A DNA stretch of 43,113 nucleotides, from the NCBI GenBank assembly GCA_946616835.1, contig CAMOJK010000011.1, positions 1 to 43,113 on the forward strand, written 5' to 3'. The DNA is from an uncultured Lachnospiraceae bacterium. GTDB taxonomy: Bacteria; Bacillota; Clostridia; Lachnospirales; Lachnospiraceae. Positions 1 to 43,113 of the stretch are shown piece by piece; within the stretch, counting starts at the first letter, position 1; the number at the start of each line of letters is the position of its first letter. The position numbers were made by a program, and so were the translations under genes. Below the pieces are notes generated by a model. The model did not search any database, had not been told where the DNA came from, and worked only from the letters and a program-made list of their open reading frames with translations.

Positions 1-1
1 G

Positions 2-91
2 GCAGAAGAGGCTCAGGAATAGCATTTTGCTACGCCGGGGGATCCGGATGTTTCAATGCAGTTTGACCTTGATCCTGTAGGCATGTTTTAA
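2..91 (+). CDS. priA: Possible 3' end of priA (primosomal helicase), with an in-frame TAG
   Basis: The frame ending at TAA 89-91 closes with VSMQFDLDPVGMF, which resembles the hydrophobic/acidic final strand of PriA (usually ending in a D-(V/I/L)-(D/N)-P motif). priA normally sits directly upstream of def in Firmicutes. The same frame carries a TAG at 20-22, preceded by AEEAQE, so the tail may be cut off by a nonsense mutation, a sequencing error at the window edge, or may not be coding. Only about 30 codons are visible, so the call rests on the final motif and on gene order. Confidence 0.35.
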
Positions 92-136
92 GGAAAGCGG
101 CTTTTTGAAAAGCATAAGGCGGCAGAAGGAGGGATT

Positions 137-619
137 ATGGCAGTAAGACAGATAAGAGAGATGGGAGATGATGTTCTCACAAAGGAGTGCAGACCTGTTA
201 AGGAGATGACACCCCATATCGCAGAGCTTATCGATGACATGTTTGAGACTATGTATGATGCGAATGGCGTAGGTCTGGCTGCACCCCAGGTGGGAGTACT
301 GAAGCGTATCGTGGTGATTGATGTCGGCGGAGAGGAGAGTGAGCCCTTATGTCTGATAAATCCTGTCATTACTGAAAAGGATGGCGAGCAGACCGGGTAT
401 GAAGGATGCCTTTCTGTCCCCGGCAAGACAGGGACAGTCACAAGGCCGATGCATGTTGTATGCCGGGCACTTAACCGTGATATGAAAGAAATAGAAGTAG
501 AAGGAACAGAGCTTCTTGCAAGGGCGATATGCCATGAGCTTGACCACCTTGATGGGAAGCTTTATGTCGAGCTTGTAGAGGGTGAGCTTTTGGATACCTC
601 ATCCGATGATGAGGAGTAG
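137..619 (+). CDS. def: Peptide deformylase
   Basis: This enzyme removes the N-formyl group from nascent proteins in the cytosol. All three family motifs are present in the 160-residue protein: GVGLAAPQVG (44-53), EGCLSVPG (89-96, metal-ligand Cys91) and HELDHLDG (133-140, metal-ligand His133 and His137 and catalytic Glu134). A GGAGGG ribosome binding site lies just upstream of ATG 137. The length is normal for a type 1 deformylase, apart from a short acidic C-terminal tail (SSDDEE). fmt follows 6 bp downstream, so the formylating and deformylating activities of the initiation cycle are co-transcribed. Confidence 0.97.
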   Translation: MAVRQIREMGDDVLTKECRPVKEMTPHIAELIDDMFETMYDANGVGLAAPQVGVLKRIVVIDVGGEESEPLCLINPVITEKDGEQTGYEGCLSVPGKTGTVTRPMHVVCRALNRDMKEIEVEGTELLARAICHELDHLDGKLYVELVEGELLDTSSDDEE

Positions 620-625
620 GTAAAA

Positions 626-1558
626 ATGAAGATCGTATTTATGGGGACCCCTGACTTTGCGGTGGGGGCGCTAGAGAACATAATAAAGGCAGGTCATGAG
701 GTGACCTGTGTGGTGACACAGCCGGATAAGCCGAAGGGCAGGAGTGATAAGCTTGTTGCATGTCCTGTCAAGGAGTGTGCGCTGGCGCATGGACTGAATG
801 TGTTTCAGCCGGAAAGGATAAGGCGGCCGGAAGCGGTAGCCGAGCTTAAGAAGTACCCGGCAGATATATATGTGGTGGCGGCTTTCGGACAGATCCTTAC
901 GAAGGAGATACTGGAGTATCCTAAGTACGGCTGTGTAAACATCCATGCATCGATCCTTCCGAAATACAGGGGCGCTGCACCCATACAGAGAGCGATAATA
1001 GACGGCGAGAAAGAGACCGGAGTCACCATAATGCAGATGGATGAGGGCATTGATACCGGTGATATCCTTATGTGTCGAAGGACCGCTATCGGTGATGAAG
1101 AGACAGGTGGAGAGCTTTTCGACAGGCTGGCTGCCATAGGAGCAGAGCTTATAGTAGAGGTTCTTCCCCTCATAGAAAACGGCACTCTTAAGCCTATACC
1201 GCAGAACGAGGCAGAAAGCACCCATGTGCCCATGCTTAAAAAAAGCGATGGGCAGATTGACTGGTCAAAAGGTGCTGCAACGATAAAGAATCTTGTAAGA
1301 GGCTGTGCACCCTGGCCCGGAACTTTTACATTCCTCGACGGAAAGAATCTTAAGATATGGCGAGTTGATATTGTGGACGAAGCGGATGCTAAAGGAGGCG
1401 CCCCCGGCGAGGTCACTATTGCAGATTCGAGCATGTTTGTAAAATGCGGGGAAGGCACCCTTGAGATAAAGGAACTCCAGCTTGAAGGCAAGAAACGAAT
1501 GGATGCAGGCAGTTTCCTTCGCGGCTATGTATTGAAAAACGGTACGCGTTTGGGATGA
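626..1558 (+). CDS. fmt: Methionyl-tRNA formyltransferase
   Basis: This enzyme transfers a formyl group from 10-formyl-tetrahydrofolate to Met-tRNA(fMet) for translation initiation. The 310-residue protein starts with the typical MKIVFMGTPDFAV strand. It carries the catalytic and folate-binding core around SILPKYRGAAPIQRAI and the following GVTIMQMDEGIDTGDIL segment, and then a C-terminal OB-like tRNA-binding domain. Length is as expected. The ribosome binding site is weak (the def stop lies only 6 bp upstream), which suggests translational coupling to def. Confidence 0.97.
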   Translation: MKIVFMGTPDFAVGALENIIKAGHEVTCVVTQPDKPKGRSDKLVACPVKECALAHGLNVFQPERIRRPEAVAELKKYPADIYVVAAFGQILTKEILEYPKYGCVNIHASILPKYRGAAPIQRAIIDGEKETGVTIMQMDEGIDTGDILMCRRTAIGDEETGGELFDRLAAIGAELIVEVLPLIENGTLKPIPQNEAESTHVPMLKKSDGQIDWSKGAATIKNLVRGCAPWPGTFTFLDGKNLKIWRVDIVDEADAKGGAPGEVTIADSSMFVKCGEGTLEIKELQLEGKKRMDAGSFLRGYVLKNGTRLG

Positions 1559-1577
1559 AGGAATGGAGGTATCGGAT

Positions 1578-2318
1578 ATGCTGTTATACTCGGGTTATTA
1601 TAATGGTTACGGCTATGACCGTTATCTGGGGGAGGATCCCGTGACATTTGTGCTTTTCATAGTGCTTATGGTGGTTACGGTTATATCCCTTATAGCGTCT
1701 TCCAGCGTAAAATCTACATTCAGAAAATATCAGAAAATGCAAAGCAGATCCGGAATGACAGGAGCCGACTGCGCGGCAGCCATGCTCAGATATGCGGGGA
1801 TTGGCGATGTAACTATACGACAGGTTCCTGGGGAGCTTACAGATCATTACAACCCAAATAGCAGGGAAGTGTGTCTTTCAGAAAGCGTATACGGAAGTAC
1901 ATCCGTAGCGGCTCTCGGAGTGGCAGCCCATGAGTGCGGACATGTACTGCAGCATGAGGAGGGATACGTTCCCTTAAGCATAAGGACGGCTATCCTTCCG
2001 GTAGCAAATATAGGCTCCAAGCTTGGATATCCCCTGGTTGTTATCGGACTGATCATAGGTCAGTTTGATTTCCTGATAGATGTGGGGATAGGGCTTTTTG
2101 CTGCGGCTGTTTTTTTTCAGCTTGTGACGCTGCCGGTGGAATTTGACGCATCTGCAAGGGCAGTTAAGCTTACGCAGCAGTACAATATTCTTATACCGGA
2201 AGAAAAGCCATATTGCATAAAGGTACTCAAGGCTGCAGGAATGACATATCTTGCTTCGGCTGCGATCGCTGTAGTACAGCTTTTAAGGCTTATGAGCATT
2301 AAGGGCAGGCGTCGCTGA
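1578..2318 (+). CDS. YugP-type membrane zinc metallopeptidase
   Basis: This is a member of the Zn_peptidase_2 (YugP/DUF-type) family, membrane proteins with a zincin active site whose substrates are poorly known. The protein has an N-terminal membrane segment (about 22-40), the zinc motif HECGH (118-122) in AAHECGHVLQHEEGY, and two further hydrophobic segments in its C-terminal half. I chose ATG 1578 because GGAGG at 1565-1569 sits 8 nt upstream; an in-frame ATG at 1563 overlaps that site and is less likely. Its place between fmt and rsmB is common in Clostridia and does not itself reveal a substrate. Confidence 0.85.
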   Translation: MLLYSGYYNGYGYDRYLGEDPVTFVLFIVLMVVTVISLIASSSVKSTFRKYQKMQSRSGMTGADCAAAMLRYAGIGDVTIRQVPGELTDHYNPNSREVCLSESVYGSTSVAALGVAAHECGHVLQHEEGYVPLSIRTAILPVANIGSKLGYPLVVIGLIIGQFDFLIDVGIGLFAAAVFFQLVTLPVEFDASARAVKLTQQYNILIPEEKPYCIKVLKAAGMTYLASAAIAVVQLLRLMSIKGRRR

Positions 2319-2322
2319 TACA

Positions 2323-3735
2323 ATGGCAAAAAGTATTTCACATAATAAAAAGACTAATAATGCAGGAAAGGTCTCAGAGAGCAGAAAGATTGTTCTTGAG
2401 ATCCTTCTTTGCGTTGAGGAAAATGAAAAGAAGGAATTCCTGCAGGGGGATGTGATAAAGGCAGCACTGGATAAATACGACTATCTCCCTGTCTCGGATA
2501 AAGCCTTTATCAGGCGTCTCTCAATGGACTGCATAGAAAAGAGGCTTTTGCTTGACTATGTGGCAGACTGCTACTCAAAAGTAAAGACAAAGAAAATGAA
2601 GCCGGCTATCCGGAACATAATCAGGATGGGGTGCGATCAGATACTTTTTATGGATTCTATTCCTGATGCGGCAGCCTGTGACGAGGCGGTAAAGCTGGCG
2701 GAGTCAAAGGGGTTTCATGGACTGAAAGGTTTCGTAAACGGTGTGCTCCGTACCATAGCAAGGCAGAAAAATGAGATTTCCTGGCCGGATGAAAAGAATG
2801 AACCGAAGCGTTTCCTGTCGGTGAAGTATTCGGTTCCGGAATGGATAGTTGAGTATATGTCGGGGCGTTATAGCGTGGACAGGGCAGCGGTATTCTGTAA
2901 AGCCTGTGCTGAAACGAGACCTGTGACTGTAAGGTTCAGGGGAGAATTTAAGGATGAGCAGAATGCAATAAAAACAATAAAGGATAACGGTGTTTCAGTA
3001 TCCGCAAATCCTTACCATGAGCATTCTTTTTTTCTGGAAAATATCTCCGGTATGAGAAGCGTTCCGGGGTTTAATGAAGGAAAGTTTGCCATGCAGGATA
3101 CGGCATCGATGCTTGCAGTACGCTGCGCCGGGATAAAGAAGAAAGATACGGTTTTAGACCTGTGCGCCGCACCGGGAGGTAAGAGCTGCTATGCTGCGGA
3201 TCTTGCCTGTGACGGACATGTATATGCCTTCGATATATCGGAGGCAAGAGCAGAGCGCATAAGGGAAAACGCGGAAAGGCTTGGTCTTTTTAATATAAGC
3301 ACAGGCGTCAGGGATGCACTGGTGCCTGACTTGGAAATGTACGGAAAGTGTGATGTGGTCCTTTGTGACCTGCCATGCTCCGGACTCGGTGTCATAGGCA
3401 GGAAGCCCGACATCAAATACAGACTTAAAAAAGAAGATATAAAGGAGCTTGCAAAGCTTCAGAAAAGAATACTTGATGTGGCAGCAGCCTATGTTAAGCC
3501 CGGTGGAAGTCTTCTTTATTCTACCTGCACAATCACTAAGGAGGAAAACGAGGATAACCGCGCTGCTTTCCTTGATGCACATGATGAATTCCGTGCCGAC
3601 AGCATAGCACCATACCTGCCGGAATGCCTTCAGTGTGATACCGCAGATGACGGCTATACAACACTGTTTACCGGCTTTCCCGAAGGTATGCCGCTTATGG
3701 ATGGTTTCTTTATTGCCAGGTTTGTGAGGGTGTGA
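2323..3735 (+). CDS. rsmB: 16S rRNA (cytosine-967-C5)-methyltransferase RsmB
   Basis: RsmB is a SAM-dependent m5C methyltransferase acting on 16S rRNA. The 470-residue protein has an N-terminal NusB-like RNA-binding domain (about 20-150), then a Rossmann methyltransferase domain. This domain holds the SAM motif DLCAAPGGKS (279-288), DLPCSG (349-354) and the catalytic cysteine motif STC (Cys402). Both conserved cysteines of the m5C mechanism are present. It begins 5 bp after the protease gene without a clear ribosome binding site, so its translation is probably coupled. The order fmt-rsmB-rlmN-stp-prkC matches the Bacillus operon. Confidence 0.95.
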   Translation: MAKSISHNKKTNNAGKVSESRKIVLEILLCVEENEKKEFLQGDVIKAALDKYDYLPVSDKAFIRRLSMDCIEKRLLLDYVADCYSKVKTKKMKPAIRNIIRMGCDQILFMDSIPDAAACDEAVKLAESKGFHGLKGFVNGVLRTIARQKNEISWPDEKNEPKRFLSVKYSVPEWIVEYMSGRYSVDRAAVFCKACAETRPVTVRFRGEFKDEQNAIKTIKDNGVSVSANPYHEHSFFLENISGMRSVPGFNEGKFAMQDTASMLAVRCAGIKKKDTVLDLCAAPGGKSCYAADLACDGHVYAFDISEARAERIRENAERLGLFNISTGVRDALVPDLEMYGKCDVVLCDLPCSGLGVIGRKPDIKYRLKKEDIKELAKLQKRILDVAAAYVKPGGSLLYSTCTITKEENEDNRAAFLDAHDEFRADSIAPYLPECLQCDTADDGYTTLFTGFPEGMPLMDGFFIARFVRV

Positions 3736-3793
3736 AAATCCCCCGTTCCGTAACCGTTTCGCAGAATAATCTCTGAGAATCTGATATGAATTT

Positions 3794-4843
3794 ATGAAAA
3801 AAGACTTAAAAGAACTTAATTTTGAAGAACTGAAATCCGAACTGTCGCTGATGGGGGAAAAGCCCTTCCGTGCTGCACAGATTTTTTCGTGGATGCATAA
3901 AAGCCTTGTATGTTCCGCCAACGATATGACAAATATTTCTTTAAAGCTCCGTGAAAAGCTTAAAGAAGAGTATTCATATACCGTTCTTGAACAGGAGGAA
4001 AAGCAGGTATCGAAGCTGGATGATACTGCAAAATATCTTTTCAGGCTGCCTGATGGAAACTGCGTGGAGTCAGTCCGTATGGTATATAAGCACGGGGTGA
4101 GCGTGTGCATTTCATCCCAGGTGGGATGCCGCATGGGATGTAAATTCTGCGCCTCTACCCTGGGGGGACTTGTAAGAGGACTAAGCGCTGCCGAAATGTT
4201 AGAGCAGATTTATTCCATAGAGCGGGATACCGGCAGCAGGGTAGACAATATAGTCATAATGGGCATAGGCGAACCCATGGATAATTATAATGAAGTGGTA
4301 AAGTTTATCCGAATGATCACAGATGAGAGAGGCCTTAATATAAGCGGCAGAAATATTACCGTTTCAAGCTGCGGCCTGGTGCCGGAGATAAAAAGATTTG
4401 CAGGGGAGAAGCTTCAGGTGACGCTTGCCATATCCCTGCATGCTGTTACGGATGAGAAGCGAAGAAAGATAATGCCCGTTGCAAATAAGTATTCCATAGA
4501 AGAATTAATGGAGGCTGTGGATGTTTTCTTTGAAACAACAGGCCGCAGGGTAAGCTTTGAGTATGCACTTATTGCAGGGGTAAATGACACGGAGGATGAT
4601 GCAAAGGCTTTGGCTGGTCTTGCTTTTTCCCATAAGTGCCATGTTAATCTTATTCCCGTAAACCCTGTAACAGAGCGGGGATTGTCAGCACCAGATAGAA
4701 CACATGTTCTTAAATTTCAAAATATGCTTGAAAAAAAAGGAATAAATGCTACTATTAGAAGGGAAATGGGCAGGGATATCGATGGTGCCTGTGGTCAGTT
4801 GCGCCGAAAAAGGAACATTGTCGATAATTCCGGTGAAGCTTAG
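3794..4843 (+). CDS. rlmN: Dual-specificity 23S rRNA/tRNA adenine-C2 methyltransferase RlmN
   Basis: RlmN is a radical-SAM enzyme that methylates A2503 of 23S rRNA and A37 of some tRNAs. The 349-residue protein has the 4Fe-4S motif CxxxCxxC at Cys112, Cys116 and Cys119 (GCRMGCKFC), the GEPMDN segment, and the mechanistic C-terminal cysteine in GACGQLRR (Cys333). The N-terminal region is the usual RlmN helical domain. The ribosome binding site is weak. A 58-bp gap from rsmB contains no convincing terminator, so this remains part of the same operon. The second mechanistic cysteine separates it from non-catalytic relatives. Confidence 0.96.
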   Translation: MKKDLKELNFEELKSELSLMGEKPFRAAQIFSWMHKSLVCSANDMTNISLKLREKLKEEYSYTVLEQEEKQVSKLDDTAKYLFRLPDGNCVESVRMVYKHGVSVCISSQVGCRMGCKFCASTLGGLVRGLSAAEMLEQIYSIERDTGSRVDNIVIMGIGEPMDNYNEVVKFIRMITDERGLNISGRNITVSSCGLVPEIKRFAGEKLQVTLAISLHAVTDEKRRKIMPVANKYSIEELMEAVDVFFETTGRRVSFEYALIAGVNDTEDDAKALAGLAFSHKCHVNLIPVNPVTERGLSAPDRTHVLKFQNMLEKKGINATIRREMGRDIDGACGQLRRKRNIVDNSGEA

Positions 4844-4876
4844 GCCCATGTCAAATTGGGGAGTATCCGCAGTATC

Positions 4877-5620
4877 ATGAAATTAGTTTCGTATGCAGTT
4901 ACGGATGTCGGAAGACAGCGGAATCAGAATCAGGACTATGTATTTTCGTCGGAGGTCGCTATAGGACCATTGCCGAATCTTTTTATCGTTGCAGACGGAA
5001 TGGGTGGTCATAAAGCCGGAGAGTTTGCTTCAAAGTGCGCAGTGGAGACGGTGGTCAATTCTGTGAACTTAGGAGGCTCCGCACCTATGATAAAGGTGCT
5101 TACAAGAGCTATTAATGAAGCAAATAAAAGGGTAAGACAGAAGTCGCTCTCAGATGATGAATTTTCAGGAATGGGAACGACGCTTGTTTTGTGTTGTCTG
5201 GATGATGAGGGGCTTACTGTTGCCAATATAGGCGACAGCAGGCTTTATATCATTGGGAGCGGGGGAATAAAGCAGATTACCACGGATCACTCTTATGTGG
5301 AAGAAATGGTCCGCATGGGAGAGCTTGAGCGGCGGAAAGCCAGACTTCATCCTGACAAAAACATAATCACAAGAGCTGTGGGTGTTATGGATAGTGTGGA
5401 TGCAGACTTTTTCGAAGTCGAAGACATACATGCGGGGGATACGATTCTTATGTGCTCAGATGGATTGTCCAATATGCTGGAGGATACTGAAATGGAAAGT
5501 ATAGTATCCGGACAGGGGACTATCGAAGAGAAAGCACGAAGACTTGTTGCGGCAGCAAATATGAACGGCGGACGCGACAATATAGCAGTTATCCTGGTGC
5601 AGATAGAGGTTGAGAAATAA
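4877..5620 (+). CDS. stp: Stp/PrpC-type PP2C serine/threonine phosphatase
   Basis: This is a metal-dependent phosphatase that reverses phosphorylation by the neighbouring PASTA kinase. The protein of about 247 residues carries the PP2C motifs in order: RNQNQD near the N-terminus, VADGMGGHKAGE, GMGTTL, NIGDSRLY, SDGL and the final DNIAVILV. ATG 4877 begins the typical MKLVSYAVTDVG sequence and follows GGGGAG at 4858-4863. A TTG at 4856 is in frame but would add seven atypical residues. Only 3 bp separate it from prkC, so kinase and phosphatase are co-expressed. Confidence 0.95.
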   Translation: MKLVSYAVTDVGRQRNQNQDYVFSSEVAIGPLPNLFIVADGMGGHKAGEFASKCAVETVVNSVNLGGSAPMIKVLTRAINEANKRVRQKSLSDDEFSGMGTTLVLCCLDDEGLTVANIGDSRLYIIGSGGIKQITTDHSYVEEMVRMGELERRKARLHPDKNIITRAVGVMDSVDADFFEVEDIHAGDTILMCSDGLSNMLEDTEMESIVSGQGTIEEKARRLVAAANMNGGRDNIAVILVQIEVEK

Positions 5621-5623
5621 ATT

Positions 5624-7879
5624 ATGGTAAAGATAGGAATGATGATATCGGATCGTTATGAGGTCCTTGATAAAGTTGGCGCGGGCGGAATGAGTGATGT
5701 TTACCGTGCCAAGGATCATAAACTCAATCGTTTTGTAGCGATAAAGGTACTTAAGCAGGAGTTTGCTGAAAATACAGAGTTCCGTTCAAAATTCCGTATG
5801 GAGGCTCAGGCTGCTGCCGGCCTTATGCATCCGAATATTGTCAATGTCTATGATGTAGGTGAGGAAAGCGGCTTCAGTTATATTGTGATGGAGCTGGTGG
5901 AAGGCATCACCTTAAAGAAATACATAGAAAAGAAGGCAAGGCTTTCCGTTAAGGAAGCTGTCAGCATAGCTATACAGGTGGGACGCGGAATAGAGGCAGC
6001 CCACAATAATCACATCATACATCGTGATATCAAACCTCAGAATATAATCATAAGCAAGGAAGGAAAGGTAAAGGTGACGGACTTTGGTATAGCCAAGGCT
6101 GCCACCAGCAATACCATTACTTCAAATGTCATGGGAAGTGTGCATTATACTTCTCCGGAACAGGTCCGGGGCGGCTTTTCTGATGAGAAGAGTGATATTT
6201 ATTCCCTTGGCATTACGCTTTTTGAAATGCTTACCGGACGCGTTCCCTATAACGGCGAGACTACTGTGGCTGTGGCAATACAGCATATTCAGGAGGAGAT
6301 GCCGTCTCCCAGGGATTATGTGCCGGAGATACCTGTTTCGGTGGAACAGATTGTACTTAAGTGTACACAGAAGAGCCCGGACAGGCGTTACCAGTCTGCA
6401 CCTGAACTTATAGAGGATCTTAAGAAGTCTCTTATCAGTCCTGATGAAAATTTCGTAAAGATGGACACTATGGACATGGTGGGAGTTACCAGGGATTTTA
6501 CTTCCGAAGATAAGCGCAGGATGAAACAGGCTGCCAGACACGAGGAATACGAGCAGGATCAGCGGGATGATGCAGAATATGACAGACGGTATGATGAACG
6601 CTATGAGCCTGATGAATATGAAGAGCCCGGCTCCCGTAAGGGTTCAAATCATAAAAGGGAACAGAACCGTAAGTCTGAGAAAAAGAGCAGCTCAAAAAAT
6701 ACAAGAACAAAAACAGGTTCGAAAAATACCAAGAACAGCGTTTCTTCCAAGAAGAATACAAGACTTTCTTCAAAGAAAAACAAAAAGCAGGAAGGCCAGA
6801 GCGGACTGGAGATGCTTACGACGGTTGTGGTCATAATTGCAGCCGTAATAGTGGGCGTTATATTCATTTACATTGTAGGAAGTGCCATAGGTCTGTTTGG
6901 CGCCAGGGACAATGATCCGGGAACGGCAATAGGCATTGAAACACAGCCCCAGACAGTGACTCAGGTTGCCATGCCTGATGTAATTGGTATGAGTGAAGCA
7001 AAGGCGAGGGAAACTCTGGAGGCACTAAGTCTTAATGTTACTACCGATTATCAGAATTCCTCGGAGGCTGAAGGCACCGTATTCCAGGCATCAATAGCCG
7101 CAGGTACTAATTTAAAAAGCGGGGATGCCGTTACGATCGTAGTATCATCAGGTACGGATGGAGTAAGGCTTCCGGATGTGATAGGCAAGACACAGGCTGA
7201 GGCTACGGTTTTGCTCGAAAACGAAGGCTTTGGCGTAAGGGTAATCAAAGAAAACTCAACAGAGATCCCTAAGGGAAATGTTATCTCACAGGATCCAAAG
7301 GGTGACAGCCGCCTGCGCAGAGGCACGGAGATAGTTCTTACCGTAAGTCTCGGTACTGAGACTCAGGATGTATCAATGCCGGATCTTCGCGGTATGGAGG
7401 AAGAGACAGCAATCGCTACAATGGTTGAGCTGGGACTTGACTATAATACGCCTGCGGAGCAGGTATTCAGTGATGAATATGCGGAAGGTCAGGTATGTTA
7501 TCAGAACTACTCGCCGGGAATAACAGTCGGCAGCGGTACCAAGGTGGTATATAAAGTCAGCAAGGGACCTGAACCGGCAGTTTATAACTGTTCCTATACT
7601 GTTCAGGCTCCGGCAGATTTTGTACCCGGTACGCCCGCTACACTTACACTTTTTGCAACGGATACTTCCACTGCACTGTGGTCTGTTACAGCGGATTCCT
7701 TCCCGCAGCAGATCAATATCAGCGGAATAGACAGCATACCTTATGGAACACTTTATATCACATATACTGTAAGTACTACCGAGTCGGTAACAGATGCTGA
7801 AGGCAATGTTACCCAGCAGACGGTGACGACACAGAAGACATCCGATCCGCAGACCGTTAACTTTACCAAGGTCCAGTAA
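5624..7879 (+). CDS. prkC: PASTA-domain Ser/Thr protein kinase PrkC/Stk
   Basis: This is a membrane receptor kinase that senses peptidoglycan or lipid II fragments and controls wall growth, division and dormancy. The 751-residue protein has a Hanks kinase domain (about 11-270) with the glycine-rich loop GAGGMSDV (19-26), Lys41, HRDIKPQN (133-140) and DFG (153-155). A long charged Ser/Lys/Asp linker (about 290-393) is followed by a single membrane span (about 397-424). Three extracellular PASTA repeats follow (about 450-510, 516-578 and 584-648). The last 100 residues form an extra beta-rich, Thr-rich domain of the kind found after PASTA repeats in clostridial homologues. It is paired with stp upstream and rsgA downstream. 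Confidence 0.96.
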   Translation: MVKIGMMISDRYEVLDKVGAGGMSDVYRAKDHKLNRFVAIKVLKQEFAENTEFRSKFRMEAQAAAGLMHPNIVNVYDVGEESGFSYIVMELVEGITLKKYIEKKARLSVKEAVSIAIQVGRGIEAAHNNHIIHRDIKPQNIIISKEGKVKVTDFGIAKAATSNTITSNVMGSVHYTSPEQVRGGFSDEKSDIYSLGITLFEMLTGRVPYNGETTVAVAIQHIQEEMPSPRDYVPEIPVSVEQIVLKCTQKSPDRRYQSAPELIEDLKKSLISPDENFVKMDTMDMVGVTRDFTSEDKRRMKQAARHEEYEQDQRDDAEYDRRYDERYEPDEYEEPGSRKGSNHKREQNRKSEKKSSSKNTRTKTGSKNTKNSVSSKKNTRLSSKKNKKQEGQSGLEMLTTVVVIIAAVIVGVIFIYIVGSAIGLFGARDNDPGTAIGIETQPQTVTQVAMPDVIGMSEAKARETLEALSLNVTTDYQNSSEAEGTVFQASIAAGTNLKSGDAVTIVVSSGTDGVRLPDVIGKTQAEATVLLENEGFGVRVIKENSTEIPKGNVISQDPKGDSRLRRGTEIVLTVSLGTETQDVSMPDLRGMEEETAIATMVELGLDYNTPAEQVFSDEYAEGQVCYQNYSPGITVGSGTKVVYKVSKGPEPAVYNCSYTVQAPADFVPGTPATLTLFATDTSTALWSVTADSFPQQINISGIDSIPYGTLYITYTVSTTESVTDAEGNVTQQTVTTQKTSDPQTVNFTKVQ

Positions 7880-7881
7880 GC

Positions 7882-8805
7882 ATGACGGGAAGGATAGTTA
7901 AGGGTATCGGCGGTTTCTATTATGTCAGGCTTGACCGTGATGATGAGGCGGCCGGGAGGATTTACGAGTGTCATGCCAGAGGTATTTTCAGAAAGGTAAA
8001 GAAACGTCCTCTTGTGGGTGACAGGGTAAGGATAGAGCAGGTTACGGGAGAAGAAGGACTTATAGGCAGCATAGAGGAAATTTTCCCAAGGGAAAATGAA
8101 CTCATCCGTCCGGAAGCCTCTAATGTTGACCAGGCGATAATAGTTTTTGCAATCAAGTCTCCGGAGCCGAATCTTACACTTACGGATAGTTTTATTATCC
8201 AGATGATGATGCAGGAGATTCCTGTGATACTGCTTTTCAATAAGAAGGATCTGGCGGACGAAGAGACTGTGGAGATGATGCTGAAAGCCTATGGGGCGGC
8301 CGGTGTTAAGTGCCTGGCAGTATCAGCCAGGAATGAAGAAGACCTTAAGCTCATAGCTTCGGACCTTGCAGGAAAGATAAGCATACTTGCGGGACCGAGC
8401 GGCGTAGGCAAGTCTACGATACTGAATGCTCTCTGTCCTGACGCCGGAATGGAAACCGGTGAGATCGGAAAGAAGTCAAAGCGGGGAAAACACACTACCA
8501 GGCATTCGGAGCTGTTTATGATAAACGGCATGACAGACTGTGATGTGTGCAAAGACTCGTATATCATGGATACCCCGGGATTTACCTCTTTCAATGTTCC
8601 TGATATGAGTGAGGGTGTACTGAAAGCGTATTACCCTGAGTTTTTCCCATACGAGGGGAAATGCCGTTTTAATGAGTGTTCCCACACCCATGAGCCCGAC
8701 TGTGCAGTAAAGGACGCCGTGGAAGATGGATGTGTTAACAAGATCCGTTATATGAATTATAAGAGTCTGTATAAAGAACTAAGCGAAAGAAAAAAATACA
8801 GATAA
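7882..8805 (+). CDS. rsgA: Ribosome small-subunit-dependent GTPase RsgA
   Basis: RsgA is a circularly permuted GTPase that proofreads late 30S assembly. The 307-residue protein shows the permuted order: an OB-fold N-terminal domain (about 1-70), the G4 motif NKKDL, then G1 GPSGVGKST and G3 DTPG. It ends in a C-terminal zinc domain with the Cys/His cluster CRFNECSHTHEPDC. It starts 2 bp after prkC with a poor ribosome binding site, which suggests coupled translation. In related bacteria RsgA is a substrate of the PrkC-type kinase, which fits the linkage. Confidence 0.96.
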   Translation: MTGRIVKGIGGFYYVRLDRDDEAAGRIYECHARGIFRKVKKRPLVGDRVRIEQVTGEEGLIGSIEEIFPRENELIRPEASNVDQAIIVFAIKSPEPNLTLTDSFIIQMMMQEIPVILLFNKKDLADEETVEMMLKAYGAAGVKCLAVSARNEEDLKLIASDLAGKISILAGPSGVGKSTILNALCPDAGMETGEIGKKSKRGKHTTRHSELFMINGMTDCDVCKDSYIMDTPGFTSFNVPDMSEGVLKAYYPEFFPYEGKCRFNECSHTHEPDCAVKDAVEDGCVNKIRYMNYKSLYKELSERKKYR

Positions 8806-8842
8806 AGATTAATTACTATAATAATGCGTGAGAGGAAATATC

Positions 8843-9502
8843 ATGGTTCATTTTGCCCCTTCCATATTGGCTGCGGATTTTACCAGGCTGGGAGATGATA
8901 TAAGCAGAGTTGAGAAATCGGGTGCCGACTGGCTGCACTTTGATGTTATGGACGGCCTTTTTGTACCTTCAATATCTTTCGGTATTCCGGTACTGAAAAG
9001 TGTGCGTCCAAAGACCGATCTTTTTATCGATGCCCACCTTATGATAGAGGGGCCGGAAAGGTATATTGAAACATTCGCCGAGGCGGGGGCTGATCAGATA
9101 ACCATACACTATGAGGCAACGGAGGATCCCGTGGGGGCACTTTTGCAGATAAGGGAATGCGGGAAAAAGTCGGGCATTGCTATAAGCCCGGAGACGAATC
9201 CGGCCATGATAAGGGATATGCTTCCCTATGCAGATCATGTGATAGTTATGACCGTTAAGCCCGGCTTCGGAGAACAAAGCCTTATCCCAGAATGTGTGGA
9301 CAAGCTGCCTGTTCTCAGACAGTATGAAAAAGAGGATGGACTTGAATTCGATATTGCGGTAGATGGCGGCGTAAAGCTTGGAAATGCAGCCGGTATAATC
9401 GAGGCAGGGGCGAATGTTCTTGTTGCGGGTTCGGCAGTCTTCGCAGGTAACATAGAGGCTAATACAAAGGCTTTTCTGGATATCATGAAAGAGTATGCCT
9501 GA
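8843..9502 (+). CDS. rpe: Ribulose-phosphate 3-epimerase
   Basis: This enzyme interconverts ribulose 5-phosphate and xylulose 5-phosphate in the pentose phosphate pathway. The TIM-barrel motifs are clear: APSILAADF near the N-terminus, HFDVMDGLFVPSISFG with metal-binding His/Asp, DAHLMI, VMTVKPGFGEQ, and DGGV in the phosphate-binding loop. ATG 8843 follows AGAGGA (8831-8836) with 6-nt spacing; an in-frame GTG at 8828 is less likely. It is the last gene of the operon. thiN, which often follows rpe in Bacilli, is absent. Confidence 0.96.
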   Translation: MVHFAPSILAADFTRLGDDISRVEKSGADWLHFDVMDGLFVPSISFGIPVLKSVRPKTDLFIDAHLMIEGPERYIETFAEAGADQITIHYEATEDPVGALLQIRECGKKSGIAISPETNPAMIRDMLPYADHVIVMTVKPGFGEQSLIPECVDKLPVLRQYEKEDGLEFDIAVDGGVKLGNAAGIIEAGANVLVAGSAVFAGNIEANTKAFLDIMKEYA

Positions 9503-9544
9503 TCTGCTGATATACATTTTCTGAGAGTTGTATATATAATAAAA

Positions 9545-9578
9545 ATAAGGCATGGTGCATATTGCACTGTGCTTTTTT
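9545..9578 (+). terminator. Rho-independent terminator after rpe
   Basis: A GTGCA (9555-9559) / TGCAC (9563-9567) stem with loop TAT is extended by further pairs including G-U wobbles. It is followed by six T residues (9573-9578). It closes the def-rpe operon. Confidence 0.85.
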
Positions 9579-9594
9579 ATGTCAGGATTTGATA

Positions 9595-9624
9595 TTAATT
9601 CCCTGAAAGATAATGTGATATAAT
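9595..9624 (+). promoter_or_regulatory. Candidate extended -10 promoter for cstA
   Basis: TGATATAAT at 9616-9624 matches an extended -10 element (TGn plus TATAAT at 9619-9624). The -35 region is poor (TTAATT at 9595-9600, 18-bp spacer). It lies between the rpe terminator and cstA and would give an untranslated leader of about 70 nt. Confidence 0.55.
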
Positions 9625-9704
9625 ACTGTGAAACAATGTCAAAAAGTTTTTCACATGAACAGAGTCTGTTTCAATTAAACAATTGAAAAAGCGAGGAAAC
9701 GGAA

Positions 9705-11132
9705 ATGATATCATTAATTCTTTCATTTGCAGTTCTTATAATCGGGTACATAGTATATGGCAGTATTGTTGAAAAGGTTTTTGCACCTGATGACAGAAAA
9801 ACACCGGCCTATACTAAACAGGATGGTGTAGACTTTATTCCCATGCCCACATGGAAGGCTTTTCTGGTACAGCTCCTTAATATCGCGGGCACCGGTCCTA
9901 TTTTTGGTGCGATAATGGGTGCGTGTTTTGGCCCTGTGGTTTTTCTCTGGATAATATTTGGTTCTGTTCTGGGGGGCGGAGTCCATGACTATATGTGCGG
10001 AATGATATCCGAAAGGCATGATGGCGCATCCATTGCAGAACTGAGCGGTATATATCTGGGCAAGGCCGCTAAGTGGTTCATGCGGGGATTTTCGGTTATT
10101 CTCCTGCTCCTTACGGGAACCGTATTTGTTAATTCTCCTGCGGCCCTTTTAGCAAGGCTTACACCGGAAGCTCTGGGAACGGGATTTTGGATCGTAGTGA
10201 TACTTTTGTATTATATTCTGGCTACCCTTCTTCCGATAGATAAGATAATAGGAAGGCTCTATCCTGTTTTTGGCGTGATACTGATCGTTATGGCTGTAGG
10301 AATACTTGGGGGCACTATAGCAGGAGGATACCACATTCCGGAGATCACGCTTCATAATCTCCATCCCGATAATCTTCCTGTATGGCCCTTTATGTTTGTG
10401 ACTGTGGCCTGCGGTGCGATATCGGGCTTTCACGCTACCCAGTCTCCTCTTATGAGTAAATGCATAACCTCTGAAAAACAGGGGCGGAAGGTTTTCTACG
10501 CTGCGATGCTGACAGAATCAGTCATAGCATTAATCTGGGCAGCCGGTGGTGTTGCCTTTTATGGAGCTACAGGAGGTCTCAGTGCGGCTATAGGAGAGAT
10601 GGGGCAGTCGGGTGTTGTTTATGACATTTCTACAGGAATGCTTGGGACTGCAGGCGGAATACTTGCAATCGTAGGCGTGATCGCATGCCCTATTACCTCC
10701 GGTGATACGGCATTCCGCTCGGCAAGACTTATACTGTCAGAGGTGACCGGACTGGATCAGAAACCGATACGCAACCGCCTTATCATAACCATACCGCTTT
10801 TAGGGCTGGGGGCAGTTCTTACACAGCTTGATTTCAATGTATTGTGGAGATATTTTTCCTGGAGTAATCAGACACTGGCCATGGTGGCACTTTGGGTTGC
10901 AACGGTATATTTGGTCAAAAATGCGAAAAAAATATATTACAGTCTTATGACAGCACTTCCTGCATCCTTTATGTCTGCGGTAAGTCTTACATATATTCTG
11001 ATGGCTGATGAGGGACTGGGACTGCCTTCGAATATAGCATATCCGGCCGGCATAGTATTTGCCGGCATACTCTTTGTGCTGTATTGTCTGGGTCTTGGCA
11101 GGGCAGCAAAGCATATTGAAGCTGAAAAATGA
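9705..11132 (+). CDS. cstA: CstA-family carbon starvation transporter (pyruvate/peptide)
   Basis: CstA proteins are multi-pass inner membrane transporters; the enterobacterial CstA and BtsT members take up pyruvate, and peptide uptake has also been proposed. The 475-residue protein carries the family signatures AGTGPIFGAIMGACFGP, HDYMCGMISERHDGASIAEL, GFHATQSPLMSKC and CPITSGDTAFRSAR, with a dozen or more hydrophobic segments. It is the short form, lacking the extra C-terminal helices of the roughly 700-residue E. coli protein. ATG 9705 follows GCGAGGAAAC. It has its own candidate promoter. Substrate is inferred from family only. Confidence 0.9.
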   Translation: MISLILSFAVLIIGYIVYGSIVEKVFAPDDRKTPAYTKQDGVDFIPMPTWKAFLVQLLNIAGTGPIFGAIMGACFGPVVFLWIIFGSVLGGGVHDYMCGMISERHDGASIAELSGIYLGKAAKWFMRGFSVILLLLTGTVFVNSPAALLARLTPEALGTGFWIVVILLYYILATLLPIDKIIGRLYPVFGVILIVMAVGILGGTIAGGYHIPEITLHNLHPDNLPVWPFMFVTVACGAISGFHATQSPLMSKCITSEKQGRKVFYAAMLTESVIALIWAAGGVAFYGATGGLSAAIGEMGQSGVVYDISTGMLGTAGGILAIVGVIACPITSGDTAFRSARLILSEVTGLDQKPIRNRLIITIPLLGLGAVLTQLDFNVLWRYFSWSNQTLAMVALWVATVYLVKNAKKIYYSLMTALPASFMSAVSLTYILMADEGLGLPSNIAYPAGIVFAGILFVLYCLGLGRAAKHIEAEK

Positions 11133-11195
11133 TATGACTGGTGATACGGAATCTAATGATTGGTCAAAATAATCAATAAGAAAAGAGGAAGATTA

Positions 11196-13607
11196 ATGAG
11201 AAGAGTAAAGAATAGGAAGAACCAGGGAAGATGCTTCATGTTACTGACTTTTGCGATGGCTGCGGTTATTGGTCTGGCAGGAATAGCCGGCTGCGGCAAA
11301 GCAGAGCCTGCTCCGCTTTCTGAATATTGGTCTGCTGATTCTGCAGCGGCAGAAAGTCTGAAGAGTTATGTGTCAAAGGTTACGGATGAGAATGATACGG
11401 AAAACTTTATTCCAGTAAAGGACCGGATAGCTGTATTCGATATGGACGGTACCCTTACCTGCGAGACTTATTATACTTACTATGACACTATGATGTTCAT
11501 AAACTATTGCCTGGTGGATCACCCTGAGAGAGTATCGGATGACCTGAAGGCAGCGGCTGCAGAGATAAAGCCGGGATATACCGCAGGGGAGGAATTAGCA
11601 AGAAATTTTGCAAAAGCCTATGCCGGGATGACTGTGCAGGAGCTGTATGACTATGCTGCAGAGTTTGGGCAGAAAGAGACTGAGAGCTTTAATAATATGA
11701 GATATATCGACGGCTTCTACCTGCCCATGGTTGAGGTGGTGAAGTATCTTTACGACAATGGCTTTACGATATATGTGGTCAGCGGCACGGAACGCACTAC
11801 CACCAGGGCGATAGTGGCAAATTCTCCTATCAGCGAATATGTGACACCAAATCATGTAATAGGAACTGAGTTCGAGGTAAAAATAAAGGGGAACGAGGAT
11901 GTTCCGTCAAATATGGATTATAAATATGCAGATGGTGATGAGCTGGTATTTACCGGCGGATTTATCCAGAAAAATCTGAATGCCAATAAGACCATCTGGA
12001 TAGAAAGAGAGATAGGACAGATGCCGGTGCTTGCCTTTGGCAACAGTGGAAGCGACACCAGCATGATGAACTATGTGCTGGATGAGAGGAATCCTTACCC
12101 TTCTGAAGCCTATATGATCGTGGCAGATGATGATGTCAGGGAATGGGGCACACAGGATTGGAATGAAAAATCCGCTGCATATATTGAGCAGGGATATGTA
12201 CCGATCTCAATGAAAAATGATTTCTTAAAGATTTATCCCGACAATATTACCAGGGCTGATGAGCAGTACAATGAAATTGAAACAGATAATGCGGCTGATT
12301 CAAATGTTGTACAGTTAAGCGACCATACGGCGGATTCAAATGAAAGCGTGCAGGAGGTTTACGAGGCTCAGGATGAAAATCTAAGGTCGTCACTTTCACA
12401 TGAGGGATATTCCCTTGAGCAGGTTGTTGTCTTAAGCCGCCATAATATCCGTGCACCTTTGTCAGGAGCGGGATCTGCTCTGGATACCATTACTCCTCAT
12501 GAGTGGTTTGACTGGTCCTCCGAGGCAAGCCAGCTCTCGGTGAGGGGCGGTAATCTTGAAAATGAAATGGGACAGTATTTCAGGAAGTGGCTTGAGGCTG
12601 AGGGGGTGTTTCCGGCAAATTACCAGCCCTCGGAAGATGCCGTGAGAATATATGCCAATTCAAAGCAGAGGACTATCGCCACAGCGCGTTTTTTCGCAGC
12701 CGGCCTTCTGCCTGTTTCTAATACAGAGGTGGAGTATCATTCGGATTTTGACACGATGGATCCGGTGTTCAACCCTGTTTTTACATATATGTCAGATGAT
12801 TATATGGCAGATGCAGAGGGCGAAATACATGAAAATTTCGATTCCGTGATCACCGGGTTAGAGGACAACTATGACCTGTTAGGGGAAGTAATTGATGTGG
12901 AAGAGTCTGATGATTATAAAAAAGGTGTGTTTACAGGTTTTTTAACGGATGACTCTGTATTTACATTTGAAGAAGGAAAGGAACCTTCTGTCAGCGGTTC
13001 ACTGAAAACAGCCTGCCAGATAAGCGATGCCCTCGTTTTGCAGTATTATGAGGAGCCGGATGATGAAAAGGCGGCTTTTGGACATGAACTTTCCGAAGCA
13101 GACTGGGAAGCGATATCCGAGATAAAGGATGTGTATGGGGATGTGCTTTTTACTTCTCCTTCTATTGCAGTTAATGTGGCTCATCCTCTTCTTGAAGAGA
13201 TTAATAATGAACTTAATACAAAGGGACGGAAATTTACCTTTTTATGCGGACATGATTCCAATCTGGCAAGCGTTCTTTCTGCACTGGAGGTGGAAGAGTA
13301 CAGTCTTCCGGGTACTATAGAGAAGAAAACTCCTATAGGCGCAAAGCTTGTTATCAGCAGATGGAAAAATGCTGAAGGTGAGGAACTTATAGGTATGGAT
13401 CTGGTATACCAAAAGACTGGACAGCTGAGAGAAATGTCACTGCTTGATAATGATAATCCTCCCGCAATATACCCCCTGCATTTTGTGGGGATAAGTGCGG
13501 ATGAAAATGGTCTGTACAAGGCAGAAGATGTAATGCAGCGTCTTAATGATGCTATAAGCAGTTATGATGAACTGATCGAAGAATACGAGCAGGATGAGGC
13601 TGCCTGA
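11196..13607 (+). CDS. Lipoprotein fusing a HAD phosphatase to a histidine acid phosphatase (phytase/Agp-like)
   Basis: This 803-residue protein is predicted to be a surface lipoprotein: a basic N-terminus, a hydrophobic segment and a lipobox ending at Cys33 (LAGIAGC). Residues about 75-350 form a HAD domain with DMDGT (82-86), SGT (196-198), a candidate motif III Lys265 and GNSGSD (282-287). Residues about 390-790 form a branch-2 histidine acid phosphatase with the nucleophile motif RHNIRAP (415-421) and the proton-donor motif GHDSN (685-689). The Asn after the active-site His recalls glucose-1-phosphatase (Agp) rather than AppA phytase. All key residues of both active sites are present. ATG 11196 follows GAGGAA (11185-11190); an upstream in-frame TTG at 11160 is unlikely. 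It lies 63 bp after cstA and may share its transcript. A role in scavenging phosphate from external phosphomonoesters is inferred. Confidence 0.88.
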   Translation: MRRVKNRKNQGRCFMLLTFAMAAVIGLAGIAGCGKAEPAPLSEYWSADSAAAESLKSYVSKVTDENDTENFIPVKDRIAVFDMDGTLTCETYYTYYDTMMFINYCLVDHPERVSDDLKAAAAEIKPGYTAGEELARNFAKAYAGMTVQELYDYAAEFGQKETESFNNMRYIDGFYLPMVEVVKYLYDNGFTIYVVSGTERTTTRAIVANSPISEYVTPNHVIGTEFEVKIKGNEDVPSNMDYKYADGDELVFTGGFIQKNLNANKTIWIEREIGQMPVLAFGNSGSDTSMMNYVLDERNPYPSEAYMIVADDDVREWGTQDWNEKSAAYIEQGYVPISMKNDFLKIYPDNITRADEQYNEIETDNAADSNVVQLSDHTADSNESVQEVYEAQDENLRSSLSHEGYSLEQVVVLSRHNIRAPLSGAGSALDTITPHEWFDWSSEASQLSVRGGNLENEMGQYFRKWLEAEGVFPANYQPSEDAVRIYANSKQRTIATARFFAAGLLPVSNTEVEYHSDFDTMDPVFNPVFTYMSDDYMADAEGEIHENFDSVITGLEDNYDLLGEVIDVEESDDYKKGVFTGFLTDDSVFTFEEGKEPSVSGSLKTACQISDALVLQYYEEPDDEKAAFGHELSEADWEAISEIKDVYGDVLFTSPSIAVNVAHPLLEEINNELNTKGRKFTFLCGHDSNLASVLSALEVEEYSLPGTIEKKTPIGAKLVISRWKNAEGEELIGMDLVYQKTGQLREMSLLDNDNPPAIYPLHFVGISADENGLYKAEDVMQRLNDAISSYDELIEEYEQDEAA

Positions 13608-13653
13608 TAAAATAAGAGGTGAATAAAAAACAGATAATTGATGGCAGAGTATA

Positions 13654-13662
13654 TGTTATAAT
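13654..13662 (+). promoter_or_regulatory. Extended -10 promoter upstream of the STAS gene
   Basis: TGTTATAAT reads TGn followed by a perfect TATAAT (13657-13662). No good -35 is visible 16-18 bp upstream. The leader to the STAS start would be about 90 nt and holds a palindrome TTGCGCAA at 13690-13697. Confidence 0.55.
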
Positions 13663-13759
13663 AGAGCGATAGAATAACAGATAGCTTTATTGCGCAAAGA
13701 AAGAATACAGGTGACGGATTTCTTGGCGTAGCCGCATGAACGCGGCGGAAAGGAGAAAT

Positions 13760-14056
13760 ATGACAGTAAACAAAGAACTTAACGGAAGCGAACTTGTTGT
13801 CAGTGTGGCAGGAAGGATTGATACCACAACTGCTCCGACACTTGAGGCAGAGATAAAGGAAAGCCTTGAAGGTGTACAGAAACTTGTGCTGGATATAGCT
13901 GAAGTTGAATATGTTTCATCCGCCGGACTTCGTGTATTTCTTTCCACACACAAGATTATGTCAAAGCTGGGTGGCATGGTGATAAAGAATGTTTCGGAGA
14001 GCGTTAAGGAAATATTTGAAGTAACCGGGTTCGCAGATATCCTTACTATTGAATGA
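13760..14056 (+). CDS. STAS-domain anti-sigma factor antagonist
   Basis: This 98-residue single STAS-domain protein belongs to the SpoIIAA/RsbV family. It carries the phosphorylatable serine motif VSSAGLRVFL and the typical N-terminal strand GRIDTTTAPTLEAEI. In partner switching the unphosphorylated form binds and inhibits an anti-sigma kinase and so frees a sigma factor or another target. ATG 13760 follows AAGGAG (13750-13755); an earlier in-frame ATG at 13736 overlaps the ribosome binding site. The gene directly downstream encodes a SpoIIE-type phosphatase that could dephosphorylate it. No anti-sigma kinase or sigma gene lies in the window. Confidence 0.93.
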   Translation: MTVNKELNGSELVVSVAGRIDTTTAPTLEAEIKESLEGVQKLVLDIAEVEYVSSAGLRVFLSTHKIMSKLGGMVIKNVSESVKEIFEVTGFADILTIE

Positions 14057-14193
14057 TTCATTTTTATATATAAGGAACAGGATCGGATCATGTGCTCCGT
14101 TATGAGCGCTTGTTTCCGGTCCGGTATTTTTTCTGCCGATGTTATGGGCAAGGTTTACTCCTGCTTCAGCAAAAAATCTATGAAGGCAATAGT

Positions 14194-16230
14194 ATGTTTC
14201 TAATGATTCTGCAAATGACAGGCGTCACTTTCCTGTATGTTTTGCTTACAGTAGCATTGTGGTACCTGACAAGGAATAAAAAACTGAATCTGCCGGGCAA
14301 GGTTCTTATAGGTATCGTTTTTGGTATCAGTTCTATATTATCTACCCATTATGGCATAGCATTTGATAATATGGTCATTAACGTCAGGGATATCGGCCCT
14401 CTTGCGGCGGGGTTGTTCTTTTCGCCGACCGCAGGAATAATTGCCGGTCTTATGGGCGGTATTGAACGGTATATTGCGGGAACTTATTTTGGCGTTGGAT
14501 CATATACGCGAATCGCATGTAGTGTTTCGACCTGTCTGGCCGGCTTTGTTGCGCTCCTTATGAACCGCAAGATGTTTAAGGGGAAGAAGCCATCTCCTTT
14601 CTATGCTTTTTTTATGGGTGCGGTAATGGAAGTTTTCCATATGTATGTGGTATTCGTTACCCATAGGGACGATATGAGGATGGCATTTCTTGTGGTAAGT
14701 ACCTGCGCAATACCCATGATTATTTTTACCGGAATAGGTATGGCTGTATCATCAGGCTTGCTGCAGGTCTTTACCGGTGAATGGCATAATCCTTTCAGAA
14801 AGATTGACGAGGAAAGCGAATCTCTGTCTCAGAAGTTTCAGAGATGGTTGTTTCTTGTGGTTTCAATCGTAATACTCGGAAGTTTTCTGTTTTCTTTTAT
14901 TCTCCAGACACAGTCTGCTGATCAGGACTGCCGGCTTACGCTGACAGAAAACTATGAAACTATCAGGAGAAATTACCTGTCGGGGGAACGGTCTCTCCGG
15001 GCTGACAGTACGGTATCGTACTGCATCATTGGACCGAACAGGCAGATACTTAAAGGCGTGGACGGGGGAAAGGTGATGCCTGAGGAAGAGTATACCCGGT
15101 TGATGCAGAATCTGGGAATTATCAGCAAGGAAGATTTTAAGGGCGTCAGATCAATGGTATATGCAGACCGGCTGGATGTGAATACGATCCTTGTCACGGC
15201 AATGAGTATCAGTGAAGTGTACTGGTACAGGAATGCTCAGGCATACGAGCAGGCACTGGCTGATGTGCTTCTGTTTGCGGTCATCTATGTCCTTATAGCT
15301 TTTCTGGTAAATCAGATCGTTGTCAATAATATAAGGATGATCAACGAGTCTCTGGGAAAGATAACCAACGGAAATTTAAACGAGGTGGTATCGGTAAGAA
15401 ACTCATCGGAATTCGCATCATTATCCGATGATATCAACCAGACCGTTATGGCGCTGAAGGGCTACATTGATGCAGCTGAAAAGAGGATAGAACAGGAGTT
15501 AATACTTGCACGGACTATACAGGCCTCGGCTTTGCCTCAGGTATTTAAGTTCCCTGACAGGGAGGACCTCGAACTGTTTGCAACTATGAAGCCGGCAAAA
15601 GAAGTAGGTGGGGATTTTTATGATTTCTTCTTTGTGGACAGGGATAATATAGCGCTTGTTATAGCTGATGTTTCGGGTAAGGGAATACCTGCAGCCCTAT
15701 TCATGATGAGGAGTAAGACTGCTATAAGAAGCTATGCGAAGTCCGGAGGCACACCTGAGGAGATTATAGCCAAGGCAAATGATGCTCTGTGTGAAGGCAA
15801 TGATGCAGAGATGTTTGTTACGGTATGGATAGGAATTGTAGATATGGTTACGGGAAAAATGCGCTGCGCAAATGCCGGACATGAATATCCGGTGATAAAA
15901 CGGGCAGGCGGAGATTATGAAATTATAAAGGATGAACATACACTGCCGCTTGCAGCAATTCCCGGAATAAAGGCAAAACCTTATGAGGTACAGCTGCATC
16001 ACGGAGACCGGATATTTGTATATACCGATGGTGTACCGGAAGCGATAAATGATGCTGAGGAACAATACGGAACAGACAGGCTGCTCGCAGTGTTAAACAG
16101 CGTTAAGGATAAGAGCGTTACGGAAACACTGCCGGTAGTTTCGGAAAGCATAAATGAATTTAAGAAAGAGGCAGATCAGTTTGATGATATTACCATGTTG
16201 GGCTTTGAAATTATAAATCCAAAGGTATAA
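14194..16230 (+). CDS. Membrane SpoIIE-type PP2C phosphatase with LytS-like (5TMR-LYT) sensor and HAMP domain
   Basis: This protein of about 678 residues probably senses an envelope or small-molecule signal and dephosphorylates the adjacent STAS protein. Residues 1-195 hold about six membrane helices with the 5TMR-LYT pattern (NVRDIGPLAAGLFFSPTAG, GGIERYIAGTYFGVGSYTRI). A further helix (about 218-238), an extracellular segment (about 240-345), another helix (about 355-375) and a HAMP-like linker follow. The C-terminal SpoIIE domain has VGGDFYDFF (471-479), DVSGKG (492-497), NAGHEYP, YTDGVPEA and DDITML, so metal ligands are kept. I chose ATG 14194 because the MFLMILQ segment starts the first helix. 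A GTG at 14092 is in frame and would add 34 residues, so the start is uncertain. A strong terminator follows. Confidence 0.9.
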   Translation: MFLMILQMTGVTFLYVLLTVALWYLTRNKKLNLPGKVLIGIVFGISSILSTHYGIAFDNMVINVRDIGPLAAGLFFSPTAGIIAGLMGGIERYIAGTYFGVGSYTRIACSVSTCLAGFVALLMNRKMFKGKKPSPFYAFFMGAVMEVFHMYVVFVTHRDDMRMAFLVVSTCAIPMIIFTGIGMAVSSGLLQVFTGEWHNPFRKIDEESESLSQKFQRWLFLVVSIVILGSFLFSFILQTQSADQDCRLTLTENYETIRRNYLSGERSLRADSTVSYCIIGPNRQILKGVDGGKVMPEEEYTRLMQNLGIISKEDFKGVRSMVYADRLDVNTILVTAMSISEVYWYRNAQAYEQALADVLLFAVIYVLIAFLVNQIVVNNIRMINESLGKITNGNLNEVVSVRNSSEFASLSDDINQTVMALKGYIDAAEKRIEQELILARTIQASALPQVFKFPDREDLELFATMKPAKEVGGDFYDFFFVDRDNIALVIADVSGKGIPAALFMMRSKTAIRSYAKSGGTPEEIIAKANDALCEGNDAEMFVTVWIGIVDMVTGKMRCANAGHEYPVIKRAGGDYEIIKDEHTLPLAAIPGIKAKPYEVQLHHGDRIFVYTDGVPEAINDAEEQYGTDRLLAVLNSVKDKSVTETLPVVSESINEFKKEADQFDDITMLGFEIINPKV

Positions 16231-16267
16231 TTATGCAGCTGCTATAAGAAGAAAACAGGAGAATTGG

Positions 16268-16305
16268 ACCACCGTTTTCCCTCAGGGGAGGACGGTGGTT
16301 TTTTT
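16268..16305 (+). terminator. Rho-independent terminator after the SpoIIE-type phosphatase
   Basis: ACCACCGT (16268-16275) pairs perfectly with ACGGTGGT (16292-16299), with an inner CCTC/GAGG pairing and a tract of T residues to 16305. It separates the signalling genes from the mraZ operon. Confidence 0.93.
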
Positions 16306-16329
16306 ATGCATAAGCTGGTGAATTTTGCC

Positions 16330-16358
16330 TTGAAAAAAATACAAATGGGGATTAAAAT
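16330..16358 (+). promoter_or_regulatory. Housekeeping sigma promoter of the mraZ operon
   Basis: TTGAAA (16330-16335) and TAAAAT (16353-16358) are separated by exactly 17 bp. Predicted transcription starts near 16365, at the upstream edge of the phased repeat array before mraZ. Confidence 0.8.
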
Positions 16359-16366
16359 AGGAAATG

Positions 16367-16426
16367 TGGTGAAAAATGGTAAAAAATAGTAAATTGTGGC
16401 GAATGTTGGCGAATTATGGTGGAAAT
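16367..16426 (+). repeat. Six 10-bp tandem repeats, probable MraZ operator
   Basis: Six copies of a TGG-Y-R-AA-type decamer start at 16367, 16377, 16387, 16397, 16407 and 16417; copy 3 begins TAG and copy 6 reads TGGTGGAAAT. MraZ proteins are known to bind short TGG-containing direct repeats at about one-turn spacing upstream of their own gene. The array begins at the predicted transcription start and ends inside the ribosome binding site (GGTGGA, 16418-16423). An off-phase TGGGG lies upstream at 16346. Confidence 0.85.
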
Positions 16427-16428
16427 CT

Positions 16429-16866
16429 GTGTATAAAAGTGATTTTAACCATACAATTGATGAAAAAGGAAGAGTTATAATCCCGGCAAAGTTTAGAGAA
16501 CAGCTGGGATGTGGATTCGTCATAACTAAGGGATTAGACAGATGCCTTTGGATCCTGGATGCAGAAAGCTGGAATAAGCTGGAGTATAAGCTTCGCGGCA
16601 TGTCTGTTCTGAATCCGGTCACAAGAAAACTGCAGAGACATTTCAGTGCCAGCGCCATAGATGGAGAAACAGATAAACAGGGGCGCATACTTCTGCCACC
16701 TTCGTTAAGGGCATATGCGGAGCTTGATAAAGAAGTCCTTATCTGCGGAACGACAAACAGAATTGAAATATGGAACAGCAGATTGTTCGAGGAGAGCAAT
16801 TCGGGGCCTGAAGAGATCGCTGCATTTGCTGAGGAAACAGGGCTCGCTACGGATCTTTCATTCTGA
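16429..16866 (+). CDS. mraZ: Transcriptional regulator MraZ
   Basis: MraZ is a ring-forming DNA-binding protein of the AbrB/SpoVT fold that controls the division and cell wall cluster. The 145-residue protein has the two internal half-repeats with DEKGRVIIPAKFR and DKQGRILLPPSLR. GTG 16429 gives the family N-terminus MYKSDFNHTID and follows GGTGGA with 5-nt spacing. An upstream in-frame GTG at 16396 lies within the operator repeats and would add 11 unlikely residues (ANVGELWWKS). rsmH follows after 52 bp. Confidence 0.95.
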   Translation: MYKSDFNHTIDEKGRVIIPAKFREQLGCGFVITKGLDRCLWILDAESWNKLEYKLRGMSVLNPVTRKLQRHFSASAIDGETDKQGRILLPPSLRAYAELDKEVLICGTTNRIEIWNSRLFEESNSGPEEIAAFAEETGLATDLSF

Positions 16867-16918
16867 CGGAGTGTGGAAAAGCGTGTAAACAGCTATAGAG
16901 GCTGTAATTGGTGTACAG

Positions 16919-17866
16919 ATGTCTGAAGTAGAGTTTTATCATATACCGGTCCTTCTGAAAGAAGTAATCGAAGGGATGAATATAAAGCCGGATGGAATAT
17001 ATGTGGATGGTACTGTTGGAGGTGGCGGCCATTCATCGGAAATAGCAAAGCGGCTTAATGAAAACGGTAAGCTATACTGCTTCGACCAGGACAGTGAAGC
17101 CCTTGAAGCAGCAGTGGAAAGATTAAAAGAGTACGGTGACAGGGTCGTTTTTATCCATGATAATTATGTGAATGCAGTCAGCGTGCTGCAGGGAATGGGA
17201 ATAGATGGAGCTGACGGCATATTACTGGATATAGGAGTGTCTTCCTACCAGCTGGACAATCCGGATAGAGGATTTTCCTATAATGCGGATGCTCCTCTGG
17301 ACATGAGGATGAATCGTGAGAATTCCCTCACAGCATATGAGATAGTAAATAATTACAGCAAAAACGAACTGAGCAGGATACTCAGGGAGTATGGTGAAGA
17401 AAGATTTGCAGACAGGATTGCATCAAATATAGTTAAGGCCAGGGAAAAGGGAGCTGTCAGGACGACATTTGAGCTTAACGATATCATAAAAGCCTCCATA
17501 CCGGCCAGGATGCTTTCGGAAAACGGCCACCCATCTAAGAGGACATTTCAGGCCCTGAGGATAGAGTGTAATAAAGAGCTGGATGTGTTAAAAAGCTCGA
17601 TAGACGGAATGATAGATTTTTTAAGACCTGAAGGCAGATTGCTGATAATAAGCTTTCAGTCGCTTGAAGACAGAATAGTAAAGAATGCTTTTAAAACAGC
17701 TGAAAATCCCTGCACCTGCCCGCCTTCATTTCCTAAATGTGTATGCGGAAAGGTGTCGAAGGGCAGAACGGTTACTAAGCGCCCTGTGACTGCAGGGGAA
17801 GAAGAACTGGAAATAAACCGCAGGTCAAAGCCGGCAAAACTCAGGATATTTGAGAGGAACGATTAA
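16919..17866 (+). CDS. rsmH: 16S rRNA (cytosine-1402-N4)-methyltransferase RsmH
   Basis: RsmH (MraW) methylates N4 of C1402 in the ribosomal P site. The 315-residue protein has HIPVLLKEVIEG, the SAM motif DGTVGGGGHS, LLDIGVSSYQLD, LDMRMN and the C-terminal ALRIECNKELD. Where most homologues have SFHSLEDR, this protein reads SFQSLEDR, a His-to-Gln change. A cysteine cluster (PCTCPPSFPKCVCG) near the C-terminus is typical of clostridial members. The next gene starts directly at the stop codon. Confidence 0.96.
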   Translation: MSEVEFYHIPVLLKEVIEGMNIKPDGIYVDGTVGGGGHSSEIAKRLNENGKLYCFDQDSEALEAAVERLKEYGDRVVFIHDNYVNAVSVLQGMGIDGADGILLDIGVSSYQLDNPDRGFSYNADAPLDMRMNRENSLTAYEIVNNYSKNELSRILREYGEERFADRIASNIVKAREKGAVRTTFELNDIIKASIPARMLSENGHPSKRTFQALRIECNKELDVLKSSIDGMIDFLRPEGRLLIISFQSLEDRIVKNAFKTAENPCTCPPSFPKCVCGKVSKGRTVTKRPVTAGEEELEINRRSKPAKLRIFERND

Positions 17867-18295
17867 ATGAGAAGAACAAATTATGTACACGGAAGTGCAG
17901 CAAGGAAGCTGGAACTGGAAAGGGAAGTTCTGGAGAGAAGCGTATGGGAAGGCGGTGCATCGGAAAGGCAGCCGGGGCTTTCCATAACAAACTGGATGCT
18001 TCTTATCTTAATGTTTGTTATACTTGTATCCGGTTTTGTATATTCAATCCGCTTAATGTCGGAAATAGCTGTTGCCAGAAATAAATATACACAGGCACAG
18101 GCAGAATATGAGAAAATCAAAGATGAAAATGATAATGTGGAAGAAGCTATTCAGAACGATATAAACATGGAGGAAGTGCGTAGAATCGCTACAGCAGAAC
18201 TTGGCATGAAGCTCCCGGGCGAGGGACAGGTGGTCACATACTCATCGGATATAAATGACTATGTTGAGCAGTATGCGGATGTGACACCAAGGTGA
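17867..18295 (+). CDS. ftsL: FtsL-like septum protein
   Basis: This 142-residue bitopic protein has a basic/acidic cytoplasmic head, one membrane helix (about 43-65, WMLLILMFVILVSGFVYSI) and an extracellular coiled coil (about 66-115) rich in Glu and Lys. That architecture and its position between rsmH and the class B PBP identify it as FtsL, whose sequence is poorly conserved. GAGAGGAAC upstream serves as ribosome binding site, and ATG 17867 abuts the rsmH stop. FtsL works with DivIB/FtsQ and DivIC to activate the FtsW-PBP pair at the septum. Confidence 0.85.
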   Translation: MRRTNYVHGSAARKLELEREVLERSVWEGGASERQPGLSITNWMLLILMFVILVSGFVYSIRLMSEIAVARNKYTQAQAEYEKIKDENDNVEEAIQNDINMEEVRRIATAELGMKLPGEGQVVTYSSDINDYVEQYADVTPR

Positions 18296-18351
18296 GCTAA
18301 TGTAAGGTAGAGTCTTAAGCGTTTTACAGCAGATAATGAGCAGTCAGATAA

Positions 18352-20559
18352 ATGTCAGGACATTCAGGAAACAGAAATAGAAACAGGAACAGAGACAGTG
18401 CGGGAAGAAACGGCAGTTTTATAAAAAATCTGCTTTCCTCATCAAGGATGCGCCGTGAAGAGGCGGCTGCATATAAAAGGAAAACCGACAGGAAAATGAT
18501 CGCATTAACAGCAGTCAGCATGCTGTTTTTTGTTATTCTGGTGATTAAAGTCGCTGTGATAATGCAGGAAAAGGGTGATGAATACACCAGACAGGTCTTA
18601 TCACAGCAGCAGTATTCTTCTGTGGATATTCCTTTCAAACGGGGATCCATAAAGGACAGAAACGGTCTGATACTGGCCCAGTCCGAGAAGGTATATAAGG
18701 TTATTTTCAATGCCAAGCAGGCTATAGAGGGTGAGACTAAAAAGAAAAACCTTGATACCACCCTGGATGCCATAAATAACTGTTTTGGCGTTTCAGAGGC
18801 AGACTTAAGGGATTTCATGGCAGACAATCCCACTGACCAATACAAGGTCATAGTCCGCGAGGTTTCCTATACGGAAAAGACCAATTTTGAGGAATACATA
18901 AAGAGCGAAAATAAAAATGCCAGGGCTTCGGCTTCTATGAATGGAGTAAAGGTCAATTCGGCAGACCTGATAAATGAGGCAGTCATAAGCTTTGAGCCTT
19001 ATTATAAGAGAAACTACCCTAACGGCAGCCTTGCTTCTGATGTGTTGGGTTATGTCAGCGATTCGGTGGGGCGTTATGGCTTAGAGGGGTATTATGAGTC
19101 TACACTCTGTGGCAATAACGGAAGGGAATATGGTTATCTGACTGATGAGAATGCTCTGGAGAGAACCGTAATTCCGGCCGAAAACGGAGCTACTCTCGTG
19201 ACCACTCTGGATGCTTATGTCCAGCAGGTATGCGAAAATGTCATAAGGGATTATAATGAGGAGCATGCTAACGAATTCCGTGAAAACGAAATGGGTTCCG
19301 AGAATACGGGCGTGATCATAATGGATGTACATACAGGGGAGGTGCTTGCGATGGCAAGCTATCCTTATTATGATCCTAATGATCCCAAGGACTTATCCAT
19401 GTATTCAGATGAGACCGTGAGCATGATGAAGGCACATGCGGCAGAGAGATATTCCGTATCGGAAGATGATGCCATATCCGATGCGGTGTCAGCCGAACTC
19501 TGGAAGAATTTCTGCATACAGCAGTCCTATGAGCCGGGCTCGGTCTGCAAGACTTTTACAGTGGCTACAGGGCTTGATATAGGTGCGGTACATGACGGTG
19601 ATACTTATGACTGCGGCGGATATCTTAAATTCGGTGATGGAAACAGCGCTGTTACAATAAGATGCCACAACAGATACGGTGACGGAACCCTTACGGTAAA
19701 GCAGGCTCTTGAGAAATCCTGCAATGTATCGCTTATGAAGATGGGTCAGCTTATCGGCAAGGAAAAGTTCCTGGAGTATAACAGAAATTTCGGTTTTGGC
19801 CTAAAGACCAATATAGACCTGGAAGGGGAAATGGTTACAAGCTCTCTTGTCTTCAATGAAAGGACTATGGGTGTTACGGAGTTGATGACATCCACCTTCG
19901 GTCAGGGGTATAATGTTACAATGATAGAGACCGTGACAGCTTTTGCAAGCCTGGTAAACGGAGGCTATCTCTATCAGCCGCATATGGTAAGGAGTATCCT
20001 CAATGACGATGGGAGTACTTTAAAGAATATCGAGCCGGTAGTGGTGCGTCAGGTGGTTTCCAAGGAAGTCTCGGATCTGATGATCGATTACTGCACCGGA
20101 GTAGTTGATGAGGGTACCGGTAAAGCGGCACAGCCAGCCGGATACCGCATAGGCGGAAAGACAGGTACAGCGGAGCATTCCGGTAAGGGAAAAGTTGACT
20201 ATACGGTTTCCTTTATGGGCTTTGCACCGGCAGCGGATCCGCAGATAGCCATTTATGTGGTTATCGACAGACCGAATACGCCTTCCCAGGAGCACGGTAC
20301 CCACTATGCATGTCTTATTTGCAGGGATATACTTAACCAGGTGCTGCCGTACTTAAATATACCGAGGACAGAGCTTGTGACGCAGGAAATGATAGAGGAA
20401 CAGAATCTTCCTGATACGGCAACACTTTATCATACTATTTCAGATAATGAAGCAGAAGATGACAGTGCGTCCGAAAATGAGGCTGAAGAATATTATGATG
20501 AAGATTCATATATCGAGATAGAACCTCTGGATGAGGATGTTACGCCGGAAGGTGAATGA
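18352..20559 (+). CDS. Class B penicillin-binding protein (division transpeptidase, FtsI/PBP2 type)
   Basis: This D,D-transpeptidase crosslinks septal peptidoglycan. The 735-residue protein has a basic head with a short N-R-N-R run (residues 7-14), a membrane anchor (about 49-70), a PBP dimer/pedestal domain and a transpeptidase domain. The latter carries SVCK (Ser397, Lys400), SCN (456-458) and KTG (603-605). It ends in an unusually acidic tail (about 675-735) with no PASTA domain. ATG 18352 has no strong ribosome binding site, so the exact start is moderately sure. It sits between ftsL and murD and is the presumed partner of FtsW. Confidence 0.93.
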   Translation: MSGHSGNRNRNRNRDSAGRNGSFIKNLLSSSRMRREEAAAYKRKTDRKMIALTAVSMLFFVILVIKVAVIMQEKGDEYTRQVLSQQQYSSVDIPFKRGSIKDRNGLILAQSEKVYKVIFNAKQAIEGETKKKNLDTTLDAINNCFGVSEADLRDFMADNPTDQYKVIVREVSYTEKTNFEEYIKSENKNARASASMNGVKVNSADLINEAVISFEPYYKRNYPNGSLASDVLGYVSDSVGRYGLEGYYESTLCGNNGREYGYLTDENALERTVIPAENGATLVTTLDAYVQQVCENVIRDYNEEHANEFRENEMGSENTGVIIMDVHTGEVLAMASYPYYDPNDPKDLSMYSDETVSMMKAHAAERYSVSEDDAISDAVSAELWKNFCIQQSYEPGSVCKTFTVATGLDIGAVHDGDTYDCGGYLKFGDGNSAVTIRCHNRYGDGTLTVKQALEKSCNVSLMKMGQLIGKEKFLEYNRNFGFGLKTNIDLEGEMVTSSLVFNERTMGVTELMTSTFGQGYNVTMIETVTAFASLVNGGYLYQPHMVRSILNDDGSTLKNIEPVVVRQVVSKEVSDLMIDYCTGVVDEGTGKAAQPAGYRIGGKTGTAEHSGKGKVDYTVSFMGFAPAADPQIAIYVVIDRPNTPSQEHGTHYACLICRDILNQVLPYLNIPRTELVTQEMIEEQNLPDTATLYHTISDNEAEDDSASENEAEEYYDEDSYIEIEPLDEDVTPEGE

Positions 20560-20632
20560 CGAATTTTAATTTGTGGAGTGATGTAACTGGGAAAAAACAC
20601 AGTGGGTCAGTTACTATAAATGGAGGAGTATC

Positions 20633-22096
20633 ATGGAATTAAAGGGGAAAAAGGTTATCGTAGTCGGAGCCGGAAAAAGCGGGATAGCGGCAGCTGCCAT
20701 GCTTAAGGCTAATGGTGCGGAGCCTGTGATATTTGACGAAAACAGCTCACTTGATGAGGAGAAAGTTCATGGCAAGCTTATATCCGCAATGACAAGATAT
20801 GCACTCCTCAATGTCAAGCCGGGACCTGACGCAAAATATGCTACCAGCAGGGATATCGCCAAAAAGAGCACAGCCTATGCCATGAAGACAGCAGGAGAGA
20901 TAGTTATCAAAAAGGATAACCTGACAGATATGGATCTGGATGGGGCTGAAATGGTGGTGATGAGTCCCGGAGTTCCCCTTGATACGCCGTTAGTTGACCG
21001 TTTCAGGAACAGAGGAATGTATATTTCCGGGGAAATAGAGCTTGCCTATTCCTGTGCTAAGGGCAGGCTTATAGCTATAACAGGTACTAACGGAAAGACT
21101 ACTACCACTGCCCTTACGGGACAGATAGTAAAGGATTATTACGGTGGGGCAAAGATAGTGGGGAATATCGGAAATCCCTATACTGATGCGGCAGTTTTTA
21201 CCAGGGATAAGGATGTGACTGTGGCAGAAATCTCAAGCTTTCAGTTAGAGACCATACATGATTTCCATCCACAGGTTTCCGCAATCCTTAATATTACGCC
21301 TGATCATCTGAACAGGCACCACACCATGGAAAACTATGTGGCTTGCAAGGAGCTTATAGCAAAGAATCAGACGGGTGATGATTATTGCATACTGAATTAC
21401 AGTGATCCTTATACAAGGGATTTCGGAAGCAGATGTCCCGCAAAGGTTCTTTGGTTTTCTTCCGATTGTGAAGTGGAGGAAGGGTGCTTTCTGCAGGACG
21501 GCGATATCATAAGGGTAAGCGGCGGACAGAAAAATAAGCTTATGAATGTAAGCGAAATGAAGCTGTTAGGTAAGCACAATGCGGAAAATGCAATGGCTGC
21601 GATACTTATGGCAGAGGCTGCGGGGATTCCCATGGACAGCGTTATAGAGACTGTTAAAAATTTCAAGGCTGTTGAGCACCGCATAGAATATGTGCGCAGC
21701 TTTAAGGATGTTGTTTATTACAATGATTCAAAGGGAACAAATCCGGATGCTGCCATTAAAGCGATACAGGCTATGAACAGGCGTACCGTGCTTATAGGCG
21801 GAGGCTACGACAAGCAGAATACCTATGATGAATGGATAGAGGCTTTTGATGGCAAGGTGTCAAAGCTCATTTTATTGGGCCAGACCAAGACTAAGATCGC
21901 AGAATGTGCGGCAAAGCACGGCTTTAATGATTACATCATTGTTAATTCCCTGGAGGAAGCGGTAAAGAAAGCTGCTGAAGTGGCTAAGCCCGGTGAAGCG
22001 GTTCTTTTATCTCCTGCCTGTGCAAGCTGGGGAATGTTTAAGGATTATGAAGAGCGGGGACGGATCTTCAAGGCACTGGTAAACGAGCTTAAGTAA
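20633..22096 (+). CDS. murD: UDP-N-acetylmuramoylalanine--D-glutamate ligase
   Basis: MurD adds D-glutamate to UDP-MurNAc-L-Ala in the cytosol. It has an N-terminal Rossmann segment (VVGAGKSGIAAAAML), the ATP loop GTNGKTTT (151-158), and NDSKGTNPDA with the lysine and asparagine of the ligase domain. GGAGGAG precedes ATG 20633. At 487 residues it is about 30-40 longer than usual, owing to extra sequence at about 46-100 in the UMP-binding domain. mraY, which commonly sits between the PBP gene and murD, is absent here. Confidence 0.95.
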   Translation: MELKGKKVIVVGAGKSGIAAAAMLKANGAEPVIFDENSSLDEEKVHGKLISAMTRYALLNVKPGPDAKYATSRDIAKKSTAYAMKTAGEIVIKKDNLTDMDLDGAEMVVMSPGVPLDTPLVDRFRNRGMYISGEIELAYSCAKGRLIAITGTNGKTTTTALTGQIVKDYYGGAKIVGNIGNPYTDAAVFTRDKDVTVAEISSFQLETIHDFHPQVSAILNITPDHLNRHHTMENYVACKELIAKNQTGDDYCILNYSDPYTRDFGSRCPAKVLWFSSDCEVEEGCFLQDGDIIRVSGGQKNKLMNVSEMKLLGKHNAENAMAAILMAEAAGIPMDSVIETVKNFKAVEHRIEYVRSFKDVVYYNDSKGTNPDAAIKAIQAMNRRTVLIGGGYDKQNTYDEWIEAFDGKVSKLILLGQTKTKIAECAAKHGFNDYIIVNSLEEAVKKAAEVAKPGEAVLLSPACASWGMFKDYEERGRIFKALVNELK

Positions 22097-22113
22097 TATT
22101 ACAGCGGGATTGA

Positions 22114-23328
22114 ATGGGAAATACGGCAGCATCAAAAAGTAAAATAAAAAAAATGCCGGTCAGGCAGACGGCTGACAGCAAGGGGAAAAAAAGCAAAGGA
22201 TATTCTCTGGTACTGCCCCTTGCGTTGGTGATGGCCGGTCTTCTTATCTGGGGACTGTTTATGATCTTTTCATCCAGCGCCTACAGCGGTGGCGTGGGTG
22301 ATTCCGAGGATATCTATGAATTCCTGAAAAGACAGATTCTTGCGGAGATAGTAGGAGTAGGCGTGATCCTTGTGATCTGCAGCAGACTGGGAGGCTTTGC
22401 CATAGCACTGGCCAGGAAAAAGATCCCGAGATTTATTATCGTTACGGCTGCGGCTTTTTCCGTAATAATGCTTTTGTTTTTCGGTATTACCAGAAATGGA
22501 GCTACCAGGTGGTTCCAGATCGCCGGTCTTTCCATACAGCCTGCAGAGATCGTAAAGATAGCAGTCATTATCTTCCTTGCAGCGCTTGTGGCAGATTATC
22601 CTAAGTTATGTGACAGCTTTTCAGGGTATGTGGTATTTATGATAGTTCCGTTAATACTTGCGGGACTGGTTTATGTTATAACCGACAATCTTTCCAGTGC
22701 AATAATAATAATGGGTATAGCTGCCGCACTTGGTTTTGTGGCCTCAAATGACATAAAATTCCATTTGGGCGCGGTAGTCTTAGGTTCGGTCGGAGTATGG
22801 GCCGTGATAAGGCATGCGGAAAAAATGACCTATACTGATGACATGAATTACCGCTGGAAGCGTGTGCTTGTTTGGCTTCATCCGGAGGAGTATTTAAGGG
22901 AAGGCGGATATCAGCCGCTGCAGGCACTTTACGCCATCGGCTCCGGAGGGCTTACCGGCAAGGGAATAGGACGCAGCATTCAGAAGCTTGGCACTATCCC
23001 CGAGGTTCATAATGATATGATCTTTTCCGTAATATGTGAGGAGACAGGGCTTGTCGGAGCAGCTCTCCTGCTTACGGCTTTTGCAGCACTCATTGTAATT
23101 ATGGGTGCAATAGCCTGGAGAATAGATAATGTATACGGTAAGATGTTAGTGATCGGCGTAATGGCCCACATAGCCATACAGGTCATACTTAATGTAATGG
23201 TAGTTACTGCGATAATGCCCAACACAGGTGTGAGCCTGCCCTTTATAAGTTATGGCGGTTCCTCGGTGCTTTTCCTTATGATGGAAATGGGGATGGTATT
23301 CAGGGTAGCAAGGGACAATAATGCATAA
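22114..23328 (+). CDS. ftsW: SEDS-family peptidoglycan polymerase FtsW
   Basis: FtsW is a SEDS glycosyltransferase that polymerises septal glycan with the class B PBP encoded three genes upstream. The 404-residue protein has about ten membrane helices, the loop motif RNGATRWFQIAGLSIQPAE and the C-terminal signature LPFISYGGSSVLFLM. A basic Lys-rich cytoplasmic head (about 1-32) precedes the first helix. It follows murD by 17 bp; murG, often next, is missing. Confidence 0.95.
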   Translation: MGNTAASKSKIKKMPVRQTADSKGKKSKGYSLVLPLALVMAGLLIWGLFMIFSSSAYSGGVGDSEDIYEFLKRQILAEIVGVGVILVICSRLGGFAIALARKKIPRFIIVTAAAFSVIMLLFFGITRNGATRWFQIAGLSIQPAEIVKIAVIIFLAALVADYPKLCDSFSGYVVFMIVPLILAGLVYVITDNLSSAIIIMGIAAALGFVASNDIKFHLGAVVLGSVGVWAVIRHAEKMTYTDDMNYRWKRVLVWLHPEEYLREGGYQPLQALYAIGSGGLTGKGIGRSIQKLGTIPEVHNDMIFSVICEETGLVGAALLLTAFAALIVIMGAIAWRIDNVYGKMLVIGVMAHIAIQVILNVMVVTAIMPNTGVSLPFISYGGSSVLFLMMEMGMVFRVARDNNA

Positions 23329-23355
23329 CCGGGGATTCCGGATTTTATACAGGCA

Positions 23356-24102
23356 ATGGATTTAGACGGAAAGATAGCTGTAAAAAAACGCATAGAATTC
23401 GTGCTTCTGATGATTTTTATGCTGTTGTCGGCTGCTTTATATGCGGCAAACAGATACAAGGTCAGCGATGTTACGGTAGAGGGAAATGTGCATTATACCG
23501 CAGCTGACATCCGTAATATGGTGGAGCGGGGATGGTTTGGCGATAATACCTTGATATTATCATTAAAGTATCGTGACAAAAGCCTTACGGATGTCCCTTT
23601 TATTGAGACTATTGATGTGAATGTGGTGAGTGTAAATGCCATAAAGATCACTGTCCATGAAAAGCAGATTGCAGGTTATGTGAATCATATGGACAGCTAT
23701 ATGTATTTCGATAAGGACGGGATAGTGGTGGAGTCATCAGATATACCCACCGATGGACTTCCTTTGGTGACCGGACTTGAGTTTGACAGTTTCAATATGT
23801 ATGCACCGCTCCCGGTATCCAATGAAAGCATTTTTCAGACCATACTGGATCTTACGCATGCGCTGGAAGTAAACGGTCTTAGTACTGATGAGATTAATTT
23901 CGATTCTTCTTATCATATAACTGTTTCCGTAGGTCGGATAAAGCTAAGCCTCGGCTCGGGAGAGCAGCTGGCAGAGAAGATACAGATGGCGTCAAAACTG
24001 CTTAAAAAGAAGGAACTGGCAGGAAAAACAGGAGTTCTGCATCTGGAAAATTACAGGAACGGCAATGAAAAATATTATTTCAAGGTTTCTGAGACAAATT
24101 GA
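23356..24102 (+). CDS. ftsQ: DivIB/FtsQ-type division protein
   Basis: This 248-residue bitopic protein has a short cytoplasmic head, a membrane helix (about 13-33) and a POTRA domain starting at YKVSDVTVEGNVHYTAADI. A beta domain follows. DivIB/FtsQ stabilises FtsL and regulates septal synthesis. The position between ftsW and ftsZ supports the call. murA/murB, which can sit between ftsW and ftsQ in Firmicutes, are absent, as is ftsA downstream. Confidence 0.9.
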   Translation: MDLDGKIAVKKRIEFVLLMIFMLLSAALYAANRYKVSDVTVEGNVHYTAADIRNMVERGWFGDNTLILSLKYRDKSLTDVPFIETIDVNVVSVNAIKITVHEKQIAGYVNHMDSYMYFDKDGIVVESSDIPTDGLPLVTGLEFDSFNMYAPLPVSNESIFQTILDLTHALEVNGLSTDEINFDSSYHITVSVGRIKLSLGSGEQLAEKIQMASKLLKKKELAGKTGVLHLENYRNGNEKYYFKVSETN

Positions 24103-24153
24103 CCGATTTAGTCAAAGTGTGCTCAATTAGCTTGATTTTATGCCTTATATCGG

Positions 24154-24182
24154 TTGCGTAAAGCCCTAAAAAAAGTTAATAT
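24154..24182 (+). promoter_or_regulatory. Candidate ftsZ promoter
   Basis: TTGCGT (24154-24159) and TAATAT (24177-24182) are spaced by 17 bp. The -10 overlaps the palindrome GTTAATATTTAAC (24175-24187), which could be an operator. It would give ftsZ transcription separate from the mraZ promoter. Confidence 0.55.
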
Positions 24183-24237
24183 TTAACTTGTTCGGGTGTT
24201 CGGACCAAAGAATTCACATGAAGCGGAGGGAAATATA

Positions 24238-25617
24238 GTGGGAAACATTATCGAAATTTCTGATCCTGATACAGACAGGCTGGCTAAAATCATAGTCGTT
24301 GGTGTCGGCGGTGCAGGTAATAATGCGGTAAACCGCATGATAGAAGACGGAGTCCGTGATGTGGATTTCATAGGAGCAAATACAGACAAGCAGGCACTTG
24401 TACTCTGCAAGGCTGACAAGCATATCCAGCTTGGCGAGAAAGAGACCAGAGGCCTTGGGGCAGGAGCTAAGCCTGAGGTTGGTGAAGCTGCAGCAGAGGA
24501 AAGCGCTGAAGAGATAGAAGAGGCACTGAAGGGTGCTGACATGGTATTCGTTACTGCCGGTATGGGCGGCGGAACCGGAAGCGGTGCTGCTCCTGTTGTA
24601 GCCCGTATTGCAAAGCAGAATATCGGGGCTCTTACCGTAGCGGTTGTTACCAAGCCATTCCTTTTCGAACAGAAGAAGCGTATGCAGAATGCCATGGCAG
24701 GCATAGACAAGCTTCGTGAGAATGTAGATACAATGATCGTAATCCCAAATGAAAAGCTTCTGCAGATCGTTGCTGCAGACACCAGCATAAGGGATGCTTT
24801 CCATAAGGCTGACGAGGTTCTTACACAGTCGGTAAGAAGTATCACCGACCTTATCAATAAGGTTTCACTGGTAAATCTTGATTTCGCTGATGTTACCACA
24901 GTAATGAAGGACAAGGGCGTAGCTCACATCGGTATCGGTGCAGGAAGCGGCGAGGATGGTATGATCAAGGCTGTTAAGGCTGCAGTGGAAAGCCCGCTGC
25001 TTGAGACTAGCTTAGAGCATGCAACTGACATCATTCTCTGCATGTTTGGTAATGTTTCACTTCTCAATGCCCGTGATGCTTCCGAATACATTGAGAGCAT
25101 TACCGGAAATGACTGCAACTTCATCTGGGGTGTAAATGATGAGGATGCTGATCTTGAGACCGGTAACTGTTTTGCAATCCTTATAGCTACAGGTATAGAT
25201 GAGCCCAATGATACCCATAGCACAGTGCTCAGGAGTTCTGAGGCTTATCGTTCCAACAGAAGCGGGTTCCGTAACAGCAGCATCAGGGCTGCAGCAGTGC
25301 CTGTAAGCCAGTCAAGGGATGCTGCAGTGGAGGTTGCAGAGCAGAGGCCCGTTACATCTCAGGTTCGTCCTGTACAGCCGGTTAATACCGCTGAAGCAAA
25401 TCCGGCCCCTGCATATAACAGGGATGCCGTAAGAAGCGCTTTTGTTCCGCAGGGAAATGAGCCTGCCGGAAATGTGACGGCTGACCGCCAGAATATAGGT
25501 ACTACAAACATTCCCCGTGTAACTAATAATGTAAGGACCAAGCGCAGGTCTGAGCAACCGGTGATACCTGATTTCTTAAGGAGCGGCGGCAGAAGAAGGG
25601 GCAATGACGAAGAGTAG
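24238..25617 (+). CDS. ftsZ: Cell division GTPase FtsZ
   Basis: FtsZ is the tubulin-like GTPase that forms the Z-ring. The 459-residue protein has the nucleotide-binding GGAGNNAVN (24-32), the tubulin signature GGGTGSG (110-116) and the T7 region [12 protein letters not shown] variable Ala/Gln/Pro-rich linker leads to the C-terminal peptide PVIPDFLR, followed by basic residues. GTG 24238 follows GGAGGG (24225-24230) at 7-nt spacing; an upstream in-frame GTG at 24196 is not needed. The linker is fairly long (about 110 residues). ftsA is not beside it. Confidence 0.98.
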
Positions 25618-25646
25618 GTTAAAGTCAGTATATTAAAGGGAAAAAC

Positions 25647-25678
25647 TAAAGGGGGTTCCTGATTGGGTGCCCCCTTTA
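25647..25678 (+). terminator. Strong hairpin downstream of ftsZ
   Basis: TAAAGGGGG (25647-25655) pairs perfectly with CCCCCTTTA (25670-25678) around a 14-nt loop. No T-tract follows on the + strand, so it may stabilise the 3' end or act with the second hairpin at 25699-25721 rather than terminate by itself. Confidence 0.6.
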
Positions 25679-25698
25679 AATGTGGGATACAGTTTAAG

Positions 25699-25721
25699 AA
25701 ACTCTTATATATGAGTTTTTT
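25699..25721 (+). terminator. Short AT-rich terminator-like hairpin before prfC
   Basis: AAACTC (25699-25704) pairs with GAGTTT (25713-25718) and is continued by further T residues to 25721. It lies immediately before the prfC ribosome binding site, so it could terminate ftsZ transcription or attenuate prfC. Confidence 0.5.
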
Positions 25722-25734
25722 CGTGGAGGTAAAA

Positions 25735-27336
25735 ATGGCATCGTTAAATGAAGAAATAAACAGAAGGCGGACTTTTGCGATAATCTCGCACCCGGATGCA
25801 GGTAAGACGACTCTTACGGAAAAGCTGCTTTTATACGGAGGGGCCATAAACCTTGCCGGCTCCGTAAAGGGAAAGGCAACGGCGAGGCATGCAGTATCCG
25901 ACTGGATGGAGATAGAGAAGGAAAGGGGTATTTCCGTTACCAGCTCCGTGCTTCAGTTTGAGTATGATGGATATTGCATAAATATACTTGATACGCCGGG
26001 ACACCAGGATTTCTCCGAGGATACCTACAGAACGCTTATGGCTGCGGATTCAGCGGTTATGGTCATTGATGCATCAAAAGGTGTGGAGCCTCAGACCAGA
26101 AAACTTTTCAAGGTCTGCGGAATGCGGGGTATCCCTATTTTTACCTTTATCAACAAACTGGATCGCGATGCCAGGGAGACTCTGGATCTTTTGGACGAGA
26201 TAGAAAAAGAGCTTGGGATAGAGACTGTTCCTATGAACTGGCCCATAGGCTCCGGCAAGAATTTCAAGGGTATCTATGAGAGGGAGGAGCGTGATATCGT
26301 TACTTATTCCGATACCCAGAAAGGTACAAAGGAAGGGGAAGAAAGACATATCCCCTGGGACGGAAATGATGAAAGCGTAAAGGCAGAGATAGGTGAGGCA
26401 GCCTATGAGAAGCTGAATGAAGATATAGAGCTGATCGATATGGCAGGTGCAGCCTTTGAACTGGAGAAAGTCAGGGAAGGAAAGCTTACTCCTGTATTCT
26501 TCGGCTCCGCACTGACGAATTTCGGCGTGGAGATATTCTTAAAGCATTTCCTTAATATGACGACTACGCCACTTCCAAGAAGAAGTAATGGTGAGTTAAT
26601 AGATCCTGTTGAAAATGATTTCTCTGCATTTGTATTCAAGATACAGGCCAATATGAATAAGGCACACCGTGACCGTATAGCATTTATGCGTATATGCTCC
26701 GGAAAATTCGAGGCAGACAGGGAAGTGAAGCATGTGCAGGGAGGACGCACTATGCGTCTGCTGCAACCCCAGCAGCTTATGGCGGATGAGCGAAAGATAC
26801 TTGATGAAGCCTACGGTGGGGACATAATAGGTGTATTTGACCCGGGGATCTTTTCCATTGGTGATACCGTATGTGCACCTTCTATGGATGTAAAATACGA
26901 AGGTATCCCCACCTTTGCACCGGAGCATTTTGCCAGGGTGAGACAGGTGGATACCATGAAACGAAAGCAGTTCGTAAAGGGTATCACCCAGATAGCCCAG
27001 GAAGGTGCTATACAGATATTCCAGGAGCTCCAGAGCGGTATGGAGGAGATCATAGTGGGAGTAGTGGGTGTACTGCAGTTTGAAGTGCTTAAATACAGAC
27101 TTGAGAACGAGTACAATGTTGAGATCCGTATGGATCAGCTCCCGTATGAATATATAAGATGGATCGAGAATAAGGACGAGGTAGATGTAGCTAAGCTTAC
27201 AGGTACATCTGATATGAAAAAGATCCAGGATCTTAAGGGCAATCCTCTGCTGATCTTTATTAATGAGTGGAGCATAGGGATGACTCTTGACAGGAACGAA
27301 GGTCTTAAGCTGACGGAGTTTGGCAAAGACTGGTAA
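25735..27336 (+). CDS. prfC: Peptide chain release factor 3
   Basis: RF3 is a translational GTPase that recycles RF1/RF2 after peptide release. The 533-residue protein has the P-loop HPDAGKTT (19-26), DTPGHQDFSEDTYRT in the G3/switch region, and NKLDRD (G4). EF-G-like domains II and III follow. ATG 25735 follows TGGAGGT; an in-frame upstream TTG at 25663 would add 24 atypical residues. The switch sequence GHQDFSEDTYR is typical of RF3 and separates it from EF-G and TetM-type proteins. Confidence 0.96.
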   Translation: MASLNEEINRRRTFAIISHPDAGKTTLTEKLLLYGGAINLAGSVKGKATARHAVSDWMEIEKERGISVTSSVLQFEYDGYCINILDTPGHQDFSEDTYRTLMAADSAVMVIDASKGVEPQTRKLFKVCGMRGIPIFTFINKLDRDARETLDLLDEIEKELGIETVPMNWPIGSGKNFKGIYEREERDIVTYSDTQKGTKEGEERHIPWDGNDESVKAEIGEAAYEKLNEDIELIDMAGAAFELEKVREGKLTPVFFGSALTNFGVEIFLKHFLNMTTTPLPRRSNGELIDPVENDFSAFVFKIQANMNKAHRDRIAFMRICSGKFEADREVKHVQGGRTMRLLQPQQLMADERKILDEAYGGDIIGVFDPGIFSIGDTVCAPSMDVKYEGIPTFAPEHFARVRQVDTMKRKQFVKGITQIAQEGAIQIFQELQSGMEEIIVGVVGVLQFEVLKYRLENEYNVEIRMDQLPYEYIRWIENKDEVDVAKLTGTSDMKKIQDLKGNPLLIFINEWSIGMTLDRNEGLKLTEFGKDW

Positions 27337-27360
27337 TAAAAAGCGGCGGTCAGACGCAAT

Positions 27361-28605
27361 ATGCGCAGAGTGGGGAATGATAACAATTTCATAAGGTTAA
27401 TGTCGGTGCTGGTTGCGGGAGTGCTCTTCTTTGCAATCGTTTACAGCTGCGGCAGGACAAAAGCTGCAAGAAGCCTGTCGACAGCAAACAACAGTACCGT
27501 TACTTCATCCGGTGATTACAAGGCACCTGAAATAGAAGAGACCGTCGGTGAATATACGGACCTGGAGGCTCTTAAGGATGCCCGCATAGCTTTGGGAATC
27601 ACACCTGATACCATAAGCCAGAAATGTAAAGAACAGGCCGGAAAGTACTACTATGACCATATGGATGAGCAGTATCACGAACTTTATGCGGAAATCTTAA
27701 TGATCCTTGAAAAGCATGCTTCGGAGGTACTGATAGATGCAGCGAATACGGAAGAGATAAAATATGCCTTCCTGTGCGTATTCGGTGACCATCCCGAAAT
27801 ATATTGGATAGAAGGATATTCCTATGGACATTACAGCGGATTCCTTAAGGAGGTTTTTGTTTTTTCAGGAAAATATACTTATACGGAAGCCGAGTGTGAA
27901 CTGCTGCAACCAAAAATAGATGCTTATGCGGAAGAAGCTGTGAGGGGACTTTCGGAGTATACATCCCAGTATGAAAAGGTAAAGCACATATATGATTATG
28001 TGGTAAAGAATACGGAATATGACAAAAACGCAAGGGATAACCAGAATATACTTTCAGTCTTTGTATATGGTAAATCTGTCTGCCAGGGGTATGCCAAGGC
28101 AATACAGTATCTCTTGAACTCAAAAAAAATACAGTGCTGCATGGTTACGGGACGCACCTCTGACGGTACGGGACATGCATGGAATCTCGTTAATATAGAT
28201 GGAGAGTATTATTATCTGGATGCTACCTGGGGAGAAGGCTCCGACATAAGGGCTGTGAACTATGATTTCCTTAATGTTTCGGACAAGGAGATGGCATCAA
28301 CGCATTTCCCGGACAATCCCGTTGAGATGCCGGAGTGCAATGCAACGGAAGCAAATTACTATGTCAGGGAAGGGCTGTACTATTCCGCATATAATGAGCA
28401 GAAATTAAAGACAGTGTTCAAACAGGCACAAAAAAGCGGTGATGGTTATGTTGCCATAAAACTTGATGATAAGGCGACATTTGACAATTTTTACGAAAGA
28501 CTGGTAAACAAAAGCGGAGTCTTTGATCTGCTTCCGGAAGGTGTGGAATCTGTCCAGTATACCTCCAACGAGAGTCAGAATATCCTGATTTTTATTTTTC
28601 AGTGA
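27361..28605 (+). CDS. Transglutaminase-like (papain-fold) exported protein
   Basis: The 414-residue protein has an N-terminal hydrophobic segment (about 11-29) ending in Cys30, either a signal anchor or a weak lipobox (the Tyr at -2 is unusual). A low-complexity stretch follows, then a helical region. Its transglutaminase-core domain carries a complete Cys-His-Asp triad: SVCQGYA (Cys241), GHAWN (His272) and YYLDATWG (Asp287). Bacterial members act as proteases or in peptide and wall processing; the substrate here is unknown. It starts 24 bp after prfC, with no clear ribosome binding site. Recognition is at domain level only. Confidence 0.85.
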   Translation: MRRVGNDNNFIRLMSVLVAGVLFFAIVYSCGRTKAARSLSTANNSTVTSSGDYKAPEIEETVGEYTDLEALKDARIALGITPDTISQKCKEQAGKYYYDHMDEQYHELYAEILMILEKHASEVLIDAANTEEIKYAFLCVFGDHPEIYWIEGYSYGHYSGFLKEVFVFSGKYTYTEAECELLQPKIDAYAEEAVRGLSEYTSQYEKVKHIYDYVVKNTEYDKNARDNQNILSVFVYGKSVCQGYAKAIQYLLNSKKIQCCMVTGRTSDGTGHAWNLVNIDGEYYYLDATWGEGSDIRAVNYDFLNVSDKEMASTHFPDNPVEMPECNATEANYYVREGLYYSAYNEQKLKTVFKQAQKSGDGYVAIKLDDKATFDNFYERLVNKSGVFDLLPEGVESVQYTSNESQNILIFIFQ

Positions 28606-28620
28606 GCAGGCAGAAGATTC

Positions 28621-28649
28621 TTGACGATTTGAATATAATTTGGTATAGT
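28621..28649 (+). promoter_or_regulatory. Promoter of the amino acid ABC transporter operon
   Basis: TTGACG (28621-28626) and TATAGT (28644-28649) have a 17-bp spacer. Transcription would begin near 28656 and leave a leader of about 135 nt before the binding-protein gene. Confidence 0.75.
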
Positions 28650-28655
28650 GCAATT

Positions 28656-28791
28656 GTTTTTGCGAGGGAGCAGACGGTATGTTTTGCTTCCTTTTGTAGT
28701 TTGTAGGACTACGGAGGTTCTGTATCGCAACAGAAATCGGTATATTCTGATTTTTGCTGCGGCGCCGTTTAAAACGGCAGAAAGGGGAATT
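28656..28791 (+). other. Hairpin-rich leader of the ABC transporter operon
   Basis: Three hairpins are visible: GAGGGAGCA/TGCTTCCTT (28664-28672 with 28685-28693, including G-U pairs, running into a short T-tract); GTAGT/ACTAC (28696-28700 with 28708-28712); and the near-palindrome GCCGTTT-A-AAACGGC (28764-28778) just before the AAAGGGG ribosome binding site. It matches no riboswitch class I recognise. A regulatory role is inference. Confidence 0.35.
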
Positions 28792-29664
28792 ATGAAAAAG
28801 AGGTTTTTTACAGGAATGTGTGCAGCTATAGCAACACTTGGTCTTGTTGCATGCACATCGGAAACAGGTGACACAGCCGTTACTGAGACAACGGAGACAG
28901 AGGTTACGGAAAATGATACACAGGAAGCAGCTGCTTCGGATATTGATCTTTCCGGTGTAACTCTTAAGAGCGATGGAGTACTCTCTGTGGGATGTGAAGT
29001 AGGCTATCCTCCTTTTGAGGATTTTGCGGATGATGGTACAACACCCATCGGGTATGACATCGATATCATCACAGCTGTTGCAGACAAGCTTGGACTTGAA
29101 GTAAATATCATCAATACAGCATGGGATGGCATATTCGCAGGTATAGATGTTAACTATGATGTTGTATGCTCTGCCGTTACCATTACTCCCGAGCGTCAGG
29201 AGACTATGCTTTTCTCCACACCCTATATCAATAATTACCAGTCTGTAGTGCTTCTTGCAGGTGATGACAAGACTATCAGTTCTTTCAATGATCTTGATGG
29301 TATGAGCATTGCAGTTCAGAAAGAGACCACATCAGACATCCTTATGAGCGACTATAAGTCAACAGGAACTATCGATGTCCAGATCGTTGCCAACGAGAAG
29401 GTTACAAGCTGCTTTACACAGCTTCAGAACGGTGAGGTTGACGCTGTGGTGGTTGACAGCACAGTAGCTGACGGATATATCAACAGCTCTGATGATTTCG
29501 TGATCGCATATAAGGATACAGCCGAGGCTGAGCAGTTCGGTATAGCAATGGGCAAAGAGAATACCGCACTTCAGGCTGCCATCAACCAGGCACTTGCAGA
29601 ACTTGAGGAAGAGGGCTATATCCAGGAGACATACGACTACTGGTTTGGTTCCGCAGCAGAGTAA
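28792..29664 (+). CDS. Polar amino acid ABC transporter substrate-binding lipoprotein
   Basis: This is a surface lipoprotein of the SBP_bac_3 family that captures an amino acid for the permease and ATPase encoded next. The 290-residue protein has a lipobox ending at Cys21 (LVAC) and a Thr/Glu-rich spacer (about 22-50). The binding domain opens with LSVGCEVGYPPFEDF and continues with GYDIDIITAVADKLG and ERQETMLFSTPY, all typical of the family. ATG 28792 follows AAAGGGGAATT; the long open frame upstream is leader. The ligand cannot be told from sequence. Confidence 0.93.
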   Translation: MKKRFFTGMCAAIATLGLVACTSETGDTAVTETTETEVTENDTQEAAASDIDLSGVTLKSDGVLSVGCEVGYPPFEDFADDGTTPIGYDIDIITAVADKLGLEVNIINTAWDGIFAGIDVNYDVVCSAVTITPERQETMLFSTPYINNYQSVVLLAGDDKTISSFNDLDGMSIAVQKETTSDILMSDYKSTGTIDVQIVANEKVTSCFTQLQNGEVDAVVVDSTVADGYINSSDDFVIAYKDTAEAEQFGIAMGKENTALQAAINQALAELEEEGYIQETYDYWFGSAAE

Positions 29665-29689
29665 TTTTACGGGAGAATGATCCTAAACC

Positions 29690-30706
29690 ATGAAAACCGG
29701 GTTTTTTAAACAATATTCCAGGCAGCTTATAGCTGTGGCAGTGATACTGGTTATATGCATAGTGCTGGCAATACTTAAGCCTGCAAAAGATGAGCTTATG
29801 TCCCATACATCTCCTGAAATGCAGAAGATGATAGAGGCGGATGCGTCAAGCAGCAGAAAACGTGTCACGGTCACATACAACGACCTGTTCATCATTAATT
29901 ATGCGTCCCTTTCCACATCCGGAGCTAAGGTGATGAGCGAGAAGTATGTGGGTTTTGTCGGCAGAGTATATCCTGCGGACGAGGGAGTGATGAAGGTCAC
30001 CGGTCAGATGGTGAATTACACCTACCGTATGTTAGGCTGCAGGGAAAACCTGATGCACGGTGCAAAGCTCACGATACTGCTTACGACGCTTACCGTTATA
30101 TTCGGCGTGGTGCTTGGAACATTACTTGCCCTGGCTAAGATAAGCAAGAAGAAGCTGCTGTCAGGAGCGGCAAGTGCGTATATCTTCTTTTTCAGGGGAA
30201 CCCCGCTTCTGATACAGCTTTTTGTGGTATATTTCACAGTTCCCGGAGTGTTCGGTTTTGCATGGCGTGATATTTTCAGTGCTTCCGATACAGAGGCTGT
30301 GTACAAGGGGGCTTTTCTTGCTGCACTCATAGCTTTCGGCCTGAATTCAGGTGCGTACTGTGCGGAAATAGTGAGGAGCGCCATCCAGTCCATAGACAAG
30401 GGACAGTTTGAAGCGGCAAAGGCACTTGGTATGAATTATTTCCAGACCATGACCAGGATAATCATCCCTCAGTCCGTAAGGCGTATGATACCCAATGTGA
30501 GCAACGAGTTTATCATGGTGCTTAAGGATGCGTCATTAGTATTTGCCATATCCCTTATGGATATCACTACGGTATCAAAGAATATCATGACATCGGAGGG
30601 GTCGTATCTGGTTTTCATTCCGGCACTTGTAATTTATCTTGTGATAACCGCATTTTTCGGGTTTATCTTTGACAAGATCGAAAAGAAATTCTCGGTGTAT
30701 GAGTAA
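29690..30706 (+). CDS. Polar amino acid ABC transporter permease with N-terminal extension
   Basis: The C-terminal 220 residues are a BPD_transp_1 permease domain with five helices and the ATPase-contact EAA loop ([15 protein letters not shown]). The preceding segment is unusual: an extra membrane helix (about 12-29) and about 90 residues of predicted extracytoplasmic sequence (about 30-118), giving 338 residues instead of the usual 210-240. Spacing to the binding-protein gene is 25 bp and to the ATPase 13 bp. The import complex is presumably a homodimeric permease, since no second permease gene is present. Confidence 0.92.
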
Positions 30707-30719
30707 GGGGGCGGTTACC

Positions 30720-31499
30720 ATGAGTGATAATTACGAATACATACTTAAAACAGAGCATGTAAGCAAAAGATTCGGTACGCTGGAGGTCTTAAAGGATATA
30801 AACCTTGAAGTGAAAAAGGGCGAGGTTATCTGTATAATAGGTCCCAGCGGAGCAGGTAAATCCACTTTCCTGCGTTCACTTAACCAGCTGGAAAAGATAA
30901 CCAGCGGCAAGATATTCATAAAGGATGAGCTTTTTCTGCACCGTGAAAATGACCATACAGTAGAGAGACTTCCCAGAGAGAAGCAGCAGGAACTCCTGCT
31001 GGAGATGGGAATGGTTTTCCAGAGATTCAATCTTTTTCCGCATAAGACGGTACTGCAGAATGTCTGTGAGGCTCCGGTCATCGTAAGGAAGGAAAAGAAG
31101 GATGAAGTGGAGAAGCGGGCGAGGGATCTTCTGTCAAAGGTAGGACTTTCCGAGAAGGCAGATGAATATCCAAGCCGCCTGTCCGGAGGGCAGCAGCAGA
31201 GGGTGGCCATTGCAAGGGCTCTTGCCATGAATCCTGAAATCATGCTTTTTGATGAGCCCACATCGGCACTTGACCCGGAGTTAGTCGGCGATGTGCTCCA
31301 GGTAATGAAGGAGTTGGCCAAGACCGGAATGACCATGTTGTGTGTTACCCACGAGATGGGATTTGCCAGGGAAGTGGCAGACAGGGTGCTTTTCATGGCT
31401 GATGGCATCATTGCCGAGCAGGGGACTCCAGAACAGATATTTACCAATCCGCAGGCAGAGAGGACCAAGAACTTCCTGAATGCGATACTTGAAGCGTAA
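30720..31499 (+). CDS. Polar amino acid ABC transporter ATP-binding protein
   Basis: This 259-residue ATPase powers the importer encoded by the two preceding genes. It has Walker [10 protein letters not shown], the Q-loop in [18 protein letters not shown], signature LSGGQQQR, Walker [12 protein letters not shown] and a switch histidine (VTHEMGF), all of the GlnQ/HisP type. A short insertion (about 77-98, with [15 protein letters not shown]) lengthens the region before the Q-loop. ATG 30720 follows AAGGGGGCGG. Confidence 0.96.
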
Positions 31500-31514
31500 G
31501 GACTGAAGAATAAT

Positions 31515-32438
31515 ATGACTAAGAACCTTAAATATTCCCTCATGTTGCTGCTTACTGCAGCAATATGGGGTTTTGCTTTTGTAGCACAGACTACCGGCGG
31601 TGATGCTGTCGGTCCTTTTAGTTTTAATGCGATCCGGAATATCATAGGTGCTGCGGTACTGGTACCCGTGATAGCCCTGCTTGACCATCTCGGTTACGGA
31701 AAAAAGCCGAAAAGTAAAGAGGAAAAAAAGAAACTGTTTATCTCGGGCAGTCTTATCGGAATAGTTCTTTTCCTGGCAACAAATCTCCAGCAGTTAGGCA
31801 TAACATATGGAAGGAGTGCAGGCAAGGCGGGATTTCTGACAGCCTGCTATCTGATACTTGTTCCTGTAATAGGATTATTTCTCGGGAAAAAATGCGGGGC
31901 GCATATATGGGCCGCTGTGGCACTGACCATGGGAGGCATATACCTGTTGAGTGTAACTGAAGTATCAGGTATTTCATGGCCGGATATTCTGCTGCTTCTC
32001 AGTGCGTTGTCTTTTGCGATACAGATAATACTTATCGACAGGTTCGTGGCGGATGTTGACGGTGTCAGGATGGCAGCTATACAGTTTCTGGTATGCGGTG
32101 TCCTTACTTCTGTACCTATGGCAGTATTTGAGTGTGGCAAGGGGTGGACAGCGTCATTTACCGGCTTTGATGCCTGGGGCTCGATACTGTATGCAGGGCT
32201 TTTCTCCTGCGGCATAGCATATACGCTTCAGATTGTAGGACAGAAAAATGTGCATCCAACACTTGCATCTCTTTTAATGAGCTTTGAGTCTGTTTTCTGC
32301 GTACTGGGCGGCTGGATGCTGCTTGGGGAGAGACTTACGATGAGGCAGATAGCCGGCTGCGTGATCGTTTTTGCAGCCATACTTTTGGCCCAGTTCGGTG
32401 AAATCTTTTTTACAGAGCGCATAAAGTTGAAAAGATAG
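31515..32438 (+). CDS. EamA/DMT-family transporter
   Basis: This 307-residue membrane protein has ten predicted helices in two EamA repeats, of the drug/metabolite transporter superfamily. The first repeat starts at LLLTAAIWGFAFVAQ and the second around WPDILLLLSALSFAIQ. Members export amino acids or other small metabolites; substrate is not predictable. It is 15 bp downstream of the amino acid importer and likely co-transcribed with it. The asp23 promoter overlaps its last codons. Confidence 0.88.
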   Translation: MTKNLKYSLMLLLTAAIWGFAFVAQTTGGDAVGPFSFNAIRNIIGAAVLVPVIALLDHLGYGKKPKSKEEKKKLFISGSLIGIVLFLATNLQQLGITYGRSAGKAGFLTACYLILVPVIGLFLGKKCGAHIWAAVALTMGGIYLLSVTEVSGISWPDILLLLSALSFAIQIILIDRFVADVDGVRMAAIQFLVCGVLTSVPMAVFECGKGWTASFTGFDAWGSILYAGLFSCGIAYTLQIVGQKNVHPTLASLLMSFESVFCVLGGWMLLGERLTMRQIAGCVIVFAAILLAQFGEIFFTERIKLKR

Positions 32439-32455
32439 CGGATATTTGGTATAAT
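32427..32455 (+). promoter_or_regulatory. Consensus promoter of the asp23-nusB-recN operon
   Basis: TTGAAA (32427-32432) and TATAAT (32450-32455) have exactly 17 bp between them. The -35 lies inside the end of the EamA gene. It gives a leader of about 60 nt before asp23. Confidence 0.85.
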
Positions 32456-32520
32456 CCGTAGCTGTAAGAACTGACGGGTTTTATACGGTTACATCTTGTT
32501 AAGGCATCGGGGAGGTTTTT

Positions 32521-32937
32521 ATGGATGCAAATAACATAAAGCTGGGCGTAGATACAAAGTGCTCCGGCACTGTGGCAGTTGCCAATGATGTTGTTGCCAT
32601 AATTGCATCATTAGCGGCTTCTGAGGTTGAGGGCGTTTCCTCAATGTTCGGTAATATAACAAATGAGCTCATGAGTATGGTGGGGATGAAAAATCTCACC
32701 AAAGGTGTAAGAGTCAGTGTGCTTAATCATACGGTGACAATTGACCTTTATATTGTTTTGGATTACGGATATCCCATCCCGGATACCTGCAGGAAGGTTC
32801 AGGAAAAGGTTAAGAGTGCTATAGAGACAATGACAGGCCTTGATGTGGCAGATGTTAATATACGGATAGCATCTGTTGAGTTTCCCCAATCTTCAAAGCC
32901 TTCAAGCACATCAAAGAAAAGAAAAAGGAAAAAATGA
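32521..32937 (+). CDS. Asp23/YqhY-family protein
   Basis: This 138-residue Asp23-family (alkaline shock protein) member is of the YqhY type that commonly precedes nusB in Firmicutes. In Bacillus YqhY has been linked to control of fatty acid synthesis. The conserved core runs from GTVAVANDVVAIIASLAASEVEGV through a central DLYIVLDYGYPIPD to VNIRIASVEF. The C-terminal tail ends in KKRKRKK and is strongly basic, which suggests contact with nucleic acid or membrane. A GGGGAGG ribosome binding site precedes ATG 32521. It overlaps nusB by 4 nt (ATGA). Confidence 0.92.
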   Translation: MDANNIKLGVDTKCSGTVAVANDVVAIIASLAASEVEGVSSMFGNITNELMSMVGMKNLTKGVRVSVLNHTVTIDLYIVLDYGYPIPDTCRKVQEKVKSAIETMTGLDVADVNIRIASVEFPQSSKPSSTSKKRKRKK

Positions 32938-33392
32938 GCAGACACGCGATAAGGAAGCGGCTTTTTATGCTGCTTTTCCGTTCGGAATTTCATAATGCGG
33001 AAGATATGCAGGAGCAGGAAAATCTTTTTTTCATGCAGGAAGATATCGAGGATAAGGATATAGCACCGGATCTGTGGGATGAGGAGCCTGTTGAGGAGGT
33101 TTCTGATCTTTTGAGTGAGGAAGACAGAAAAGAAGTGTCCGATAAGTTCCATTCTATCATGGAGCTTGTGCCGGAGCTTGACAGGCAGCTCAATGAGAAG
33201 ATGACCGGCTGGAATACGGAGCGTATCGGTAAGGTTGAGCTTACCATACTCAGACTGGCTTTATACGAGATAAAGGAAGATGATAATATATCCAGTGCCA
33301 TTGCCATAAATGAAGCGGTGGAGCTTGCCAAGAGATACGGGCAGGAAAAGTCACCGGAATTTATAAACGGTGTGTTGGCAAAGTTTGCGTAG
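32934..33392 (+). CDS. nusB: Transcription antitermination factor NusB
   Basis: NusB works with S10 and boxA RNA in rRNA antitermination and ribosome maturation. The 152-residue protein has the family's N-terminal RKRLFMLLFRSEF helix and the C-terminal TILRLALYEI and AINEAVELAKRYG regions, closing with INGVLAKFA. An acidic insertion (about 31-62) is longer than in most homologues. The ATGA overlap with asp23 indicates coupling. Confidence 0.94.
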   Translation: MSRHAIRKRLFMLLFRSEFHNAEDMQEQENLFFMQEDIEDKDIAPDLWDEEPVEEVSDLLSEEDRKEVSDKFHSIMELVPELDRQLNEKMTGWNTERIGKVELTILRLALYEIKEDDNISSAIAINEAVELAKRYGQEKSPEFINGVLAKFA

Positions 33393-33449
33393 GCTGTTTA
33401 GGGGTACTGTTTTTCGTAATTCTAATTTCCTAAAGTGAGGCAGACAGGT

Positions 33450-34859
33450 ATGCCTGTTAATAAATATACAGTTACCCAGGTAACAGATTATATATTAAAA
33501 ATGTTCAGAAGCGATCCGTTTCTCGGATCGGTGGCGGTAAGCGGTGAGGTCAGCAATCTCACCTATCACAGGTCGGGCCATATATATTTCAGTCTTAAAG
33601 ATGAGAATGCGGTCATAGCGGCAGCAATGTTTAAGAACAGGACTTCCGGTCTTAAATTCAAACTGGAAGAGGGACTTAAGGTGGTGGTGCATGGCAGGAT
33701 AGATGTTTATGCACCGTCGGGCAGGTATCAGCTTATCGCAGAGAAAATAGAGAATGCCGGAACGGGAGATCTTGCTGAGCAGTTTGAAAAGCTTAAGAGG
33801 GAGCTGGCAGAACGCGGATTATTTGCTCCTGAGTACAAGCGACCGCTTCCTAAGTATGTAAAGACACTGGGAGTGGTGACTGCACCTACCGGAGCGGCAG
33901 TAAGGGATATCATAAATGTCTCCAAAAGACGCTATCCCGGAATCCAGATAGTTTTATATCCCGCCCTTGTTCAGGGAACACAGGCGGCAGACAGCATCGT
34001 AAAGGGAATAAAGGCTCTGGAAAACTACGGTGTGGACTTAATGATCGTAGGCAGGGGCGGAGGCTCCATGGAAGATCTTTGGGCTTTTAATGAGGAGAAA
34101 GTGGCTCAGGCGATATTTGACTGCTCTATTCCGATCATATCTGCAGTGGGACATGAGACGGACACTACCATAGCGGATTACGTGGCAGACTTGAGAGCAC
34201 CCACACCATCGGCGGCAGCAGAGATCGCAGTATTTGATTATAATACGCTGGTGCGTCAGTGGAGAGACATACAGAATCGGCTGGATTCTCTTATGGATAT
34301 GCGCATAAAGTCCGAAAAAAGAAACTCTGAGCATCTGGAGGCAAGAGTCATACAGCAGATGTTTGGTGTGCTCAGGGATAAAAAACATAAGTTTGAAGAA
34401 CTGTCCATTAGAAATGACAGCCAGTCTCCTGAAAACAAACTAAAGAGCTTTAAGGAAAAAGCTGAAAGATATGGAAAAGAGCTGGACCGAAATATTGATG
34501 CACTTATTAAAGCAAGAAAGACTGAATGCAGTGAAATGCAGGATGACATGCAATCCATGATGACAGAACGTCTTAAAGCTGCCCGCTTAAGGTATGAAAG
34601 ATATCCTGAGAGGGCAGATGTCCTGATCACTCAGAGACTTCAGCTGTCCAGGCACAGGTTTGAAGTCACAAAGGAGAGAATCAAGGCCGTTTCGCCGCTT
34701 GAAAAGATAAGCAGGGGATACGGATATCTGACAGACGGAGATGATCGTAAGGTTAAGAGCGTAGAGGATACTCAAGTTGGTCAAAACCTGGTAATTCGTG
34801 TCAGCGATGGTGAGATAAGTACTGAAGTTAAAGCAATAAAGAAAATACAGCAAGTATAA
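33450..34859 (+). CDS. xseA: Exodeoxyribonuclease VII large subunit
   Basis: XseA is the catalytic subunit of Exo VII, a single-strand-specific exonuclease acting from both ends. The protein has an N-terminal OB domain (VSGEVSNLTYHRSGHIYFSLKD) and a catalytic core with TAPTGAAVRDI, GRGGGSMEDLWAFN and GHETDTTIADYVADLRAPTPSAAAE. A long coiled-coil tail binds XseB. ATG 33450 follows GTGAGG (33435-33440). xseB is 45 bp downstream. Confidence 0.96.
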   Translation: MPVNKYTVTQVTDYILKMFRSDPFLGSVAVSGEVSNLTYHRSGHIYFSLKDENAVIAAAMFKNRTSGLKFKLEEGLKVVVHGRIDVYAPSGRYQLIAEKIENAGTGDLAEQFEKLKRELAERGLFAPEYKRPLPKYVKTLGVVTAPTGAAVRDIINVSKRRYPGIQIVLYPALVQGTQAADSIVKGIKALENYGVDLMIVGRGGGSMEDLWAFNEEKVAQAIFDCSIPIISAVGHETDTTIADYVADLRAPTPSAAAEIAVFDYNTLVRQWRDIQNRLDSLMDMRIKSEKRNSEHLEARVIQQMFGVLRDKKHKFEELSIRNDSQSPENKLKSFKEKAERYGKELDRNIDALIKARKTECSEMQDDMQSMMTERLKAARLRYERYPERADVLITQRLQLSRHRFEVTKERIKAVSPLEKISRGYGYLTDGDDRKVKSVEDTQVGQNLVIRVSDGEISTEVKAIKKIQQV

Positions 34860-34904
34860 TTTTGCTGGGTTTGCGGTGCCGGAAAAAGGGCAGAAAGGGG
34901 AAAT

Positions 34905-35138
34905 ATGGCAGAGGGTGCGAATGCAGAGAAAATTACAAAAATTACATTAGAAGAGAATTTTGCAGCAGTAGAGGAAAGCTTAAAAAAGATGGAACAGTCC
35001 GATCTTCCTCTGGAAGAGGCTTTTAAGCTGTATGAGGATAGCGTAAAGAGACTGAAGTCCTGCGCTGAGGAAATTGATGATGTGGAAAAGAAGGTCAAGG
35101 CACTTATGGCAGACGGAACTGCTGCGGATTTTGAATAG
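34905..35138 (+). CDS. xseB: Exodeoxyribonuclease VII small subunit
   Basis: This 77-residue helical protein forms the regulatory subunits of Exo VII. The family pattern LEENFAAVEESLKKMEQSDLPLEEAFKLYEDSVK is split by the usual short turn and followed by a second helix. An AAAGGGGAAAT ribosome binding site precedes ATG 34905. Confidence 0.93.
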   Translation: MAEGANAEKITKITLEENFAAVEESLKKMEQSDLPLEEAFKLYEDSVKRLKSCAEEIDDVEKKVKALMADGTAADFE

Positions 35139-35164
35139 GATATAGGTTTTTGTAAGTTAAAAAT

Positions 35165-36106
35165 ATGGTTGGAATGGATATGGATTTTGAAGCTGAACTG
35201 AAAAAAAGAACGGAGCAGGCAGAAAAGATCATAAATAAATATCTGCCGGAGATTGCAGGCCCCCAGGCTACGGTTATAGAGGCTATGGATTACAGTGTGG
35301 GTGCCGGTGGAAAAAGGCTCCGTCCCGTAATAATGATGGCCGCATACGAGATGTGCGGCGGGACCGGAGAGCTGGCTGAGCCTTTCTGTGCGGCAATAGA
35401 GATGATACATAACTATTCGCTTGTGCATGACGATCTGCCGGAAATGGATAATGACTTGATACGACGCGGACTTCCTTCAACCCATGCCAAATATGGTGCA
35501 GGAATGGCTGTGCTGGCAGGGGATGGTCTTTTGAACAGTGCGTTTGAAACCGCACTTAAGAGTACGGCTTTTTCGGCTTCGGCTGCTGACAACGCAAATA
35601 TTCTTAAGGCGCTGGGGGTACTGGCTGACCGGGCAGGAATTTACGGGATGATAGGGGGACAGGCTGTCGATGTAGAGGCTGAGGAAAAGGACCTGGAGCT
35701 TTCTGAAGAAGACATTCTGTTTGTTTATGAGAATAAGACATCAGCCCTGCTGCAAGCTTCCATGGTATGCGGCGCATTACTGGCTGGCGCAGAGGGTGAA
35801 ACAGCAGATATATTCTCAGAGGCTGCAAGATGCCTGGGGGTTGCTTTCCAGATACAGGATGACATACTTGATGTCACCGGTACGACTGAAGAAATCGGAA
35901 AGCCCGCAGGAAGTGATGAGAGAAATGGGAAGAAAACATATCTGGCATATCTGGGTATGGAGGGAGCAGAAAACGAGCAGAGAAGACTTTCTGCACAGGC
36001 CCATGATCTGGTATCCGGACTTAAAGTAGCCGACAGCGAGGCGGCATCACTGGCAAAGGAATTCCTGACAGCGCTCATTGATGCACTGGTGGACAGAAGA
36101 AAATAA
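35165..36106 (+). CDS. ispA: Polyprenyl synthetase (farnesyl diphosphate synthase type)
   Basis: This enzyme condenses isopentenyl diphosphate with allylic diphosphates to make farnesyl or geranyl diphosphate, feeding quinone and undecaprenol lipid carriers. The 313-residue protein has GGKRLRP (49-55), the first aspartate-rich motif DDLPEMDND (89-97) and the second FQIQDDILD. It sits directly before dxs, so the MEP pathway entry and the prenyl chain enzyme are co-expressed. Start codons at 35165, 35174 and 35180 are all possible, as ribosome binding sites are weak. Confidence 0.94.
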   Translation: MVGMDMDFEAELKKRTEQAEKIINKYLPEIAGPQATVIEAMDYSVGAGGKRLRPVIMMAAYEMCGGTGELAEPFCAAIEMIHNYSLVHDDLPEMDNDLIRRGLPSTHAKYGAGMAVLAGDGLLNSAFETALKSTAFSASAADNANILKALGVLADRAGIYGMIGGQAVDVEAEEKDLELSEEDILFVYENKTSALLQASMVCGALLAGAEGETADIFSEAARCLGVAFQIQDDILDVTGTTEEIGKPAGSDERNGKKTYLAYLGMEGAENEQRRLSAQAHDLVSGLKVADSEAASLAKEFLTALIDALVDRRK

Positions 36107-36143
36107 TTGATCAGTCAATAGTTAATAAAAACAGGAAAGTATA

Positions 36144-38012
36144 ATGTCGATTTTAGATAATATAAAAAAAGAAAATGACATAAAGAAGATCCCTGCTGAA
36201 GATTATGAAAAGCTTGCTGCAGAGATAAGAGCATTTCTTATAGAGCATATCAGTAATACAGGAGGACATCTGGCTTCCAATCTGGGGGCAGTGGAGCTTA
36301 CAATGGCGCTGCACCTGTCCGTTGACCTCCCTCAGGATAAAATTGTATGGGATGTGGGACATCAGTCTTATACACATAAGCTTCTTACCGGGAGGCGTGA
36401 GGGCTTTGACAGCCTTAGAAAATACGGCGGCATGAGCGGGTTCCCCAAGCGCAGGGAAAGCGAGTGTGATGCTTTTAATACAGGACATTCGTCTACCTCT
36501 ATTTCTGCAGGACTTGGTCTGGTGGCCGCCAGGGAACTGAACGGTGATGACTATACGGTGATATCTGTTATAGGTGACGGCTCCATGACCGGCGGAATGG
36601 CTTACGAAGGACTTAATAATGCTTCCAATGAGCGTCTTAAGAAGAATTTTATAATCATATTGAATGATAATAATATGTCCATAGCAGAGAATGTGGGCGG
36701 CATGTCTAATTATCTTACAAAAATAAGGACAAGCTCCAACTACCTTGATCTCAAAGACAATGTGTACTACAAGCTCATGGATGCAAAAAGATACGGTACC
36801 GTGAGGTCTATCCGTACAGCAAAGAGCACTCTTAAGAATCTCTTTGTTAAGAACATGCTTTTTGAAGATATGGGCATCACTTATTTGGGACCTGTAGACG
36901 GACATGATGTGGAGGCAATGGTCCGCCTGATAGAAGTGGCCAAGAAAGTCAGGGGAGCTGTTATCGTCCATGTGATCACGGAGAAGGGAAAAGGATACCT
37001 GCCGGCAGAAAAGCACCCTTCGAGATTTCATGGAGCGGAGCCTTTTGATATCGAGACGGGAATCCCCAAAAAGGTTAAGGATAAGCCGGGCTATACGGAT
37101 GTTTTTTCTACGGTAATGTGCAGGCTTGGACAGAAGCGGGAGGACATTGTAGCTATTACTGCGGCCATGCCTGACGGTACGGGACTTAAGCGGTTTCATA
37201 ATATGTATCCGGAAAGGTTTTTTGATGTGGGGATAGCCGAAGAGCATGCCGTGACCTTTGCGGCGGCACTTTCCACCGGTGGCAAAAAGCCGGTAGTTGC
37301 CATCTATTCATCTTTCCTGCAAAGAGCCTATGACCAGATATTGCATGATGTCTGCATACAGGATCTTCCGGTCACTTTTGCGGTGGACAGGGCCGGACTG
37401 GTGGGTAGTGACGGAGAGACTCACCACGGTGCATTTGACTTATCCTACCTTTCTACTATTCCAAATATGACAGTCATGGCTCCGAAGAATAAATGGGAAC
37501 TCTCGGATATGTTGTGTTTTTCTGTGGATTACGGCCACCCCATAGCATTCCGTTATCCAAGGGGGGAAGCTTACGATGGGCTTAAGGAATTCAGGGCACC
37601 CATAGAAAAAGGCAAATGCGAGGTCATATATGAGGAAGAGGAAATATGCCTTTTAGCTGTAGGCTCTATGGTAAAGACTGCTGTTTTAGTCAGGAATAAG
37701 CTTTTAGAAAGCGGTCATAAGGCAAGCCTTGTCAATGTGAGGTTTGTAAAGCCTATCGATCCGGAGCTTGTGACTATAGCCAATAAAGGGCATAAGCTTA
37801 TTGTTACTCTTGAGGAAAATGCACTTTGTGGCGGTTTTGGTGAGAGATTCGGTTACCTGTATGACCATAATACCGGTACAGAGGACAGGAAGCCCATTAT
37901 CAATATCGCTCTTCCCGATGCTTTCGTGTCCCATGGAGATGTGCCCTCACTTCAGAAGGAGTGCGGGATAGATGTAGATTCTGTTTATGAGAGGATACTG
38001 GAGGCTCTGTGA
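36144..38012 (+). CDS. dxs: 1-deoxy-D-xylulose-5-phosphate synthase
   Basis: Dxs joins pyruvate and glyceraldehyde 3-phosphate using thiamine diphosphate, the first step of the MEP pathway. The 622-residue protein has the ThDP motif GDGSMTGGMAYEGLNNA with its distal Asn, GHSSTSISAGLGL, and the C-terminal transketolase domain with DRAGLVGSDGETHHGAFD. ATG 36144 follows AGGAAAG. It follows ispA by 37 bp. Confidence 0.97.
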   Translation: MSILDNIKKENDIKKIPAEDYEKLAAEIRAFLIEHISNTGGHLASNLGAVELTMALHLSVDLPQDKIVWDVGHQSYTHKLLTGRREGFDSLRKYGGMSGFPKRRESECDAFNTGHSSTSISAGLGLVAARELNGDDYTVISVIGDGSMTGGMAYEGLNNASNERLKKNFIIILNDNNMSIAENVGGMSNYLTKIRTSSNYLDLKDNVYYKLMDAKRYGTVRSIRTAKSTLKNLFVKNMLFEDMGITYLGPVDGHDVEAMVRLIEVAKKVRGAVIVHVITEKGKGYLPAEKHPSRFHGAEPFDIETGIPKKVKDKPGYTDVFSTVMCRLGQKREDIVAITAAMPDGTGLKRFHNMYPERFFDVGIAEEHAVTFAAALSTGGKKPVVAIYSSFLQRAYDQILHDVCIQDLPVTFAVDRAGLVGSDGETHHGAFDLSYLSTIPNMTVMAPKNKWELSDMLCFSVDYGHPIAFRYPRGEAYDGLKEFRAPIEKGKCEVIYEEEEICLLAVGSMVKTAVLVRNKLLESGHKASLVNVRFVKPIDPELVTIANKGHKLIVTLEENALCGGFGERFGYLYDHNTGTEDRKPIINIALPDAFVSHGDVPSLQKECGIDVDSVYERILEAL

Positions 38013-38096
38013 CTGAAGACAGATTTTTCCCGGACTGTCAGCTGAGTCGGCGGTGTGAGAAGATCATAGTATGTGATATGCGGATAGGGCAGTTTT

Positions 38097-38897
38097 ATGA
38101 AAGAAAGGCTTGATGTTCTTCTTGTAAAAAACGGGCTGGCTCCATCAAGGGAAAAGGCCAAGATAATGATCATGGAAGGCAATGTCTTCGTAGCCGGACA
38201 GCGGGAAGACAAGGCCGGAAGTACATTCCCGGAGGATGTACAGATAGAGGTAAGGGGCAGCAGCTTAAAGTATGTAAGCCGCGGAGGGCTTAAGCTTGAA
38301 AAGGCACTTGCGTCATTTCCAATTGAGCTGAATGGTTGTATCTGTATGGATATAGGCGCGTCAACCGGCGGTTTTACTGACTGCATGCTTCAAAATGGTG
38401 CGGTAAAAGTCTATGCCATAGATGTGGGATACGGGCAGCTTGCATGGAAGCTTCGTTCGGATGAACGCGTGGTCTGTATGGAAAAGACCAATTTCCGTTA
38501 TGTTACGGATGAGCAGATAAAGGAACCTGTGGATTTTGCTTCTGTGGATGTTTCTTTTATATCCCTTTCAAAGATCCTTCCCGTGGCATATCCGCTTCTT
38601 AAAGAATCCGGTGAGATGGCATGTCTTATAAAGCCGCAGTTTGAGGCGGGGCGTGAGAAAGTTGGCAAAAAGGGTGTAGTTCGGGATCCAAAGGTCCATG
38701 AGGAAGTCATACAGAATGTTTTCGGTTTTGCGTCTGATGCAGGGTTTGCCATATGCGGTCTGGAGTTTTCGCCTGTGAGAGGACCGGAGGGCAATATAGA
38801 GTATCTGATGTATCTGAAGAAAGATGCGGATGGGGATGGTGGCTTTGACAAGGATATGATTAGCGCTATAGTCAGCAGGGCACATGAGAGCTTATAA
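38097..38897 (+). CDS. TlyA-family rRNA 2'-O-methyltransferase
   Basis: This 266-residue protein has an N-terminal S4 RNA-binding domain (RLDVLLVKNGLAPSREKAK) and an FtsJ-like methyltransferase domain with the SAM motif DIGASTGGFTDCMLQNGA and the following KVYAIDVGYGQLAWKL. TlyA in mycobacteria methylates 16S and 23S rRNA and affects capreomycin sensitivity. Firmicute YqxC homologues, in the same dxs-nadK-recN context, are less studied, and some have been proposed as hemolysins. Confidence 0.93.
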   Translation: MKERLDVLLVKNGLAPSREKAKIMIMEGNVFVAGQREDKAGSTFPEDVQIEVRGSSLKYVSRGGLKLEKALASFPIELNGCICMDIGASTGGFTDCMLQNGAVKVYAIDVGYGQLAWKLRSDERVVCMEKTNFRYVTDEQIKEPVDFASVDVSFISLSKILPVAYPLLKESGEMACLIKPQFEAGREKVGKKGVVRDPKVHEEVIQNVFGFASDAGFAICGLEFSPVRGPEGNIEYLMYLKKDADGDGGFDKDMISAIVSRAHESL

Positions 38898-39202
38898 GAA
38901 TTCAGTGACAAATGATGCGTTCTTTGCCACATCTGTATGCCGCAAGACCACGTGGTTCAAACCGCATTCGCGGTTTGAACGCGCTACCTTCGGTTTTGCT
39001 GCGTCCTATTCGGACGGTGCTTTGGCTCCTAATAAAGCGGGTCGCGTCGCACCGCCGACGGACTTGCAAAACTTCAGTCGCTTGCTACCGTTTTGCTTAG
39101 CATACAGACGGGCAAAGAACTTACACTGTGATGAATTTTGAAGACTAACACACTGCATAGTTTCAGTTGTCTTTGGGTGACGTACCAGATATGAGGTGAA
39201 CT
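38898..39202 (+). repeat. MITE-like hairpin-rich intergenic element (core 38919-39120)
   Basis: The whole 305-nt gap between tlyA and nadK is accounted for by a structured element. Imperfect terminal inverted repeats flank it: GTTCTTTGCC (38919-38928) plus TCTGTATGC (38932-38940) on the left match GCATACAGA (39100-39108) plus GGCAAAGAAC (39111-39120) on the right. Inside are a perfect 11-bp hairpin with loop ATTC (38955-38965/38970-38980), a CGTCC/GGACG hairpin (39002-39016) and a GCAAAAC/GTTTTGC stem (39066-39072/39090-39096). GC is clearly higher than in its surroundings. It has no transposase and no convincing coding content. The flanks at 38898-38918 and 39121-39202 show only weak pairing outside the core. 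Confidence 0.7.
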
Positions 39203-40051
39203 GTGAAGAATATTTGCATATTATCCAACAGCATAAAGGATGAGAATCTTGAATTGGGTAAAAAGATCCGGAAAGATATTGTGAGGCTTGCTAAAGAAGC
39301 AGGCATAGAGGAAATCAATACACCCTTGTTGGATCTTTGTGATGATGAAGATATTGATACTGAGGGGATAGAGGCTATCATAGTCATTGGTGGTGACGGA
39401 TCCGTTCTGTCGGCTGCAAAGCGCACAATAGGCAGTGGTGTGCCTATTATCGGCTTCAATCTTGGGGCAGTAGGATTTTTGGCAGAAGTTGAGCCTGCTG
39501 ACAGTGAGAAGGCGCTGAAAAGGCTACTTACGGATGATATAAAGATAGAAGAGCGCATGATGCTCCAGGGCTCAGTATACAGGGATGGAAAAATAGTGGA
39601 ATCCGGTCATGCGCTTAATGATGTGGTGATAGCCAGACGTGGGGACATGATGCTGTCGGGATACAGCATAAGCGTAAACGGATCGTATCTGAGTGATTTC
39701 CGGGCTGACGGAATAATAATCAGTACCCCTACGGGATCGACTGCATATAATCTTTCTGCCGGCGGTGCTATAGTTAAGCCTGATGCAAGGCTTATCCAGA
39801 TGACACCAGTGGCTGCGCATCTTTTAAATAACAGAAGTGTTATCTTTTCCGGAGATGACGAGGTAGCTGTTTCCATACTGCCGTCTACGGGGCGTCATCC
39901 TGTGGCAACCGGCGTCAGCTTTGATGGTAACCAGCATGCGGCCCTGCAGGAAGGGGATGTGGTCAAAGTGACAAGTTCCGGACAGGTAACGCGTATCATT
40001 CGTCTTTCTGACGACGGATTTCTGCAGATTCTCCAAAAGAAGATGATTTGA
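39203..40051 (+). CDS. nadK: NAD kinase
   Basis: This enzyme phosphorylates NAD to NADP. The 282-residue protein has the GGDGS motif (VIGGDGSVL), NLGAVGFL, the NDVVI loop and DFRADGIIISTPTGSTAYNLSAGG. GTG 39203 follows GAGGTG. The usual Firmicute order is tlyA-nadK-argR-recN; argR is absent here and recN follows directly. Confidence 0.95.
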   Translation: MKNICILSNSIKDENLELGKKIRKDIVRLAKEAGIEEINTPLLDLCDDEDIDTEGIEAIIVIGGDGSVLSAAKRTIGSGVPIIGFNLGAVGFLAEVEPADSEKALKRLLTDDIKIEERMMLQGSVYRDGKIVESGHALNDVVIARRGDMMLSGYSISVNGSYLSDFRADGIIISTPTGSTAYNLSAGGAIVKPDARLIQMTPVAAHLLNNRSVIFSGDDEVAVSILPSTGRHPVATGVSFDGNQHAALQEGDVVKVTSSGQVTRIIRLSDDGFLQILQKKMI

Positions 40052-40065
40052 CGGAGGAAAAATAA

Positions 40066-41751
40066 ATGCTTGAAAGCTTAACGGTAAAGAATTTTGCCCT
40101 GATAAAGGAAGCTGATGTGGAGTTTACCAAAGGGCTTAATATACTTACGGGTGAAACCGGTGCGGGTAAATCCGTGGTGATCGGGTCCATCGCTCTCACA
40201 CTTGGGGAAAAGGCTGTGAGCGATATCATACGCGAAGGAGCGGAATATGCTTTTTCGGAGCTGGTTTTTCACGTGGAGGATGAAAAGCTTGTCTCGGCCA
40301 TAAAGGCTCTGGATATGCCGATAGAAGATGACGGAACCATAATATTAAGCCGTAAGTTACAGCCCGGAAGATCTGTCATAAAGGTCTGTGGAGAGACTGT
40401 TACTTTAAAGCAGATGCGGGAGCTTTCATCTCTGCTCATAGATATACATGGCCAGCATGAGCACCAGTCCCTGCTTAAGGAAAGCAGGCAGAAGGAACTT
40501 CTGGATCTGTACTGCGGTGCGGATATGGAGAAGCTTCTTGCGGAGATAAAAAAGGCATATACAGCTTATAATGGAATCTGCAGCAGGATGGAAGAACTTT
40601 CTGTTGATGATGCGTCCAGACAGAGAGAGATAAGTCTTGCTGAGTATGAGATAAATGAAATAGAGGCGGCAAATATTGTCCCGGGTGAAGAGGCAGAACT
40701 GGAGCAGCGCTACAGGAAAATGAAAAATTCTGGAGCAGTATTCGAAATCCTTGGAAAAGTGCGGGAAGCTCTTGCGCCTGACGGAGAGGGCGCAGTGGAG
40801 TATGCCGGAAGGGCTGTCCACGATATGAATGCAGCGCTTGCACTTGACGAGGGGCTTTCGGGAATTGCGGGAGAGCTTGCAGACTGTGAGGATATGCTGC
40901 GGACAGTGGCAAGGGAACTGGATGACTATATGGAGGATTCGGAGTTTGATGAGGCTCTTTTCAAGGAAACTGAGGAGCGGATGGATGTCCTGAATCATCT
41001 GATGTCCAAGTATGGCGGCTCAACCGAAAAGATAATCGAATATCTGGAAAAAAGGCGGGCAGAGTATGACGAATACAAAAATCTGGATGCCGTTCTGGAA
41101 AAGCTTGGAAGGCAGAAGGATGAGACAGAACAGAAGCTTAAAAAACTATGCAATAAGGCCCATGACCTGCGTGTAAAACAGGGGCTGCTGCTTGAAAAAG
41201 AAATCACCGCAGCGCTTACGGATCTTAATTTCCTGAAGGTTTCTTTTACGATTGAGGTTACGGAAAGGGAGAACTATAGCAGTGACGGAAATGATGATGT
41301 CAGATTCATGATATCCCTTAATCCGGGTGAGAAGAAAAGACCTTTATCAGAGGTAGCAAGCGGTGGTGAGCTGTCCCGTATCATGCTGGCGCTTAAAGCT
41401 GTTCTGGCGGATAAGGACGAGATAGGGACACTTATTTTTGACGAGATCGATACCGGTATATCCGGCAAGACTGCCTGGATGGTATCGGAAAAGATGGCAG
41501 CAATTGCTAAATCGCACCAGACCATATGTATTACGCATCTGCCACAGATAGCAGCTATGGCGGATACCCATTTCTGCATTGAAAAGTCCGAAGTGGACGG
41601 GCGGACAGAGACTAATATAGGCAGGCTTGATGAGGCGCAGTCACTTAATGAACTTGCAAGGCTTCTGGGGGGCGGAAGCATAACGGAGACAGCCATCGCA
41701 AATGCGCAGGAACTTAAATCTGAGGCTGAACGGGTTAAGTTAGCACTTTAA
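40066..41751 (+). CDS. recN: DNA repair protein RecN
   Basis: RecN is an SMC-like ATPase recruited to double-strand breaks. The 561-residue protein has an N-terminal Walker A (GETGAGKS, 29-36), IDIHGQHEHQSLL, a central coiled-coil region (about 155-385), the signature SEVASGGELSRIMLALK, Walker B LIFDEIDTGISG and CITHLPQIAAMAD. ATG 40066 follows GGAGGAAA, 14 bp after nadK. Confidence 0.96.
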   Translation: MLESLTVKNFALIKEADVEFTKGLNILTGETGAGKSVVIGSIALTLGEKAVSDIIREGAEYAFSELVFHVEDEKLVSAIKALDMPIEDDGTIILSRKLQPGRSVIKVCGETVTLKQMRELSSLLIDIHGQHEHQSLLKESRQKELLDLYCGADMEKLLAEIKKAYTAYNGICSRMEELSVDDASRQREISLAEYEINEIEAANIVPGEEAELEQRYRKMKNSGAVFEILGKVREALAPDGEGAVEYAGRAVHDMNAALALDEGLSGIAGELADCEDMLRTVARELDDYMEDSEFDEALFKETEERMDVLNHLMSKYGGSTEKIIEYLEKRRAEYDEYKNLDAVLEKLGRQKDETEQKLKKLCNKAHDLRVKQGLLLEKEITAALTDLNFLKVSFTIEVTERENYSSDGNDDVRFMISLNPGEKKRPLSEVASGGELSRIMLALKAVLADKDEIGTLIFDEIDTGISGKTAWMVSEKMAAIAKSHQTICITHLPQIAAMADTHFCIEKSEVDGRTETNIGRLDEAQSLNELARLLGGGSITETAIANAQELKSEAERVKLAL

Positions 41752-41775
41752 TAAAAACGCAGGATATTATATAAT
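41747..41775 (+). promoter_or_regulatory. Candidate glgA promoter
   Basis: A perfect TATAAT (41770-41775) lies 17 bp after TTTAAT (41747-41752). The -35 is weak and overlaps the recN stop region. Transcription would begin near 41782. Confidence 0.55.
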
Positions 41776-41782
41776 ATAGCTT

Positions 41783-41871
41783 GGAGTGTACCGGTAGTGG
41801 GGGCCGGTATGACATCGATGAATGTACTCTCCGGTATACGCGTGACAGTAGTTGTTTCGGGGTGAACCGGA
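41783..41871 (+). other. Structured leader of glgA with competing stems
   Basis: Several stems cannot all form together: GGAGTGTAC (41783-41791) with GTACTCTCC (41824-41832, one mismatch); GTGTACCGG (41786-41794) with CCGGTATAC (41831-41839, one G-U); ACCGG (41790-41794) with CCGGT (41804-41808); and TCCGGT (41830-41835) with ACCGGA (41866-41871). Alternate folds suggest a riboswitch-like or protein-controlled leader. I recognise no known class; the function is inference. Confidence 0.4.
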
Positions 41872-41914
41872 TGGTAACGGATTGTTTTCATAACACATGG
41901 AGGGTTACGGTAAA

Positions 41915-43113
41915 ATGAAAAACATCTTATTTATCGCATCAGAGGGCGTTCCTTTTATCAAGACAGGCGGACTGGCTGATGTAGTAGGCTCCTTACCCAA
42001 ATGCGTTGACAAGCGCTATTTTGATGTAAGGGTGATAATGCCTAAGTATACCTGCATGAAGCAGGAAATGAAGGACCTGATGAAGTATAAGACACACTTC
42101 TATATGGACTTTCACTGGAATAATGAGTATGTAGGCATTCTTGAAGCTGAGTATGATGGCGTGAAGTATTATTTCATCGATAACGAGATGATGTTCGGAG
42201 GTTTTAAGCCTTACAGCGGAAATGTTTATGATGATATTGTAAAATTCTCTTTCTTTTCAAAGGCGGCTCTTTCGGCTATCCCGCTTTTAGATTTTGTACC
42301 GGACCTTATCCACTGCCATGACTGGCAGACAGGACTGGTTCCCGTATATCTTAAGGAGCGTTTTTCTGACAATCCCATGTTCTCAAGGATGAAGTCCGTG
42401 ATGACTATCCATAATCTTAAGTTCCAGGGCAAGTGGGATGTTAAGGATGTGCGTGATATCACAGGTATCCCAGCAAGCTTCTTTACCCCGGATAAGCTGG
42501 AGGCATATAAGGATGCCAACCTTTTAAAGGGTGGTCTGGTATATGCTGATGCGATAACCACTGTAAGTGACACTTATGCAGAGGAGATAAAGACTCCTTT
42601 CTATGGTGAAGGCTTAGATGGTCTTTTAAGAGCACGTTCAGGAAGTCTCAGAGGTATCGTCAACGGTATCGATTATGAAGACTATGATCCTTCAAAGGAT
42701 AAGTACATCGAGTATAAGTATGATGCAAAGAATTTTCGCAAGGAAAAGATCAAGAATAAGCGTGCGCTTCAGAAGCAGTTAGGTCTGGATCAGGATGACA
42801 AGGTCATGATGATCGGTATCGTATCGAGACTTACGGATCAGAAAGGCTTTGACCTTATCGCTTATATAATGGATGAGCTCTGCCAGGATGCGGTGCAGAT
42901 AGTTGTGCTGGGAACAGGCGAGGAGCGTTACGAGAATATGTTCCGTCACTTCGACTGGAAGTATGGCAACAAGGTTTCTGCGAATATCTATTATTCCGAG
43001 GAACTTTCCCACAGGATATATGCAGCCTGCGATGCTTTCCTTATGCCGAGCCTTTTCGAGCCCTGCGGGCTTTCACAGCTTATGGCTCTCAGATACGGCA
43101 CTGTACCTATTGT
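41915..43113 (+). CDS. glgA: Glycogen synthase GlgA (3' end beyond window)
   Basis: GlgA is a GT5 enzyme that extends alpha-1,4-glucan from ADP-glucose. About 399 codons of a usual 475 or so are present, running open to the window end. The N-terminus MKNILFIASEGVPFIKTGGLADV carries the KTGGL ADP-glucose motif (16-20). DLIHCHDWQTGLVPVYL, the inter-domain GIVNGIDYEDYDP and the second domain's IGIVSRLTDQKGFDL and FLMPSLFEPCGLSQL motifs follow. GGAGGG (41899-41904) precedes ATG 41915. It appears to start a new transcription unit after recN. Confidence 0.95.
   Translation, partial: MKNILFIASEGVPFIKTGGLADVVGSLPKCVDKRYFDVRVIMPKYTCMKQEMKDLMKYKTHFYMDFHWNNEYVGILEAEYDGVKYYFIDNEMMFGGFKPYSGNVYDDIVKFSFFSKAALSAIPLLDFVPDLIHCHDWQTGLVPVYLKERFSDNPMFSRMKSVMTIHNLKFQGKWDVKDVRDITGIPASFFTPDKLEAYKDANLLKGGLVYADAITTVSDTYAEEIKTPFYGEGLDGLLRARSGSLRGIVNGIDYEDYDPSKDKYIEYKYDAKNFRKEKIKNKRALQKQLGLDQDDKVMMIGIVSRLTDQKGFDLIAYIMDELCQDAVQIVVLGTGEERYENMFRHFDWKYGNKVSANIYYSEELSHRIYAACDAFLMPSLFEPCGLSQLMALRYGTVPI

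Follow-up and report, generated by a model that had tools for sequence, protein, structure and literature searches.

The HAD hydrolase of Planctomyces limnophilus (PDB 4ovy) is a single-domain protein of 310 residues without a histidine acid phosphatase (HAP) domain, and the title of its structure entry names no function. The phosphorylcholine phosphatase PchP of Pseudomonas aeruginosa (PDB 4as2) is an exported HAD phosphatase, also of a single domain, with the motif GDTPDSD (PMC3170909). Agp of Escherichia coli and Enterobacter (PDB 1nt4, 6rmr, 3ntl) is a stand-alone periplasmic HAP. The AppA-type bacterial phytases (PDB 1dkp and others) carry the classical HAP motif RHGxRxP.

The window analyzed here is the whole stretch of 43,113 nucleotides (contig CAMOJK010000011.1, assembly GCA_946616835.1) from an uncultured Lachnospiraceae bacterium. 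One of its genes joins a HAD phosphatase domain to a HAP domain in a predicted lipoprotein. The HAD half resembles PchP in being exported but carries GNSGSD in place of GDTPDSD. Unlike stand-alone Agp, the HAP domain is the C-terminal half of the lipoprotein, behind the HAD domain; it is 25-28% identical to the AppA-type phytases and has RHNIRAP where these have RHGxRxP. Each of the two folds has a known chemistry, and the chain uniting them, with its repeated origin, appears to be the new part. The first-pass annotation had allowed that this architecture might already be well characterized; no earlier account of a HAD-HAP chain or of its repeated origin was found in the titles and abstract starts of open-licence papers. 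The features are as follows.

9705..11132, + strand: CstA-family transporter gene (Pfam PF02554), 63 bases 5' of the fusion gene
11196..13607, + strand: HAD-HAP fusion gene, predicted lipoprotein of 803 aa (frame, Pfam, homologues with the same architecture)
11196..11294, + strand: signal peptide and lipobox-like IAGC, with Cys33 as the predicted lipidation site (by eye)
11316..12263, + strand: HAD domain, residues about 41-356 (D82, D84, S196, K265, N283, D287)
12264..12392, + strand: inter-domain linker, residues 357-399 (pLDDT below 50 at 363-392; low identity among relatives)
12393..13595, + strand: Agp-like HAP domain, residues about 400-800 (R415, H416, R419, R492, E596, H686, D687)

Domains of the fusion protein

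The fusion frame is unbroken from the ATG at 11196 to the stop at 13607 and encodes 803 residues. A ribosome-binding-like sequence, AGAGGAAG, lies 5' of this ATG. The mechanical ORF list opens the frame further upstream, at TTG 11160. The single frame and the matches to both Pfam profiles bear out the first-pass annotation, which had read one chain joining a HAD phosphatase to a histidine acid phosphatase. The motifs it had picked out (DMDGT, SGT, GNSGSD, RHNIRAP and GHDSN) are all present and the catalytic residues are complete in both halves. Its prediction of a surface lipoprotein agrees with the N-terminal hydrophobic segment leading, by eye, to a lipobox cysteine (IAGC33), as in bacterial lipoproteins. 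A lipobox-like pattern was found in 15 of the 18 HAD-HAP rows scanned, near-duplicates included. The pattern scan found none in HAD-HAP rows L006, L023 and L040 or in the reversed L070, and its absence from L006, L040 and L070 indicates that anchoring differs among relatives.

Residues 79-291 matched the HAD profile PF12710 (E 5.7e-10, 40.4 bits against a curated cut-off of 27). The motifs are DMDGT (82-86), SGT (196-198), K265 and GNSGSD (282-287). Conservation was counted on alignment A2, which holds the window protein and 82 of 104 references after thinning. D82, D84, K265, G282, N283 and D287 were kept in 61/61 rows and S196 in 60/61; all 61 rows have Asn283 at the first acidic position of motif IV. 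The fold match of this half was PDB 4ovy, in a listing made up mostly of HAP-half folds, so that the lack of further HAD-half folds in it carries no weight. The profile score, motifs I-IV and the 4ovy fold place it in the HAD superfamily, and it is a member of the exported HAD family of 4ovy. Phosphocholine had been proposed as one substrate. This stands as a remote hint from the profile match to PchP (E 2.9e-5), which is partial, covering profile positions 38-199 of 319 or about half of the domain.

The HAP half matched His_Phos_2 (PF00328) over residues 407-725 (E 5.1e-23, 82.5 bits against a curated cut-off of 23.6), with motifs RHNIRAP (415-421) and GHDSN (685-689). This score and the catalytic set RHxxRxP ... 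HD identify it as a histidine acid phosphatase. In A2, R415, H416, R419, P421, R492, H686 and D687 were kept in 37/37 rows and N417 in 35/37. E596 was also kept in 37/37, and was aligned with Agp Glu196 by manual counting on the alignment. Glu196 of Agp is taken here as a mark of the Agp type. The best-scoring family was Agp PRK10173 (NCBIfam) at 345.2 bits, under its equivalog cut-off of 425 bits. AppA-type phytase PRK10172 scored 158.8 against a cut-off of 585 bits. The HAP half thus carries the Agp-type sequence marks (the RHN variant and the Glu196 equivalent) and appears from its sequence to be glucose-1-phosphatase (Agp)-like rather than phytase-like. A phytase reading was disfavored by RHN in place of RHG, the Glu196 equivalent and the PRK10172 score. 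Inositol phosphates, which the earlier annotation had offered as substrates, are less likely because the HAP half is of the Agp type.

An AlphaFold model was built on an 83-row alignment and had a mean pLDDT of 88.9. Two confident domains were separated by residues 363-392 with pLDDT below 50, overlapping the inter-domain segment for which a structure prediction had been suggested, and the linker is predicted to be flexible or disordered. The pTM was 0.57 and the model therefore leaves the relative placement of the HAD and HAP domains undetermined. Linker identity was low among relatives. Against the three nearest relatives dN/dS was 0.021-0.024 for the HAD domain, 0.077-0.107 for the HAP domain and 0.14-0.22 for the linker; these figures are rough, with dS of both domains above 1 for two of the three. 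Both halves appear to be under purifying selection. In a comparison of the window with locus L018, the nearest relative, nucleotide identity was 93-100% in 150-base blocks from 9600 to 12300, apart from one block at 83%, and 69-94% from about 12300 to 16800. This step lies in the inter-domain linker and resembles the end of a recombination tract.

Distribution and origins of the fusion

Relatives were selected for their resemblance to the fusion protein of the window and do not form a census. In the genus of the window 11/35 genomes matched, and the full fusion was present in five (G000, which is the window genome, and G026, G034, G008 and G025). Matching genomes numbered 32/397 in the family sample, 36/392 in the order sample and 12/391 in the class sample, with the window genome counted each time. 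Among 160 distinct related ORFs there were 16 HAD-HAP fusions (15 intact, one interrupted), one HAP-HAD fusion, 101 HAD genes without a recognized partner, 21 HAP-only genes and 21 with other partners. The Pfam scan covered only ORFs with long extra sequence, and some of the 101 may carry an unseen partner. The interrupted copy (L135/L203, genome G733, contig C22) is split by a frame change within the HAD domain, by error or by decay. Genome contigs were also scanned with HAD-half patterns. Among the best 80 of 462 relatives 11 were HAD-HAP, one was HAP-HAD (L070) and 68 were HAD without HAP in the chain. Ruminant-source keywords occurred in 46 of these 80 titles, with RUG and RUI counted as keywords because we read these isolate codes as rumen. 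Ruminant guts are the source of the near relatives of the window bacterium.

Three of the fusions come from the named strains Butyrivibrio sp. VCD2006, Lachnospiraceae bacterium C6A11 and Oribacterium sp. P6A1, whose record titles do not say MAG. An assembly artefact was ruled out, since the same fusion recurs in independent assemblies and in named strains. A missed stop or frameshift at residues 350-390, raised in the first-pass annotation as a way in which two genes could appear as one, is excluded for practical purposes by the same recurrence. A search of 72,556 plasmid records gave no site at which 80% of the fusion was covered. HAD genes were found on plasmids of Selenomonas ruminantium. 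A stand-alone HAP, about 49% identical to the HAP half of the fusion, was found on Lacticaseibacillus paracasei/casei plasmids (H1-H4) from milk, cheese and fermented dairy. The window genome itself has a second, stand-alone HAP (L002/L175, contig C33, 85-1281), which is 58% identical and lies in a 518-residue frame near the contig end.

The HAP tree (41 rows) was built carefully; the HAD tree (124 rows) was a quick one with long-branch warnings. Across starred branches the HAD-HAP label must change, by gain or loss, at least three times in the HAP tree and at least four times in the HAD tree. L040 is long-branched in both trees. In L006 the HAD domain is 40% identical to that of the window and the HAP domain 73%, and in L070 the domain order is reversed. 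The tree changes, the L006 mismatch and the L070 order point to separate joinings, three and probably four, or fewer with domain replacement. L006 may represent domain replacement after a single fusion. A single origin with plain descent was ruled out by the L070 reversal and by L006.

Unfused HAD and HAP genes co-occur far above expectation. With fused cases and G000 excluded, HAD was present in 7/11 HAP-carrying genomes of the family sample and 8/11 of the order sample, compared with 18/383 and 23/379 genomes without HAP (Fisher 4.8e-7 and 8.9e-8, respectively). The two samples overlap, at most two candidates were scored per genome, habitat and kinship were uncontrolled, and the count takes in G506, whose HAP is an 81-residue fragment.

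The CstA neighbor

The 63-bp gap reported between the CstA ORF and the fusion gene was borne out. In this gap (11133-11195) a consensus scan found no promoter- or terminator-like site; it gave two weak terminator-like hits within the 3' end of cstA (11046-11066 and 11063-11081). It is possible that cstA and the fusion gene form one transcription unit. CstA is also present in the cluster of the window (L003, L004, L005). Outside it, CstA is the first or second same-strand ORF upstream of two HAD-only genes (L094, and L229 in genome G951 of another family, with about 450 bases between the frames) and of one HAP-only gene (L185 in G309, about 580 bases). The expectation assumed one CstA gene per genome (34 ORFs in 34 genomes, 28 of which have one or two). 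Counting every slot up to three genes away, with the window cluster left out, 0.29-0.39 occurrences were expected (P 0.003-0.008). For 200 upstream same-strand slots 0.07-0.10 were expected (P 6e-5 to 1.5e-4), by a criterion set post hoc. The former is the fairer figure because the upstream same-strand criterion followed sight of the cases.

No CstA turned up in the flanking sequence fetched for the other fusion loci, and fusion carriers G025 and G733 (the latter with the interrupted fusion) gave no CstA match. A lack of shared neighbors outside the near relatives had suggested an accident of a single clade; this reading was revised when three more lineages showed the adjacency. The link to CstA drawn in the first-pass annotation gains some support from the recurrent adjacency and is not shared by G025 and G733; it is not a general one. 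On one Selenomonas ruminantium plasmid the HAD gene adjoins a gluconate:H+ symporter, and a second plasmid copy does not. The gluconate:H+ symporter, like CstA, is a carboxylate carrier. With such neighbors phosphorylated carboxylates (PEP, phosphoglycerate, phosphogluconate) would be worth considering as candidate substrates.

Proposed function and other fusion partners

The protein is probably a bifunctional phosphomonoesterase, kept outside the cytoplasm by a lipid anchor and salvaging nutrients from organophosphates, with parallel and complementary specificities. By analogy with its family the HAD half would act on phosphate monoesters through an aspartyl-phosphate, with D82 as nucleophile, D84 as acid/base and a metal site of D82, N283 and D287. 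The Agp-like half would form a phosphohistidine at H416 with D687 as proton donor and, again judging by family, would prefer small monophosphates such as sugar 1-phosphates or nucleotides. Joined by a flexible linker, the two would give a single surface protein with two complementary specificities. Phosphate and a carbon moiety would be freed near the membrane, where a CstA-type carrier, if present, could import part. We consider it more likely that the two sites act broadly and in parallel than that they carry out an obligate two-step reaction on a single molecule, because the linker is predicted to be flexible and each half has other partners elsewhere. The repeated fusion, the reversed order and the co-occurrence of unfused genes argue that HAD and HAP are functionally coupled, and the repeated pairing in either order suggests that they work together and that having both is useful. 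Order-reversed, repeated fusions of fold-unrelated phosphatases are strong natural evidence of one shared task, and the pairing provides a context for a family of exported HAD proteins without a known substrate. With the fusion present in named strains, phosphate salvage by gut Bacillota could be open to direct testing, a matter of relevance to the phosphorus in feed and manure.

Several findings count against the salvage reading. Most HAD genes lack a HAP partner in their chain (68 of the 80 best loci from 462 relatives), and the other HAD partners and neighbors (M15, YkuD-like, VanY) point to cell-wall material rather than to general organophosphate. The gaps in the CstA link (G025, G733 and the flanks of the other fusion loci), the missing lipobox-like pattern in L006, L040 and L070 and the limits of the co-occurrence counts also weigh against it. 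HAD is fused to Peptidase_M15, a D-Ala-D-Ala dipeptidase, in either order (L067, L080; L150), to DUF3089 (L078, L085, L090) and to DUF3089 with M15 (L048). It is fused to a YkuD-like domain in L009 and L011-L013 (Pfam scans covered L009 and also L013, which fell 0.1 bit short of the cut-off), to VanY-C39 in L127 and to SBP_bac_3 in L161. Further HAD chains carry SLH, LysM, Big_2 and Cu_amine_oxidN1 segments. M15 genes lay within three genes at 5/155 distinct loci against 0.2-0.3 expected, from 27 M15 matches in 34 genomes and an assumed 2000-2700 genes per genome, and the five loci may be related by descent. A YkuD-M15-SBP_bac_3 single frame adjoins the HAD gene in L193 (7346-9670) and L224 (3459-5768). 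These M15, YkuD, VanY and solute-binding partners and neighbors would fit a kit for cell-wall or necromass salvage, in which a phosphorylated wall part such as teichoic-acid-derived phosphate would be the target of the HAD half and HAP would be one exchangeable member. This is unlikely, however, as the window genome (86% complete) gave no M15 match and the partners could merely be other exported salvage enzymes.

The HAP half also has other partners: IU_nuc_hydro in either order (L110, L113) and, in L158/L230 (G1108), a C-terminal segment of about 390 residues without a Pfam match. The HAP-nucleoside hydrolase (inosine-uridine) chains hint at extracellular nucleotide salvage. From these architectures both halves appear to be mix-and-match modules. 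The fusion could be a side effect of exported modules being shuffled often, with no coupling beyond shared export and anchoring. The many HAD partners, the HAD genes on Selenomonas ruminantium plasmids and the recombination-like identity step at the linker agree with this. We give it a low probability: either this pair has been joined at least three times or domain replacement has preserved it, both orders occur, and the unfused copies co-occur.

That the two sites strip successive phosphates from one substrate (inositol phosphates, nucleotides or bisphosphates) fits the finding that precisely these two phosphatases have been joined repeatedly and in either order, and the co-occurrence of their unfused genes. 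It is quite improbable, since neither half pairs exclusively with the other, both of them joining further enzymes, since the HAP half is Agp-like (RHN, and a Glu aligned with Agp Glu196) and since the linker, predicted to be disordered, gives no sign of a channel. Of the sequential action proposed in the first-pass annotation, the coupling of two phosphatases gained support from the repeated fusion, reversed order and co-occurrence; a dedicated two-step pathway on one multi-phosphorylated substrate is not required, because each half is a module that has been shuffled among several further partners.

An extension of the salvage reading is put forward tentatively. The fusion may be one of the products of a surface salvage kit that is combinatorial and passes horizontally among ruminant-gut Bacillota. 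A limited number of exported modules (HAD phosphatase, Agp-like HAP, nucleoside hydrolase, D-Ala-D-Ala dipeptidase, YkuD, DUF3089 hydrolase and solute-binding protein, with CstA as carrier) would be fused again and again in varied combinations and orders, giving covalently linked mini-assemblies that remove phosphate from microbial necromass and take up its carbon.

The genes neighboring the fusion at ten loci showed no common theme. They encoded a chemoreceptor, a carboxylesterase, a nuclease-acetyltransferase, YjbR, a clostripain-type peptidase, MscS, DUF3574, SpoIIE and ribosomal L1, and one had no match. Directly 3' of the fusion in the window (13736-16230) are a STAS-domain protein and then a 5TMR_LYT-SpoIIE phosphatase, an arrangement also present in L003, L004 and L018. 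In L099 a SpoIIE gene lies directly upstream of the fusion.
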